This document shows, piece after piece, positions 1-64,000 of a stretch of 64,000 nucleotides of DNA. How positions within the stretch are numbered: position 1 is the first letter of the stretch; each line of letters begins with the position of its first letter. Location: assembly GCA_943787595.1 (NCBI GenBank), contig CALSNA010000002.1, positions 374,467 through 438,466 of the forward strand, in the 5' to 3' direction. This stretch comes from an uncultured Pseudomonadales bacterium. Its GTDB lineage: Bacteria; Pseudomonadota; Gammaproteobacteria; Pseudomonadales; Balneatricaceae. The position numbers and the translations under genes were made by a program. Below the pieces are notes generated by a model, which was given only the letters and a program-made list of their open reading frames with translations, was not told the DNA's origin and searched no databases.

Positions 1-492
1 CCACATCGGCAGATGCCATTGGTTAATACAAAGCCAGACTAGACCATAGGCCAAGATTGACGCACTGGAACCAATAGCAAGCAAGCGTCCCAACTGAACC
101 GGTGCCTCCTCCTTACTAAACCATTGCAAAGCTAAGGATTGCTTTACAGTCTCAAAATAATGGAAGCCAATTGACATAAGCATGATGCTTATCATCATGC
201 CTGAAAAGCTTGGCAAAAAACCAGTTAAAGCTGTGCCTAATCCAAGTAACATTAAGGCAATCAAGGCGAGGCTTTGCTCACGCAGAAATAACAGGATGAA
301 TACTACTCCAAAGGCCAGAAACCCTGGCACTTCACGCCAAGACTGGATGATACCAATATGCGAGCCATTGAGTTGAACCTGCTCAATAGCAAAATTATTA
401 AATAGCGCCACCCACACACCAAATGCAATTGGCATAGAAAAGGCCATGAGATATAGTAAATTGGTTCGAGAGCGCCAGATATAACGAGACAT
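1..492 (-). CDS. MFS transporter, N-terminal part (runs off window)
   Basis: The frame opens with ATG at 492 and stays open for 164 codons to the window edge. The product is very hydrophobic, with about five membrane segments, the first at roughly residues 13-33. Short polar loops between helices 2 and 3 include a WRE-containing turn like the cytoplasmic loop of major facilitator permeases. It lies 60 bases downstream of the alpha/beta hydrolase on the same strand, so the two may be co-transcribed. The substrate cannot be told from this half, and assignment to the family rests on topology rather than a diagnostic signature. Confidence 0.6.
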   Translation of the reverse strand, partial: MSRYIWRSRTNLLYLMAFSMPIAFGVWVALFNNFAIEQVQLNGSHIGIIQSWREVPGFLAFGVVFILLFLREQSLALIALMLLGLGTALTGFLPSFSGMMISIMLMSIGFHYFETVKQSLALQWFSKEEAPVQLGRLLAIGSSASILAYGLVWLCINQWHLPMW

Positions 493-552
493 TACTGTGA
501 ACCCTGCAATCGATATCATTAATGTGATCAGAATAACACAAAAAGGCCGATT

Positions 553-1371
553 TTATGGTAACCGAACCATAAATTGATGTGCTAACTGAGCAACTTCAAC
601 AGGTTTTTCCATCGGTAACAGGTGACCCACATCATCTACTTGTACATAGTGCTGTTCAGGTCTTTGCCACTGCCAACGTTGCCAAGCCATCACACTCAGT
701 GTATTGGAATACTGACCTCGAATCATCAATTGCGGGCATGAGCAGGTGTTGACGTAAGGCCAGATAGATGGCGGGGAACAATATATATGAGCTTCCCAAA
801 GCTTGCTGTAACGTAGCTTTACACCATCGATATCAGCTTCAGTTGCAGCTTCAATATAGTGCCACAAAGCTTGATCCGTGATGCCAGAAAAAACTTTCTT
901 CGAGCGGTGAAAGGCATAGCAATCAGTGATTGATGGCCATCGATCTGGTCGTTTCAAGGTCCGCTTGACAAGCTTGATCCGGTGTTTTAAAAATGTTGGT
1001 GTCCAGTATAAAGCATGGGTATAGAAACTCGACAATGCCGCCGGATCAATCAATACCAGGGCTCGGTAAAGCTCAGGCTTAAGGCAAGCTGCCATCAAGC
1101 TGATATTGGCTCCCATGGAATGACCTATGGCAACAACTGGACCCAGTGCCTGATGCTGCAGAAAGTCAATTTGATCCTGCGCCATCTTGGTCCAAGTACA
1201 ACATCGGCTTTTTTGCTCATAACGTTGCCATAAAGGCCGCTGATCCATAGCCACAACATGGTAGTTGTGGCCCAAGTTATCCAGAAGTTCAGTATAGGTT
1301 GCTGGTGGCAAGCCATTGCCGTGCGCAAAGTGGACAAACTTACCTTTAGTACCAAAGATTTGACTATTCAT
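553..1371 (-). CDS. alpha/beta hydrolase
   Basis: Soluble alpha/beta-hydrolase fold protein of 272 residues. Counting from an upstream in-frame TTG (1386), an HGNG oxyanion-hole motif sits near residue 22, the nucleophile elbow GHSMG places the catalytic Ser near residue 90, and the C-terminal catalytic His is in a VGH context near residue 255. The upstream in-frame codon is TTG, so I prefer the ATG at 1371 (MNSQ). The reaction is probably ester or thioester hydrolysis, but the substrate is unknown. It precedes the MFS transporter by 60 bases on the same strand. Confidence 0.75.
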   Translation of the reverse strand: MNSQIFGTKGKFVHFAHGNGLPPATYTELLDNLGHNYHVVAMDQRPLWQRYEQKSRCCTWTKMAQDQIDFLQHQALGPVVAIGHSMGANISLMAACLKPELYRALVLIDPAALSSFYTHALYWTPTFLKHRIKLVKRTLKRPDRWPSITDCYAFHRSKKVFSGITDQALWHYIEAATEADIDGVKLRYSKLWEAHIYCSPPSIWPYVNTCSCPQLMIRGQYSNTLSVMAWQRWQWQRPEQHYVQVDDVGHLLPMEKPVEVAQLAHQFMVRLP

Positions 1372-1497
1372 GGGTTCGACCAGCAAACCATAATCTTACA
1401 ATCACAGCAAGTAATGGCCGTTTATAAAGACCAACGAATGCCTCACCAATAAAGCTTGCCACTGGTGTCCAAATGTCCTATTTAACCAAAGCCTCAT

Positions 1498-2694
1498 TCA
1501 GGATCGCAGTACCTCAATGATACAGTTTGTAACATAAGGGAGGTTAACTTTATTGAGCCCGGCAATATTTATGCGGCTAGAATTAACTAGGTAGACACTG
1601 TACTCATTTACCAATCGGTTCACTTGTTGTGGGCTGATACCTAAAAAAGAAAACATGCCTTTTTGGCGAATAATGAAATTAAAGTCTTGTGGAGCACCTT
1701 GTTGCTGTAACTGATCGACCAAACCAACTCGCAACTGCGCAATCCGCTGCCGCATGACTGTCAACTCATGGGCCCAATTCTGGCTCAGCGCCGCATCTTG
1801 CAGGATAATTTCTACCAACGCCGCACCATGGGATGGTGGCATGGAATAACTAGCCCGAATCACTGCCAATAACTGTCCAGTAGAGACCCGGGCTTGCTGC
1901 CGGTTGTCTGATAGTACCAGAAGGGTACCCGTGCGCTCACGATACACTCCGAAATTCTTGGAGCAGGAACTTGCAATTAGTAATTCAGGTACCTGGCTGG
2001 CTAGCAGTCGTACGCCATAGGCATCTTCTGCTAAACCATCACCCAGACCTTGATAAGCTATATCAACTAAAGGCACCAAACCTCGTGATAACACCAGTTC
2101 TGTCAACACTTGCCAGTGTTCTGGATGGAGATCAGCACCACTGGGATTATGACAGCAAGCATGCAGCAAGACCAAATCTCCAGCTGCAGCAGTGGCCAGT
2201 GTGGCCATGAGGGCATCAAAATCAATTGCTTTGGTAACATGATCATAATAGGGATACTGTCGAATCTGTAGTCCAACCTGACTGAAAATAGGCTGATGAT
2301 TGGCCCAGGTTGGGTTACCCATCCAGATGGTCGTGGTGGGGTTGGCAGCCTTAACCAGTTCGGCAGCCACACGCAAAGCACCACTGCCACCTGGAGTCTG
2401 GGCAATGGATAACCGCTGATCAACAATGGCCGTATGCCCTTGACCGAGGATCATCTCAGCCACCAGTTCACAGTAGCGTAAAGACCCAGCCACACCAATG
2501 TAAGCCTTACTGGTCTGCTCTTGCATTAAACGTGCTTCAGCCTGGGCCACGGCAGCCATAATAGGGGTTTGGCCCAGTTCATTTCTGTATACACCCACGC
2601 CCAAATCAACCTTGCTAGGATTGTTATCCTGCTGGTAAAGCACCGATAAATTTAGGATAGGATCAGCAGCAACAGGTCTAAAAACATCAAACAT
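1498..2694 (-). CDS. tyrB: aromatic amino acid aminotransferase
   Basis: Class I PLP-dependent aminotransferase of 398 residues, the usual length for TyrB/AspC. The N-terminal LGVGVYRNE motif, the HNPSG segment near residue 182, the DIAYQG segment near residue 211 and the Schiff-base lysine K246 in SSCSKNFGVYRERTG are all present. It transfers the amino group between aromatic amino acids or aspartate and 2-oxoglutarate in the cytoplasm. TyrB and AspC are hard to separate by eye. In related bacteria this gene often lies beside uvrB, which is not seen here; about 600 bases without a gene follow upstream. Confidence 0.85.
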   Translation of the reverse strand: MFDVFRPVAADPILNLSVLYQQDNNPSKVDLGVGVYRNELGQTPIMAAVAQAEARLMQEQTSKAYIGVAGSLRYCELVAEMILGQGHTAIVDQRLSIAQTPGGSGALRVAAELVKAANPTTTIWMGNPTWANHQPIFSQVGLQIRQYPYYDHVTKAIDFDALMATLATAAAGDLVLLHACCHNPSGADLHPEHWQVLTELVLSRGLVPLVDIAYQGLGDGLAEDAYGVRLLASQVPELLIASSCSKNFGVYRERTGTLLVLSDNRQQARVSTGQLLAVIRASYSMPPSHGAALVEIILQDAALSQNWAHELTVMRQRIAQLRVGLVDQLQQQGAPQDFNFIIRQKGMFSFLGISPQQVNRLVNEYSVYLVNSSRINIAGLNKVNLPYVTNCIIEVLRS

Positions 2695-3301
2695 CTGTGT
2701 GATTACTCCGATTAAAACAAATGCAATAATAGTTAAGTTTAAAACTGAAACTTGAGTTACGCCATTCCATGATGATAACGCGCCATGGATTACAGTGATA
2801 TCAGCATGTTAGATTTACCCAACCAGCCCAGGCAAACCTGAACCGCAACGAGTCGCTAAATTTAATCACACTCACCTGTCTATGCCCGGGATAATGTGGT
2901 ATTGGTGTTCGCAGCTTAAGTGTACTGACGCAAATATAGCAGTTATCAGCATAGCCGACTAGTCAGTCACTCTCTGCTAAGCACGGCATTGGCTTATCCA
3001 GTCATTGACCTTCAGTGGTAACCTTAATGATAAGTTAACCTATTTTCAATATAGCATGATCGGTATTTTGTTGGGAAAGGTATTAATTAACAACGATATG
3101 TTTACAAATTGAGTCATTCAGGCGCAGTAGCCAAGAAATCCAGTCGGGCCGTCATCATAACTATTATACATTCAGATAACTGCTGACTCACAGCACTATA
3201 CCAAAACCCTGATAGAACTGAATCGCTTTAAGCAAAAGCTATTAAAAAAATAATGCTGCTCCGTTGAGATGCGTTTGCAGAAGTATTCAATATAATCAAA
3301 T
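2695..3301. other. 600-base stretch without a recognisable gene
   Basis: No frame longer than about 60 codons resembles a known protein here. The stretch separates divergent tyrB and the broken DMT permease and is AT-rich toward its right end. I see no convincing tRNA, terminator or repeat. It probably contains the promoters of both flanking genes plus decayed sequence. Confidence 0.5.
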
Positions 3302-4208
3302 ATGCCATTCAACCATATGAAAATGCCTGATTTAATTGCCTACCCTGCCCCATTAGCCATATTCGTCATTATAATCTGGGGCTTTAACGTGGTGGCCATG
3401 AAAATAGCAGTCGCTGATATATCTCCGATGCTATTCAATGGTTTGCGCTTTCTAATACTCAGCATACTACTGCTACCCTTTTGCCATATTACCTTACGAC
3501 AACTAAGGCAACTGGCTCCCATCGCCGTGGTGATGGGACTGGGTCATTTCTATACTTCGACCCTGAGCCTGATTTATGTGGAAAGTATTGTAACAAGTGT
3601 CATCTTGCTATTGGGAGCTCTCTGCTCTGCTGGCCTGGTTATACCTGGGTGAACGGTTAAATCGCCTGCAAGTTGGCTCGATTATCATTGCTAGTCTGGG
3701 CGCTATTGGACCCAGACTATGGCTTGGGACAATGGCTATAAAATGGGGTGTTTTACTGGCTGCATTTTGTATACTGATGTGGGCTGTGGGAAACCTGCAG
3801 GTACGTCGTCTAAAGCAGTTACCCCTGTTAACACTGCAGTTCTGGATTGCCTTTATTACAGCACCGATCTGTTTTTTGGCTTATGATCTCAGCCCAGAGG
3901 CCAGCCCCATCTGGCCGCAATTAAACAGCCAACTGTTAATTATTCTCGCATATTTAGTCTTGGCTTCTTCATTACTGGCCTAAGGAATCTGGTACAGCTT
4001 AATCCGTCAACATGGTATCAGCAAAATTGCCATATTTATACTACTCCAGCCAGCTTTCACCATGCTGGCCAGCCATTGGCTATTGGATGAAAGTCTAGTT
4101 GCATCACAATGGCTAGGTGGCTTGGTCACCATAGTCGCCATTTTTATCTATTACCATCAAGGTAAGGACTCTGTGAGCACAACAGGGATCGAATCAGATC
4201 ATATCTGA
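3302..4208 (+). pseudogene. broken DMT (EamA) permease
   Basis: Three consecutive pieces together give a complete EamA-type drug/metabolite permease of about 300 residues with ten membrane segments. The first frame runs from 3302 to about 3620 and includes IWGFNVVAMKIA, typical of the first EamA helix. A shift near 3620, within an alternating CT-rich run, moves the reading to the next frame, which continues with LLAWLYLGERLN (the conserved end of EamA repeat 1). That frame stops at TAA 3981-3983, but downstream codons stay in frame through FTMLASHWLLDES, the matching motif of repeat 2, to TGA at 4206. Two independent lesions make this a pseudogene. Confidence 0.85.
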
Positions 4209-4272
4209 AGATCAACACTGTCTCTATATAATGATTGCAAGGGTAAATTCACCAGGTAATGTTATACCCTGA

Positions 4273-5049
4273 TCAGCCAAGGGTAAGATCCAATAGCCCA
4301 ACTGTGCCTTCATAAAACAATTGGCCGCCTGTAAGCAGCAACAGAATATAACAACCGCAGTAAAACCAGGTTTCATCAAGGTAACGGTGCAGCCACATCC
4401 CCAGATACACCCCTAACGGAGCCAGCAATGCTAAACTCATTGAAGTCAGTAAGTTGCTGGTATCCAGTAGTTCAAGCCCGGCATAGGGTACCAGTTTTAC
4501 ATAATTGACCACTGCAAAGAATGTGACAATAGTGCCTAAAAATACAGTTTTATGCAGCTTTTGAGGCAGTAAGTAAATATTCAGCGGCGGACCTCCCGCA
4601 TGCACACTGAAACTGGTAAAACCGGACAAAATTCCCCAGATTCCCCCATATAATAAGCTGCCAGAGTAACTTGCTTGAGACCGCGGCAACCACTTCATTA
4701 ACCAATAGTTAATGCTAAACAGGATAGCCAGAAAACCAATCATCAGTTTAATATAAACATCAGGTAACACATTAAAACCAAGGCTACCCAGCCCAACACC
4801 AATTAGCCCGGCTGGTAGCAGTACTTTTAGGTTACGGCAATCATATACCCCGCGACAGGCCCAAAGACTTAGTAAATCCATGAAACAAAGGATGGGCAAC
4901 ATAATGGCCGCAGCCTGGGCCGGCGGAACGACTAAAGACAACAAGGGCACTGCAACCACAACCGTACCACCGCCAAATCCACCTTTGCCAATTCCAGCAA
5001 TCAATACTGCCGCAGTGGCACACAAAAAGAACAGTGGTTCTGTAATCAT
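4273..5049 (-). CDS. TauE/SafE-family sulfite exporter-like permease
   Basis: Polytopic inner-membrane protein of 258 residues with about eight hydrophobic segments. The N-terminal GIGKGGFGGG glycine-rich motif and the second-half HAGGPPLNIYLLP motif are typical of TauE/SafE (YfcA-like) permeases. Members move sulfite, sulfoacetate or related organic anions; the substrate here is unknown. It lies 71 bases downstream of the ogt-like gene on the same strand. The length is normal and I see no lesions. Confidence 0.8.
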   Translation of the reverse strand: MITEPLFFLCATAAVLIAGIGKGGFGGGTVVVAVPLLSLVVPPAQAAAIMLPILCFMDLLSLWACRGVYDCRNLKVLLPAGLIGVGLGSLGFNVLPDVYIKLMIGFLAILFSINYWLMKWLPRSQASYSGSLLYGGIWGILSGFTSFSVHAGGPPLNIYLLPQKLHKTVFLGTIVTFFAVVNYVKLVPYAGLELLDTSNLLTSMSLALLAPLGVYLGMWLHRYLDETWFYCGCYILLLLTGGQLFYEGTVGLLDLTLG

Positions 5050-5120
5050 TTAAGTACCATGACCGGAACAGCATTTACGATAGCGCACCATAAGCCACAA
5101 CAATAGTTTGAACAGGCAAA

Positions 5121-5636
5121 CTATGCTGAGGGGGAGGTGTCGGCATGATATTTATATTGATCTAAACTCCCTTCTAGCTGAAGCAAATGAGCTTTAGTCT
5201 TCAAACCTCCAGCAAAGCCAGTCAGGCAACCATTGCTGCCCACGACCCGATGGCAAGGCACAATAATGGCAATGGGATTACGACCCATGGCTGCTCCAAC
5301 AGCACGCACAGCCTTGGGGGAACCCATGGCCCGGGCAACATCCATATAGCTGCAAGTGGTACCATACGGAATTTGTTGTAATTGGTGCAGTACCTGTAAC
5401 TGGAATACAGTCCCCTTTGGTAACAGTGGTATCTCAAACTGTTGCAAATCACCCTTAAAATAAGCAGTCAGTTGCGCCTGGCAATTGATAAATGGATCCG
5501 TATTTTCAATCCAGTGGTTGGGAATCTGTTTCACCTGTGCCGACGTAACAAAGCTCAACTGCTGCAAAATTTCTCCATCACCAACCAACTGTAGTGGTCC
5601 AGCGGGGCTGGTCAGATGAGTATAATAAATTGTCAT
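5121..5636 (-). CDS. ogt: methylated-DNA--protein-cysteine methyltransferase
   Basis: Suicide alkyltransferase of 171 residues that repairs O6-alkylguanine by moving the alkyl group to its own cysteine. The acceptor is C128 in IIVPCHRVV, and the helix-turn-helix region with SPKAVRAVGAAMGRNP precedes it, as in Ogt/AdaB. The C-terminal GFAGGLKTKAHLLQLEG segment is also typical. The length fits Ogt rather than the fused Ada protein. It is followed on the same strand by the TauE-like permease. Confidence 0.9.
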   Translation of the reverse strand: MTIYYTHLTSPAGPLQLVGDGEILQQLSFVTSAQVKQIPNHWIENTDPFINCQAQLTAYFKGDLQQFEIPLLPKGTVFQLQVLHQLQQIPYGTTCSYMDVARAMGSPKAVRAVGAAMGRNPIAIIVPCHRVVGSNGCLTGFAGGLKTKAHLLQLEGSLDQYKYHADTSPSA

Positions 5637-6467
5637 CAGAAGTTAATTCACTAGAGTCGGATAAGTGCAGAGTATCGTTTATTTAGAATATCAGAAAGAC
5701 ACATGCACTCCATGGGAGCCATGATAGTATCATCACCAGACCTGAGAGTCGCATTATATCTAACACACTTATAACACACTTATCCTGATACAGTTCAAAC
5801 ACCGCATCTTGCAGCACAAACTGAATAACTGCACTTGAATGGCCTCATTGGCTTTGAGATGTATGTTTAATAAGTGATCTGATCCAGCAGTGGCTAAGGC
5901 TTCAATGATAGCGCGAATGATCATAATCAGAATTGCTGTCTGCTAACTGACAACACAAGGTCCTTAGTGAAAGCCAGTTGCAGCATTAACCCGCCAGAAA
6001 ACCAGCGCAACACATGAAGCAAATCATTCTATAATATATTCGTATACTGGTATTTTTTTACACTAGATGCCTAAGAACCTTAAGCATAGGGAGCCAGATT
6101 TCTGCAAGCAAAACGATTTTATGGCGTGGTTAATCCTGAAAACACATATTAATGGCATTTTAAGCCAGATTTATTTATCAACAGCCATATGGAATTAAAA
6201 AAAATTTTCAAAAAAACCATATCGTGTCAATGCTATATCAAACAGCATGTTAATAGTGAATATGTCAACATTGAGTGATCAATCGATACTCTACCCTCAA
6301 CAACCTCCCTGTCAAATAACAGTCTTAAGCTATTTTAGCCGCCACTGCAGTGCAAATGACTTGCAAACATTTGCATATTGCACCATATGGATTAATGGCT
6401 GGTTTGTATAATTTGGTAGACAAGCGCCCTGCCCTGCTGGGCCTTTGCAGCCTATGTCACTGACCCA
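5637..6467. other. 830-base AT-rich gap without intact gene
   Basis: No recognisable coding sequence. A short direct repeat of about 11 bases (AACACACTTAT, two copies) lies near 5762-5785. Reading is broken in all frames and A/T runs are common around 6190-6220. It leads into an integrase remnant, so it may be part of a decayed mobile element. Confidence 0.4.
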
Positions 6468-6863
6468 ATGTATACACAAGCCCTGTTGCGCGTCGGTGCG
6501 GTCTGGTCACTGCGTCTGGATCACATCAAGTTGTCGCGGCGAACCATTCAGATCTGCGACAACCTGGATCTGAACTGGACCAATAAGGCACATAAGCAGC
6601 CAGACAAGCCCATCAATGACAATCTATATAAGATCTTAAAACAGGATTTAAAAAACCGGCCGCCCGAACATGTCTACTACCTGGACAATGGCTGTGGCCA
6701 GCCCTGGTACCAAGCTACAGGGGAGATGGGCCGGGCTATGAAGAAAGTGCAGCAAAAAGTGGGCTTGCCGGATGTTAAGCCCTTTCACGAAGCCTTCAGA
6801 GCCACCATGATTACTGAGTTGACGCTGTGCAGCAGGAAGCCAGCGTTTACTATCTTTGATTAA
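6468..6863 (+). pseudogene. tyrosine recombinase (integrase) remnant
   Basis: A 131-codon frame resembles the catalytic half of a phage-type tyrosine recombinase. The beginning matches the region around the first catalytic Arg (LLRVGAVWSLRLDHIKL), followed by the beta strands with a basic residue and a degenerate FHEAFRATM segment where HxLRxT is expected. The N-terminal core-binding domain, the GH motif and the catalytic Tyr are missing, and stops follow at once. It is probably an old integrated element unrelated to the prophage at 46.4 kb. Confidence 0.6.
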
Positions 6864-7270
6864 GGCTGGCTGTTAATCCACTGATTGTGAAGAGCATGGT
6901 CAATGGTTTCAGAATTTAGAGATTCGGGCTGATCGCCAGCAGAGCGTCATACCCGTGGTGGTGCTCATGCCTAAACTCACCCAGTAACAAGCGCACTACC
7001 GCAAACAGCAAGTAAAACGGCAGCGGAGCATTGAGCAATTCCCAAATTTTGTGCAGATCCAGGTGTTCTGGTAATCGGCACACCTAACACCATCGGTACA
7101 ACAGCCAGTGAATTAGTATCAAGTGATTATATCAAATCCATTTCAATGCATTACTATTTATCCTAAACCTAATGATTTTAATTTTAAAAAACAGTGCTTT
7201 ATAGTAGTATGATGAAGATATGAAATAATTCCCTGCATACTACCACTTACTCAGCTATTATCGAATACTC
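6864..7270. other. gap upstream of coaBC
   Basis: Decayed sequence after the integrase remnant followed by an AT-rich leader immediately before coaBC. The leader from about 7140 presumably carries the promoter of the coaBC cluster, but I cannot assign -35/-10 boxes with confidence. Confidence 0.35.
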
Positions 7271-8464
7271 ATGTCTCGGCTTGTTAACAAACATATCATT
7301 GTTGCCGTTAGTGGCGGCATAGCGGCCTACAAAAGTGCTGAACTGGTACGCTTGCTAAAAGCAGCTGGTGCTCAAGTGGAAGTGGTCATGACACATGGTG
7401 CTAGTGAATTTATTACGCCACTGACCCTACAGGCATTGTCTGGCAATGCGGTGCACCAGTTGTTGTTAAATGCCAAAGCTGAAGCGGGTATGGGACACAT
7501 CCAGCTGGCCCGTTGGGCCGATGCGGTGTTAATAGCGCCTGCCAGTGCCAACGTGATAGCAAAATTGGCTCAAGGGCTAGCGGATGATTTATTAACCACC
7601 CTATGTTTGGCTACTCAGGCACCTATATTACTGGCTCCAGCCATGAATCAAGCCATGTGGTCCAATGCCGCTACCCAATGCAATAAGAAACAACTGCAAC
7701 AGCGTGGCTATACCGTGCTGGGCCCCGCCAATGGTGCACAGGCCTGTGGGGATATAGGCCCAGGCCGCATGATTGAACCCACACAACTACTGGAATACCT
7801 GACACAGCAATTTACTGGCCATGCATTGCAAGGCCGTAAAGTGGTCATTACCGCAGGCCCCACCCGTGAAGCCATCGATTCAGTGCGTTACATCAGCAAT
7901 CATAGTTCAGGTAAAATGGGATATGCCCTTGCAACTGCCGCCTACGAATCTGGGGCTAAAGTGGTGCTAATTAGTGGGCCAACATCCCTGCTGGCACCTC
8001 CTGATGTGCACCGGGTAATGGTGGAGAATACAAACCAGATGCTAACGGCAAGCCAGCAGGCTTGTGTCGATGCTGACCTGTTTATAGCCAGTGCTGCCGT
8101 GGCGGACTATAGACCGGTTCACGTGTCACTGCAGAAAATTAAAAAATCAGCAACAGCGTCTCGGCTTGTTCTTGAACTGGAAGAGAATCCCGATATCCTA
8201 GCCACTATTGCCAGTCAATTTTCCCATCTGACTTGTATCGGCTTTGCGGCTGAAACAGAACATGTAATCCCAAATGCACAGGCAAAATTGGCATGTAAAC
8301 AAGTGGCCATGATGATTGCCAACGATGTATCAGATAATGATATCGGTTTTAATAGTGACTATAACCGCGTAAGCTTAGTGACTAAAACCGGGGTAGAGCA
8401 TCTGGAAACTCAACCCAAACGCCTGCTGGCTCGCCTGTTGATAGACCGGCTAGCACAACTATAA
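7271..8464 (+). CDS. coaBC: bifunctional phosphopantothenoylcysteine decarboxylase/synthetase
   Basis: Dfp/CoaBC of 397 residues, full length, catalysing two steps of coenzyme A synthesis: coupling cysteine to 4'-phosphopantothenate with CTP, then flavin-dependent decarboxylation. The N-terminal CoaC domain has VSGGIAAYK, the [10 protein letters not shown] active-site motif and [10 protein letters not shown] with the catalytic Cys. The C-terminal CoaB domain has the AGPTREAID nucleotide loop, the SSGKMG motif and a KIKK lysine segment. It starts a cluster followed at short intervals by dut, algC and argB, the usual order in pseudomonads and relatives. Confidence 0.95.
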
Positions 8465-8486
8465 CACGAGCCTGGAACTGATAAAT

Positions 8487-8954
8487 ATGAACCAATCGTC
8501 CACCAGTTTACAAGTCAAAATCCTTGATCCTCGGCTGGGCACTGATTTACCCATGCCAACTTATGCGACAGCAGGCTCCGCCGGCATGGATCTACGCGCC
8601 TGTATTGATGAATCAATAGAACTTAGACCCGGGCAGACTGCCCTGATTCCAACGGGCATGGCCATCCATATTGCTGACCCAGGTTTATGCGCCATGCTCT
8701 TACCACGCTCTGGACTAGGCCATAAACACGGATTAGTGTTGGGTAATCTGGTAGGGCTGATTGACTCAGATTACCAAGGACAGCTAATGATCTCCTGCTG
8801 GAATCGAGGTGAGCACGCCTTTGTGATAGAACCAAGCGATCGTATTGCTCAAATGGTGCTGGTGCCAGTAGTACGAGCCAGCTTTGCCATTGTAGAAACA
8901 TTTGATAACAGTTGCCGGGGTAACAGAGGTTTTGGTCACTCCGGTCGCCAGTAA
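8487..8954 (+). CDS. dut: dUTP diphosphatase
   Basis: Trimeric dUTPase of 155 residues that hydrolyses dUTP to dUMP, limiting uracil in DNA and feeding thymidylate synthesis. All five family motifs are visible: [32 protein letters not shown] with the catalytic Asp, [10 protein letters not shown], and a C-terminal glycine-rich [10 protein letters not shown] tail. It begins 22 bases after coaBC and ends 25 bases before algC, consistent with one transcript. Confidence 0.95.
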
Positions 8955-8979
8955 CTCAATTGAATAAGATTGTAAAAAA

Positions 8980-11279
<2,300 letters not shown>

Positions 11280-11316
11280 CTGTAACCAACCTAACTGCCT
11301 TAACCGTGGTAAACCC

Positions 11317-11903
11317 ATGCCGAATTCTGCTATGTCACGTCGTGAGCAAATCCTTCAGACCCTGGCACACATGCTGGAGACTAAGCCTGGTAATCGTATT
11401 ACTACCGCAGCGTTGGCCAGTCAGGTGGGGGTTTCCGAGGCCGCGCTATATCGCCATTTTCCCAGTAAGGCAAAAATGTTCGATGCCTTAATCGAATTTG
11501 TGGAAGAATCTATTTTTAGCCGTACTAAGTTGATTCAGCAGCAAAACCTGAGTGCGGCACAACAGTGCCAGCAAATTCTATTCTTATTGCTCACCTTTGT
11601 AGAACGCAATCCAGGCATTAGTCGACTATTAACCAGCGAGGCTCTAGTTGGTGAACATGCGCGCTTGCGGAACCGTATTAACCAGTTTTTGAACGATTGG
11701 AAACACATCTCAAGCAAATTCTGCGACAAGCAGAAATCCAGGAAGGCCAGCGCACCGCAGCAACACCGACAGCAACTGCCAACTTAATGCTGGCCTTTTG
11801 TGAGGGCCGCATCCGCCAGTTTGTACGCAGTGAATTCAAACATTTACCCACAAGTCACTGGTCAGAACAATGGCTTCGCTTGGCCAGCGGTCTGTATCAG
11901 TAA
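11317..11903 (+). pseudogene. slmA: SlmA nucleoid occlusion factor, frameshifted
   Basis: TetR-type DNA-binding protein that blocks FtsZ rings over the nucleoid. Residues 1-125 read from ATG 11317 with a clear helix-turn-helix ([25 protein letters not shown]). At the T-run 11686-11690 the frame is lost: with one more T the reading would be [19 protein letters not shown] and continue in the +1 frame to the family C-terminus (EGRIRQFVRSEFKHLPT...HWSEQW) ending at TAA 11903. The lesion is therefore a single-base deletion in a homopolymer. It could be a true pseudogene, a sequencing error or a slippery site. It follows argB by 37 bases, the usual neighbourhood. Confidence 0.85.
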
Positions 11904-12071
11904 TGTAGCAAATGAGACCTATTGGCAATAGATTGTAGCCATCGTCCAGGTTAGTAAAGAACTGTACTGTATGATTGACAAATGCAAAGTTCAAGCCCAT
12001 CTCTAGCATCATGAAGAATTTAACGTCCTCCATCTGACGAAACACCAAAAAGCTTAAATGATATGTCCAGG

Positions 12072-12260
12072 CTATCTGGAACTGAACGGATCATTATTAA
12101 AATCATCTTCTGTAATTGCTTCAGCAATGCTATAGGACTCGCTAACCCAGGCGCCTAAATCAATCATTTTGCAGCGTTCACTGCAAAACGGGCGCCATGA
12201 GTTACCAGTAGACCATACCAGTGGTCGCTGACACGTGGGGCAGGGAAAGGTTGTATTCAT
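12072..12260 (-). CDS. yacG: DNA gyrase inhibitor YacG
   Basis: Small zinc protein of 62 residues if translation begins at the ATG at 12260, which overlaps the coaE stop as ATGA. A longer in-frame start at 12284 lies inside coaE and is less likely. The CPTC and CSERC pairs form the zinc site, followed by the conserved [10 protein letters not shown] segment. YacG binds GyrB and inhibits gyrase in vitro. Coupling with coaE is the normal arrangement in gammaproteobacteria. Confidence 0.88.
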
Positions 12261-12862
12261 GGTTTTTGGCTGGCTATTTGGCATAATGTCGTGTGAAGTT
12301 GATACACCTGATTCATCAGATGCTGTTGGCTGTGTTGATTACAGAGGATATGATCAGCCAACTGCAAACGTTGATGACGATCCATTTGGGTAGCCATTAT
12401 GGCCTCAATCTGTTGTACTGAATCATGATCCCGTTGTCTTGTTCTAGTCAATTGCTGTGCGGGCAGCGCATCTACTACAATAACTCGGTCAACCAGTTGT
12501 TGCTGGTTGGTTTCCAGTAGTAAAGGCGATACCATCAGGGCATAGGATCCATTGGCGCAAGTTAACTTAACCTCTATATGCTGGTCAATCAATGGATGCA
12601 ATAATTGCTCTAGCCAGAGTTTAGCCTCCGGGTCAGCAAAGATAATCTGACGCAATTGGTTACGATCAAGTTGGCCGTCTACCTGTAATAACTGAGCTCC
12701 AAAATAATCGGCAATAGCGCTCAGGGCAGGCTGTCCAGGGTGCACAACGTCACGGGCTATCTGATCGGCATCGACAATGTCAATGCCGATATTTGCAAAA
12801 AAACGGGTGGCAACTGTCTTGCCACTGCCAATACCGCCGGTTAAACCGATTTTTAAAGTCAT
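12257..12862 (-). CDS. coaE: dephospho-CoA kinase
   Basis: Last enzyme of coenzyme A synthesis, 201 residues, phosphorylating the ribose 3'-OH of dephospho-CoA. The P-loop [11 protein letters not shown] lies at residues 6-16, with the D(A)DQIAR motif following near residue 35 and the LLHPL segment further on, all typical of CoaE. It overlaps yacG. In related genomes pilD normally precedes coaE, but here 259 non-coding bases separate it from pilC. Confidence 0.93.
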
Positions 12863-13121
12863 TAACTCATATCACCCTGATTAACAACTTAGCTGACAAG
12901 CCAAATTGCATAACGGATTGGAAGAAGCAGTTTCTAAACTCTGTAATTGAGCACTTGTTAGTCAACAATATATGGAAATTGAATGAACATTTAAAGTTTT
13001 TTGTACAGCCAATTGCATTCGAATAGTGATTGCAGGATTATCCCTGTGCCATTCTAATGCTGCACAATGGGAGATATGCACACCTTGGTATACATTATGA
13101 CATTAAATATGTGGATTATGG
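12863..13121. other. gap where pilD would be expected
   Basis: In many gammaproteobacteria the order is pilB-pilC-pilD-coaE. Here the interval between coaE and pilC is only 259 bases and contains no stretch resembling the prepilin peptidase (no GxGD motif and no run of hydrophobic segments). PilD is therefore absent from this locus, though a copy elsewhere is possible. Confidence 0.6.
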
Positions 13122-14318
13122 TCAGAGCGTCTGGCCCAATTGCAATAGTGGTAAATACAATGCTATAACCATAGTGCCCACCAGACCTCCAAGCAATAAC
13201 ATTAACAGAGGCTCCACGAGTTTGCTGAGCAGTTGCGTGTATTCAGTCAAAGCCTGTTGATAGTGCTGTTGTAACTGTTTTAATGTTGCCCCCATCGTGC
13301 CAGCGGCGTCTCCCACAGCAATCATTTGCTTAAACAGTTCATTCCAAGCACCGGAATTGAAGACCTGAGACAAGCTGTGGCCTTGCTGTAGTTGCCGTTG
13401 CAATATTACCAGACTTTGTCTGATGATAGCCCATGAACTCGCTCTCTGGGCTGCAATTAAACACTGTGGCAAGCTCAAGCCTGCATTAAAGGTAATTGCC
13501 AATACCAGGCATAGCTGAGCGTGGCTGTGCAGTCGGCATAGAGTACCTATTAAGGGTAACCACCAGAGTATACGTTCCATATTGCAACGGTACCGATGAT
13601 GACGCCAAGCCATAGTCAAGCAGACCATACTGCTCAATAAAATCACGATAGCGGGTAGAAACCCAACTTGCAACTGATAGCTCAGTGCCAATAGCCCCTG
13701 CGTCAGGCCTGGAAGAGGCTGCTGGCTGTGCTGGTAAAAGTTACCCGCCTTGGGAACAACCCACATTAGCATCAGTAAACTGACGCCCAATCCGGTAACC
13801 AAAGTGATGAGCGGATAAATCAAGCTTTGGCAAAACTCCCGTTTCAGGCTGGCAGTCAATTCGTGTTTTCAGCAACTCTGTTGCAACAAGCTAGATAATT
13901 GACCACTGGTTTCACCAATTGCCACTAACTCGACCATACCGCAGGGAAAAAAGCAACAAGCCTGTAAACTGGCAGCCAAGGTTTGACCAGCTAATAACTG
14001 CTCACACAACTTTAGCAGCACCAGTTGAACACGTGGCTTAAAGCCCTGGCGTGCAGTCAGTTTAAGGCTATCTAACAAAGTCAGGCCTGCGTTTAGCAGA
14101 GCAGCCGGCTGTTGCTGCCAGCGAATCAGATCACGTGTGCTTATTTTCCGAGGCCAATGCTGTTGCCCGTAGCCCAGCCGTTTTTGCCAAGACAAATCCA
14201 GCCCATTGGCAGCAAGGTCCAACTCCAATTGCAGCACACAGGCAGCCGTCTGGTATCCATGTTGAAGCTGGTCCTTGTGATCCACACCCTGCCATAAATA
14301 TAGATTATAGCTAGCCAT
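13122..14318 (-). pseudogene. pilC: PilC inner-membrane pilus protein, interrupted by stop
   Basis: Type IV pilus platform protein (GspF family). Reading from ATG 14318, the first half (149 codons) contains the N-terminal cytoplasmic domain with LLNAGLTLLDSL and VAIGETSGQL, the first GspF signature. A TGA at 13869-13871 then interrupts the frame, and the same frame continues with a hydrophobic segment, a second GspF domain (FNAGLSLPQ...; MIAVGDAAGTM) and the last membrane helix, to 13122. The combined length of about 398 residues is normal, so the single stop is the only obvious lesion. A short restart at 13859 is possible but would lack the first domain. Confidence 0.85.
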
Positions 14319-14331
14319 AATTGCGTAATCC

Positions 14332-15456
14332 TCAGTTGACTATAACTCGATTCAATTCTGCCATAGTGGTCATGCCTGCCAGTACCTTGTAAAGACCTTG
14401 TTGCCTTAGGTTAATTGGGGCCTGTAACAATTCCAGTTGACGTTGCCGGATAGCAGTACGCATGTGGTTATCCAGTGCTAACAGGGAGAAAATACCACTG
14501 CGACCACGGTAACCCTGCAGACAATACTGGCAACCAATTGCCATGGCAGGCGCTATGGGACCAAACTGCTGCTGGTAATCGTGCCTGGCCTGCTGTATTT
14601 CATCACTATCAAAAGCCTGGAGTTGTTGCCGGTCCAGGGGGCGGCAACATTGCTGGCACAAGCAACGAAGCAGGCGCTGGTTTACCACCAGATCAAGACA
14701 ATGACTCAAACCTGCCAGATCAACGGCTAGCCCCTGCAAGCGGTTGATGGTTTCAGCAACACTACGGGTATGCAATGAAGACAATACCAGATGGCCAGTT
14801 TGAGCTGCTTTAATGGATACATCGGCACTGACACTGTCACGCATTTCGCCCAGCATGATGACATCTGGATCCTGGCGCAGCATCGACCGCAATATATGGC
14901 TAAAATCAAGGTCAATATGAAGATTGACCTCTGTCTGGTGCACTCCATCCAAGCCCATTTCAACAGGATCTTCAGCACTGACCAAGTTGCGATGTGGTTG
15001 GTGTAGATGCATCAGGATACTGTGTAAAGTGACAGATTTACCACTACCGGTCGGTCCAGTAATCAACATGAGCCCCTGTGGTTGCTGTAAGTAATTGATC
15101 AAGCACTGAGACTGCTGGATATCCAATCCTAACTGATGAATCGTACGCTGTTTTATTTCTGGATGTTGTAATCGCAATACTACTTTTTCACCCCAATGGC
15201 CTGGTAAGCAGCTGGCTCGAATATCAATACTGCTATCGCCTAGCGAGTGATTAAAATAACCATCCTGAGGACGACGCTGTTCGGTAATATCCATATTAGA
15301 CAGCAGCTTTAGCCGAACTAACACAGCATTAGCACGGATCAGTTGATCCCGATGGATATCAGAGGCTTGCAAAGATATAGCCTGTTGTAACAGATAATCG
15401 ATTAGTTGTACTGCATAAGACGATAAAGGATGGGCTGAGCTGATAGCATCAAGCAT
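14332..15456 (-). CDS. pilB: PilB-like pilus extension ATPase, truncated
   Basis: Secretion ATPase of the PilB/GspE family, 374 residues against about 570 for the family. The Walker A loop GPTGSGKS at 134-141, the Asp-rich box around RQDPDVIMLGEMRD and the zinc tetracysteine (two CxxC pairs, CQQC and CQYC) are present. The N-terminal domain is missing, and near residues 34-48 about 25 residues appear deleted: ASDIH is followed almost at once by RLKLLSNMDI. The upstream 416 bases show no coding. It lies 13 bases from pilC. Given the damage to pilC it is probably a decaying gene, although the ATPase core is still open. Confidence 0.8.
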   Translation of the reverse strand: MLDAISSAHPLSSYAVQLIDYLLQQAISLQASDIHRDQLIRANAVLVRLKLLSNMDITEQRRPQDGYFNHSLGDSSIDIRASCLPGHWGEKVVLRLQHPEIKQRTIHQLGLDIQQSQCLINYLQQPQGLMLITGPTGSGKSVTLHSILMHLHQPHRNLVSAEDPVEMGLDGVHQTEVNLHIDLDFSHILRSMLRQDPDVIMLGEMRDSVSADVSIKAAQTGHLVLSSLHTRSVAETINRLQGLAVDLAGLSHCLDLVVNQRLLRCLCQQCCRPLDRQQLQAFDSDEIQQARHDYQQQFGPIAPAMAIGCQYCLQGYRGRSGIFSLLALDNHMRTAIRQRQLELLQAPINLRQQGLYKVLAGMTTMAELNRVIVN

Positions 15457-15873
15457 AAAATGAACTGACTGGAAGGATTATTTTAATGTTGCCAGGTTAT
15501 ACCTCAGCGAAACTGGCTGCCTGGTATTATTGTAGTCCAATATTACCTATATGGTATCTTGGCAGCACAATTAAAATATATTTATAGATAACTCATAAAA
15601 GATTATTTTTTATGATGCTACTAATAAAACCACAAATTTTATCCGTCAGTTTGAAACCAGCGCATCCAATATTCCAATATTGCTGTGATATAAAATCTGT
15701 AGGTCTATCAATTAACTGCTTAATGTGACCAGTTCATATAGTCAGCAGGTTTACTCCATAATATTATCAACGCAATTTATTTTTTAAGTTAGACTATTTA
15801 GTAGCTAACGTATTCAATCAACAACTATGATGACCAGACACGGTGATAAACCAGGCAAAGAATTATATTCTAG
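15457..15873. other. AT-rich intergenic between divergent pilB and pilA
   Basis: About 416 bases with no frame resembling the missing N-terminus of PilB. It presumably holds the pilA promoter. RpoN-dependent control is usual for pilA, but I could not see a confident -24/-12 GG...GC pair. Confidence 0.4.
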
Positions 15874-16347
15874 ATGGGCAACATAAAGATTTTTATGACT
15901 CAGAAAGTGAAGATAGTAAATAGGCGTTTAACACCCGAATCCAGAGCAGGATTTTCACTACTGGAGTTACTTGTAGTCGTTTCATTGATCGGAATTTTAG
16001 CAACTTATGCAGTCTCAACATATCGTCACTATTTGGAAAAAACGCGCTTTGTTGAAGTCATTCAGGCAGTTCACAACGTACGTCTAGCACAATCTCTGTG
16101 TCTGTTACAGCAAGCGGGCACTCTACTAAGATGCGATAGTTATAGTGAGTTAGGTCTCAGTAAACCTAGCAAGACAACCAATACCCATGATGTTAGCATA
16201 ACAAGAATTTCAGGGCTAATCACGGGGACTGGCACCACTGCAGCCGGTAGCTATACCTATATTCTGACACCCTCCCTGGATCCCAGCAAACAATTAAGCT
16301 ACAAAATCAGTGGGACATGCATGACCGGGGGTTTTTGTGACTCTTGA
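15874..16347 (+). CDS. pilA: type IV pilin (PilA-like)
   Basis: Prepilin of up to 157 residues; the ATG at 15895 is an alternative start. A basic leader ends in Gly, followed by the class III cleavage and helix motif FSLLELLVVVSLIGILA, with Glu at mature position 5. The C-terminal half is serine/threonine/glycine-rich and ends with two cysteines (CMTGGFC) forming the usual disulfide loop. The reading frame is intact although pilC and pilB beside it are damaged and pilD is missing here. Without a prepilin peptidase it could not be processed. Confidence 0.88.
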   Translation: MGNIKIFMTQKVKIVNRRLTPESRAGFSLLELLVVVSLIGILATYAVSTYRHYLEKTRFVEVIQAVHNVRLAQSLCLLQQAGTLLRCDSYSELGLSKPSKTTNTHDVSITRISGLITGTGTTAAGSYTYILTPSLDPSKQLSYKISGTCMTGGFCDS

Positions 16348-16458
16348 ATGGTTATGAGATGAATTACACAACTGCTTGCTGATATGATCACTGCTCTTTA
16401 CAGTCATAATGATATCAATACTTGCGCTATCTCAACAGAATGTGATCCCTGACGTGAA

Positions 16459-16698
16459 TTATTCGGAAGTACTGTTGCAGGAAGTGTGAAAATAATCAGC
16501 AGGCAGCAAAGTGGTAGTTGCATGCAATTGGCTATAGACAATCAAGATTTGATCCTGCTGCAACTGTTGCTGGACCTCGTTAACCTTATCGGCCATGGTC
16601 GTTTCTTGCCTGCCATAATCAGTTCCGTCACGAGTAACAAACTCTTCGATCAAGTTATTTAGGGTTGTTTGGGGCAAAGTTTGCCAGGGAATAATCAT
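16459..16698 (-). CDS. yheU: YheU family (UPF0270) protein
   Basis: Small acidic protein of 79 residues matching the YheU family closely: it starts MIIPWQTL, continues LNNLIEEFVTRDGTDYG and ends with the ILIVYSQLHATTTLLP region. The biochemical role is unknown. It is transcribed toward pilA and stands apart from neighbouring operons. Confidence 0.85.
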   Translation of the reverse strand: MIIPWQTLPQTTLNNLIEEFVTRDGTDYGRQETTMADKVNEVQQQLQQDQILIVYSQLHATTTLLPADYFHTSCNSTSE

Positions 16699-16993
16699 TT
16701 AAAATTCTCCATGCCGGTTAAGCATATCATCAACACTCAATCGAATATCATGATGACAGGCCATTGCATAACTGCCATTTGCAGTGATTGGCTTTTGACC
16801 AACAGAGCAACTTGTCAAACTGATCCAGGCAACCCGGTTTAGTGGCAATGGCTACCTACGTGCATTGACATTAATGAATACTGCTCCACTTACTGCGTTA
16901 AGCAATTTACACCAGTCACTACCTCCAACTGGCTGAATCAGCAAAGAAACCACAGTATGAAACTACACCACATCATGGTTCAAGGACAAGCAA
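16699..16993. other. intergenic between yheU and pgi
   Basis: About 295 bases with no coding frame I recognise. It contains the yheU promoter region and the 3' side of pgi. No clear terminator hairpin was found. Confidence 0.35.
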
Positions 16994-18646
16994 TCAATCA
17001 TCTCGAGGTTGACGAGCAGCTTTGAAATAATCGATCAAGCCACGTGTTGAATCATCATGCCTATGACAAGTAGTACTGGTAAGTTCAGCCAGAATGGCTT
17101 GAGCTAAGGTCTTTCCTAATGCTACGCCCCACTGGTCGAAGGAGCAAATATCCCACAGTACCCCTTGAACCATGATTTTATGTTCATACAGGGCAATTAA
17201 GGCACCCAGAGAACGTGGTTCAAGTCGTTGCAACAATAGGGTATTACTGGGTCTATTCCCTGCATGTATCTTATGGGGTGCCAGCTTGGCAATAGCGGTT
17301 GCATCCATACCTTGAGCCTTTAGCTGAGCACTTACTTCTACTTCACTAAGACCATTCATGAGTGCTTCAGATTGAGCAAAACAGTTGGATATCAATTGTT
17401 CATGGTGATTGCCAAGGGGTACAGAACTGGCTACTGAACCAATAAAATCAGTAGGCACAAGCACTTTTCCCTGGTGCAAAAACTGATAAAAAGCATGTTG
17501 GCCATCCATCCCAGAATGACCCCAAATAATTGGACCAGTGGCATAATCCACAGGTTGTCCTTGACGATCCACATGCTTGCCATTGCTTTCCATATCAGCC
17601 TGCTGGATATAGGCTGGGAAACTGGCCAGTGATGCATCGTAAGGCAAGATAACCTGAGACTGAGCCTTGAGCAACAGGCTATTCCAGATGCCCACCAAAG
17701 CAAGAATCACTGGTGCATTCTTCTCCAAAGGTTGATAACGGAAATGCTGATCCATAGCATGAGCACCGGACAATAGGGCTTCAAATTGCGCAAAACCCAG
17801 ATAAATAGCGATGGGCAGACCGATAGCAGACCAGAATGAATAGCGTCCACCAACCCAATCCCACAAAGTAAAAATGTTTTCTGGAGCAATGCCAAATGCC
17901 TTGGCTAATGGTCGATTCGATGAAACGGCAATAAAGTGATGCTTAAGCGCAATTTGTTCTCCAGTGGCTGCCAACAGCCAATTACGTGCAGTGTGTGCAT
18001 TGAGCATGGTTTCTGTAGTGGTAAAAGTTTTAGAAGCCACGATAAACAGAACCTGCCCAGGACTGATTGATGCCAGCACCCGACTGATATCAGCGCCATC
18101 CACATTTGAAATAAAGTGTACACGAATGCGATCATCGGCATAAGCTCTGAGTGCTTCGGTAACCATCCTGGGACCCAAGTTGGAGCCACCAATACCAATG
18201 TTGACAACATCAGTAATAGGCTTACCCGAATAACCCACCCAATCACCATTGCGCACCTGCTCAACCAACAAACGCATACGCTGCAATTCAGTATTTATCG
18301 CTGGCATAACGTCGGTTTGATTCACCATCACTGGCACATTACTGCGATTGCGCAATGCAGTATGCAGCACGGCTCGTTGCTCAGTTTTATTGATCAGTTC
18401 CCCACTAAACATGGCCTCTACCGCTGCCGGCAAATTCATATCGCGCGTTAAGCCAAACAGATGTGTTAGTATTGGTTCAGTTATGCAATTTTTGGAGTAA
18501 TCCAGCAAAATATTGTCAACTTCCAAGGAATAACGCTCAAAACGATTGCCCGGTTCAGCAAATAACTCTCGCAGATGTTGCTGACGGTATCTGGGTAATA
18601 ATTGTTGCAGTTGACCCCAATGGTATGATTGGTTGAGTTTCAACAT
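16994..18646 (-). CDS. pgi: glucose-6-phosphate isomerase
   Basis: Interconverts glucose-6-P and fructose-6-P, 550 residues from ATG 18646. The frame is open further upstream, but that part lies inside glk and is not family-like. The PGI signatures are visible: NIGIGGSNLGP, the VASKTFTT segment, WVGGRYSFWSAIGLP and a C-terminal FDQWGVALGK. The start overlaps the glk stop codon by 7 bases, so the pair is translationally coupled. It would feed glycolysis, but the gap gene 2 kb away is broken. Confidence 0.95.
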   Translation of the reverse strand: MLKLNQSYHWGQLQQLLPRYRQQHLRELFAEPGNRFERYSLEVDNILLDYSKNCITEPILTHLFGLTRDMNLPAAVEAMFSGELINKTEQRAVLHTALRNRSNVPVMVNQTDVMPAINTELQRMRLLVEQVRNGDWVGYSGKPITDVVNIGIGGSNLGPRMVTEALRAYADDRIRVHFISNVDGADISRVLASISPGQVLFIVASKTFTTTETMLNAHTARNWLLAATGEQIALKHHFIAVSSNRPLAKAFGIAPENIFTLWDWVGGRYSFWSAIGLPIAIYLGFAQFEALLSGAHAMDQHFRYQPLEKNAPVILALVGIWNSLLLKAQSQVILPYDASLASFPAYIQQADMESNGKHVDRQGQPVDYATGPIIWGHSGMDGQHAFYQFLHQGKVLVPTDFIGSVASSVPLGNHHEQLISNCFAQSEALMNGLSEVEVSAQLKAQGMDATAIAKLAPHKIHAGNRPSNTLLLQRLEPRSLGALIALYEHKIMVQGVLWDICSFDQWGVALGKTLAQAILAELTSTTCHRHDDSTRGLIDYFKAARQPRDD

Positions 18647-19623
18647 GAGTCTGGTTCCTTTGCAAGAGCTACGACGGCACCCAACAAACCTAGATGGCTG
18701 GCTATAGCAATAAAAATAGGAATCTGTTTCATGTAAGCAACACAACGGCCCTTGTCAAAAAAGCCTTGCAAAAATTCGCTATCGAGCAAAAAGTCAACCA
18801 AGCGTGGCACAATGCCTCCAGTAATATAAACACCACCTAAAGCACCCACGGTTAAAGCTGCATTACCTGCCACTGCACCAAGAATATGGAAAAACATCTT
18901 CAGCGCTTGTTGGGCCAACAGGTCGGGCTGCTGTCGTAGTGCAGCAGTAGTGATTTGAATCGGTGTTTGCCAATTGATAGTCTGTTGCTGTAGTTCAGCC
19001 AGGCACACATATAAATTCAGCAATCCAGCACCAGAAACGATTCTCTCAGCCGACACATGACCAAAACGTCGGCGTAATAGGTTCCAGACATCTGCCTGTA
19101 AGATGGAATTGGGAGCAAAGTCAATATGACCACCTTCGCCAATAACCGGCAACCAGCCGGCTGCTGTCGGCACCAGAGTGCAAATCCCCAGCCCGGTTCC
19201 AGCACCAATCACCAAACGAGCCCGCTGAGACTGACCAGGAGCTTGATTAACTACCACCAGATCAGCCCTAGTCAATATTAGCATAGCCCATGCTTGGGCT
19301 GTAAAGTCATTCATCCATTTGATCGCAACACCTGGCAATTGAGCTCTAATAGCGGCTTTAACAACATACCAGTGATTATTGGTCATCTTGAAAGCATCAG
19401 TATGCACTGGCCCGGCCATAGCAAAGCAGGCCAATGTTAATTCTAGCCGGTCCTGTTGTTGCAGGTAACAGGATAAAGCGTCACCAAAGCTGTCAAAATT
19501 AGCACAGGGCAGTACAGTGACTGCCTGCAACACAAAGCTACCAGGCTGGACTAGAGCAAAGCGAGCGTGAGTACCACCAATATCAGCCACAAGTGCAAAT
19601 TGTGTCACAGCTGGTTTTCCCAT
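18640..19623 (-). CDS. glk: glucokinase
   Basis: ATP-dependent glucokinase of the ROK-independent Glk family, 327 residues. The N-terminal phosphate loop VADIGGTHARFAL, the NDFTAQAWAM catalytic region, GAGTGLGIC and GEGGHIDFAP are clear. It phosphorylates cytoplasmic glucose to glucose-6-P for pgi (overlapping downstream) or, originally, for the Entner-Doudoroff route: a remnant of edd lies directly upstream, an order known in pseudomonads. Confidence 0.93.
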   Translation of the reverse strand: MGKPAVTQFALVADIGGTHARFALVQPGSFVLQAVTVLPCANFDSFGDALSCYLQQQDRLELTLACFAMAGPVHTDAFKMTNNHWYVVKAAIRAQLPGVAIKWMNDFTAQAWAMLILTRADLVVVNQAPGQSQRARLVIGAGTGLGICTLVPTAAGWLPVIGEGGHIDFAPNSILQADVWNLLRRRFGHVSAERIVSGAGLLNLYVCLAELQQQTINWQTPIQITTAALRQQPDLLAQQALKMFFHILGAVAGNAALTVGALGGVYITGGIVPRLVDFLLDSEFLQGFFDKGRCVAYMKQIPIFIAIASHLGLLGAVVALAKEPDSC

Positions 19624-19785
19624 ATAGTCATATAAATGCTATAAAATACTGACATAACTCAATTCCGCATGGTTAACTCGTTTGCACATGACACCGAACA
19701 ATTTTTTACCACAACCGTACTGCACCTTAGCGCTAGTAAACTGGGCACAAGACCGAAATTACAACTCATTATGATCTAATAACAG

Positions 19786-20273
19786 TTACCGTTGATTATT
19801 ATGACAGTCCAACTCAGTAAATCACCTACCTTGATTTTGCCAATCAGGCCACCCATGCTGACTTTCAGATGCAGTTATATGGCTGCTGGCACTTTACCTG
19901 AAGCACCAAACATACGGCCATCAGTACCCAGAGCAACTTGAAAGCCACGGTCCTGTAATAGGCTCAAGTAAAAGATTAACTGATGTAACTTTGGCATGCC
20001 ACAAGCTTAAGGGCCTTGGAATCGCAAAACCACAATAGAATTGTGCGCCATTAATCCAGCCTTAAACGCCGCTACAAAACTAGCTTGATTATCAAACATC
20101 ATGGCCGGCACCTGTAACACACAGTGAGCTTGATTGAGGGCAGACACCTTGATAATGCTACGTCCCAGATTTCCAGTCGGATACAACAGCCCTCCATTTC
20201 CAACGAAAAGCTCCTGTAAATCACCCAATGCCACTTTATCCCTTATCTGCCTGCTTGCAGGCAGCCATACCAT
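19786..20273 (-). pseudogene. edd: 6-phosphogluconate dehydratase C-terminal remnant
   Basis: On the minus strand the translation reads GNLGRSIIKVSALNQ, then VVLRFQGP, a stop, then [28 protein letters not shown] in a nearby frame. These match the last quarter of Edd, including the RFQGP and [14 protein letters not shown] motifs. The first three quarters, with the Fe-S cysteines, are gone, and at least two stops (20007 and inside the last block) interrupt the rest. It lies upstream of glk, where edd is expected. The Entner-Doudoroff pathway was therefore encoded here and has been lost from this locus. Confidence 0.8.
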
Positions 20274-20388
20274 GAGACAAATTGCCGCATGACAGACCTA
20301 AACTGTGTAATCCGTTCGATAGCTCGTATAACAACAGGATTCATGGATTAGCTTCCAGATTGCATTCACAGCAGTAAACAGGAATAAC

Positions 20389-21267
20389 ATGACTATTATG
20401 CACATTGGCATCAATGGATTTGGCCACATTAGTCGCAACGTTTTACTTGCCCTGTATAAAGATAACCAGTATCAAAATTTATAGGTTGTGGCTATCAATA
20501 ATCTGGGTAATACACAAACCAACGCACATTTGCTGGCTTACGACACCGTCCATAGCCGTTTTGCTGGTTCTGTCAGCCATACTGACAAACAACTAGTGGT
20601 CAATGGCCATTCCATTGAAACTACTTCAACAACGTGATCCATTCAGGTTACCATGGCATGGGCTTAAGGTCGATCTAGTGCTAGAATGCACTGGCTTGTT
20701 TACGAATCGAAATCAAGCCGCTAACCACCTACAGACTGGGGCCCGCAAGATTATTGTATCTGCCCCTGGTAAGGATATAAATGCCACCATTATCTATGGG
20801 GTAAACCATCAACAGCTTGATGGCAGCGAACAAATTATCTCTAGGGCTACCTGCACCACCAAATGTTTGGCCCAGGTAGCCAAAGCACTGGATCAGGCGA
20901 TTGGCATAGGTGGCCTGATGACCACGATCCAAGCTTATACCAACGATCAACACCTGTGCGAGTACCTACTGTCAACGTATCGCTAGTTGATCTGACCTTC
21001 AATTGTAGTCATAATAGCGGCATAGAGGAAGTGAATACAGCGATAGCACATGCGCTCATCGAATACCTTGAGCTAGCTTAAGTTATGGCGCTGGTTCATC
21101 ATCCACCAGTATCGATTGATTATAATCATAACTCCTATTCATGCTGTTTTGACACCAACCACAACCAAGTGAACAGTACCCTGGTCAAAATAATGGCCAG
21201 GTACGATAATATGTGGGCATTCGCCAACCGCATGTTAAATACTAGCCTAGCTCTGATGAGCCATTAA
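20389..21267 (+). pseudogene. gapA: glyceraldehyde-3-phosphate dehydrogenase, destroyed
   Basis: Pieces of GapA occur in order over about 880 bases. The N-terminal IGINGFGHISRNVLLAL NAD-binding start reads from ATG 20389 and is cut by TAG at 20482-20484. VVAINNLG and the YDTVHSRF segment follow, then a shift into VDLVLECTGLF and the active-site SRATCTTKCLAQVAKALD, with TTIQAYTNDQ after it. In the last motif the catalytic His of TTIHAYTNDQ has become Gln. A deletion removes the middle of the catalytic domain before VRVPTVNVSLVDL, and a final piece ends WAFANRMLNTSLAL. Stops, shifts, a deletion and a lost catalytic residue leave no doubt about inactivity. It is followed by intact pyk. Confidence 0.9.
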
Positions 21268-21321
21268 AGTCTACGGTTACATGAGTAAAGCTAATTCAGG
21301 CGGATTGTCCCAAAGATTACT

Positions 21322-22773
21322 ATGACCCAACCCAGACGCACCAAAATTGTTGCTACGTTAGGACCATCGACCAGTGACGATGACAGCATCCGTCGCCTAA
21401 TCCAAGCTGGCACCGATGTAGTCAGACTTAACTTTTCCCACGGCAACTCTGACGAGCACACCAAACGCGCTAATCAAGTACTGCGATTGGCGCAGGAAGT
21501 TAACCGTCATGTGGCTATTCTAGTTGACCTGCAGGGGCCCAAGATACGTATTGGTTGTTTCCGCCATGACAAAGTACAATTGCATATTGGCGACCGCTTT
21601 ACCCTTGATCCAACACTTGATTCTAAATCAGGCAACGAGCACGCAGTATGTCTGGATTTTGTTGAACTCGGACAAGACCTAGTCCGTGGTGATAGCCTGC
21701 TACTGGATGATGGTCGTATTGAGCTACAGGTAGAACACGTTGAACATGGCAAGATAGAAACTCGGGTAGTTGTGGGTGGCACCTTATCCAATAATAAAGG
21801 CATTAACTTACGAGGAGGAGGGTTGTCGGCACCCGCTCTGACTGACAAGGACCGGCATGATATCATCACTGCCGCAAAGATCGGCGTGGACTACATCGCT
21901 ATTTCCTTTGTGCTGAGCGCCGATGATATCGTTGAAGCCCGCCGGCTAGTAAAGCAAGCTGGCTCCAATGCTAGCCTCATCGCCAAAATTGAGCGTGCTG
22001 AAGCCATTCAGGAAGACATTCTGGAACCCATAATCTTGGCTGCCGAAGGCGTTATGGTGGCACGTGGTGATCTAGCTGTTGAGATCGGCGATGCTGCATT
22101 GGTAGGAGTGCAAAAAGATATTATCGGGCGGGCGCGAAATCTTAATCGTTTAGTAATTACCGCTACCCAGATGATGGAATCCATGATTACCAATCCCATG
22201 CCCACCCGTGCTGAAGTATCTGACGTGGCTAATGCAGTACTAGATGGCACTGACGCTGTAATGCTGTCGGCTGAAACAGCAGTTGGAGATTACCCTGCCC
22301 ACACCGTTGCCGCCATGGCTCGAGTCTGTTTGGGGGCAGAGAAACATCCTTCCGTGCATCGATCATCCCATCGCCTTAACCTAAGCATCAAAGCTATTGA
22401 TGAATGCGTTGCCATGAGCGCTATGTATGCCGCCAACCATCTGCGTGGAGTAAAGGCTATTATCTGCATGACTCAGACTGGCCAAACTCCGTTGCTAATG
22501 TCCCGCATTAGTTCTGGGCTACCCATCTTTGCCTTTTCTCCACGTCCAGAAACTCAACGGCGTGTCTGCCTCTATCGCGGCGTCATAACCCACCCGTTTG
22601 ATTCAGAACAGATCAGCAACTCTCAAGTTAATCAGGAGGCTGTGAACCAGTTGAAGCAACTGGGCATCGTGACTGAAGGCGATATCGTACTGATTTCCAA
22701 AGGAGATTATGTCAAGGCACACGGTGGCACTAACACACTGAAAGTTGTGCGCGTGGGCCAAAGGATACAATAA
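21322..22773 (+). CDS. pyk: pyruvate kinase
   Basis: Converts PEP and ADP to pyruvate and ATP, 483 residues. It starts RRTKIVATLGPS and has VDLQGPKIRIG, the catalytic lysine region ASLIAKIERAEAI, the MVARGDLAVEIG metal motif and TATQMMESM. The C-terminal allosteric domain is complete. It follows the dead gap gene by 54 bases, as expected for a former gap-pyk unit. The frame is intact, so pyruvate kinase is retained for another PEP source or because gap exists elsewhere. Confidence 0.95.
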   Translation: MTQPRRTKIVATLGPSTSDDDSIRRLIQAGTDVVRLNFSHGNSDEHTKRANQVLRLAQEVNRHVAILVDLQGPKIRIGCFRHDKVQLHIGDRFTLDPTLDSKSGNEHAVCLDFVELGQDLVRGDSLLLDDGRIELQVEHVEHGKIETRVVVGGTLSNNKGINLRGGGLSAPALTDKDRHDIITAAKIGVDYIAISFVLSADDIVEARRLVKQAGSNASLIAKIERAEAIQEDILEPIILAAEGVMVARGDLAVEIGDAALVGVQKDIIGRARNLNRLVITATQMMESMITNPMPTRAEVSDVANAVLDGTDAVMLSAETAVGDYPAHTVAAMARVCLGAEKHPSVHRSSHRLNLSIKAIDECVAMSAMYAANHLRGVKAIICMTQTGQTPLLMSRISSGLPIFAFSPRPETQRRVCLYRGVITHPFDSEQISNSQVNQEAVNQLKQLGIVTEGDIVLISKGDYVKAHGGTNTLKVVRVGQRIQ

Positions 22774-22864
22774 TCGACAATATGAACCCCAAATAGCCCT
22801 CATTTATTATAAATGCTAGCGAAACACGCCTAGTGGTGGCCTGCTCTAAACCAGCAAACAGACC

Positions 22865-22889
22865 CAGGGTATTTTTCCCTGTATTTTTT
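22865..22889 (+). terminator. possible Rho-independent terminator after pyk
   Basis: A CAGGG stem pairs with CCCTG across a seven-base T-rich loop and is followed by TATTTTTT. It lies about 90 bases after the pyk stop. The stem is only five base pairs, so strength is uncertain. Confidence 0.45.
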
Positions 22890-23335
22890 AATACAATTCC
22901 CGACTATTATCCAGATAATATCATCATAAAATTCGACTCCAGATAGCCCAATAGCAAACTTAAGCAGCAGATAAGATAAGAGTGACACCATATTTTTTGC
23001 ATAGCCAGTTGTAGTACGACGCCCACGCCTAACCCATGAAAACGTACTCTTCAGCCCAATGCCTATGCCTATTCATCGTGTGTGTATGCGCTGTCCACCA
23101 ATAAATGGTTTGCATCCATACCTTTTTACTAACTCCCTGGCCTGAGTGCAATCTGCTGCAAGACCTTCTATAGTAATCACTCTAAGGAGCATATCATGCA
23201 CATCCAGAGGCATCCTGATATTAGGCCTCCTTTTAAGCGCTTTATGGTTTGATATCCTCCTAACTAACCCGCGCAGGTGGATGAACCTTAATATGACTGG
23301 TTCATCAGCGCTTCGCTGACCTCTTTATCTGGCTA
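22890..23335. other. non-coding stretch after pyk
   Basis: No recognisable gene. The sequence is broken in all frames and probably consists of decayed DNA. Confidence 0.4.
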
Positions 23336-23551
23336 CTAACTATAGAAGCGACAGTGTGTGTTTCCAGTTCCCGCAATTAAGTGGCAACGAGGCAAAGGTA
23401 TCACGTGCACATAATCTAGGAAGGCAGCATTGATAAACAGATGATTATTGCGTGCTACGCTGGTTCTGCCGAGGAAATGGGATTCAAGCAAGGACCAGGC
23501 GCGATCTGAAATGTCGTGTCGATGATAAGAAGCAGCCATCTTTTTTAACCA
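23336..23551 (-). mobile_element. IS5-like transposase N-terminal remnant
   Basis: A 67-codon piece begins MAASYHRHDISDRAWSLLE and continues VARNNHLFINAAF, then a short GNTHCRFYS. These match the N-terminus of small IS5-group transposases (YRRHDISDRAW..LEPHL; NRLFINAVFW; NTHRRF). The segment between them is shortened, and the rest of the transposase and the inverted repeats are not found. It is a decayed insertion-sequence fragment. Confidence 0.65.
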
Positions 23552-24512
23552 TTTTCAGTCAGTTATTTAGCAACTGACTATAACAAGCTTATTTTGTGAT
23601 GATGCCAGCTAGCAATGACATTGTTTTAATTACGGTGCATCTCAAAGGTTTTTGGCAATAGAGAAAAATCAAGCATACAAGCTCTGTATGATCATAGATA
23701 ACACGGGATAAAACATATGCCAATAAATCCAGCTTGGATCTAAGAGTGCTACGACCATAGTCCCTAAATATTTAAAAAAGCACTCCAACGCGAATTGGCC
23801 TGTATTTTGAGTTTCGTAGTACCAAAGTGCTTGCATATCCATGACCTTACATGGCAAAACTCTTTTAACGCATTTTGTTACCCCCTGAAATATCTTTTAC
23901 AACAGAGTAGACGTTCAATATCGTTTCTATTAATTACGTTGCTAAAGCAGCAGAAAATATTTTCCATAAACCTGTGCGATTGGTTCTTAGTATGAATCAA
24001 GCCAACACCACTAACAACAAGCGCTATCGACTAAATTGGCAATAGTTTGTCTAAATATAGGCCAAGTAAAGAATGATTTTTTTATCACTATGTATCATCT
24101 AAGCCATCAAAAAATCCCAGGTTAAACCGTCAACATTTGTAACATCATAGTGGCCTTAGTTAAATATCATGGCAATAAAGCTTAATTTTACTGCCAAAAA
24201 AGCGTTCTTAAAACTTAAGAGCCCTTTGCTAAAAGGACTACAGTGCCCACTCAAAGTGTGAATTGGCCAGTGTGAGGCAGGTGAACGTCTATAATCTATA
24301 GCCTTATTGCCTATATATAGACAACTACAGGAGGCTGTCAAACGCATGATGAGATGGGCTCTGCTGCTTTATAAACCACCGGTAAAATAGCCTGGAGCAC
24401 ACGCCGAGCGATAACGATCTACTTGTGTTACAAAGCTATGGCAGTGCATGTGCCATAGCTTAACCCACTGCCATCCGATGGAATTTTTTTGAGCCTGAAA
24501 GGTATCTAATAT
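23552..24512. other. 960-base stretch without recognisable genes
   Basis: Short open frames exist on both strands (for example 23669-23857 and 24156-24347, both minus) but none resembles a known family. A strong hairpin lies at 24433-24461. It probably represents decayed genes. Confidence 0.4.
24433..24461. repeat. perfect 11-bp inverted repeat (hairpin)
   Basis: AAGCTATGGCA at 24433-24443 is exactly complementary to TGCCATAGCTT at 24451-24461, with a seven-base loop. No T-run follows on either strand, so it is not a classic terminator. It lies about 50 bases upstream of slyX. Confidence 0.6.
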
Positions 24513-24797
24513 ATGATGATTCATATCATTGAACCATCGCAGATTTTAGTCAATATGGATTTAATTATGCTTGATCACGATCTCCGAAGCTTGCTTCAGC
24601 GGGTGAGCGAACTGGAAACACAGGTTACCTTCCAAGAACAAACCATTATGGATCTAAATCATGCCTTAGCAACTCAGCAACAAGATTTAATCCATACCCA
24701 ACGCACGCTGGCAATTTTTAACCAAAAGTTGCAATTGCTTGAACAGTGCCTAACGGATGATAACGAGGCCATTCTCAAGCAACCACCCCATTATTGA
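24513..24797 (+). CDS. slyX: SlyX-like coiled-coil protein
   Basis: Short coiled-coil protein of 94 residues or fewer. The heptad pattern LLQRVSELETQVTFQEQTIMDLNHALATQQ and the C-terminal PPHY are the SlyX family hallmarks. The family usually begins shortly before the LxxRVxELE segment, so ATG 24555 or 24567 may be the real start rather than 24513. Its role is unknown. Here it stands alone. Confidence 0.8.
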   Translation: MMIHIIEPSQILVNMDLIMLDHDLRSLLQRVSELETQVTFQEQTIMDLNHALATQQQDLIHTQRTLAIFNQKLQLLEQCLTDDNEAILKQPPHY

Positions 24798-24918
24798 TGC
24801 ATGACCAGTCATGTTACAGAATCATGCTCAGATGTTGTAATATTAGAATTTATATGGCGAGTCTATGGTAACTGTCGATCATCCAGATAACCAATCGCAT
24901 TTGGAAATTTAACCGGGA

Positions 24919-25719
24919 CTATTGAATAACATGGATATCAAAACGATTGGCTTTGCCAATAAGTTGATAAGCTGGTTGACGATTGTCGAGATATGGTGCC
25001 AAACGAGGTCTTTTGACAACAACTCGATAACGTGCCAGTGCCAGTGCTGGCTGTAGCAGCTTTTCCGCATCAGCATCAATACCAACTAGCTGACGCAACA
25101 GGGACATTTCCTTACTTGCTGAAGCCTGACTGGCGTTTTTGCCAGCACGCGGAAACATGGGGTCCAGATAAATTACATCAGGCGGTTCCACGCACCATTG
25201 GCTCAATACTTGCCTTGCATTGTCGTGGTGCAGTTGCATCCGCGCAACAATGGAGGCCGTTTCAATAAATTGGTTAGCGCGCTGTAAGCCATCCTGCAAT
25301 AGCAGTTTTACCAATGGATGACGCTCAACCAGATTCACTCGACAACCCAAACTAGCCAGCACAAAACTGTCGGTCCCAAAACCAGCAGTTAAATCTAGAA
25401 CACTTGGTCGCTTGACTCCCTTAATACCCACTGCACGGGCAATGTGCTGACGTTGGCCACCGCCAAATCGATGCCGGTGGTTCACTTTGCCAGCAATAAA
25501 GTCAACACGCACTGCACCGGTTCGGCGATCAAGTGGTTGCAGCCCTAAGCCTGCTGTCGAAACCATTAGCATAATACAGTCGGCAGGCTGATCCTTTAAA
25601 ATACCAGTTAGTAGCGGTAGTCCAAGGGTTTTTGACAAGCTAGTGGCTTGTTGAAAGTCACTACTCTCCAATGGCCATACAGCCAGTCGATGTCCACTTA
25701 AGGGGAACCAATCAACCAC
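24919..25719 (-). CDS. rsmJ: 16S rRNA m2G1516 methyltransferase
   Basis: SAM-dependent methyltransferase modifying G1516 of 16S rRNA in the assembled small subunit. VLDLTAGFGTDSFVLASLG is motif I, and DVIYLDPMFP provides the catalytic DPMFP motif typical of RsmJ, followed by the VVKRP strand. The open frame extends inside uppP to 25812; GTG 25719 just before the uppP stop gives 266 residues, close to the family length, and fits coupling by overlap. Start choice is the main uncertainty. Confidence 0.85.
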   Translation of the reverse strand: MVDWFPLSGHRLAVWPLESSDFQQATSLSKTLGLPLLTGILKDQPADCIMLMVSTAGLGLQPLDRRTGAVRVDFIAGKVNHRHRFGGGQRQHIARAVGIKGVKRPSVLDLTAGFGTDSFVLASLGCRVNLVERHPLVKLLLQDGLQRANQFIETASIVARMQLHHDNARQVLSQWCVEPPDVIYLDPMFPRAGKNASQASASKEMSLLRQLVGIDADAEKLLQPALALARYRVVVKRPRLAPYLDNRQPAYQLIGKANRFDIHVIQ

Positions 25720-26501
25720 AACAATATTCCACCTAAAACCACGCGATAGACTACGAACGGCCACATTCCAAAACGTTCGATGGTACACAAGAACCAGTGA
25801 ATGCAGCACCATGCACTTATAAAAGACACTACTATCCCTACTATCAGTATGGCCCAGTCAATGGTTTTTGAGACCGTCAATAGCTCCAATCCTACCAAAG
25901 TGCCGGCAGCAATGATGATTGGTATTGATAACAAGAATGAGAACCGTGCAGCGGCACCACGCTGATAGCCTAGCATCAGTGCAGCAGTCATAGTAATTCC
26001 GGAACGGGAAGCACCTGGAATCAGCGCTAATGCCTGAGCTATACCAATTAACAGAGCATGGCGCCAGCCCAACTGTGCCAATGATAAACACCTGTTTCCA
26101 CGCCAGTCAGCCCAGCCTAACAACCCTCCAAATAGCAAGGTGGCAGCTACAATCACCCATAGTGCCCTTAGATGCAATTCAATCCAATCTTTTAATAACA
26201 ACCCCACTACTACTGCCGGAAGAGTTGCCAACACAATTGACCAAGCTTGCCAAGCATGGGGGTTCATTTGCCAGCTTACCTTACTGTGCCAACACCCTAG
26301 GATCAATTGCTGTAGTTCCTGACGCAGATAAACTATAACTGCCAATAAACTACCCACATGCACTGCCACATCAAAAATTAAGCCCTGATCAGGCCAATCC
26401 AGTAACAAAGCAGGCAACAATAGATGTGCTGAACTGGAAATGGGTAGAAATTCTGTAATACCTTGGGTCATCGCCAAAATGCTGGCTTGTAACCAATCCA
26501 T
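25698..26501 (-). CDS. uppP: undecaprenyl-diphosphatase
   Basis: Polytopic membrane enzyme (BacA/UppP) of 267 residues that recycles undecaprenyl diphosphate to the monophosphate carrier for peptidoglycan and O-antigen. The signatures are near the N-terminus (QGITEFLPISSSAHL) and in the middle (LALIPGASRSGITMTAAL). About eight hydrophobic helices are visible and the length is normal. The 3' end overlaps the rsmJ start. Confidence 0.93.
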   Translation of the reverse strand: MDWLQASILAMTQGITEFLPISSSAHLLLPALLLDWPDQGLIFDVAVHVGSLLAVIVYLRQELQQLILGCWHSKVSWQMNPHAWQAWSIVLATLPAVVVGLLLKDWIELHLRALWVIVAATLLFGGLLGWADWRGNRCLSLAQLGWRHALLIGIAQALALIPGASRSGITMTAALMLGYQRGAAARFSFLLSIPIIIAAGTLVGLELLTVSKTIDWAILIVGIVVSFISAWCCIHWFLCTIERFGMWPFVVYRVVLGGILLWLIGSP

Positions 26502-26538
26502 AAATTAATACCTAAATTCAGGTTATGGTAACCACACG

Positions 26539-27246
26539 CTACACTTTTCGATAACGTGGTAGTTTCTGCCAAGCTACGGCATTACGAAGATATACAGGTA
26601 ACGCATGCTCCGGGGCTTTACCGCCACCAGATAGCCAATTTACTTGGGCAATTAATGCTATTTCCTGAGCTCTCGGAAACAGCTCTGACTGCACCGTTAC
26701 AGTGCCTTTACGCAGCTCTTCTGGTAGTTCAAACTGCCAGGCACTGCCGCACCCCATATAGCTGGCGGCTGCAGGTAATTTGTTTGCCACAACAGCGGCA
26801 GGCTTACACACTAATTCAGTACCGCACAGGCTGACTAATTTTGCAGCACTATGATCAACCCGATAGCAACCCCAGTAAATTTCGCCCATACGGGCATCAA
26901 GACCACAATAATAGTAATCAACCTGCACCTGCTGAGCGGCCTGTAAGGCCAGGGCGGCCAGAGTAGACACTGGCAATAAGGGGCAGTCCAATCCAAAAGC
27001 GAGTCCTTGGGCAGCGCCAGCGGCAATACGAATCCCAGTAAATGAACCTGGACCCTGACCATAGGCAATGGCATCAAGCTGCTGTAACGATACTCCTGCT
27101 TGCGCCAGCAAGTCTTGGACCATAGGTAACAGCACCTGGGTATGCCGGTTACTCTGCGGTTGTAGTTGCGACCGTACCTGATCCTGGTACCACAGGGCCA
27201 CACTACAGGCAGAGCCTGATGCATCCAGAGCTAAAATTAAACTCAT
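26539..27246 (-). CDS. tsaB: tRNA t6A synthesis protein TsaB
   Basis: Partner of TsaD in N6-threonylcarbamoyladenosine formation at A37 of ANN-decoding tRNAs, 235 residues. The ILALDASGSACSVAL start and the AYGQGPGSFTGIRIA motif with ASKH-type fold context are diagnostic. It belongs to a minus-strand series with uppP and adk. No lesions. Confidence 0.9.
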   Translation of the reverse strand: MSLILALDASGSACSVALWYQDQVRSQLQPQSNRHTQVLLPMVQDLLAQAGVSLQQLDAIAYGQGPGSFTGIRIAAGAAQGLAFGLDCPLLPVSTLAALALQAAQQVQVDYYYCGLDARMGEIYWGCYRVDHSAAKLVSLCGTELVCKPAAVVANKLPAAASYMGCGSAWQFELPEELRKGTVTVQSELFPRAQEIALIAQVNWLSGGGKAPEHALPVYLRNAVAWQKLPRYRKV

Positions 27247-27274
27247 CTAGATAATATCATCATGCAATAGGCCA

Positions 27275-27955
<681 letters not shown>

Positions 27956-28057
27956 TCATCGCAGACAGGGTTGATGTATCGTTTTCTCATCCAAAATACT
28001 ATGCATCGTTGGCTAAATCGGATCAGACAGAACTGGAATAGATGCTGCTCCAAAAGA

Positions 28058-28885
28058 TTATAGGCCAGAATGTTTTGCCAAACTCCATGCCTGATCTAAC
28101 GCTGCCAAATCAACCTCGGCACAAGAACTACCTTGTTGCTGCAACGTTTGCTCAACAAAACGAAAACGGCGCTCAAACTTGCTATTAGCACTACGCACCA
28201 CTGTTTCCGGGTTGAATTTGAGGTGGCGGGCTAAATTAACTGCAGTAAACATTAAATCACCCAGTTCAGCTGCCATATGATCTTGATCACCTGAATTAAT
28301 CGCTTCTCGGAGTTCATCAAGTTCCTCACCTATCTTATCCAACACCGATTCGACACTGGACCAGTCAAAGCCAACATGGGCAGCGCGCTGCTGCAATTTA
28401 GCAGCTCGGTTAAGGGCAGGAAGTGCAGTAGGCACATCATCTAATACTGAGTGCTGTTGTTTTTGCTGTCGTTCATGCTGCTTTATAGCTTCCCACTTGT
28501 CCACTACTTGGGCAGCGTCTAATTTTGTTGCAGTCGACGATTCTGTAAAAATATGTGGATGACGCCGGATCAGCTTGTCGGCCAAACCAGTAGCAACATC
28601 CACAAAACTAAAACGCCCTTCCTCCTGAGCCATTTGACAATAGAATACAATTTGAAACAGCAAGTCGCCTAACTCATCCTGCAATTGATCAAAATCGCCT
28701 GCCTCAATGGCAGCAGCTACTTCGTAGGATTCTTCTAGTGTATGAGGCAAAATACTTTGGTAGTCCTGCTGTATATCCCACGGGCAACCACGAGTTGGGT
28801 GGCGTAGTCGGATCATGATATCCAGCAGTTGTTGCACAATATCAGAGACAGCGGTTACCGATGGTATCTTTATTTCAGTGTCCAT
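28058..28885 (-). CDS. mazG: nucleoside triphosphate pyrophosphohydrolase MazG
   Basis: Hydrolyses NTPs to NMP and PPi and helps lower (p)ppGpp-linked stress effects. Tandem MazG folds are visible: LEESYEVAAAIE with DELGDLLFQIVFY in the first, and KIGEELDELREAI with AAELGDLMFTAVNLARHL in the second, giving the EExxE/ExxD metal sites. I take ATG 28885 (MDTEIK), which overlaps the relA stop at 28875; a start at 28903 is also open. relA-mazG is a common pair. Confidence 0.9.
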   Translation of the reverse strand: MDTEIKIPSVTAVSDIVQQLLDIMIRLRHPTRGCPWDIQQDYQSILPHTLEESYEVAAAIEAGDFDQLQDELGDLLFQIVFYCQMAQEEGRFSFVDVATGLADKLIRRHPHIFTESSTATKLDAAQVVDKWEAIKQHERQQKQQHSVLDDVPTALPALNRAAKLQQRAAHVGFDWSSVESVLDKIGEELDELREAINSGDQDHMAAELGDLMFTAVNLARHLKFNPETVVRSANSKFERRFRFVEQTLQQQGSSCAEVDLAALDQAWSLAKHSGL

Positions 28886-31127
28886 GTTTTTGTCGCCTAA
28901 CATCTAATACATTGGGTAGTTGAGAAATTTTATCCATAACGCGTCCTAACAACTGTAAACGAGGAATATCTATGGTCAAGTGAATGATTGCTGAATGACT
29001 TTTTTTATCGATAACAGTATTGATTGAAATCACATTGACTTTTTCGTCACCTAGCACCAACATCACGTCACGCAATAGGCCGGTGCGATCAATAACTTGA
29101 ATCACAATATTCACCGGATAGGTGCGTTCTGAATGGTCTTGCCAGTTAACCTCAATAATACGCTGTCCATGGCACTTAGCCAAATTCATAATATTATGGC
29201 AATCCTGACGATGTACCGATATACCACGATTCAAGGTGATGTAACCAGCAATAGCATCGCCAGGCAAAGGCGTACAGCAGGTGGCTAATGTCGTCATTAA
29301 GTTACCCACGCCCGCAATTCTGACATCGCTGGATGTATTGCTATGGTGGCGCGCCACATTGCCGGCTTTCGGTGAGCCTTTCGGTTGACTTGCAGGTATT
29401 TGTGGCTCCAACTGCGCTTGGGCTGCGTTGATTACCTGAGGTAAACCCAGATCACCTGCACCCAATGCTGCGTACATATCATTAACCTTTTGGAAATTAA
29501 CACGGATGCATAACTGATTATAATCGACTTCAGTCAGTGCCAAACGGCGCATTTCCCGTTCAATCAGTTGTTTACCGGCAGCGGTATTCTTGTCCTTATC
29601 CTGCTGTTTAAACCAGTATGCTACTTTGGCACGAGCTCGAGAAGTATTGATATACCCCAAGTTTGGATTTAACCAATCACGGCTAGGTTTACCACCTTTC
29701 TCAGTCAAGATGTTTACCTGGTCACCCGTCTGTAGACGAATAATCAGGGGCACAATGCGACCATGAACTTTCGCACCACGACAAGTATTTCCTACGTCTG
29801 TATGCACTCGGTAGGCAAAGTCGACTGGCGTGGCACCATAGGGTAGGTCAACCACGTGCCCATTAGGAGTAAACACATAGACCCTATCTTGAGTCACATC
29901 ATTGCGCATCTGATCAACAAATTCACTGTTGTCATCTACTTCTTCATGCCATTCTAAAACCTGCCGTAGCCAAGCCAACTTGTCTTCATAACTACGACTA
30001 GAATGTTGCGTGTCTGTACCTTTGTAAAGCCAGTGTGCACAAACTCCCAATTCAGCCTCATCATGCATAGCTTGGGTACGGATCTGAACTTCTACTACTT
30101 TGCCCTGCGGTCCGATAACAGCAGTATGCAGGGATCGGTAGCCATTTTCCTTAGGAGTGGCAATATAGTCATCAAATTCATTGGGAATATTGCACCATAG
30201 TGCATGCACAACTCCCAGTGCGGTATAACAGTCAGTATCACCAGGCACCAAGATGCGCACTGCACGCGTGTCATAAACCTGGGAGAAGTCAATATTTTTA
30301 CGCTGCATTTTGCGCCAAATACTGTAAATATGCTTGGCTCTACCCATCATTTGAGCCTGGATGCCAACTTTTTCTAGTTCTGCACGAACTTGATGCAAGA
30401 TTGAATCAATATAAATTTGTCGATCCAGGCGTCTTTCATCCAGCAGGCTGGCAATCTGTTTATAAGCATTGGGTTGCAGGTAACGAAATGAAAGATCTTC
30501 CAGCTCCCACTTGATAGAACCAATACCCAATCGGTGTGCTAGTGGCGCATATACATCAAACACTTCCCGCGACACCAGATAACGGTGTTTACGATTAGCA
30601 TGTTTAACTTCCCGAATAGCACAAGTACGTTCTGCTAGCTTGATCAGAGCTAAACGCACATCATCTACCAGAGATACCAGCATCTTGCGCACATTAGCTA
30701 GCTGACTATCAGTCTGTCCAAGAATATTGTCCCTCGTTGGGTGTTGCAGTGTGCTAATAGCTGCCATTTGCAAAACACCGTGGATCAATTCTGCAATGGA
30801 TGTACTAAATTGCTGGCGCACCTGTTCCAGTGATAATTTATTTTCCCATACTGAACGGTAAAGTATGGCAGCCACTAGAGTATCTTCATCTACCTTGAGG
30901 GTAGCCAGAATTTCAGCCATTTCCAAGCCTGTAACATAGCTATCTAATGCCTGATCTATCGTGCCATGCTCTAAACCTGGTTGGCGTAGGGACTGAGCCA
31001 GTTCACAGGCTTCTAAAAGACGTTGTGTATCTGGCAAACGTGTATCTGCTTGCAACTGCTGCAACCAAAGCAAGGTATCTACCCGTCCATCATCATGAAC
31101 GGGCTTTAATGCGCGTACCTGTACCAT
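28875..31127 (-). CDS. relA: (p)ppGpp synthetase RelA
   Basis: Ribosome-associated GTP pyrophosphokinase of 750 residues. The N-terminal pseudo-hydrolase domain lacks the HD metal pair (AILYRSVWENK), so it is RelA rather than SpoT. The synthetase region has YDTRAVRILV, PKENGYRSLHT and VEVQIRTQAMHDEAELG. A TGS domain (VYVFTPNGHVVDLP), the zinc-finger region (CCTPLPGDAIAGY) and a C-terminal ACT/RRM domain (DRTGLLRDVMLVL) follow. It is co-directional with and overlaps mazG. Confidence 0.95.
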   Translation of the reverse strand: MVQVRALKPVHDDGRVDTLLWLQQLQADTRLPDTQRLLEACELAQSLRQPGLEHGTIDQALDSYVTGLEMAEILATLKVDEDTLVAAILYRSVWENKLSLEQVRQQFSTSIAELIHGVLQMAAISTLQHPTRDNILGQTDSQLANVRKMLVSLVDDVRLALIKLAERTCAIREVKHANRKHRYLVSREVFDVYAPLAHRLGIGSIKWELEDLSFRYLQPNAYKQIASLLDERRLDRQIYIDSILHQVRAELEKVGIQAQMMGRAKHIYSIWRKMQRKNIDFSQVYDTRAVRILVPGDTDCYTALGVVHALWCNIPNEFDDYIATPKENGYRSLHTAVIGPQGKVVEVQIRTQAMHDEAELGVCAHWLYKGTDTQHSSRSYEDKLAWLRQVLEWHEEVDDNSEFVDQMRNDVTQDRVYVFTPNGHVVDLPYGATPVDFAYRVHTDVGNTCRGAKVHGRIVPLIIRLQTGDQVNILTEKGGKPSRDWLNPNLGYINTSRARAKVAYWFKQQDKDKNTAAGKQLIEREMRRLALTEVDYNQLCIRVNFQKVNDMYAALGAGDLGLPQVINAAQAQLEPQIPASQPKGSPKAGNVARHHSNTSSDVRIAGVGNLMTTLATCCTPLPGDAIAGYITLNRGISVHRQDCHNIMNLAKCHGQRIIEVNWQDHSERTYPVNIVIQVIDRTGLLRDVMLVLGDEKVNVISINTVIDKKSHSAIIHLTIDIPRLQLLGRVMDKISQLPNVLDVRRQKHGH

Positions 31128-31779
31128 AAGTCCTTGCCATTTCCATTAGTCGTTAGAACGAAATATATTAGCCCACAGTATCTCAGCATTAATATAGTAT
31201 ATCTGCATTTTTCAACCATCACTAGCATGCTACAAGCTGCAATAAAAATTTATAACAAGAGGTTATTTTATAGTGCAGCCGAATTACCACTCAACCTCTG
31301 TTATTAGGCTTTTGACGCGGCACCTCTCATTTCATATAGATGTTGTGAGTAAGTAAATTATGAGTGAATGAATCACTATGGCTCAATCTATATCTGCCTA
31401 AGGGATCGCCATGAATGATAACAACCTAGGCATCAAGTGCAGATTAAGATGCTAGCAAGGGTCTACACAAAGGATTAACTCCATTTCGGATCATATAATA
31501 ATCAGCCACACACAATAGTGAATGTATGTAATGCCAGACATCTGTTCATTTTTAGACCTTAGCTATTGTGGCTAAAGGTATTACACTGAGCATGTTAGAT
31601 TTATTCCCAGATACAATATAACCAGTTCACTACAGCATAAAGTTTGGAAGCAGACAAAAAAAGCGTAACTTAAAGCCTACAAAATACAACCAAAGATTTG
31701 ATATACTTTGTAAAATAAGTAGCCGGACAACCTATTACATTCATTGGGACACTCAACAGCTTATTTCCACCAATTCCAG
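31128..31779. other. 650-base gap between relA and ettA
   Basis: No recognisable coding or structured RNA. AT-rich, all frames short. It carries the relA promoter near its left edge; otherwise I see nothing in it. Confidence 0.4.
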
Positions 31780-33438
31780 CTAGGCTAATTTTTTATATTT
31801 AACTCGGGTGGGCTGGTGCTCACGACCAGTACGCTGTTTGTAATCGGACGCGTATTCAGTATAGTTTCCCTGGAAAAATTGGGTTTGAGATTCACCTTCA
31901 TAAGCTAATATATGGGTACAGATGCGATCCAGAAACCAGCGATCATGGGAAATCACTACCACTGAACCAGGAAAACACAGTAGTGCCTCTTCCAGTGCTC
32001 GCAGAGTTTCCACATCCAGGTCATTGGTAGGCTCATCCAGCAATAATACGTTACCACCTTGCTTAAGTAGTTTGGCCAAGTGCAACCGGTTGCATTCACC
32101 GCCAGAGAGATGCTTAACGAACTTCTGTTGCTCACTGCCTTTGAAGTTAAAGCGACTTGCATACGCTCGGGATGGCATCTGATAGTTGCCAACAGTAATC
32201 ATGTCCTGTCCGTCGCACAATTCTTCCCATACAGTTTTACTACCATCGAGCTGACGAGACTGGTCAACATGGGCCAAGATCACAGTATCTCCGAGTTCAA
32301 TGCAGCCGCAATCAGGTTGCTCAGCACCAGTCAACATTTTGAATAAAGTTGATTTACCAACTCCGTTGCCACCCACTACGCCAACGATGGCACCCGCAGA
32401 CAGTGAGAAAGTAAGATCTTCCATCAACACCTTGTCACCGAAAGATTTACTTACTTCCCTGACTTCAATCACTTTATCACCCAATCTAGGACCTGGAGGA
32501 ATATAAATTTCCTGGGTTTCATTGCGATGTTGAAATTCAGATGAATTCAATTCTTCAAAGCGAGCTAAACGTGCCTTAGATTTAGCCTGACGCCCCTTAG
32601 CATTACTACGCACCCACTCCAGTTCTGCCTTAACTGCTTTTTCATGGGCTATCTGCTGACGCCCTTCCAGAGCTAATCTAGTCTGTTTTTGTACTAGCCA
32701 GGCGGAGTAGTTACCCTCATAGGGAATACCATGACCCCGATCCAGTTCCAGAATCCAGTTAGCTGCATTATCTAAAAAATAGCGGTCATGGGTGATCGCG
32801 ACCACCGTACCCGGATAGTCCATAAGAAAACGTTCCAGCCAGGTCACAGATTCAGCATCCAGATGGTTGGTAGGCTCATCCAACAGCAACATATCTGGCT
32901 TCTGAAGTAGTAAGCGACACAAAGCAATACGACGTCGTTCACCACCAGATAAGCGCTTAATCGGAGCATTCCAATTGGGTAATCGCAGGGCATCGGCAGC
33001 TACTTCTAAATGACGTTCCAGATTATGCGCATCAGTGGCCTGAATAATATTTTCCAATTCGGCTTGACGCATCGCCAGGAGTTCAAAATCAGCATCTGGC
33101 TCAGCATAAGCAGAGTAAATCTCTTCTAGGTTCAGTAGCGCCTGCCTGGCTTGCTGAACGCCTTCTTCCACCACCGCTCGTACAGTTTTATGATCATCAA
33201 GTTGTGGTTCCTGAGGCAAATAACCCACCTGAATGCCATCCTGAGCTCGTGCCTCTCCAATATACTCCAAATCGAGACCAGCCATAATACGCAGCAGGGT
33301 CGACTTACCAGCACCATTGAGACCAAGGACACCAATTTTAGCGCCTAGGAAAAATGATAGGGAAATATCTTTTAAAATTTCCCGTTTAGGCGGAACAATC
33401 TTACTGACTTGTTGCATGGTATAGACAAACTGTGTCAT
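31780..33438 (-). CDS. ettA: energy-dependent translational throttle A (ABC-F)
   Basis: Cytoplasmic ABC-F ATPase of 552 residues with two nucleotide-binding domains. It binds the ribosomal E site and gates entry into elongation according to the ATP/ADP ratio. Walker A GLNGAGKST and GGNGVGKST, the signatures LSGGERRRIALCRLL and LSGGECNRLHLAKLL, and both LLLDEPTN motifs are intact. A charged arm follows the first domain and a linker rich in K/R joins the two. The length equals that of E. coli EttA. Confidence 0.93.
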   Translation of the reverse strand: MTQFVYTMQQVSKIVPPKREILKDISLSFFLGAKIGVLGLNGAGKSTLLRIMAGLDLEYIGEARAQDGIQVGYLPQEPQLDDHKTVRAVVEEGVQQARQALLNLEEIYSAYAEPDADFELLAMRQAELENIIQATDAHNLERHLEVAADALRLPNWNAPIKRLSGGERRRIALCRLLLQKPDMLLLDEPTNHLDAESVTWLERFLMDYPGTVVAITHDRYFLDNAANWILELDRGHGIPYEGNYSAWLVQKQTRLALEGRQQIAHEKAVKAELEWVRSNAKGRQAKSKARLARFEELNSSEFQHRNETQEIYIPPGPRLGDKVIEVREVSKSFGDKVLMEDLTFSLSAGAIVGVVGGNGVGKSTLFKMLTGAEQPDCGCIELGDTVILAHVDQSRQLDGSKTVWEELCDGQDMITVGNYQMPSRAYASRFNFKGSEQQKFVKHLSGGECNRLHLAKLLKQGGNVLLLDEPTNDLDVETLRALEEALLCFPGSVVVISHDRWFLDRICTHILAYEGESQTQFFQGNYTEYASDYKQRTGREHQPTRVKYKKLA

Positions 33439-33642
33439 GGTATTTTATTACTCCGTAGTATGTATAATGCACCATTGTTAGAAAAGCACACTTGCTCAAT
33501 ACAACTTTACAGGTGCTTTACCCGATGAATATTGTATTCTAAATACCAGAATTGCAAGTATTGCAATAACCAACACTATCTGGATAAGAACTTGAATAAC
33601 AATAACCATATCTATCCCAAACCCCATATTGAGGAAATTGCT

Positions 33643-34230
33643 GTGCCCGTTGAATATATTGCATCATCCAGCTTGCCCCTGCCGTTTGGCAAATTTGCCA
33701 TGCATGGTTTTATTGATCATTTGACTGGCAAGGAGCATATCGCACTGACTATAGGTGATATTGTCGGAGATTCTGTGATGACTCGGCTGCATTCGGAATG
33801 TCTGACGGGAGATGCACTGTTCAGCATGCGCTGTGACTGTGGCTATCAATTGCAGGAAGCCTTAAAACAAATTGCTCTGGAAGGTCGCGGGATATTGCTT
33901 TACTTACGCCAAGAAGGCCGCGGTATTGGCCTGCTCAACAAAATCAAGGCCTATCACTTACAGGATGAAGGGGCTGATACAGTAGAAGCCAATGAAAAAT
34001 TGGGATTTAGTGCAGATCAGCGTAATTACAATATGGCTGCTGATATGTTAAATCACCTGCAAGTCAGCTCTGTACGACTATTGACCAACAATCCTCACAA
34101 AGTTGAGGAGCTCAGAAATTATGGCATCCCAGTGCTCGAACAGCTCTCACTGCAGGTTGGTGAAAATATCCATAATCATGATTATTTAGTCACTAAAGCC
34201 AGGCAAATGAACCATTTGCTAGATATCTGA
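33643..34230 (+). CDS. ribA: GTP cyclohydrolase II
   Basis: First enzyme of riboflavin synthesis, converting GTP to a diaminohydroxyphosphoribosylaminopyrimidine. The family starts [12 protein letters not shown], so I choose GTG 33643, which has GAGGAA about ten bases upstream. An ATG at 33532 would add 37 asparagine-rich residues that are not family-like. The zinc cysteines lie in [18 protein letters not shown], followed by [12 protein letters not shown] and LLTNNPHKV. It is a stand-alone RibA, not fused to RibB. Convergent with dxs. Confidence 0.9.
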
Positions 34231-34257
34231 TTCACGCATAATAATTGCACAAGGTAC

Positions 34258-36048
34258 TCAATCCAGCATGGTTAACAACGCTTCACCCATATGGGTCTGC
34301 CAGGCCGCCTCAACCTGACGTTGAATACCTGTCTGATTGAGGCTATTGGCAGCCAGCATCTGAGTCCGTTTGGCATGAGCCTCAAATTGATCCCCATGGC
34401 CCAGAGTTAGCAACGGACAGGATAAACCTTGCTGTTGCATACTCTCGGCTACCGCTGAACCAGCTCCGCCTTGCACAACGTGGTCTTCCAAAGTAACTAA
34501 TAAACGATGCTGTGCTACCAGTTTTGCCACCTGATCATGATCCAAAGGCTTTACAAAGCGCATATTCACCAGCGTTGCATCAAGTTGGGTAGCGACTTCA
34601 ACGGCAATTGGCAGCAGGGCACCAAAATTCAGAAGGGCAATTCTTTGACCTTGTCGCATCACATGACTGCGACCCAATTGTATTGCGGCAACAGCTCCGG
34701 GGCTAGGCGCCGCAAGTCCACGCGGATAGCGCACACAGGCTGGACCAGCATAATGGTAACCAAATTCCAGCATGGCTTCAGCTTCAACAGCATTGCCTGG
34801 AGCCATGATAACTAGGTTTGGAATACAGCGCAAATAAGCCAGGTCGTATGCACCTGCATGGGTGGATCCATCTTCCCCAACAAAGCCCGCCCGATCAATA
34901 GCGATCAGCACATCCAGTTGCTGTAGCACAACATCATGAATCAGCTGGTCATAAGCTCGCTGCAAGAATGTAGAATAAATAGCCACTACCGGCTTGGCAT
35001 CAGCACAAGCCATACCAGCAGCCAAGGTTAGGGCATGTTGTTCGGCGATGGCTACATCGAACAATCGCTGGGGATAACATCGGCTAAAAGTTGCCAAACC
35101 GGAACCATTGATCATGGCAGGCGTAATGACCAATAAACGCGGATCATGAGCAGCTTTAGTTAAACTCCAGTCGCCAAATACTTGAGCATAAGTACGTTCA
35201 TAATGGTTAAGCTTAGCGTCATTAGAAGAATTGATCTTATCAATGGCATGATAACTCACGGCATCGCGTTCTGCAGGGCCATAGCCCTTACCCTTTATCG
35301 TACGTACATGCAGCAAACGGGGCCCTTTAATCATAGCCAGTTGGTTCAACTGTTGTATCAAGGCAGCAATATCATGGCCATCAATGGGACCCTCATAATG
35401 AAACCCCAAACTATGGAACCACTGACTAATATCAGTTACTCGACCTGAGTTGTTAGCCAAACTGGATAGGCCTCCCACACTAGGAGAAATAGACATTTGG
35501 TTATCATTAATAATAACCAGAATATCAGCCTCACAATGGGCAGCATGGTGCAGGGCTTCATAGGCCATACCACCTGTTAGGGCACCATCACCCACTACTG
35601 CAATATGCTGTCGCTGGCACTGCCCACTGGCCAGTGACATCCCCAGCAAGGCACTGATAGAAGTACTTGCATGACCGGTTCCAAACACATCAAATTCGCT
35701 CTCACCCAACTTGGGGAACGGCGCTAGTCCACCCTGCTGGCGCATAGTTAACATGGCGTGTTTGCGCCCGGTGATGATCTTATGGGGGTATGCCTGGTGA
35801 CCCACATCCCAAATTAAACGGTCATGGGGCGTGTTGAATAAATAATGTAGCACAAGGGTCAGTTCTACCACACCTAAGCCAGCACCAAGATGACCACCAG
35901 TTTGACCCACGCAATACAGTAAAAACTGGCGCAGTTCAGCAGCTAGCAATGGCAACTGACTGACCTGTAGACGGCGCAGCTCAGTGACCCCATTAATACG
36001 ATCAAGCAGTGGTGTTAGAGGGGCTGTTAAGGGTATTGATTCTTGCAT
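34258..36048 (-). CDS. dxs: 1-deoxy-D-xylulose-5-phosphate synthase
   Basis: Thiamine-diphosphate enzyme of the MEP isoprenoid pathway joining pyruvate and glyceraldehyde-3-P, 596 residues (slightly shorter than the usual 620). GHLGAGLGVVELT, the GDGALTGGMAYEALHHA thiamine-binding motif, IAIDRAGFVGEDGSTHAG and DVAIAEQHALT are present. It heads toward ribA and follows ispA by 19 bases: the standard dxs-ispA-xseB operon. It needs glyceraldehyde-3-P, still available from upstream glycolysis. Confidence 0.94.
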   Translation of the reverse strand: MQESIPLTAPLTPLLDRINGVTELRRLQVSQLPLLAAELRQFLLYCVGQTGGHLGAGLGVVELTLVLHYLFNTPHDRLIWDVGHQAYPHKIITGRKHAMLTMRQQGGLAPFPKLGESEFDVFGTGHASTSISALLGMSLASGQCQRQHIAVVGDGALTGGMAYEALHHAAHCEADILVIINDNQMSISPSVGGLSSLANNSGRVTDISQWFHSLGFHYEGPIDGHDIAALIQQLNQLAMIKGPRLLHVRTIKGKGYGPAERDAVSYHAIDKINSSNDAKLNHYERTYAQVFGDWSLTKAAHDPRLLVITPAMINGSGLATFSRCYPQRLFDVAIAEQHALTLAAGMACADAKPVVAIYSTFLQRAYDQLIHDVVLQQLDVLIAIDRAGFVGEDGSTHAGAYDLAYLRCIPNLVIMAPGNAVEAEAMLEFGYHYAGPACVRYPRGLAAPSPGAVAAIQLGRSHVMRQGQRIALLNFGALLPIAVEVATQLDATLVNMRFVKPLDHDQVAKLVAQHRLLVTLEDHVVQGGAGSAVAESMQQQGLSCPLLTLGHGDQFEAHAKRTQMLAANSLNQTGIQRQVEAAWQTHMGEALLTMLD

Positions 36049-36066
36049 TATATAATCATCAACCAG

Positions 36067-36963
36067 TCAATGATCACGTTGTATCATAAAGTAGACCAGT
36101 TCCCTGAGCATGGCAGCTGATGCACCAAAACCCCCTAGTGCTGTTAGTGCCTGTGATTGTAGTTGCTGTAATAGTTTCCGGGCTTGTGGTATGCCCAACA
36201 CCACGGGATAAGTCGATTTAACATGGCTTAAGTCAGACTGAGATGGTTTACCCAGAGTTTTAGTATCACTTTCTATATCAAGAATATCATCCTGTATTTG
36301 GAAGGCCAAGCCCATAATTCTGCCATAATGGGCTAAAGCCCGCTGTTGGTCAGTACTCACATCAGGGTCAGTTAACGCACCCAATTCAACACTGGCACTG
36401 ATCAAAGCACCGGTCTTATGCTGATGAATAATTTCTAGTTGTGCCTGGGTGAGTTGCTGTCCTTCAGCTTCCATATCTAGCATCTGTCCTGCTACCATCC
36501 CCCGGGCACCAGCGGATCGTGCCAGAATTGAAATCATTATCAGGCGACGGTCAGTTTTCAGACCAGTATCATCACCAACACTAAGCAATTCAAATGCTAG
36601 CGCTTGCAGAGCATCACCCACCAGAATTGCTGTGGCTTCATTGTAGGCACAGTGACAAGATGGTTTACCCCGTCTTAGATCATCATCGTCCATTGCTGGT
36701 AAATCATCATGCACCAAAGAATAGGCATGCAGCGCTTCCACCGCTGCTGCTGGCGCATCAGCTGCCACTGGTTGACTACCAACCGCCTCAGCCGCAGCAT
36801 AAACCAGACTAGCACGCACACGTTTGCCTTCTCCCAGCAGGCTATAGGCCATTGCCTGTTGCAACTGCGGGCTGACCTGCAATTCTGACAACACTTGCTC
36901 AAGCCCAGCAGCTACTCGTCCTTGGCAATGTGTTAGAAAAGTCACAAGCTGTTTTGCAGGCAT
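36067..36963 (-). CDS. ispA: farnesyl diphosphate synthase
   Basis: Short-chain isoprenyl diphosphate synthase of 298 residues, condensing IPP with DMAPP and GPP. The first aspartate-rich motif is DDLPAMDDDDLRRG and the second FQIQDDILD. It lies between xseB and dxs in the same orientation with two- and nineteen-base gaps. The product feeds ubiquinone and undecaprenyl carrier synthesis. Confidence 0.94.
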   Translation of the reverse strand: MPAKQLVTFLTHCQGRVAAGLEQVLSELQVSPQLQQAMAYSLLGEGKRVRASLVYAAAEAVGSQPVAADAPAAAVEALHAYSLVHDDLPAMDDDDLRRGKPSCHCAYNEATAILVGDALQALAFELLSVGDDTGLKTDRRLIMISILARSAGARGMVAGQMLDMEAEGQQLTQAQLEIIHQHKTGALISASVELGALTDPDVSTDQQRALAHYGRIMGLAFQIQDDILDIESDTKTLGKPSQSDLSHVKSTYPVVLGIPQARKLLQQLQSQALTALGGFGASAAMLRELVYFMIQRDH

Positions 36964-36965
36964 AT

Positions 36966-37205
36966 TTAGGTCTGTTCTGTGAAAGGTTTACGACTGATAG
37001 CACCTTGTTCATCCTGCAACAATAAGTTAACCTTTTGCTCAGCTTTATCAAGTGCCTGCTGGCAAGCTCGAGTTAATGCAACTCCTTGCTCAAAGGTAGA
37101 TAGGGATTGCTCCAAAGTCAGCTCACCCTGTTCCATTTGTTGCACCAACTGTTCCAACTGTCGCAGATTGGCTTCAAAACTAGGATTGACAACTTTTTCT
37201 CCCAC
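36966..37205 (-). CDS. xseB: exodeoxyribonuclease VII small subunit
   Basis: Small helical subunit of 79 residues; several copies bind XseA to form the single-strand exonuclease. It has [35 protein letters not shown], the nearly invariant family core. Its stop is two bases from the ispA start. xseA is not in this window. Confidence 0.93.
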
Positions 37206-37253
37206 AATAACATCCTCAAGTCAAGAAATTTGCAGAATTAACAAATCATAAAA

Positions 37254-37844
37254 TTATAAGCCCGGCACTATACCAGCAGGCATAGCCAATATGGTGACCA
37301 ACTTCTGGATTATCAGCATATCAACTAAATTAATCGCAATAAAGATAAGGATAGGTGAAAAATCCAAACCACCAAAAGCTGGCAGCATACTGCGAGCTTT
37401 TGCCAGAACAGGCTCGGTCAGCTGACGTAGTAACAGAGCCCCGGGATGAAAACTATTAGGAGCTAACCAGCTCAATATAATCGTTACAAGGATGGCAAAA
37501 AAATAGATATCCATAGTTTGTGACAGCAGACCGACTAAGCTCCAAGCCAGTAGCTGAAACAAGGATGGCAAAGCATACGAATATAACAATAGTACTGCTA
37601 CCATGATTAACAATTGCACTGCTATGGCCAGACTCAGCACTGCCAAGTTAATATGAGCAATAGTAGGCAGCAGTGGTTGTAAGATAACAATGAAGGGTTG
37701 GGTAATTTTAACCAGTGCCTGGACAATAGGATTGTAAAAGTCAGCCCGGGCCCACTGTAATAATAAACGCAACAACAAAATCAACAAAAAAAAGCCGACT
37801 AGCGTTTGTACCAGAAAGATCCCGGCGTTGTTTATGTCAGACAC
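37254..37844 (-). CDS. yggT: YggT family membrane protein
   Basis: Integral membrane protein of 196 residues with two YggT domains, each with a pair of helices and an amphipathic RxxxxP...P segment (LLRLLLQWARADFYNPIVQ and LSWLAPNSFHPGALLLRQLTEPVL). It probably affects turgor or cell-envelope assembly; no biochemical role is firm. In other genomes it lies near proC and hemW, and hemW is the next gene here. Confidence 0.88.
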   Translation of the reverse strand: MSDINNAGIFLVQTLVGFFLLILLLRLLLQWARADFYNPIVQALVKITQPFIVILQPLLPTIAHINLAVLSLAIAVQLLIMVAVLLLYSYALPSLFQLLAWSLVGLLSQTMDIYFFAILVTIILSWLAPNSFHPGALLLRQLTEPVLAKARSMLPAFGGLDFSPILIFIAINLVDMLIIQKLVTILAMPAGIVPGL

Positions 37845-37989
37845 TTAATCAATCCTTAGGGACCATTATCAAAGAGGAATGGCTCAACGCACAGCGTTGA
37901 TGGGTAGTTAGTATAAAAAAATTCGACTAATATAACAATTGTTACAATCCGAGATCTGGCAGATGTGATAATATTTTCAGGCGTTACAG

Positions 37990-39132
37990 TTAACCAGTTG
38001 ACTGAAAATAGGTTAATAGATCATCTAGATAACGCCAGCCTAAGGCAGTTGCACGTAACCTGTTTGATTCCATTAAGCCAGCCTGGCGGGCCTTCTGCAA
38101 TGGAGTAGCAATAGACTGGATGGGCAAGCCAGTTCTCTGGGTGAATAGTTGACTATCGACGCCATAATATAGGCGTAAGGCATTGATAAAAAATTCTAAC
38201 GGCAAATCTTCCTGGGTTACAGTCACAGCTGATGATAGTGCGTCAATGGCCACCATATAAGCCTTCGGTTGACGCAACTTAACCCGTCTTTGTACCTGAA
38301 ACTGCCCGTAGTAGTTATGGCTGATCTTCCCATGGGCTCCAGCACCAATGCCCAAATAGTCACCAAAGTGCCAGTAATTCAGATTATGGCGTGCTTCAGC
38401 ACCAGTCTGAGCAAAGGCTGAAACCTCGTATTGCTGAAAGTTAGCAGAAGTAAGTAGCGATTGCCCCTCAAGTTGCATATCCGCTAGCATATCCTCATTC
38501 GGCAAAGATGGTGGTCGTAGATAAAATTCCGTGTTGGGTTCCAGGGTTAGCTGATACCAGGATATGTGTTGTACCCCATACGTTAGTGCCTGAAGCAAGT
38601 CTTCCTGAGACTGTTGTTGAGTCTGTCCCGGGAGCCCATACATTATATCTAGGTTGATACGCTCACAGCCCAGTTGTAGTAACGAAACAATGGCATCATG
38701 CCCTTGTTTCGCCGTATGAATCCGACCGAGAGCCTGTAAATACTTATCTTGAAAACTCTGAATTCCCAATGAAAATCGGTTAACACCAACTTCTAGATAA
38801 CCTGCAAAACGCGCCTGCTCAAAAGCACCAGGATTGGCCTCAAGGGTGATTTCCACTGTCGTAGTTAACTGGATCCGACGGCTGATACCCTGCAATAGGT
38901 TAGCCATAGCTGTGACTGAAAACAGACTCGGGGTACCACCGCCTAGAAATACACTGCCAACACTACGGCCCTGTACCATAGGCAATTCTGCATCAAGATC
39001 CCGCAATAGCGCAGCTACATACTGCTGTTCAGGCAGGTTAGCGGGTGCAGTGTGAGAATTAAAATCACAATAGGGACACTTTTGAACACACCAAGGTAAG
39101 TGCACATACAGCGATAATGGCGGGAGTGGCAT
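37990..39132 (-). CDS. hemW: HemW heme chaperone (radical SAM)
   Basis: Radical SAM protein once annotated as coproporphyrinogen oxidase; HemW instead binds and transfers heme. The 4Fe-4S motif CVQKCPYCDF is near the start, and VFLGGGTPSLF and GIQSFQDKYL follow. I choose ATG 39132 (MPLPPLSLYVHLPWC), giving 380 residues; the open frame extends 47 codons upstream with a hydrophobic segment that is not family-like. It lies beside rdgB, the usual order. Confidence 0.9.
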   Translation of the reverse strand: MPLPPLSLYVHLPWCVQKCPYCDFNSHTAPANLPEQQYVAALLRDLDAELPMVQGRSVGSVFLGGGTPSLFSVTAMANLLQGISRRIQLTTTVEITLEANPGAFEQARFAGYLEVGVNRFSLGIQSFQDKYLQALGRIHTAKQGHDAIVSLLQLGCERINLDIMYGLPGQTQQQSQEDLLQALTYGVQHISWYQLTLEPNTEFYLRPPSLPNEDMLADMQLEGQSLLTSANFQQYEVSAFAQTGAEARHNLNYWHFGDYLGIGAGAHGKISHNYYGQFQVQRRVKLRQPKAYMVAIDALSSAVTVTQEDLPLEFFINALRLYYGVDSQLFTQRTGLPIQSIATPLQKARQAGLMESNRLRATALGWRYLDDLLTYFQSTG

Positions 39133-39311
39133 CAGGAGTTCCTGTGAAATTGTGAAGTGCTTTGGCACAAAATTAACTATGATGGCTAATTCAATTACTA
39201 CAAGCAACAGGTTATGATTGGAGTTGCTCAGTGCATGCAAATCAAGGTTCAGCTGTTGTATCAACTTATCCAAACAAAGTTACGAAAATGTTACTTCACA
39301 GCTCACTCCTG

Positions 39312-39926
39312 CTACTGGCCAAGTTCCATTTCAGTTTTCAATATCGATATCAATTGACGTAAAGCCTGACCACGATGGCTGAGTTGCTGTTTCTCTGCAG
39401 GCATCAGTTCCGCTGCTCGGCAATCAAGTTCCAATACTTGGAAGTGGGGGTCATAACCAAATCCGTAGTAACCTTTAGGCTGATCCATAATCAGGCCTTC
39501 CCAACTGGCTTGACAAATAATTGGGACTGGATCTTGCGGGTGACGCATATAAGCCAACACACAATGGAGCCGAGCTTTGCGTTCAACTTCTGACATGTCC
39601 GCCAAGTCTGTTAACAAGCGAATATTATTAGCTCGATCACGATCCAGACCAGTCACTCCAGCATAACGAGCTGAATAAATACCTGGCGCACCCTGTAGGG
39701 CATCGACTTCAAGGCCAGAATCATCAGCCAAGGCAGGCAAGCCAGACACCAATGAAGCATAACGTGCCTTGATGATGGCATTTTCAACAAACGTTAACCC
39801 AGTTTCTTCAACTGCATGGTCAATAAATTCATTTTGCGGTATTAACTGCAAACCTATAGGCTGCAGCAAAGCATGCATTTCCATCAGTTTACCAGTATTA
39901 CCACTGGCCAACACCAGTTTCTGCAT
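39312..39926 (-). CDS. rdgB: XTP/dITP pyrophosphatase
   Basis: House-cleaning nucleotidase removing ITP and XTP before incorporation. From ATG 39926 it reads MQKLVLASGNTGKLMEM, the family start, then ADDSGLEVDAL with catalytic Asp, and GFGYDPHF further on, with a C-terminal SHRGQALRQL. The frame extends 14 codons upstream, which seems non-native. It is adjacent to hemW on the same strand. Confidence 0.92.
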   Translation of the reverse strand: MQKLVLASGNTGKLMEMHALLQPIGLQLIPQNEFIDHAVEETGLTFVENAIIKARYASLVSGLPALADDSGLEVDALQGAPGIYSARYAGVTGLDRDRANNIRLLTDLADMSEVERKARLHCVLAYMRHPQDPVPIICQASWEGLIMDQPKGYYGFGYDPHFQVLELDCRAAELMPAEKQQLSHRGQALRQLISILKTEMELGQ

Positions 39927-39968
39927 CAGGCTTAATACACTTAAATTACTTGAAATATTATCAATCAT

Positions 39969-40383
39969 ACTATCGCAGACATAATAGCTTTGTCGAAATA
40001 AATATTATCGACAGCCACTGCAAAATTTGGCGCAAACCTGGCATTATTTATGCCAACAATAAAGCTACTGACAGCTAGTAAGCTATCAGCAATTGAAGAC
40101 CCAAGCAATCAAGGATGACTGGGAGCGTATTCGTAATACATTTATCTATCAGCATCACTTCATCACGCACACAGGATTTAGGGGGAGGCAAGTCAAACCC
40201 AGACTAAGGTTAATCACCGGGGCGTGTAACCTTAGTCATCGGGAGAAACAGCGATTAGAGCGGCACAATGTATTATAGCTATGTTCAGGCCTAGGACACA
40301 ATATAGGGGTTTTTCGTGAATTTTACCAAGGAATAAGGCATAAGTTGCATTATTCCACACCGTTTTTATCTGGGCAGTAAGCA
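39969..40383. other. gap between csp-like gene and rdgB
   Basis: A 61-codon frame on the plus strand (40093-40278) has no recognisable similarity. The notable element is a strong inverted repeat at 40202-40237. Nothing else is visible. Confidence 0.4.
40202..40237. repeat. perfect 11-bp inverted repeat
   Basis: GACTAAGGTTA at 40202-40212 is exactly complementary to TAACCTTAGTC at 40227-40237 with a 14-base GC-rich loop. No poly-T follows. It could be the end of a lost mobile element, an RNA hairpin or a protein site. Confidence 0.6.
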
Positions 40384-40818
40384 CTAAACCAAAGTTACAT
40401 CTTCAGCTTGATTACCTTTATCGCTTTCTCTCACATTAAAGCTTACTCTTTGACCTTCTTGCAAGGAACGATATTTCTGGCCACGGATCGAACGAAAATG
40501 TACAAATACATCTCGACCTGAATCACAAGTGATAAAACCAAACCCTTTGGCTACGTTAAACCATTTGATGGCTCCATATTCTCGACCTAAATCATTGACA
40601 TGATTGTCCCGACTCACTTCATTATTTATTCTGGTGTTGTTAAATTTCACATTTGTAACTAGACAAGCTACCCAGACCATACAAAAGATCAGCGCTGCCG
40701 CCAGTGGGTATTGACTTACTAAATTGATGTCTGTTAGTACACTTTGTAAAGCATAAGGCAGAATCAATGCTACAATGATACTAGCAATGAAACTGAAGAT
40801 TAATATTGTTCTGCTCAT
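40384..40818 (-). CDS. membrane-anchored cold-shock domain protein
   Basis: 144 residues in two parts. The N-terminus (about 1-60) has two hydrophobic segments, likely membrane helices, and the C-terminus (about 80-144) is a cold-shock domain with RNP motifs KGFGFI and DVFVHF. Related proteins with an extra N-terminal membrane portion exist in gammaproteobacteria. The cold-shock domain suggests single-stranded nucleic-acid binding near the inner membrane. One RNP flank, WFNVAKGFGFITCDSG, is close to CspA. Monocistronic. Confidence 0.8.
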   Translation of the reverse strand: MSRTILIFSFIASIIVALILPYALQSVLTDINLVSQYPLAAALIFCMVWVACLVTNVKFNNTRINNEVSRDNHVNDLGREYGAIKWFNVAKGFGFITCDSGRDVFVHFRSIRGQKYRSLQEGQRVSFNVRESDKGNQAEDVTLV

Positions 40819-41338
40819 GATTATCTCTGTTTTTTTGTCGTTCCCGATATCCTATACATTGATCGTAACGTTACGTAGTGGATGATTATTTTATTGTTGA
40901 ATGTGGACTGGTTTTCCTAACAGGAAGGTTTCGTTATTAGGATACCGTATAATGTGTTTTAAAGTTGCTGTGATTGGTAACTTCGGCCCTTGATAGGATT
41001 GACTATGCTAAATGGCATGAATGAACATAGCTTAACTAGAAAAAATTTATTAATCAAACACTTGTTTAACCTTGAAAGACTTTTAAACAATTAGATTAGG
41101 ATTCCAAATTAATATTACGAGCAAAAACAATGAACCCTTTTTAGTGGAACAACGAATAAGATGACATATTTTAAACTTGCATAAGCCTGCTAATTCATAC
41201 ACTGATAATAATAGGCTGTACAGATTACTTGGGCCGGTATTAATAATCAGGAAACACATATGCTATTGAGTGGCGCAACAGATAACATGAGCCAATTAGT
41301 GACTATTATGGCTAGCCTGACTAAAGTTGGTCCGAGAC
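40819..41338. other. 520-base gap upstream of csp-like gene
   Basis: No coding frame of note. It includes the leader of the cold-shock gene, which in this family may be long and structured, but I could not identify a cold-box element. Confidence 0.35.
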
Positions 41339-43090
41339 TTAATGGGTGCGTATGCGCTCCTGAACTTCCAGGATTTTATGAAATAGGTCCCCCTCTGATA
41401 TAGCGTTAATCAGCCTACCCTGGCTGACAATGGGTATCGTTTCACCAGTAAATGTGGTAATTTTTTTCATAGCGTCAACCAGTGAATCGGTGGTTATAAA
41501 ATAAAGTGGGTGTGAATCCATAGCAGCATCCAAGCTCATTGTTTGAGCAAGATCATACATACTGACTTTGCCCAGCAATACATTTTCTTCGTTGCAAACA
41601 TAGGCTTCATGCAAATTAGCGGTTTGCATACGCTCCTGTGTTTCGGCGATGCTGGTGTGTGGTTCAACGATGATATATGAGCTGCTACGGATTTCGGTAA
41701 CATTAATTTGTAACAGGGCAATGTGTTCCTGACCAATTCGCATGTCAATGCCCAAGTCAAGCAGTTGCCGATCAAAATAAGATAAGCCAAAAAGCCTGAG
41801 TGTGAGGGTGGAACATAAAATGACGCAGAGCATCGCACTAAGTCCATATGCATAGGAACCAGTTAGCTCAATCACGATGATGATAACCGTCAGTGGAGCA
41901 CCGATTACCGCTGCACCAACTGCTGCCATCACTGCTACAGACAGACTATGACTCATTTCTGGAGATAGGCCTACAGTAACTGCTGCATAGGCAACAATAC
42001 CCCCTGTTGCGGCCCCAATGAACAATGCCGGGCCAAAGATACCACCAAAAAATCCAGTATTAATACAGAGTGCAGTCATGATAATCTTGCCCATCAACAG
42101 CATAAACAAATAGCTAATAGTGAATTCATTATTGATCATCTGATTAATCTGGGTTATGCCAAGTCCAAGCACATCTGGTAGCACCATGCCCATAATACCT
42201 GCTACCACAATGCAACCAAGTAATTGATGCTTGAAGCTCCACTTGCTTGCGCTAACTAGGTGCTTGGTTTGGCGAAGAACATGCATATAACTGATAACGA
42301 CTAGGCAACAGATTGGGGCAGATAGCAATAAAAAAGGAATTAATGCATTCAAGTCAATGGGTATGGTGGGAACAAAAAATGTCAATTCTGTCTGAAAGAA
42401 ATACTGATTGGTAGCATAAGCCACAATAGCGGTGACTGAAATAGGTGCAATTGCCCCAACAGAAAACTTTCTCAGCAGTGCTTCATGGGCAAATACAACA
42501 CCGGCGATAGGGGCATGAAAACCTGCTGAGATAGCGCCAGCCACGCCACAGGCAATAACAATATTCTGACTGATGCTGATCTTTGATAAGTTTCTCAGAA
42601 TCACAGCAATGGTGGCCCCAAAGTGAACCAGGGGGCCATATTGCCCAACCGAAGCGCCACCACCTGCTGCCACAAACGCAACCACAGTCGAGCCCAGCCC
42701 TCGACGGATGTCCAATGTTTCTTTGTACTGCTGGACCGCATAGATACTCTCTGCTGGCCCTGCCCACTCAGAAATATTCAGCAATTTACGAATCAATAAA
42801 ATCAATAAGCCAGCTAATCCCATGGTTACAAATACCTTGCAGGACAAACTGATATCGCCGATAGTTATATTGAATATACTGTCTATCGGATGCTCTTTAA
42901 CAGCCCAACGCACGCCCTCAACAAAACCATTGGCCACGATTGCAGTAATTATACCAAGCAATACAGCAACAATAACTTGGTCTACTATTTCTCGGATTGG
43001 CTTTAAATTGCTTGTGAATTTGACTTTATTAGACATAAAAAGTGCTTCGATCCAGTTAACTGTTTGGCAACCTTGATACAGGACTTTCAC
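41339..43090 (-). CDS. CLC-family chloride channel with CBS domains
   Basis: Integral membrane CLC protein of 583 residues, with a transmembrane part of about 430 residues and two C-terminal CBS modules (SSYIIVEPHTSIAETQ; ITTDSLVDAMKKIT). The second selectivity motif GGIFGPALFIGA is intact. In the helix-F motif, which is GREGP in transporters, the sequence is GQYGP with Tyr at residue 151 in place of the gating Glu, a change associated with channel behaviour or altered coupling. An alternative start is ATG 43036. It stands alone in the operon map. Confidence 0.88.
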   Translation of the reverse strand: MKVLYQGCQTVNWIEALFMSNKVKFTSNLKPIREIVDQVIVAVLLGIITAIVANGFVEGVRWAVKEHPIDSIFNITIGDISLSCKVFVTMGLAGLLILLIRKLLNISEWAGPAESIYAVQQYKETLDIRRGLGSTVVAFVAAGGGASVGQYGPLVHFGATIAVILRNLSKISISQNIVIACGVAGAISAGFHAPIAGVVFAHEALLRKFSVGAIAPISVTAIVAYATNQYFFQTELTFFVPTIPIDLNALIPFLLLSAPICCLVVISYMHVLRQTKHLVSASKWSFKHQLLGCIVVAGIMGMVLPDVLGLGITQINQMINNEFTISYLFMLLMGKIIMTALCINTGFFGGIFGPALFIGAATGGIVAYAAVTVGLSPEMSHSLSVAVMAAVGAAVIGAPLTVIIIVIELTGSYAYGLSAMLCVILCSTLTLRLFGLSYFDRQLLDLGIDMRIGQEHIALLQINVTEIRSSSYIIVEPHTSIAETQERMQTANLHEAYVCNEENVLLGKVSMYDLAQTMSLDAAMDSHPLYFITTDSLVDAMKKITTFTGETIPIVSQGRLINAISEGDLFHKILEVQERIRTH

Positions 43091-43421
43091 TAATAATCAT
43101 GAGTTATCGTAACAGGTCTCCTATATTAATGATGTTACTCGGCTTTATACAGATTGATATGATTAAATATGCAATGCTTTCTCTGCATTAGTAACTTTAT
43201 ATAAAGTCATTTCAGGTTCCGGAGTCGGTGCTCAACTTTTATTTTGAAGCCCTATTCTAGCTATAAACCGCACTCTTTGTCTTGTCTTGGAAACATACAT
43301 AACATGTTATTCCAAGCTATATTGAAACAAGGTTGAATCATGTGAAATCTGTATGGAAATTGGCTTTGATTTTCTCAGATGGTAGCTTATGATGTTAAAT
43401 TGATGTAAAAATATCTAGGAA
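43091..43421. other. gap between CLC gene and argC
   Basis: Divergent promoters are expected here. AGGA at 43417-43420 lies seven bases before the second GTG of argC. Nothing else noted. Confidence 0.35.
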
Positions 43422-43427
43422 GTGACT

Positions 43428-44477
43428 GTGAGAAAAATTGCCATTGTCGGTGGTTCAGGTTACACCGGTGTTGAATTACTGAGGGTATTGGCTTGCCATC
43501 CTGGCACAGAGGTAATTGCTATTACCTCTCGTGCCGAGGCTGGTCGGCAGGTAGCCGATACCTATCCCAGCTTGCGTAAGATTTATAATCTAAACTTTAG
43601 TGCCCCTACCCTTAGCTTGTTAAGTCAAGCAGACCTGGTTTTTTTCGCCACACCCAATGGAGTGGCCATGAACATGGTTCCTGAGTTGCTAAAAAAAGGG
43701 GTTCGAGTGATCGATTTGGCGGCTGATTTCCGCTTCCAGAGTGTCTCAGTGTGGTCTCAATGGTATGGTATGACGCATGCCTGTCCCCAACTCTTATCAG
43801 AGGCGGTATATGGCTTACCGGAAATAAACCGGGAAGCCATTAGGCATGCTCGCCTGGTAGCGAATCCAGGCTGTTACCCAACTGCAGTCCAACTAGGCTT
43901 CTTACCATTGATTGAGCAAGGTATTGTATTGCAGGATCAACTGATTGCTGACTGCAAATCCGGTGTTAGTGGTGCTGGTCGTGGTAGTGCTGTGGGGAGT
44001 TTGTTCTGTGAAGCCGGTGAAAGCTTGAAAGCTTACGGTGTTAATGGACATCGACACCTCCCAGAAATAGAAGAACGTCTTGCAGTAGCCGCTGAAAGCG
44101 CTGTCAGCCTTACCTTTATCCCTCACTTAGCACCTATGATTCGTGGTATCTATGCCACACTTTATGGAGTTGTTAGTCCTGAAAAATTCCATACTTTTAG
44201 CTTGGAACAGCTGCAGGAAGACTATATTGCCCGTTATGCAAATCATCCTTTTGTGGATGTCATGCCATTGGGCAGCTATCCGGAAACACGCAGTGTGAAG
44301 GGCTCGAATATCTGCCGAATTGCCTTACACCAGCCTCAAAGTGGAAACAAAATAGTTGTTTTATCTGTCATTGACAATCTGGTTAAAGGTGCAGCGGGTC
44401 AGGCCATACAAAATATGAACCTGATGCTAGGCTTTGCAGAACAGACAGGTCTTGAGCAAACGGCATTGATGCCCTGA
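43428..44477 (+). CDS. argC: N-acetyl-gamma-glutamyl-phosphate reductase
   Basis: Third enzyme of arginine synthesis, NADPH-dependent reduction of the acyl phosphate made by ArgB. The NAD-binding [16 protein letters not shown] lies near the N-terminus, and the catalytic Cys is in ANPGCYPTA near residue 150. GTG at 43428 has a well-spaced AGGA; the preceding GTG at 43422 is too close to it. About 350 residues, the usual length. It stands alone, away from argB. Confidence 0.92.
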
Positions 44478-45377
44478 AATTGTATAGCCAAACAACCATA
44501 AACTGGCATAATTCTGAAAAGACTGGTTAACAGAGCATTGTGTTTCCCACCGAGGGAATTAAGCCGCAGCCCATTTACGCTTGGCAGGCTTTAAATCTGG
44601 GCTATTAAGGTGACAGGCATTGCACAACACAACCGTGACTTTCTATCATCTCAATCATATCCACACACTTGTGGATATTGGCGTTAGTCATAATAATCAA
44701 CCGCTTCCATTTCAATTCTAGCCAAAAATATAATCCAAACCATGTATAAAAAACATCGCCATTCATCGAATAATTGCCCAAAGGTACCGTTAAAAACGGC
44801 AGAATCAATGATTGCTCCAGTGGTATTAATGCACCCTTTGGAAAGCCAGTGGTGAGTGCCAAAACAGCGTGGTCACGGTTTTGAATAACCGTGATGTAAA
44901 TGGGATATACTGAGCAAAACCGCTTTCATCCAGGTCAGCAACCAGTTTTCCCTTCTGTTCATAGACCGTGATTTTTCCCTGAAACCAGGCTCCTGGCCGA
45001 TCTTTTTTCCAGTTCAAACATCCTTGATCTTTTCTTGTGATGGGGGCGTGATTTGATTCGTTATCGCTCACGCGATAATGAGCGAATGGGTATATGGAAA
45101 CGGGAGAACATCTGTTCAAACGTGAGCCCCTCATCACCTTTTAATTTAACGACATGTTCTCTGAATTTACGTTAATAAGCCATTTCAGAATTATGACATG
45201 CATTAATTATTTAGCTATATATTCAAGCAACACCAAAATATTTGCTTATGGTCGCGTATAACTAAAGTATAACCAGTTTGTGGTTTTGATAAAAACAAAC
45301 ACCTAAACTGCTGTAGTTGGTCTACTCTTCTGATAATATGTGTTTCTATTGAAAAGAATCTACGTAACTAACTTACA
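44478..45377. other. 900-base gap, contains a decayed hypothetical gene
   Basis: Between argC and hemH no intact gene is seen. Minus-strand fragments (44545-45137) join into a broken frame described separately. The right part from 45140 to 45377 is AT-rich and holds the hemH promoter. Confidence 0.4.
44545..45137 (-). pseudogene. decayed hypothetical gene
   Basis: Two overlapping minus-strand frames (45137-44826 and 44862-44605) look like one protein split by a shift near 44850, with a further shift before a basic end reading NSPDLKPAKRKWAAA. A conserved-looking LVADLDESGFAQYIPF segment is in the first part. I do not recognise the family. The basic end with cysteines just before it resembles a transposase or zinc-binding terminus, but that is a guess. 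Confidence 0.3.
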
Positions 45378-46391
45378 TTGACTAAATATTCTGGACTTAC
45401 AAAGCAACAGGGCCACAGTGGGCGCAACAAAACTGCGGTGTTGCTAGTTAATTTAGGCACACCTGAAGCGCCGACAACACAGGCAGTGCGCCGTTATCTC
45501 AGGGAGTTTCTTTCCGACCCACGTGTGATTGAGATCCCTTGGTTGTTATGGAAGATAATATTACACGGCATTATCTTACGCATCCGCCCTGCTAAATCCG
45601 CTGCCTTATACAAGAAAGTATGGCGTGATACTGGTTCACCTCTGTTGCATATCAGTCTGCAACAGACAAACAAATTAGACAAATTACTGCAAGCACAAGG
45701 CTATAATGTAAATGTTAATCTGGCAATGCGCTACGGTAATCAGTCGATCGCTAGCGTAATGCAGAAAATACATAGGCAAGGGGTAGATAAAGTTATTGTC
45801 TTACCATTATACCCCCAGTATGCTGCACCCACCACGGGTTCGGTATTTGACGCGTTAGCGACTGAATTGATGCGCTGGCGTTACCTACCTTCGGTACACT
45901 TCATTCATACCTACCATCAACATCCAGTCTTTATTGAAACGCTGGCAGCCTCCATTCAGGACTACTTTGAAGCATATGGCAAACCACAGCGTTTGATATT
46001 GTCCTATCATGGTATGCCACAGCGTAACCTGCACCTTGGTGACCCCTATTACTGTTTTTGTATGCAGACTACCCAATCTGTTGTTGCTAAACTCGGTCTG
46101 AAGGAAGATGAATATATGTCCACCTTCCAGTCACGTTTTGGCAAGGCTGCCTGGTTGCAGCCTTATACGGATGTCACTATGGCTGCACTACCGGACCAAG
46201 GAGTCAAGCATGTTGCCCTAGTGTGTCCAGCCTTTAGTGCGGATTGCCTGGAGACGCTGGAAGAGATCGAAGGAGAAAATCGTGAAATCTTTATGAACGC
46301 TGGTGGAATATCTTTCCATTACATTCCAGCTCTGAATGATAATGACCAACATATTAAGATGATGGCAGATTTGGTAAAACCTTACTTCTAA
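45378..46391 (+). CDS. hemH: ferrochelatase
   Basis: Inserts Fe2+ into protoporphyrin IX, 337 residues, peripheral on the inner membrane. VLLVNLGTPEAP, the LPLYPQYAAPTTGSVFD motif, the SYHGMPQR segment carrying the catalytic His, and CPAFSADCLETLEEI are all present. The first in-frame start is a TTG at 45378 with no clear Shine-Dalgarno; no earlier ATG fits. It ends about 35 bases before the tRNA fragment that marks the prophage edge. Confidence 0.92.
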   Translation: MTKYSGLTKQQGHSGRNKTAVLLVNLGTPEAPTTQAVRRYLREFLSDPRVIEIPWLLWKIILHGIILRIRPAKSAALYKKVWRDTGSPLLHISLQQTNKLDKLLQAQGYNVNVNLAMRYGNQSIASVMQKIHRQGVDKVIVLPLYPQYAAPTTGSVFDALATELMRWRYLPSVHFIHTYHQHPVFIETLAASIQDYFEAYGKPQRLILSYHGMPQRNLHLGDPYYCFCMQTTQSVVAKLGLKEDEYMSTFQSRFGKAAWLQPYTDVTMAALPDQGVKHVALVCPAFSADCLETLEEIEGENREIFMNAGGISFHYIPALNDNDQHIKMMADLVKPYF

Positions 46392-46424
46392 TTGCCTTAT
46401 GGCACTTAATGCAAGACTGTTGAA

Positions 46425-46474
46425 TAGGACTATCAATCCTTTGACCCTTGGTTCAAATCCTAGCAGGCCCACCA
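46425..46474 (+). other. 3' half of a tRNA gene, probable attachment site
   Basis: The sequence holds an anticodon-stem-like AGGA..TCCT with a seven-base CTATCAA loop, a T arm with GGTTCAAATCC, a 3' acceptor strand CAGGCCC and an encoded ACCA. The 5' half (matching GGGCCTG and a D arm) is not found upstream. It lies beside an integrase reading toward it, so it is probably an att site left by insertion at a tRNA 3' end. The element's other end was not found in this window. Confidence 0.55.
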
Positions 46475-46568
46475 TTTTTACTATAAAAATCAATATTTTG
46501 AAAAAATGCTATTTTTAATTACTTAGTTTCCCGAATATTTTTCCGAATATACAGTAGTCTTAATTACT

Positions 46569-46790
46569 TCAGTTTGGTACTGCATCAGAGAGCCTTATTC
46601 CGGGTTTTTCATCCCCTTCCACTGTACTGCCTATCTTCCTTTGCTGGATTATAAGCCAGTCAGTAAAGTCCTTAAAATCATCCCTGGACATGCCTGAAGG
46701 CCACTGCATAGAAGCCTGTCCTTCAGACAATGTAAATATATCTTGTAATGTGACTGTATCTTTTTGCACGGCTGTCCTCACTCCACTCAT
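46569..46790 (-). CDS. hypothetical small protein downstream of integrase
   Basis: 73-residue soluble protein just after the integrase in the same direction (15-base gap). The C-terminal half has MQWPSGMSRDDFKDFTDWLIIQQRKI, an amphipathic helix pattern seen in small antitoxin- or repressor-like phage proteins, but I cannot name a family. It may be real and part of the integration module, or decayed. Confidence 0.4.
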   Translation of the reverse strand: MSGVRTAVQKDTVTLQDIFTLSEGQASMQWPSGMSRDDFKDFTDWLIIQQRKIGSTVEGDEKPGIRLSDAVPN

Positions 46791-46805
46791 GATTTATGCT
46801 CCCCA

Positions 46806-47804
46806 TCATTCATTGGTTTCAACAACCTCAGGTAGCCGGTTATAGGTATTGACCTGAGCTAGGGTTGTGTGGCCGGAAAACTCGCGCTTATCCCCTTTTT
46901 TATGATCAGTGATTGCCTTGGCCTTGATATCGTGGAACGTAAAATCGAACCGCATATTGGGGTTGGCTTCCCGGGCTTTTGCTTTTGCCTGGGCGTACCA
47001 TTTGCGTAACCGGTCAGCCGATAGTCGCCCGCTCCGACATGAGAAAACCCATGTCGCTGATTTGATGCCCCCTTGTTGATCCAGTGCCCTATTGACATCC
47101 TGACATAAGCGATGTGTCCACGCTTTTATTTGTTCCTTACCAGTTTTGCTCTGCTTAATATAGATACCTTCTTCACGCAAATCCGGGCGATGCAACTGCA
47201 ACATGTCGCCCTGTCGGGCTGCACAACAAAAACTGATCTCCATAGCCGCCTGCAGCAAGAGTTTTGCCTGCGCCAGTACAGCATCGTACTCGGCATCCGT
47301 GATATACCGGGTGCGAGGCTTCTCGGTAAACTTGTTAACTTTTTTGCATGGGTTGTCCGTGATGTCTACTCTCCGCTGTATCCCCCAGAAAAACACCTTT
47401 GACATGAACGAATGCTCTCGATTAGCGCCAGTTTCAGATTTTGTCCCTCGCATATCCATATACTTGCGGATATCTACAGGGGTGATGTGGTTGCGGCGTA
47501 CCTTGCCAAAAACCGGCAACACAATCCGGGAATAACTCTCATAGTCTCGCTGCGTTCGTGGTGATAATTTTCGATGTTCAGGCGATGCCAGGTACTCCAT
47601 CACCAGCTGCTCGAATGAGCCTGATACCATCTCCCGTTTTTTAACCGCCTCCTGGTAACGACGAATCACCTGAGCCTTACTGGCTGTCTTGTCGGCCAGC
47701 CGGATACAGCCCCCACAGCGGGGGCGAAACTCAAACGCAGACCGGCCCTCGTATACCTGCGGCGGTAACCAGTTATCTTTTGTTGTCTTGCGTCTACGAC
47801 CCAT
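46806..47804 (-). CDS. int: phage tyrosine recombinase (integrase)
   Basis: 332 residues, an lambda-Int-like enzyme mediating site-specific integration. A zinc-like or DNA-arm region with CGGC is at the N-terminus, then a SAM-like core-binding domain (LVMEYLASPEHRKLSPRTQRDYESY). The catalytic set is present: first Arg in CCAARQGDML, HDIKAKAIT (HxxK), FSGHTT and Tyr at 321 in VNTYNR. It reads toward the tRNA fragment at 46425 and is preceded by a DUF4224 gene, a frequent partner. Confidence 0.9.
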   Translation of the reverse strand: MGRRRKTTKDNWLPPQVYEGRSAFEFRPRCGGCIRLADKTASKAQVIRRYQEAVKKREMVSGSFEQLVMEYLASPEHRKLSPRTQRDYESYSRIVLPVFGKVRRNHITPVDIRKYMDMRGTKSETGANREHSFMSKVFFWGIQRRVDITDNPCKKVNKFTEKPRTRYITDAEYDAVLAQAKLLLQAAMEISFCCAARQGDMLQLHRPDLREEGIYIKQSKTGKEQIKAWTHRLCQDVNRALDQQGGIKSATWVFSCRSGRLSADRLRKWYAQAKAKAREANPNMRFDFTFHDIKAKAITDHKKGDKREFSGHTTLAQVNTYNRLPEVVETNE

Positions 47805-47809
47805 AGTGA

Positions 47810-48052
47810 TCAGGTTTGCAGTGAGGTGAAGTCGGGACCAATATCGCGGGCTGAAGGGTTTGGATCCGTCAACCGACGTGAATTACCTAGGTGTTTATAA
47901 TGGTACCAGCTAAGCGAAGGTCGCCCATCGCATTTGCGCTGGATAAAAAATACTCCAGCTTCCTTCAAAACAGCGCACTGCCTTTTAGGCTGTTTACAGC
48001 CGGTAATTCTTTCCAGCATATCATCTGGTATTAAATCATTATCGTGAGACAT
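47810..48052 (-). CDS. DUF4224 protein, small regulator beside integrase
   Basis: 80 residues, starts LIPDDMLERITGCKQPKRQCAVLKEAGVFFIQRKCDGRPSLSW, matching the DUF4224 pattern (LTxxELxxLTGxxxPxxQxxxLxxxGxxFxxRxDGRPxV). DUF4224 genes lie immediately upstream of phage integrases and are thought to be excisionase-like or regulatory, not proven. The stop is five bases from the int start. Confidence 0.75.
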   Translation of the reverse strand: MSHDNDLIPDDMLERITGCKQPKRQCAVLKEAGVFFIQRKCDGRPSLSWYHYKHLGNSRRLTDPNPSARDIGPDFTSLQT

Positions 48053-48094
48053 AACACCCCTGCCCCTTTAATCAAATATTCGTTAAACGGCCTT

Positions 48095-48907
48095 TTAACT
48101 GGTGGCCAGGGTATGATCTCTGGGTACGCTAAACCCAGCTGCATGTTTATGACCGCCACCACCATACTGCTGGGCAATCCAGCTAACATCCATACCCTCT
48201 GCATCAGACCTTAAGCCAAAAATCCTGACCGCGGAGGTATCCCAATAACACGCGGCAAACAGTTCGCCTTGCGCCATAATGTGCGCTGCCTCAGACGTTA
48301 GCGTATACGGCAGGTTGGCGACAGGTACGCTAAACTTGCCAATTAACATGCGTCGGGCTGTTAGTTTTAACAGTTCGCCAACATCCTTGTGCTGTTTACG
48401 CTCTATAGCTACACCATCTCTCTCCAGCTGGCTGCAATCATCTGAATCCAAAAAAGTACTCCAGAGATCGAATTCATACGGCCATGAGAATAGTGCTGCG
48501 ATTATTTCTCGGGTCCCCTTGAGCTTAAACCGCCATAAGTCACGGTCCTGGACATGTTGCACAATCTTTGGTGCAGTAGTATTTGGGAAATAGTGGTTCC
48601 ATGTCATCATGGCCCCACTTCGATCCATGTCAAAATGCGCAGTCACATTATCCGGTAGATCATGGAGTTCAGCTTCTGCACTCTTGTGGTGGTCTAATAT
48701 CAATATACTTGCTGCTGTTTTCGCCATACCCAGAAGAATGTCCCGCTTGTAGGAGAAATCCACCAGGATAACGTGCAAACCTGCAACAACAGGGGGTGCC
48801 TCACCATGCATGCCGTGGTGAAAGGAACAGTTGGGGATTGCACGCCGGACAATAACTGCCGCCATGAATCCGTCTGAACAGTGGCCGTGATAAATACATA
48901 AATACAT
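48095..48907 (-). CDS. DHH-family phosphoesterase
   Basis: RecJ/nanoRNase-type phosphoesterase. The metal-binding motifs are visible: HGHCSDGF, DFSYK, LDHHKS, QDRDLW and the DHHA1-type GGGGHKHAAGF at the end. An SD-like GGGAGG ends seven bases before ATG 48907, so I prefer that start to the ATG at 48922. About 270 residues. It may degrade short oligonucleotides or cyclic dinucleotide products. In this element it lies between the helicase and integrase. Confidence 0.8.
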   Translation of the reverse strand: MYLCIYHGHCSDGFMAAVIVRRAIPNCSFHHGMHGEAPPVVAGLHVILVDFSYKRDILLGMAKTAASILILDHHKSAEAELHDLPDNVTAHFDMDRSGAMMTWNHYFPNTTAPKIVQHVQDRDLWRFKLKGTREIIAALFSWPYEFDLWSTFLDSDDCSQLERDGVAIERKQHKDVGELLKLTARRMLIGKFSVPVANLPYTLTSEAAHIMAQGELFAACYWDTSAVRIFGLRSDAEGMDVSWIAQQYGGGGHKHAAGFSVPRDHTLATS

Positions 48908-48921
48908 GGTTAATCCTCCCA

Positions 48922-50153
48922 TTAATGTTTTGAATATCCCCGGCGCTTCATGGCTGCCAGCAGGATATCCTGTACCTCGCGTTTGGTTTCCAGCCGTTCC
49001 CGGATCATCTCGTCGACAGTTGCCCGGGCTAAAATGTAATGAATGAATACAGGCCGGTCATGCCCCGCCTGCTTTTGTCGTACCGGGCCGATGCGCTCGA
49101 CCATCTGGTCGTGCTCTTCCAGATTCCAGCCCAGACCAAAGAACACCAGAATATTGCCCCCGTCCTGCATGTTGAGGCCGTGACCGGCGCTGGCAGGGTG
49201 TGCAACCAGTACCTGTATCCGGCCAGCATTCCAGTCGGCAAGCGTCTGCGGGTTTTTGTCCAGTACCCGTGCCTGCCTGAAGTTGCGCAGGATCCGTTCA
49301 CGGTCACTGATAAACTGGTAGGCTACCAGTACCGGGGCATCTGCTGACTGGATGATTTCATCAAGCACCTGCAGCTTCACGTCATGCACTTCAAATCAGT
49401 TATTGTCCTCAGTATAGGCCGCACCGTTGGTCAGCTGCCGGCACTTATTGGTTCTTGCAGCGGCATTGAGTGCTTCAAGTTCAGTGTCATTACTAAGCAC
49501 TGTAAACATGTGCTTTTCCATTTCCCGGTAGGTTTTCCGGGCTTTGGCAGGCAGCTCAACCAGAATGAAATTCACAATCGGCTTGTCCAGATCAAACCAG
49601 TCCCCGGGACGAATGGTCAGACAGAGATCCTTTAGCCTTGCCTGTATCTGTGCTTGTGCATATGGACGTGCTATATGGCCATAGCCATTGGGGTGTGGTT
49701 CAAACCAGCGATACTTAAACGCGTTAAAGGTGCGGCCCAGGCGCTCACCAAAATCAAGAAACCAGGTCTGACCCCACAGGTCGGTCAGGCCGTTCGGGGA
49801 AGGCGTGCCAGTCAGGTTAATCCAGTAACGGGTTCGACGGGCTATCTTGGCCAGTGCAGCCGCCCGTACACCACCCCTGCGCAACCGGAAACCCTTGAGC
49901 CTGGTTGCTTCATCGGCCACCACCATCCGGAAGGGCCATTGATTATCGAGGTACTCCATCAACCAGGGGATCTGTTCATAGTGGATAGTAAACAACGCCA
50001 CATCACGCTGAAGAGCCGCCTGTCGCTGCTCCAGATTACCGACGATGGGCACAACCTCCATACCAGACAATTGATCCCACTTCCGGGCTTCCTGAGGCCA
50101 GGTGCTGGTGGCAACCCGCAGCGGATCCAGCACCAGCGCTGGGCCAATAACAC
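48922..50153 (-). pseudogene. SF2/SNF2-like DNA helicase, truncated and interrupted
   Basis: Reading from about 50150, the frame continues ALVLDPLRVATSTWPQEARKWD (motif Ia), VADEATRLKG (motif II), LTGTPSPNG (motif III) and then NN; a TGA at 49396-49398 interrupts it. The same frame resumes FEVHDVKLQVLDEI, then helicase motif V-VI region, ending 48922. The N-terminus with the Walker A motif is missing: the VRR-NUC stop falls just before the first recognisable helicase residues, so a deletion has joined the two genes. Two separate lesions indicate no activity. Confidence 0.85.
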
Positions 50154-50171
50154 CTACGGATTGCAGCGTAT

Positions 50172-50432
50172 CTATGCATCCACACTGGCTTTGCTATCAA
50201 TGATCTGAACCGGGCTACCCTTTGCAGCAAACCGTTGATGTTCACGACGCTGGCCCAGTGTGGGTTTTCTGCCCGGAGCCTTTAACTCGACAAAGCGCAT
50301 CAGGCCACCGGGCCAGAGAATCATGCGATCCGGCACATGGCTTCGACCCGGACTGGTGAACTTGATGGGTTCACCACCCGATGCTCTAACCTGTGCTACA
50401 AAATACGACTCGATGTCAGCTTCACAGGTCAT
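50172..50432 (-). CDS. VRR-NUC domain nuclease
   Basis: 86-residue PD-(D/E)XK-type nuclease with the full motif VPDRMI...RFVELKAPGRKPTLGQ..EH: Asp, Glu-x-Lys and the Gln/His flank. Stand-alone VRR-NUC proteins are Holliday-junction-like resolvases in phages, usually paired with the adjacent helicase gene. Its start overlaps the preceding PIN-like gene stop as ATGA. The C-terminus may have been shortened by the deletion that removed the helicase start. Confidence 0.85.
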   Translation of the reverse strand: MTCEADIESYFVAQVRASGGEPIKFTSPGRSHVPDRMILWPGGLMRFVELKAPGRKPTLGQRREHQRFAAKGSPVQIIDSKASVDA

Positions 50433-50806
50433 GTTATAGGCTCTCCATTAAGTTTTTCCAGGTGTGCAGATTCCATCCTGATCTGTGCACAGACGCGCCT
50501 GCGTGCTTGCAGGTAATGAACCAAAGGCGTGAAACCCTTGTCATTGCTGATCACTTCGAACACCACCGCAGACAGTGTTGCATGATCCAGCAGGCCCAGA
50601 TAATAGGCCAGATGAAAATCCAGATTGTTCCCTTGACGTTTCTCAATCTTGACAACGGTGAGTTGTAGGGGATGGAGGTAGTGGACATTGCAATCAATTT
50701 TATGCTGGCATGCGCCAACAAAAAGTACGATGCGGGCGTAGCGCGACAGGTCCAGTTTGGACAGTCGTCCTACACCTTCATAGTCCACAAATGCATAGAT
50801 GAGCAT
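50429..50806 (-). CDS. PIN-like (NYN-type) domain protein
   Basis: About 125 residues from ATG 50806 (a longer frame starts at 50857). It has IYAFVDYEGVG at the start, IEKRQGNNLDFHLAYYLGLL in the middle and VISNDKGFTPLVHYL near the end, the DxE, NxxD and S-x-DKGF pattern of a PIN/NYN-like ribonuclease fold. These proteins are a diffuse family of prophage or chromosomal accessory genes with unproven role; possible RNase. It sits in the middle of the replication block. Confidence 0.6.
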   Translation of the reverse strand: MLIYAFVDYEGVGRLSKLDLSRYARIVLFVGACQHKIDCNVHYLHPLQLTVVKIEKRQGNNLDFHLAYYLGLLDHATLSAVVFEVISNDKGFTPLVHYLQARRRVCAQIRMESAHLEKLNGEPIT

Positions 50807-50901
50807 GATGGCGATCTCTTGTGATAGTTGAGATCCACCACCGTTGCTGCTAAACAAGAGGGTGGCAGACTATACAGAGTTAGCAGTACCGTCACAAGAG
50901 A

Positions 50902-50925
50902 ACCGGCGCTCCGGGAAAGCCGGTT
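50902..50925. repeat. GC-rich inverted repeat upstream of small membrane gene
   Basis: ACCGGC at 50902-50907 pairs with GCCGGT at 50919-50924, extended by flanking A/T, and a second ACCGGT lies at 50930-50935. It is probably a regulatory site for the plus-strand gene at 50992 or a terminator-like stem between the opposed transcripts. Confidence 0.35.
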
Positions 50926-50991
50926 GTCAACCGGTAGTGCGTATTCTTTTTCCAGCTTTGTGGTAGACTGCGCCCAAAGGAGATAACCCCC

Positions 50992-51273
50992 ATGGCTAAA
51001 GTCAAAGATGATGATTTAAAACAGGCCACCCTGAAGGATATCAAAGCCCTCCAGATGGATATTGAACAGCTGGGATACAAATCCCAGCAGGATGATGAAC
51101 GCCAGGGAAACAGCATGAGGCAGGATGTCAAAAGTCTCGAAGCCTCCACCAGGCTCAATATTGAACGTCTGGAAAACCGGATCGATAGTCTGGAACACCG
51201 CACAGCCATCCAGCTAGGTGCCCTGATGGCCGCGGGTATAGCAGTTGTAGTCGTGGCTGTAGCAGTGTTGTAA
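50992..51273 (+). CDS. coiled-coil protein with C-terminal membrane helix
   Basis: 93 residues. An acidic/basic heptad-rich region (residues about 8-70, SLEASTRLNIERLENRIDSLEHR) is followed by a single C-terminal hydrophobic helix (LGALMAAGIAVVVVAVAVL). It has a strong Shine-Dalgarno (AAGGAG nine bases upstream). It is the only plus-strand gene inside the leftward block, ending ten bases from the polymerase stop. The shape resembles small tail-anchored holin-like or toxin-like phage proteins; no family identified. Confidence 0.6.
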   Translation: MAKVKDDDLKQATLKDIKALQMDIEQLGYKSQQDDERQGNSMRQDVKSLEASTRLNIERLENRIDSLEHRTAIQLGALMAAGIAVVVVAVAVL

Positions 51274-51282
51274 ACCATCGTT

Positions 51283-52788
51283 CTAGTCCTTGCGATACCG
51301 TTGCGCCTCAAAACCATCTGCTGCCAGAGGCAGACCCGCCGCCCAGGGAGGACTGGTCGCCAGAATCAGGCTGAGATCCCCCTCACTATAGTCCGCTGTA
51401 TCGGGCGCTTCGGTCACCAGCTCATCATGGACCGACAGTACAATCCGGTAACCGGCCTGCTCCACGGCAGGCATGGCGTCGGTCAGCACATCCCGTCCCA
51501 GTGACTGGCAGAGGTTCTCCACCAGCTTCCCACCATAGGTACCAATCCGCTCCCAGCGAGGCGCACCGTGACGCTTTTCAATGCCCATATAGGACAGATT
51601 ATCTCCGTCCATCTTTGGATCGAAGTAGGCCATGAACCGGTTTGAAGGCATACCAACCAACAGCCAGGGGTGGCCTGAGTGTTTGACAAACTTGAACCTG
51701 AGCCTGGGCCCTGCTGCAACAACCTGATCGGGATTGCGTAGTGCCTGATATGCGGCCTTCTGACAACTGTGCCACAGTGCAACGGTTGCAGGATGACGGT
51801 CACGCCAAGCCAGTTTGATGGCTTCACTGGCCAACCAGGCTTCCTGATTGATGTCGTTCTCAAAGCCCCATTTACTGTAATTCTGGTGGGCCCGGGCGAT
51901 AAAACAGGCGTCCAGCATGCTCTGGATAGTGGGCCAGTAATCAACCATGTTGACCTGATAACTGTTGCTGAATTGCTGGAAGGCACCCACACCCCCCTGA
52001 TAACCCAGAGCCAGTTCAGGCACCTTGTCGAATACATTGCGCTGGGTTTTGGTAATCGCCTTCGGTGGGATACCCAGAATACTGCTGGCGGTAATCCGGC
52101 AGGGATCATCTCCCTCACCCTGATCAAAAGCCTTGAAGGTGGTCAGCTCCCCATCCGCCAAAAAGCCCCGGACATTGATGTGCCGATCCAGGTGCCACAG
52201 GGCAATCTCCTGATCCCCCCAGTTCCAGGTGGGCATCCGTGAAACTGCTTCGCGCATGGCCGCAACATCCTGCCGGGCATATTCGCAAAATTGCTTCCAT
52301 TCATCCGGATGGGATTCATGGCTGTACCGTTGTGCCTTGTGGTTTGAGGATGCCGGACGACAGAACCGCTGTATTAATGCCTTGCCTTCCTTCAGCTTGC
52401 CCTGATCCTCACGCAACCCCAGCACCGGACACAGTTGGGACAGGGCTGCGGGTAGCGCATGCGCCTGAGCCTGGGCCATGCTGCAGCGCCACTGGGATAT
52501 GGGAATATCCAGATCCAGCGCTTCCCTGAGCACCGCCCGGTCAAACATGGCGTGATGAGCGATGACCACCGTGTGGGGATCGGTGATCGTTTTGGATAGC
52601 TTCTGGTTCTGCTGAATCTGCCGATAGTTAAATGGTGATGTTGTCTGCGTAAAATCAACCACCTGAACCGGACCCCTGTCAATGGCCAAGGCCAGCAGCA
52701 ACACCCCTGCCGTTTCCGCATAGGCATACGTCCCCACGCTAATATCGCGGGTATTGTAGGTTTCCAGGTCGAGCCATAGCGTGGCCAT
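51283..52788 (-). CDS. phage family A DNA polymerase, internally deleted
   Basis: 501 residues, against roughly 650-750 for this phage family. The N-terminal proofreading exonuclease has LDLET (D7/E9), HHAMFDR and YARQDVAAM. The polymerase part has NVFDKVPELALGYQGG (motif B, fingers) and SVHDELV (motif C, catalytic Asp 455). Between residues 213 and 216 the sequence jumps from the exonuclease end (RGFLADGEL) to TTFKAF, just before motif B. Motif A, with the catalytic Asp of DYSQIE, is missing, so DNA synthesis should be lost. Reading frame is preserved through the deletion. Confidence 0.8.
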   Translation of the reverse strand: MATLWLDLETYNTRDISVGTYAYAETAGVLLLALAIDRGPVQVVDFTQTTSPFNYRQIQQNQKLSKTITDPHTVVIAHHAMFDRAVLREALDLDIPISQWRCSMAQAQAHALPAALSQLCPVLGLREDQGKLKEGKALIQRFCRPASSNHKAQRYSHESHPDEWKQFCEYARQDVAAMREAVSRMPTWNWGDQEIALWHLDRHINVRGFLADGELTTFKAFDQGEGDDPCRITASSILGIPPKAITKTQRNVFDKVPELALGYQGGVGAFQQFSNSYQVNMVDYWPTIQSMLDACFIARAHQNYSKWGFENDINQEAWLASEAIKLAWRDRHPATVALWHSCQKAAYQALRNPDQVVAAGPRLRFKFVKHSGHPWLLVGMPSNRFMAYFDPKMDGDNLSYMGIEKRHGAPRWERIGTYGGKLVENLCQSLGRDVLTDAMPAVEQAGYRIVLSVHDELVTEAPDTADYSEGDLSLILATSPPWAAGLPLAADGFEAQRYRKD

Positions 52789-52917
52789 GCATTGGCGCCC
52801 TGATTCGTGAATGAAGTTGGGATGTAATAAAAGGGACCCTGTCCGCGGTCAGGGAATATGTCCACTGACAGAGTCAAGTGGCGCACTCCCTTGCGCCCTG
52901 CCAAATCTCACCAGGCG

Positions 52918-53523
52918 TTAGTCTTCCCACATGTCATCTGTATTATCAGCTGCAGTGGGATGGCCAGAATCATCCTCAGGTAAAGTATCAAATTCATCTG
53001 CATCGGCGGGCTGACCTCCAGCGAAGGGATCCCCATCGCCAACAAACTGCACGCCCCGCAAGGTCGCGTTGATGCGTTTGCCATACTGATTGTCCATTGC
53101 CCATACTTCAATGCTGACATTGACGTAACAACCACCGTAGGGCCTACCGTCACTCTCAGTTAGTGGACGACAGTTGCGGTCAATTATCAGGGGAGCTCCT
53201 GCCGAGCGAGCAGTTACAAACTGGCATCCTTCAAACCCATCGTATTCGGCTTTAACATCTCCATCAAGCAGGCAAATCTTGTCCCCTTTTTTTAGCGATT
53301 TATATATTGCAGATGCTTTTGCGCCCCACTTATCCTTTGCCACCTTCTGAAGGATTTGCTTAAGTTTGTCCAGCTGATCACTGCCATTGTAAATCAACAG
53401 GGTGGCCCTGTAGGATGGTGTGCCCCGGCCATTGTACTGGCGCGGCTGGAACAGGCAGGGAAATGCCAGTCGCACGTTGTTGAGCTTTATAATGCTCTTG
53501 GTGGCCTCGGTGTTATCGGTCAT
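52918..53523 (-). CDS. DUF2815 protein, likely phage ssDNA-binding protein
   Basis: 201 residues. The DUF2815 pattern is visible: LNNVRLAFPCLFQPRQYNGRG, KGDKICLLDGD, YGGCYVNVSIEVW and LRGVQFVGDGDPF followed by a long acidic tail (DDSGHP...DDMWED), as in single-stranded DNA-binding proteins. Structural work on related phage proteins suggests an OB-fold-like ssDNA binder. In this block it lies beside the polymerase and DUF2800 genes, the usual order. Its ATG overlaps the DUF2800 stop. Confidence 0.82.
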   Translation of the reverse strand: MTDNTEATKSIIKLNNVRLAFPCLFQPRQYNGRGTPSYRATLLIYNGSDQLDKLKQILQKVAKDKWGAKASAIYKSLKKGDKICLLDGDVKAEYDGFEGCQFVTARSAGAPLIIDRNCRPLTESDGRPYGGCYVNVSIEVWAMDNQYGKRINATLRGVQFVGDGDPFAGGQPADADEFDTLPEDDSGHPTAADNTDDMWED

Positions 53524-54296
53524 AAAGTCTCTCTTTCAGGGTTTACTGGTTCGGGTAGTGGTTCAAATTCATCAACAGATGCCACACGGGTGATGGCCAG
53601 GCGTGGTTCGTCTATGGGCACCACGACAGTGGTACCTGGAGGTCGGAAAATTAATGCCTCAATCTTCGCCCAGGTTTTGGGTCGGTCTTTGAGCAATCTT
53701 TTAGCCTGGGTGGATGATATCAGCTTGCGGGTATAACTCTCATCCAGCTTGAGGCGACTGCGCTCAAGTGCAGTCCCGGCCTCATCTTGGTCCTGCCATA
53801 CCCGGTTCCCTGGGCGACCTTCTAGCTTTATGTTTTGATAACCGCCCCTCTACAGCCAGCGAAAAGGCAGCTTTGCGCAGCGCTTTAATCCAGGATTCAA
53901 TGGTGTCCAGATGGGTGTAGGCGTTTTCAAACTGATCCCGGGTAATGCTGCCGGGAGCGTTAGGTTCCAGCGATTCACCACCAGTCAAATCCTCAAACTC
54001 AGCTCCGACAATTTCTGCCACGTACGCGGTGAACTCGGGACAAATGGTGCGGGCAGGACAGTACTGGCACTGTTTCTCTCCAGGAATCCGTGGGTCATCG
54101 GGCTGCATGGCTTTGGCGGCACTATCCTGATAGAAGGGCTTCCGGGCCAGCAGCTCCTCAAGCGGAATGACGGTCTCCTTGATGCCACCACAGCGGGGCT
54201 GGTGGAATCAGGCAACTGATCCAGCATGGCCACGCTACCGGGACAACGAGTCCAGCGGCCTGCACCACTGCGACCTAATCTGGCGTGCTCACCCAT
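53520..54296 (-). pseudogene. DUF2800 phage nuclease, deleted and frameshifted
   Basis: Start at 54296 reads MGEHARLGRSGAGRWTRCPGS..LPDSTS, the family N-terminus (RW..CPGS). The frame then breaks; a second piece starts LARKPFYQDSAAKAMQPDDPR and continues GEKQCQYCPARTICPEFTAYV, the C-terminal Fe-S cysteine cluster. A further shift near 53836 leads into RPGNRVWQDQDEAGTALE and on to the stop that overlaps the next gene. The middle with the PD-(D/E)XK active site is absent, so the protein is dead. Family members are about 380 residues long. Confidence 0.8.
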
Positions 54297-55020
54297 GGTC
54301 CTGATCTCCTGATGGTGTTTGAGACAATTGTCCGTCGCGTACTTTTTGCAGCAACTCCAGCATTTCCGGATATTGCTCAGGTGATAAATTGGGTATGGCG
54401 TCAACCTTCAGTTGCTTGCACACCGCCTTAACCTGGCCGCCATGCCCGTCATGCCGGGTGATCTCCATAACCAGAGCCCGCAGTGTTTGAAGGGTGATCG
54501 TACTGTCTGTTGGATCTGCTGCAGTTTTGGTTTTGGTTTTGGGCTTGGCTTTGGTTTTAGATACGGGATTGGTGTCCGCCAGTGTCAATTTGACCTGTTC
54601 TGTCTCCGCAGCCTCCAGTAACACATTAAAGAAGCCGGTGTATTGATCTGGCTTGAGTTCTTTTAGTTTTGACACACCAAATTTTTTCAGCAGGGCTTTA
54701 CTGCGATTGTCGTTACCATCCTTTTTGGAGAGTTCCCTAGCTGCCACCCGGATATCTTCCATACTGACGGTGGTTGTATCCGGCACCGTGTTTACAGGTG
54801 AGTAATTGGGGGGTGTCGGGTTTGTAGATGCTGCCTTTTTGGGTACGATACCCTCAGCCTGCCCGACAATAGCCTGTCTGATATCGGCTTGTGATGAGGC
54901 ATGATCTAATGTCTTCAGTTGATTCAGGACATCAGTCATTACACCGGTCAGGGCATGGGTTGCATCGCTAAGGCGATCCAGATTTTTTCCGTTTTGCTCC
55001 AGTTTTTGTTCTAGCGACAT
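54289..55020 (-). CDS. phage protein with two internal repeats
   Basis: 243 residues. An N-terminal helix is followed by two copies of a 55-residue unit: MEDIRVAARELSKKDGNDNRSKALLKKFGVSKLKELKPDQY... and LQTLRALVMEITRHDGHGGQVKAVCKQLKVDAIPNLSPEQY.... Each has the pattern of the small helical repeat seen in phage proteins near DUF2815, sometimes annotated rRNA-biogenesis-like. A Lys/Thr/Pro linker separates them. Probably DNA-associated, but no function is known. It overlaps the DUF2800 start by a few bases. Confidence 0.6.
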   Translation of the reverse strand: MSLEQKLEQNGKNLDRLSDATHALTGVMTDVLNQLKTLDHASSQADIRQAIVGQAEGIVPKKAASTNPTPPNYSPVNTVPDTTTVSMEDIRVAARELSKKDGNDNRSKALLKKFGVSKLKELKPDQYTGFFNVLLEAAETEQVKLTLADTNPVSKTKAKPKTKTKTAADPTDSTITLQTLRALVMEITRHDGHGGQVKAVCKQLKVDAIPNLSPEQYPEMLELLQKVRDGQLSQTPSGDQDHG

Positions 55021-55043
55021 GGTGGTGACTCCAGGTTGTGGGG

Positions 55044-55355
55044 TTAATACTGACCAAAACTGCGGCGATCGACGGGGATATCTTTGCCATACAAATCCCA
55101 GTCCTGATGAGTTTCTTTGCCGAGTTTAAAAGGTGAGTGTACGGATGGATTTGCGACGATTTGCTCAACGTATTCACCCCGATGGCGCAATGCGCGATCC
55201 TGACGCGCTTTCAGGCGATAACTGTCCACATACATCAGCCCCTTGCATCCCGGCACATGGCATCCGGGCCTGAATCGATAGTGCTTCAAGGGCTGGCTTA
55301 AATTACGCCGGTCCTGCTGACAGAGACGCTGATTACATCTGGCCGGTATCTTCAT
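55044..55355 (-). CDS. hypothetical cysteine-rich phage protein
   Basis: 103 residues. It has cysteines in CNQRLCQQ and PGCHVPGCKGLMYVDSYRLKARQ, possibly a zinc site. Its start overlaps the HNH stop by four bases, which supports it as a real gene. No named family found. The C-terminal half is basic and aromatic. Confidence 0.5.
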   Translation of the reverse strand: MKIPARCNQRLCQQDRRNLSQPLKHYRFRPGCHVPGCKGLMYVDSYRLKARQDRALRHRGEYVEQIVANPSVHSPFKLGKETHQDWDLYGKDIPVDRRSFGQY

Positions 55356-55735
55356 ATCGCCAGCCTCAACTGATGCGGTTTAAGTTTGCCGAACATATCC
55401 CTTGTCTCCTCTGGATGTCCGGGCCATTCAAGGTTACCCTTGCGGGCATTGGTAGCCGCGGGGATAATCTGCAAATGCCAGGACACATGGAGTCCACAAA
55501 CATAAGGACTGGATAAGGGTACGATGTGGTCGACCTGAACGTCCTTGCCAAACTGGCGCTGGCGTTTACATTCAGCGTAGATAGCACGAATTTGTTGTCG
55601 CTGGGCTTGGGTAAGCCCATGGGATGGTGCGGTGTAATACCGGTAGCGCTTCGCTCGTTGCGGCTTGACGGTCCTTACAATGCCTGACCAGAAATGAGAT
55701 AAGCGGATCTGACACATTCCCGCTGCTGCAGACAT
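55352..55735 (-). CDS. HNH endonuclease
   Basis: 127 residues with VQVDHIVPLSS (DH pair), CGLHVSWHLQIIPAATNARKGN (H and N) giving the HNH active site. A basic N-terminal third precedes it. Phage HNH proteins nick DNA or act as homing nucleases. It overlaps the 103-residue gene and the short basic ORF (TAATG), so all belong to one leftward transcript. Confidence 0.85.
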   Translation of the reverse strand: MSAAAGMCQIRLSHFWSGIVRTVKPQRAKRYRYYTAPSHGLTQAQRQQIRAIYAECKRQRQFGKDVQVDHIVPLSSPYVCGLHVSWHLQIIPAATNARKGNLEWPGHPEETRDMFGKLKPHQLRLAI

Positions 55736-55902
55736 TAGACCACCCGTTGTATATCCAGCGGGAAAGACGCACCGGGTCGTTGTTTAAGGACGGTCAGTTT
55801 GCGCTGGTAATCGGTGTGCCTATCTTTATTACGTTTTCGGCCAGTTGCGAAAAAAGGGCGGCTTGCATTGTTTGTTTTAGTTTTGTTTCTAAAGATATCC
55901 AT
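55735..55902 (-). CDS. short basic ORF upstream of HNH gene
   Basis: A 55-codon ORF of the minus strand, starting MDIFRNKTKTNNASRPFFATGRKRNK, ends with a TAA overlapping the HNH ATG (TAATG). It is very basic, with no known family, and the Shine-Dalgarno is weak. The overlap is the main support. Confidence 0.4.
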   Translation of the reverse strand: MDIFRNKTKTNNASRPFFATGRKRNKDRHTDYQRKLTVLKQRPGASFPLDIQRVV

Positions 55903-56206
55903 TCAAAATAAAACCTATTCCTGAACCATTATCACCGCAATATAACGTATAATGTTTAGCTAAAAAAACACAAAAGTTTATTTAGTTAGAATTAGCGTGC
56001 GATATTATGTGTTAAAAAAAGAATTTGTTAATTTTATACAGATAAATCCGGATTGGTATGAGTAAATAGAATGGGTAAGGGATAAGTAGCCTGAATAAAA
56101 ATAATATAGATTACGAATTGAGTGCTTAAAGTAAGCCTGGGATTAAATTGATAAAATAAAACAATAATGTATTTTTACAATATGTACACGTTAGTAAATC
56201 TTCGCA
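55903..56206. other. AT-rich gap between the leftward block and the cI gene
   Basis: About 304 bases with poor coding potential in all frames. It separates the last leftward gene from the repressor gene, and probably carries the leftward promoter and leader. Confidence 0.4.
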
Positions 56207-56845
56207 CTATGTAAGTGATGAAGCATAAAAAAACACCTTCCCAACAATTTCAATTTTTTTAGCTTCCCGTCCAGTATGTTCTTCTTCTGGATAAGATACG
56301 TTATTGTAACTTCGCAATTTAAGTCCAGATCCTGGAATCTTCGAAATTATTTTGATGCGCATTAAACCCTCATGGTTTATCAAATAGATACCACCGTCGG
56401 TAACGGTATTCATTGCTGTATCCACGCCCAAAATTGAGCCCCCAGGAAAAACCGGTTCCATGCTATCTCCTTCCATAATTACATACGCGGCATTTCTAGG
56501 TTCAACTTCAAGATCATATAGCAGGTTTTGGGTAAAACTAAAACGAAAAGTACGTCCACGCGTCCCTCCTAATATCGTCTCTGTAGCAGCATTATTCATA
56601 AGACTTCGAGCTATCGGAATTGCGGGAGGGTATGTCTGGTTAAGTGACTGTTCCCCATACATCAACCAGCTTGCATCACATTGTAAGAATTCACACAGCT
56701 TCGTGAGGTTAACGCCACTTGGTTTAGCCGTCCCATTGACCCATTGACTCACGGAACTCCTAGAAGCACCAGTAGCCCTCGTAATAGTGATAGATTTTAA
56801 CCCTCTTGATTGCATCTGCTGACGCAGACGGTCTGAAAAATCCAT
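56207..56845 (-). CDS. CI-like phage repressor (S24 peptidase)
   Basis: 212 residues. N-terminal helix-turn-helix (ITRATGASRSSVSQWVNGTAKPS) and a C-terminal LexA/UmuD-like autoproteolytic domain with the Ser in VIMEGDSMEPVF (S128) and the Lys in GLMRIKII (K165). It would bind the operators between it and the relic cro and cleave itself when activated by RecA. The frame is intact, unlike the replication genes. Confidence 0.9.
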   Translation of the reverse strand: MDFSDRLRQQMQSRGLKSITITRATGASRSSVSQWVNGTAKPSGVNLTKLCEFLQCDASWLMYGEQSLNQTYPPAIPIARSLMNNAATETILGGTRGRTFRFSFTQNLLYDLEVEPRNAAYVIMEGDSMEPVFPGGSILGVDTAMNTVTDGGIYLINHEGLMRIKIISKIPGSGLKLRSYNNVSYPEEEHTGREAKKIEIVGKVFFYASSLT

Positions 56846-56867
56846 GACAGCCCTCCTTAATATTGGA

Positions 56868-56895
56868 TTTTGTTAAATTTAATAGATGAACAAAA
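56868..56895. promoter_or_regulatory. candidate operator between cI and cro
   Basis: TTTTGTT at 56868-56874 and AACAAAA at 56889-56895 form a 7-bp inverted repeat across 14 bases in the AT-rich cI/cro control region, with promoter-like sequences on both sides. Typical for repressor binding, inferred only. Confidence 0.4.
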
Positions 56896-56955
56896 ACCCT
56901 TGTGCTACGCTCGGGTAAGTTCACCTAATAAAACAATTTTTAATGAAATATAAAG

Positions 56956-57162
56956 ATGTGTAAATCTGAGGTCATAAAATGTTATAAAACAGCCACTAGA
57001 GTCGCAGAAGTTCTAGAATTGAATCGATATTCTATATCTAACCGGTGAGATTTTATTCCATAAAAACAATAACTTAGATTAAATTTGATAACTTCTTGAA
57101 GATTAAAACATCAAGTCAATTTATATAGCAATCCGTTGAACAGTCATGTGTCAAATCAATAA
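56956..57162 (+). pseudogene. cro relic with four in-frame stops
   Basis: From ATG 56956 the frame reads MCKSEVIKCYKTATRVAEVLELNRYSISNR, similar to the Cro helix-turn-helix, then stop TGA at 57046, DFIP, TAA at 57061, KQ, TAA at 57070, LRLNLITS, TGA at 57097, RLKHQVNLY. Aligning with Cro proteins of other phages places the stops at Gly, an acidic or proline position, an acidic or Ala position, and Gly. Spacing and the rest of the frame are preserved, so this is a point-mutated cro rather than chance. Confidence 0.7.
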
Positions 57163-57256
57163 TAACTCAATCAGAGGGTACTTAGTATAATTAACTCCAC
57201 TCAGGAAGGAGCCAAACTTAAGCCGGGTAAAATTAAACATTGTCTAGGATTGCTAA

Positions 57257-57805
57257 ACAAGTGTTGCTTCTTACATAGTAGAGGACATCAGACGAACAGG
57301 GCTATGCGACTTCGTACATAGCGAAGGCATAAAATTCGCTGATAGTGGTGTCGTTTTTCACGCCGCGACCCAAAACCGTCAAAAAATATTTCGATGGTTA
57401 GGTCAACTAGATGGTGGTTATAACCGATCGCCTGCCCGCCTATTTTTTGTGGAACAGGCCATTGTCGGGGCCATGCCTAGGGAACTCCGTGTCGCGTACC
57501 TAAACGAAGTCTATGGAGGTGCTGCCGTATGCTTCTCCCTCGAGATGATTAATATAGATACCCCAACAGATCAGGCTCAGGCTACTACCAACATGATTCG
57601 GGAAGGTGCTGAAGCCCAGATAGCCTTATTGGCACTGGGTGAAAACCCAACCCCAGCGCAAGTCCAGAAGGCCCGTACTGAATTAAAAGAATCTATCGCG
57701 ACCAGTGAGGGGGCTCTGGTAGTGCTTAATAAGATGTACCCCGAACCCTTTACTCACCCAAAACCCACAGCGATTACTGATCAAGATCCAGTAACCAAGC
57801 ACTAA
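57257..57805 (+). CDS. hypothetical early phage protein, start uncertain
   Basis: The frame is open from 57257 to TAA at 57803. Only GTG 57449 (MEQAIVGAMPREL) is a possible start inside it, yet the upstream 64 codons read coherently (YIVEDIRRTGLCDFVHSEG; TQNRQKIFRWLGQLDG), so the original start may have been lost further upstream. A good Shine-Dalgarno (AGGAAGGAG at 57203-57211) is out of frame with it. The protein has no known family. It lies between cro and a membrane protein in the rightward operon. Confidence 0.5.
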   Translation, partial: TSVASYIVEDIRRTGLCDFVHSEGIKFADSGVVFHAATQNRQKIFRWLGQLDGGYNRSPARLFFVEQAIVGAMPRELRVAYLNEVYGGAAVCFSLEMINIDTPTDQAQATTNMIREGAEAQIALLALGENPTPAQVQKARTELKESIATSEGALVVLNKMYPEPFTHPKPTAITDQDPVTKH

Positions 57806-57994
57806 CACTGTAAAAGAGAGCGACTGGTTCGATGCGCCAACATCAAACCAGCTACCGAAACACAGGCACATATCCTGTGAATCAACCGAAGGCTCCCATC
57901 GCCGCACGGCAGGGCTAGTACATCACATGATTCTGCGGGTCGTCTGTGTGCAAACCAAATGGTGCACGCCATTTACCGACCAACAGAGGTCCCT
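57806..57994. other. gap before the small membrane protein
   Basis: No other gene is seen here. A Shine-Dalgarno-like AGAGG lies about six bases before ATG 57995, the probable original start of the following gene. Confidence 0.35.
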
Positions 57995-58402
57995 ATGGGC
58001 CAGATGACGATAGAGGCACAGGTAGCAAGCCTGGACGGCTGACTTGACCAGCTGACCAGAATGTATGGCAAATCCAGGAAGCGTATGGGTAACCCGTTCG
58101 TGGCCATAAGGGCCATAGGAACCCTCCTCGGAGTTTTAGGTGCTTTAGTGCTTTGGGGAATAAGCCTCGAAAACAGCATCACGGCAAACAGCACCTACAT
58201 TGAAACCCTGGGCAAGGAACAACCCCTTAAACGCATTACTGAAAACAGCGTCCATATTCAAAACCTGACGGCTCAACAGTCCCTCGACAGAGCCTCAGAC
58301 AAAGAAGCCCGAGCCGATATCAAGGCACGGCTTGAGCGAATCAGTACACAGCTGGATGAACTATTAAGGGAGCGGACCCGATATAACGGGAGCCCACATT
58401 AA
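57995..58402 (+). pseudogene. small coiled-coil membrane protein, stop near N-terminus
   Basis: The ATG at 57995 reads MGQMTIEAQVASLDG, then TGA at 58040-58042, then LDQLTRMYGKSRKRMGNP in the same frame up to TAA at 58400. A restart at ATG 58061 gives 113 residues with one membrane helix (LLGVLGALVLWGISL) and a coiled-coil tail (ADIKARLERISTQLDELL). The stop could be bypassed by this restart, so the protein may still be made without its first 22 residues. It resembles the tail-anchored protein at 50992 in layout; family unknown. Confidence 0.6.
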
Positions 58403-58435
58403 TCGCGATGCCCAACAGGGCTAATTGGGGGTGTA

Positions 58436-59044
58436 ATGCAGCAGAACCACGTTTGGGGCGCACATGCCGATGACTGGATCCATTTTGACCTGATGCTGGG
58501 TCTGGGGCCGGATCTGTTGCCAGTGGTATCCAATCCGGAGCGACCCATCGCACCTAAAAGCGTTCTGTCAAAAAACAACCTCGGCAAGGTGCCCAGCCTG
58601 CTCAGGCAGGACGGTCATATCTTCGGCATCAGGGACTGGCAGGATAAACAGACCCGGGACAAACAAATCACCCTCTGGTCAAAACAGTGCGACTACGGCA
58701 TCTGCATCCAGACCCGCCGGGTACGGGCCATTGATGTGGACGTAACCGATCCGGATCTGGCCACCAACATTGCCGTAACCCTGCTGGATCGTATCCCTGA
58801 CCTGGCCATCCGCAACCGGGCAGACAGCAGCAAGTTCCTGGCTGCCCTGATCGTCGAAAGTGCCACACCAATGGCCAAAAAGGTCATCCCCACTGAACAC
58901 GGCATGATTGAAGTGCTGGGGGATGGGCGGCAGTTTGTGGCCGTAGGCACACACCCCAGCGGGGAGAAATACGCCTGGGAGGGTGGCCTGCCGCTATCCC
59001 TGCCCACCCTGACCGAATCAGAATTTGACACCCTCCTGCAGTAA
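58436..59044 (+). CDS. bifunctional primase-polymerase domain, split from helicase
   Basis: 202 residues of a primase-polymerase (PF09250-like) domain. RAIDVDVTDPDL with the acidic pair, IRNRADSSKFLAAL and a Gly/Thr-rich FVAVGTHPSGEKYAW segment are visible. The stop TAA at 59042-59044 is directly followed, in frame and nine codons later, by the helicase start at 59072; the intervening residues LTDQYGTGAMQVLGD match the joining region of single-chain phage primase-helicases. One chain has therefore become two. Both halves may still be translated. Confidence 0.75.
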   Translation: MQQNHVWGAHADDWIHFDLMLGLGPDLLPVVSNPERPIAPKSVLSKNNLGKVPSLLRQDGHIFGIRDWQDKQTRDKQITLWSKQCDYGICIQTRRVRAIDVDVTDPDLATNIAVTLLDRIPDLAIRNRADSSKFLAALIVESATPMAKKVIPTEHGMIEVLGDGRQFVAVGTHPSGEKYAWEGGLPLSLPTLTESEFDTLLQ

Positions 59045-59071
59045 CTAACCGATCAATACGGCACCGGAGCC

Positions 59072-60835
59072 ATGCAGGTGCTGGGCGACACCAACCGCAC
59101 CGGCAAACTCGGTCAGGCCATTTCCACAGACCGGGTGGTTCAGACCTTACAGACCCGGGGACTGGTCAAGAAGATTGAGTCCGATGGCCGGGCGCACATT
59201 GTCTGCCCCTTTGAATCAGAACACACGACTGACAGTGGCCTCCCCGATACCACCTATTTTCCTGCCCATACCCACGGCTACGCCCAGGGGCACTTCCACT
59301 GTCTGCACGCCCACTGCAGTAACCGGACGGATCAGGAGTTCGAACAGGCCCTGGGACTGCTTGCAGATGAGTTCGAAAATCTGGATGCCCTCGACAGCCA
59401 AACCGCAGCCGATCTGAAACAGATACCCCTGCCCAAGGCCCTCACCCGGGCAAATACTAAACGCCACAGCCCAACCGAGTTTGGCAACGCCATGCGCCTG
59501 CTGGATCGCTACGGAGAGGATCTGATGTACGTGCCGGAACTGGAAAGCTGGTTCCGCTGGACTAGTACCTTTTGGTATCAAACCCCCTGTACTACAGTCC
59601 TGTACCTGGCCAAACAGACCGTCCTTTCCCTACACAATGAAGCCCGAGCCATTCAGGATGAAGGTGCCCGGGACGCCCTGATCAAGTTTGCTGCCCAGAG
59701 CCAAAAACTCTCGATGGTGCGTAACATGCTCTCCCTGGCCGCAAGTGAACCTAAAGTCAATGTGGCCGCCCGAAGCCTGGATAAACAAAAAGACCTGCTG
59801 GGGGTGGCCAACGGTGTCATTGACCTGCGTACCGGAAAACTCATGCCTGCCCAGCGTCAGGACCGAATCACCCTGACCAGCACAATTGCCCACGATGCCC
59901 GCGCAAAAGCCCCGCTGTTTGAACAGACCGTCAGCGACGTGTTCTACAACGACAAGGACATGGTCTGCTTCTTTCAGAGGGTAATTGGCTACACCTTCAC
60001 GGGCTGTCCCGATGAGGACATCCTGGTCATTCTGCACGGTGATGGCTCCAACGGCAAGTCCACCGTGCTCGGAGCCATACGCAAGGTCATGGACCAGCAT
60101 GCCCGGGTAGCCCAGGCCGAAACGTTCATGACTGACAAAGTGGTCAGCTCCGCTGGCTCTGCCCGCGAAGATATCCTGCGCCTGCGCGGTGCCCGACTGG
60201 TATACACCACCGAGCCCGATGAAAACTGCGTGCTGCATGAGGGGCTGATCAAGTCGATGACCGGCGGTGAACCGATCCCGGCCCGGGGCGTCTATGGACG
60301 TGCCACCATTGAAGTACCGGTCACCTGGACTGTGTTCATGGCCACCAACCACAAGCCCATCATCAAGGGCAATGACCACGGCATCTGGCGAAGGTTGATG
60401 CTGATCCCCTTCACCCGCAACCTTGATGCCGATCCGAATATCACCAAGGATATCCATCGTAAGCACGGCCTGGCCAAGGAAGCTGCAGGCATCCTGAACT
60501 GGTGCGTTCAGGGAGCACTGGACTACCAGAAACAGGGACTGAATCCCCCACCGAAGGTACAACAGGCTCGTCAGGAATACCGGCAGAGCATGGACCTGCT
60601 CCACGAATGGCTGAATGAATGCTGTGAGATCGGACCTGCGTACACGGTCAGTAATGCTGATCTGTGGCGCAGCTGGCAGAACTGGGCCATGAACCGGGGC
60701 GAGATCAATCACATCAAAAGTCAAACCGCATTGAGCCGACGACTGGGTAGCCGGTTCACCAGCATCAAGGATACCGAAGGTGTTCGTGGACGGGGCTTTA
60801 AAGGGCTTCGGTTAGGCAAGGTGGAGGGCATATAA
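59072..60835 (+). CDS. phage SF3 helicase (D5/P4-type primase C-terminal)
   Basis: 587 residues. A CPF..H...HCLHAHC zinc motif is at 45-82. The D5_N region runs to about 300. The Walker A HGDGSNGKST at 322-331 is followed by the D5 Walker B-like RLVYTTEPDE, an arginine finger region and a C-terminal winged-helix domain. The ATG at 59072 has GGAG in front. It would unwind DNA at the origin during phage replication. This block is GC-rich relative to the flanking host DNA. The following repeat cluster begins 35 bases later. Confidence 0.88.
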   Translation: MQVLGDTNRTGKLGQAISTDRVVQTLQTRGLVKKIESDGRAHIVCPFESEHTTDSGLPDTTYFPAHTHGYAQGHFHCLHAHCSNRTDQEFEQALGLLADEFENLDALDSQTAADLKQIPLPKALTRANTKRHSPTEFGNAMRLLDRYGEDLMYVPELESWFRWTSTFWYQTPCTTVLYLAKQTVLSLHNEARAIQDEGARDALIKFAAQSQKLSMVRNMLSLAASEPKVNVAARSLDKQKDLLGVANGVIDLRTGKLMPAQRQDRITLTSTIAHDARAKAPLFEQTVSDVFYNDKDMVCFFQRVIGYTFTGCPDEDILVILHGDGSNGKSTVLGAIRKVMDQHARVAQAETFMTDKVVSSAGSAREDILRLRGARLVYTTEPDENCVLHEGLIKSMTGGEPIPARGVYGRATIEVPVTWTVFMATNHKPIIKGNDHGIWRRLMLIPFTRNLDADPNITKDIHRKHGLAKEAAGILNWCVQGALDYQKQGLNPPPKVQQARQEYRQSMDLLHEWLNECCEIGPAYTVSNADLWRSWQNWAMNRGEINHIKSQTALSRRLGSRFTSIKDTEGVRGRGFKGLRLGKVEGI

Positions 60836-60870
60836 AATGCATATCAGGTACCAGACCATACCTCCGGTTT

Positions 60871-61166
60871 GCGACGATAGCGACGATAGCGACGATAGCG
60901 ACGATAGCGACGATAGCGACGACAAAATCATAACTTTTTTGATAGAAGGTGTTACCTGCAAAAATTCTGCAAGTTCATGCTTGCGACGATGGCGACGCAA
61001 TATCAGGAAACTATATTGCAAAATATTGCAGGCTGATCAAATTTTGACCATAAATTCCGGTCAATCTGCGACGTTTGCGACGTTTGCGACGCTTTTTCAT
61101 AAACCCCCCATGTGCGCGCGCGCATACAGGTTTCTATATTATCGTCTTTAACGTCGCAAACGTCGC
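60871..61166. repeat. GCGACG iteron-like repeats (direct and inverted)
   Basis: Five perfect GCGACGATA copies in tandem (60871-60915) and a sixth variant GCGACGACA (60916-60924). A second block has GCGACGATG and GCGACGCAA (60983-61000), a third has GCGACGTTT twice and GCGACGCTT (61068-61094). On the opposite strand two copies lie at 61149-61166. AT-rich DNA flanks and separates them. Spacing of nine bases gives about one helical turn. It is a likely replication origin for the adjacent primase-helicase, or a regulatory array. A short plus-strand ORF over it (60837-61151) is low complexity. Confidence 0.65.
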
Positions 61167-61291
61167 AAAGTAATAAACCTGTAATATTTTGCATTTTAAA
61201 AAAAATAAAATTAATTCTGTTAACTACAATATTTTGCAAGTGGCAACGGACAACATAAATTCACCGTGGCAAATCAAACTGGAGGAGTAGG

Positions 61292-61705
61292 ATGATGCTG
61301 GCATCCAGAGTGCTCGACAGCGATACACAGGAACGTCTGGACAACTGGGGACGGTGGGCGCGCGACTGTGCGCCATACCGCCACCTCTGGTACCCACAGC
61401 GAACCATACTGGCCCAGCTGCGCAAAGCCAGTACAGTGTTCGACGAACCCCGCCCCATCAATAACCCACCGGCAGTCAATGACACAGATGCCGAACACAT
61501 TGAACTGGCTGTGCAGAAGTTATATCAGCGCGACCAGCGGCTGGGCCACTGCCTGCGCTGTCGCTGGGTATACCAGTGTTCTGGGCGAGAACTGGCCAGG
61601 TCATTTGGTAGCAACTACACAGATATCTGGCGGCTGATCAGTCAGGCAGAGAATATCCTGCAAGGCATGTTGTGGTCCGATCCAGACGCTATGCCCAGGC
61701 CATAG
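61292..61705 (+). CDS. phage antitermination protein Q-like
   Basis: 137 residues. The pattern RWARDCAPYRHLWYP, then a Cys pair HCLRCRWVYQCSG, then ELARSFGSNYTDIWRLISQAENILQGML resembles Phage_antitermQ proteins. It has a strong GGAGGAG Shine-Dalgarno. In lambdoid phages Q follows the replication genes and precedes lysis genes. Here no lysis or structural gene follows. Confidence 0.75.
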   Translation: MMLASRVLDSDTQERLDNWGRWARDCAPYRHLWYPQRTILAQLRKASTVFDEPRPINNPPAVNDTDAEHIELAVQKLYQRDQRLGHCLRCRWVYQCSGRELARSFGSNYTDIWRLISQAENILQGMLWSDPDAMPRP

Positions 61706-61843
61706 AAGTCTACGAATCCATCATAACCCGATATGGAGATTCCCATAAAGCATTACTCAGAAGAATATGTGCTGCAGCAAAAGCTGGCAGAGAATAAACT
61801 ATAGAGTATAATTTGACGTTGCCAATCAGAAAAAGGAAGCGCT
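61706..61843. other. short gap after Q-like gene
   Basis: 138 bases with no recognisable gene. The lysis genes expected after Q are not seen. Confidence 0.35.
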
Positions 61844-62575
61844 ATGGAATCAGAAGATGGTGACCCGAATGGAGGTAGTTCAACTAACGTCAAACCTACC
61901 CTTGACTCTAAATTTGTTAACACATTCTACCAGGACCTTTTGCAGCCAGCTTTCAGAGAAATTGGTGAAATAGGTAAGATAAGCGCAAAAGCGTGGAAAG
62001 AAAAGATCATTAATAAGCTTGAAGAAATACCCCCCGAAAATCGCCAACAACCAAATCCAAGAGTGGCAGGCCCCACCATAGAAGCCTTACGTCGGATACC
62101 TGAAGCGGAAGACATCTCTGATATCTATTTACAGCTTCTAAAAACGTCCGCAGATAACAGGGTCGCACAAAAAGCACATCCTGCTTTCGTTAGCATCATA
62201 AGGGACATCACCGGTGAAGAAGCAAAAATATTGAATTATTTAGCTACAGGTGGCGAGCGAGCAGGTCGTGATCGAGACAATTATGATTTTACATTTGTGA
62301 ATAAATTTGTTGAGAAGGGCAAACGCACAGGAAAGTATGATGATTGCATAGCTAAACAAGCAAAGTGCAGCAATCCAGGCCTGGCAGGTTTGTACTTGGA
62401 AAACCTAGAGCGTTTGGAACTAATCAAGATAAAAGGGGATGGTTGGGATGAAGAAGATGACATAAAACGCGACCATCGTGAATACCACGTATGGTCACAC
62501 ATTATTACATTTACCGAATTCGGTAAAACTTTTCACGAGGCTTGCATCGGATCAAAACAATATGAAAATGAATGA
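61844..62575 (+). CDS. Abi-alpha-like (DUF4393) protein
   Basis: 243 residues. An N-terminal segment FYQDLLQPAFREIGEIGKISAKAW and a middle region DISDIYLQLLKTSADNRVAQKAHPAFVSIIRDITGEEAKILNYLATGG match the abortive-infection alpha (DUF4393) family, which occurs in defence islands and prophages. The C-terminal part has an acidic region DDGWDEEDDIKRD. It is probably accessory cargo that protects the host from another phage. Function not proven for this branch. Confidence 0.7.
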   Translation: MESEDGDPNGGSSTNVKPTLDSKFVNTFYQDLLQPAFREIGEIGKISAKAWKEKIINKLEEIPPENRQQPNPRVAGPTIEALRRIPEAEDISDIYLQLLKTSADNRVAQKAHPAFVSIIRDITGEEAKILNYLATGGERAGRDRDNYDFTFVNKFVEKGKRTGKYDDCIAKQAKCSNPGLAGLYLENLERLELIKIKGDGWDEEDDIKRDHREYHVWSHIITFTEFGKTFHEACIGSKQYENE

Positions 62576-62717
62576 TCAACCATCAAAAGTACGCTGATAG
62601 AACCTCAGCATTAAAAAAAACTTAAAGAAAAATGTAAAAACTGACAAAGTGTCAGTGACACTGGCAATTTTTTATGATTTAATCAGGTCAAATACCGAAA
62701 TTGCAAGACAAACAATT

Positions 62718-62744
62718 AACCCGGCCACTGCGTCGGGTTTTTTT
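62718..62744 (+). terminator. Rho-independent terminator
   Basis: AACCCG at 62718-62723 pairs with CGGGTT at 62734-62739 over a ten-base loop, followed by T-run 62738-62744. It lies about 140 bases downstream of the Abi-alpha gene and would end the rightward transcript. Confidence 0.75.
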
Positions 62745-62859
62745 ATTGTCTGACTTAAAATCTACCTTTACCCGGCACCTCAATTAGTCCAGACTCTGAA
62801 TAGATCACCGAGTTTAAAAACACAATCAGAAGCACTGTACACACCAAGATATTTATACC

Positions 62860-63273
62860 ATGACATACCAAACTGCACTTAGGGCTGTATTCAAGTTACT
62901 GGTTATTCTATCGATTAGTTCTGGCATATCACTACCCCTGAAAGCTGCTGAACCAGATCAATCTGAAATCGACTGGACTACCCTCGTAAATCATCAGCAG
63001 TTCCTGGAGACCAGGCTGGCTGATATTGAAAAATATCTGGAGGAAGATGAGCTCTATCAGCTTGAAGCGGATGGGGTGAGTCAGGAGCGCTTCGCAAATT
63101 ACAGGGAACTTATAGACACCAAACTGGATGCCCTGGAGGCCAGATCACAGGCTGGTAACTCTGTATCACAAAAGGATATGGATGCATTAAAGGGTTTACT
63201 GAAAGCCATGAGTGCTGATTTTGATAGGGCTTTAGGCCAGCAGCATGTTCGGCCTTACAGCACTACGGATTAG
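62860..63273 (+). CDS. small exported protein of unknown function
   Basis: 137 residues. A signal peptide is present: basic start, hydrophobic core FKLLVILSISSGIS, and a cleavage site around LKAAEP. The rest is acidic and helical (LADIEKYLEEDELYQL; LDALEARSQAG), consistent with a periplasmic coiled-coil. No known family. It lies outside the phage operons, after the terminator. Confidence 0.5.
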   Translation: MTYQTALRAVFKLLVILSISSGISLPLKAAEPDQSEIDWTTLVNHQQFLETRLADIEKYLEEDELYQLEADGVSQERFANYRELIDTKLDALEARSQAGNSVSQKDMDALKGLLKAMSADFDRALGQQHVRPYSTTD

Positions 63274-63394
63274 TCATCAGCATTCATTTGGAGTTGTTAT
63301 TTACCTGTATCTAGGCAGTCTTATTTGGAGCCTTCGCTCGGATATTTTTAGCAGTCTAAACAGCGTGCAGAGGTAACAGCCAAACAGAAGAAGC

Positions 63395-63604
63395 TTGCCG
63401 AACGTTGGTTCAGCGGAAGAAGCTAAAAAGTGGCTAGATGATCTTAAAAAACAGATCAATTCTTTTGAAGCAAGGATGGATGAGTTTTCTAGGAAAATGG
63501 TTTCAAACTGGAATCAGAGGCAGAAGAAAAAGTTCGACGAAAGTCTGTACTGTCTAAGATACTGGAAAAAGCAGCTAAGAAGGCTATTAGAGCCTAGATT
63601 CTAA
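63395..63604 (+). CDS. coiled-coil ORF of unknown function
   Basis: 69 residues, basic and helical (EEAKKWLDDLKKQINSFEARMDEFSRKM). It may be a fragment of a larger gene, because related frames before it at 63274-63394 are broken. No family recognised. Confidence 0.3.
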   Translation: MPNVGSAEEAKKWLDDLKKQINSFEARMDEFSRKMVSNWNQRQKKKFDESLYCLRYWKKQLRRLLEPRF

Positions 63605-64000
63605 AAAATCAGATGAATCACAGAGGCCTTGACTGATGAGGAGCTCTAAAGACGCTGTCTGATGCAGCAACTAAACTGCAGAGCAAGCCAGAACATGCAG
63701 TTACACTTTTGATGACTGGAATTTCAGAGCACTTCGCAGCGTACCACGGGAATGAAATTGACTATGCTGCTTGTTTATTGGGACAAAGCGATACAAACTA
63801 TTAAACGCCTCAGATATACAAATTTCACAAGCACTGTTTAACAAAGGCGTAGCACTGGGACTACTTAAAAGACCTGAAGAAGCAATTGCCGAATTCTACG
63901 ACGACGTCATCAATCGCTACAGCAACTATGACAACACCGAACTAAGAGTGCAGTGTGCAAACGCTCTGTTTAACAAAGGCGTAGCACTGGGACGACTTGA
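63605..64000 (+). CDS. TPR-repeat protein, partial (runs off window)
   Basis: A plus-strand frame reads FYDDVINRYSNYDNTELRVQCANALFNKGVALGRL from about 63876 to the edge, with repeats 132 bases (44 codons) apart: the same stretch ALFNKGVALG occurs at 63831 and 63963. This is the tetratricopeptide repeat. Upstream of 63800 the frame is broken by stops, so the 5' end or a preceding gene may be decayed. Such TPR arrays are common in symbionts and may act in host interaction, but nothing more can be said. Confidence 0.5.

Follow-up and report, generated by a model that had tools for sequence, protein, structure and literature searches.

Mirrored 9-bp iterons downstream of a prophage AEP/SF3 primase-helicase: a probable replication origin with a layout shared among relatives

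Introduction

What function is served by a dense cluster of 9-bp repeats lying directly after the primase-helicase gene of a prophage? The question is raised by a 64,000-nucleotide stretch of DNA from an uncultured Pseudomonadales bacterium (hereafter, the window), for which a sequence-only reading had proposed that the repeats are a phage replication origin bound by the product of the adjacent gene. Our analysis supports this proposal, and we consider it highly probable that the repeats are the prophage's replication origin and are bound by its primase-helicase. The origin reading is supported by the recurrence of mirrored repeat pairs 3' of homologous helicases, at a place where annotated origins also lie (phages Sfi21, A2 and phiadh), and by the covariation of iteron bases with the wing of the helicase, the C-terminal domains of SaPI Rep and Cch2 being repeat-binding domains. 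It would belong to a known class of origin, repeat-based and directly downstream of an SF3 initiator; the shared geometry and the wing code described below go beyond the published accounts that we found in the open literature.

Results

A prophage replication module precedes the repeats

The region is a prophage. Upstream of the repeats lie a CI/LexA-like repressor gene, a CII-like ORF, an AEP (Prim-Pol) primase ORF of 202 aa (58436..59044, + strand; Pfam PF09250, E 6e-7; PHROG DNA primase) and an SF3 (D5_N/P4-family) helicase of 587 aa (59072..60835, + strand), which is the proposed initiator and matches PF08706 (E 7e-28; 98 bits against a cut-off of 22.4), PF19263 and TIGR01613 (236 bits against a cut-off of 108.7). 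The AlphaFold model of the helicase (pLDDT 93) matches ASFV PrimPol (Z 31.4) and the SaPI5 primase-helicase (7om0, Z 28.8), and also vaccinia D5. The AEP and helicase ORFs share one frame with a single TAA (59042-59044) between them, whereas BPP-1-type relatives have one fused gene; the division may be natural, or the gene may be broken.

On the other side of the repeats, the first gene, directly downstream of the element, encodes a Q-like antiterminator and has its start at 61292. It is followed by a gene of the Abi_alpha (abortive infection) family (61844-62575), which precedes the late genes and is possibly anti-phage cargo carried by the prophage. Beyond the window's right edge lie terminase, tail and endolysin genes; the terminase large subunit is divided between two ORFs (ATPase and nuclease parts) at about 66020-67630 in window numbering (L241:15487-17097), with the tail and endolysin genes shortly after. 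Judging from the in-frame stop between AEP and helicase and from the split terminase, the prophage is perhaps damaged or decaying, so that its present-day function is uncertain.

Thirteen copies of one core occur within 300 bp

The 300 bp that contain the repeats hold 13 GCGACG cores (11 direct and two inverted), a count that never exceeds three per 300 bp when the window is dinucleotide-shuffled 100 times; GCGACG and CGTCGC together occur 19 times in the whole window, 13 of them inside this one stretch, and the arrangement GCGACG-N3-GCGACG-N3-GCGACG is unique to this site in the 2.28-Mb genome scanned. The tandem blocks of six, two and three direct copies and the two inverted copies described by the sequence-only reading were all recovered at their places. 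Block A (60871..60924, + strand) comprises six direct iterons, five of GCGACGATA and one of GCGACGACA, whose cores start at 60871, 60880, 60889, 60898, 60907 and 60916, and an inverted partner with the same linker is absent. Block B (60983..61000, + strand) comprises two direct iterons (GCGACGATG and GCGACGCAA; cores starting at 60983 and 60992), and block C (61068..61094, + strand) three (GCGACGTTT twice and GCGACGCTT; cores starting at 61068, 61077 and 61086). The right arm (61152..61169, - strand) consists of two inverted iterons, CGTCGCAAA twice, with CGTCGC cores starting at 61152 and 61161. The period is 9 bp in each block and, as had been noted, the GCGACG core is constant and the last three bases, or linker, vary by block: ATA in block A, ATG/CAA in block B and TTT in block C.

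These block-specific linkers had been taken to argue against slippage. That argument fails, because linkers that are uniform within a block are what local tandem expansion would produce. It might be supposed that the repeats are simply an expansion in a coding or junk region, with no replication function; the uniform linkers of block A are as a recent expansion would leave them, and an ORF (60837-61151) runs through the repeats, where its translation reads DDSDDSDD and TFATFAT. However, inverted blocks are not made by slippage, and a 9-bp period corresponds to three codons, so that repeats of this kind hold reading frames open unaided; a search for a Pfam match to the ORF found none.

The core count of 13 is the highest of the 94 loci counted, in which a count of four occurs most often. 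Blocks A and B are without a mirrored partner of their own, and comparable extra units were seen only in two relatives (L160/L260); the block A iteron GCGACGATA is the mirrored iteron of three others (L161, L162 and L272), the arms in the window using GCGACGTTT. The extra six- and two-copy blocks are out of the ordinary and may be titration sites, a decayed second origin or a recent expansion. At L160, 500 bp past the helicase stop, the mirrored element is itself repeated, as successive inward- and outward-facing GGGACGTTT pairs.

A mirrored element encloses an alternating purine-pyrimidine tract

Part of block C forms, with the right arm, a mirrored element in which TTTGCGACG TTTGCGACG (61074-61091) is followed by 60 bp and then by CGTCGCAAA CGTCGCAAA, all copies being exact; its 18-bp arms are perfectly complementary and it measures 96 bp in total. 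A generic search of the whole window for mirrored tandem pairs returned this site alone, with one further match at a looser setting. The spacer (61092..61151; 60 bp, 57-58% AT) includes a 20-nt alternating purine-pyrimidine tract, CATGTGCGCGCGCGCATACA (61109..61128), which lies no more than 3 bp from the symmetry centre and is longer than the corresponding tract in 100 of 100 spacer shuffles.

The repeats had been described as lying in otherwise AT-rich DNA. This is true of a flank outside the arms (61170..61240, 82% AT), but the interval 60836-61291 has 59% AT and the spacer, with its GC alternating tract, 58%. Consequently, a clear unwinding element between the arms is missing and the usual melting argument applies only in part. 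A check for a GC-skew switch, which the sequence-only reading had called for, showed only a weak sign change near 60.2-61.5 kb. Scanning the element for promoters and terminators, and against Rfam, gave nothing exceeding chance.

The layout recurs after homologous helicase genes

The closest named helicases are those of Bordetella phage BPP-1 (56% identity), Burkholderia phage BcepC6B (52%) and Acinetobacter phage 4316 (49%), in all of which the repeat sequences are unlike those of the window but the geometry is the same. Downstream of its helicase gene BPP-1 has TTTGCCTCG twice and then inverted twice, and 4316 has AGTGACGTT in the same arrangement; the GGGACGATA pair and inverted pair of BcepC6B lie just within the start of the linear record, which runs on from the helicase gene at the record's end.

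This layout is conserved on a larger scale, in counts that are not independent because some loci are near-duplicates: under strict matching 51 of 100 loci had a mirrored pair past the helicase stop, with 13 pairs in other parts of the same loci (862 kb), and a softer score of at least 36, within 600 bp of the helicase stop, was reached in 60 of 99 loci but in none of 198 shuffles (maximum 31.2), none of 96 stretches within the gene and one of 81 further downstream. A second, subfamily-specific scan detected the pair in 70 of 78 loci of the closest subfamily. The typical element in relatives has a period of 9 and a spacer of about 58-69 bp; 8-bp iterons, with the mirrored layout kept, occur in L301-L313 and in Sfi21 (L249). 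There was no detectable element in 39 of the 99 loci and eight of the 78 subfamily loci, including those of Paraburkholderia (L143 and L147). Together with these two, L324, L325, L328 and L329 are loci in which a mirrored element was not detected past the helicase stop, and their origin may be elsewhere or of another form.

Across 30 distinct iterons there is a common loose pattern, about RKGACGKWT, which GCGACGTTT of the window fits; its information content over the 30 distinct elements is 5.85 bits, compared with 4.20 +- 0.17 (maximum 4.57) for permuted letters. Exact sequence is shared much more narrowly: the same-sequence repeat pattern was found in none of 369 genomes of the class save the window's own, and no near relative of the helicase was found among relatives of the host or in the order. 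A scan for the TTTGCGACG pair identified six viral contigs, one of which (L152) has the mirrored pair beside a homologous helicase. GCGACG-N3 triples in viral contigs were also considered as relatives and set aside, most of the 120 stretches being GC-rich and unlike this element.

Once similar spacers had been removed, 37 of the 43 strong elements remained, and the longest run of alternating purines and pyrimidines is significant against shuffles (p <=0.05) in 21 of these 37 non-redundant spacers. The run lies mostly near the symmetry centre, the central tract being TATATATA in the Acinetobacter group, ACGTGTAC in BPP-1 and GCGCGCGCGC in the window's own spacer; GC tracts like this last one occur in L132 and L234. 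The spacers of L128, L157 and L172 also contain a nested inner palindrome, such as TTTCTCAT-ACGTGTAC-ATGAGAAA in BPP-1, which is weakly present in the window.

The comparison of related prophages called for by the sequence-only reading thus found the layout conserved. Its persistence despite differing repeat sequences contradicts expansion as the source of the mirrored element and leaves the idea of a functionless repeat expansion hardly credible, even if expansion may account for how many copies block A has (13 cores in all, where four are typical). Neighbouring genes suggest another role, in which CI, CII-like or Q-like antiterminator proteins would bind the repeats as operators or late-gene control sites at the early/late boundary: phage regulators do bind repeated operators, and the Q-like gene begins directly downstream. 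But in BPP-1 and 4316 the same layout precedes other genes (a small HTH/endonuclease gene and the terminase), the promoter scan of the element gave no site above chance, annotated origins occupy this place in A2, phiadh and Sfi21, and iteron variation tracks the C-terminus of the helicase, all of which make a regulatory role very improbable.

Iteron bases covary with the helicase wing

The C-terminal domain of the helicase (60524..60832, + strand) is predicted to be a winged helix by AlphaFold models and by a fold search, in which its winged-helix partners included RFX-type domains, among the best (Z 6.8-7.8), and the C-terminus of ASFV PrimPol (Z 6.9), all with middling scores. In RFX1 the wing reads the DNA major groove. 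The wing motif in the window is I565-K566-D567, and the K566-D567 codons occupy 60767-60772.

Two natural variants, L164 and L179, have helicases that differ at eight of 470 residues, six of them in the last 75, and five of those six form one block at the wing (FQLIRS in one, FTSAKG in the other); their iterons differ by a single base, A to G, in four of four copies. In pairs with unchanged iterons (L130/L164 and L165/L166) there are six to seven residue differences, all of them before the last 75 residues. In the subfamily as a whole, the residue following K/R in the wing motif goes with base 2 of the iteron, D with C and N with G in the first set. BcepC6B has N at the wing position and G at base 2, a case examined once the N rule was already in place.

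The rule relating wing residue to iteron base was fixed in writing ahead of a scan for new loci, which were tallied by hand as distinct new motifs. On these new loci the rule held in part: at base 2, D occurred with C in nine of ten, omitting L254 for a doubtful repeat call, and of four independent groups with N two had G; at base 4, K occurred with A in six of six and R with T in five of seven, the exceptions being L176, L266, L315, L322 and L326. Among helicase pairs at least 80% identical, which are not independent of one another, change of the residue after K/R (X) accompanies change of base 2 (Fisher p 4e-5), and change of K/R accompanies change of base 4 (p 0.047). Mutual information calculated globally over iteron and helicase columns mostly reflected phylogeny and could not be used. 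There is good, though not conclusive, reason to think that the helicase wing reads the iteron.

Discussion

The origin would lie within the intergenic interval 60836-61291, where the primase-helicase encoded upstream would bind the 9-bp iterons through its C-terminal winged helix. The opposed pairs of block C and the right arm would then load two SF3 hexamers face to face across the spacer of about 60 bp, the spacer would be opened around its central alternating purine-pyrimidine tract, and the associated AEP primase would make primers, from which replication would start in both directions. Blocks A and B may be extra binding sites, concerned with initiator titration or copy control, or the remains of a second origin unit. 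The geometry of the repeats, its recurrence past homologous helicase genes, the predicted winged-helix fold and the covariation of iteron and wing are what the analysis shows; that the initiator binds, that two hexamers load, that the spacer melts, which way replication runs and what blocks A and B do are inferences.

A wider generalisation seems to us evenly balanced between right and wrong. It holds that a single design, in which a pair of 9-bp iterons is opposed to an inverted pair over a spacer of about 58-70 bp with an alternating purine-pyrimidine centre, would serve AEP/SF3 primase-helicases from archaeal plasmids to bacterial phages; that published 'stem-loop' origins would be iteron origins; and that the wing code would set specificity (base 2: D-C, N-G; base 4: K-A, R-T). 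If this is true, the iteron origins of SaPI and Sfi21 and the stem-loop origins of pRN1 and BIP-1 are reconciled as one design, of which the element in the window is an ordinary member save for its extra copies; there is a simple rule for locating origins beside many phage primase-helicases that are as yet uncharacterised; and protein-DNA recognition and origin specificity can be tested directly on natural pairs such as L164/L179.

The Sulfolobus plasmid pRN1 requires for its replication a 100-bp 'stem-loop' 3' of its AEP-SF3-winged-helix gene; the origin is said by the authors who described it to be without iteron structure, the binding motifs being left unidentified by them (PMC4234260). The pRN1 family resembles the window in having an AEP-SF3-winged-helix protein and an inverted repeat of about 100 bp 3' of the gene, although in the window the AEP and SF3 domains of the pRN1/BIP-1 type are present in two ORFs. 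The arms can be written as 9-bp tandem pairs in pRN1 (TTATGTCCA TAGTGTCCA), pRN2 (ATCGGACCG ATAGGACAG) and pHEN7 (GTCACCACT GTCACAACT), as also in BPP-1; the tandem copies of pRN1 and pRN2 match at seven of nine bases and the spacer of the pRN plasmids is about 58-65 bp. Random perfect inverted repeats equal the pRN1 score at period 9 in 0.8% of simulations, so that pRN1 alone is weak evidence, and pDL10, in which a 9-bp tandem pair was not found, is a counter-example among pRN-family plasmids.

Berkner et al. (2014) proposed a model for pRN1 and BIP-1 by which a cruciform or hairpin would be recognised rather than iteron sequences, and the 18-bp arms of the window, being perfectly complementary, could form one. 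Mutation of a GTG in the pRN1 stem was tolerated only where symmetry was restored, and replication depends on the integrity of the stem (PMC4234260), results that fit a structural role at least as well as iterons; the nested palindromes of several relatives could be read likewise. Yet the arms are tandem 9-bp repeats, which a hairpin would not need, eight more direct copies lie outside them in the window, the wing residues covary with iteron bases, and most spacers fold no better than their shuffles (median z -0.36). Recognition of a hairpin is therefore unlikely, and we prefer recognition of the iterons themselves.

The putative origin of BPP-1/BIP-1 (bbp29) resembles that of the window in its homologous helicase, downstream mirrored tandem 9-mers and central alternating tract, and differs in iteron sequence, in having four copies only and in the fusion of AEP and helicase in one gene; its authors observed a stem-loop similar to that of pRN1 and reported iterons to be lacking (PMC4234260). 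The intergenic elements of BcepC6B and 4316 likewise combine a homologous helicase with tandem and inverted pairs, but have another iteron core, lack the extra blocks and are not named as origins in their sequence records.

The sequence-only reading had invoked a P4-like system, and the likeness is real in layout: P4 has an SF3 helicase with C-terminal origin binding, and its crr, which adjoins the 3' end of alpha, contains repeats 9 bp apart with inverted partners. The closest relatives, however, are BPP-1 and BcepC6B rather than P4. The P4 alpha primase is of DnaG/Toprim type (PMC4234260), whereas the primase ORF of the window is of AEP type (PF09250); the P4 repeats contain GTGAACA where the window has its GCGACG core, and the annotated P4 ori lies elsewhere (9086-9809).

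The repeats that lie downstream of the SaPI Rep and SCCmec Cch2 genes are bound by the C-terminal domains of these proteins, and two hexamers have been proposed (PMC7581432). These systems share with the window an origin directly 3' of the helicase gene, and the helicase fold matches the SaPI5 primase-helicase, but their repeat lengths and sequences are different, the likeness being drawn from published description. In the Lactobacillus phages A2 and phiadh, GenBank rep_origin features begin at the 3' end of the homologous primase gene, where Streptococcus phage Sfi21 also has its annotated 302-bp origin (phage inhibitory sequence). The Sfi21 origin consists of TTAGTTAC twice, 71 bp and the inverted sequence twice, with an 8-bp period; that of phiadh has paired GTGTAGGGTTA/GTGTATAGTT plus inverted pairs, and the A2 pairs are irregular. 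A further common motif, like CCTTGTGGCTCT / CCTTGGGAGAGTAAG, lies beside the iterons of A2, phi105 and phiadh (L237, L238 and L240) and is absent from the window. The three annotated phage origins differ from the window in their Gram-positive hosts, their period of 8 or 10-11 and their AT-rich spacer, but Sfi21 and phiadh share with it paired direct repeats that face inverted pairs across a spacer, 3' of a helicase-type gene. The window thus has the layout of the SaPI, Sfi21, A2 and phiadh kind, with short direct repeats directly 3' of the initiator gene and opposed sets flanking a spacer.
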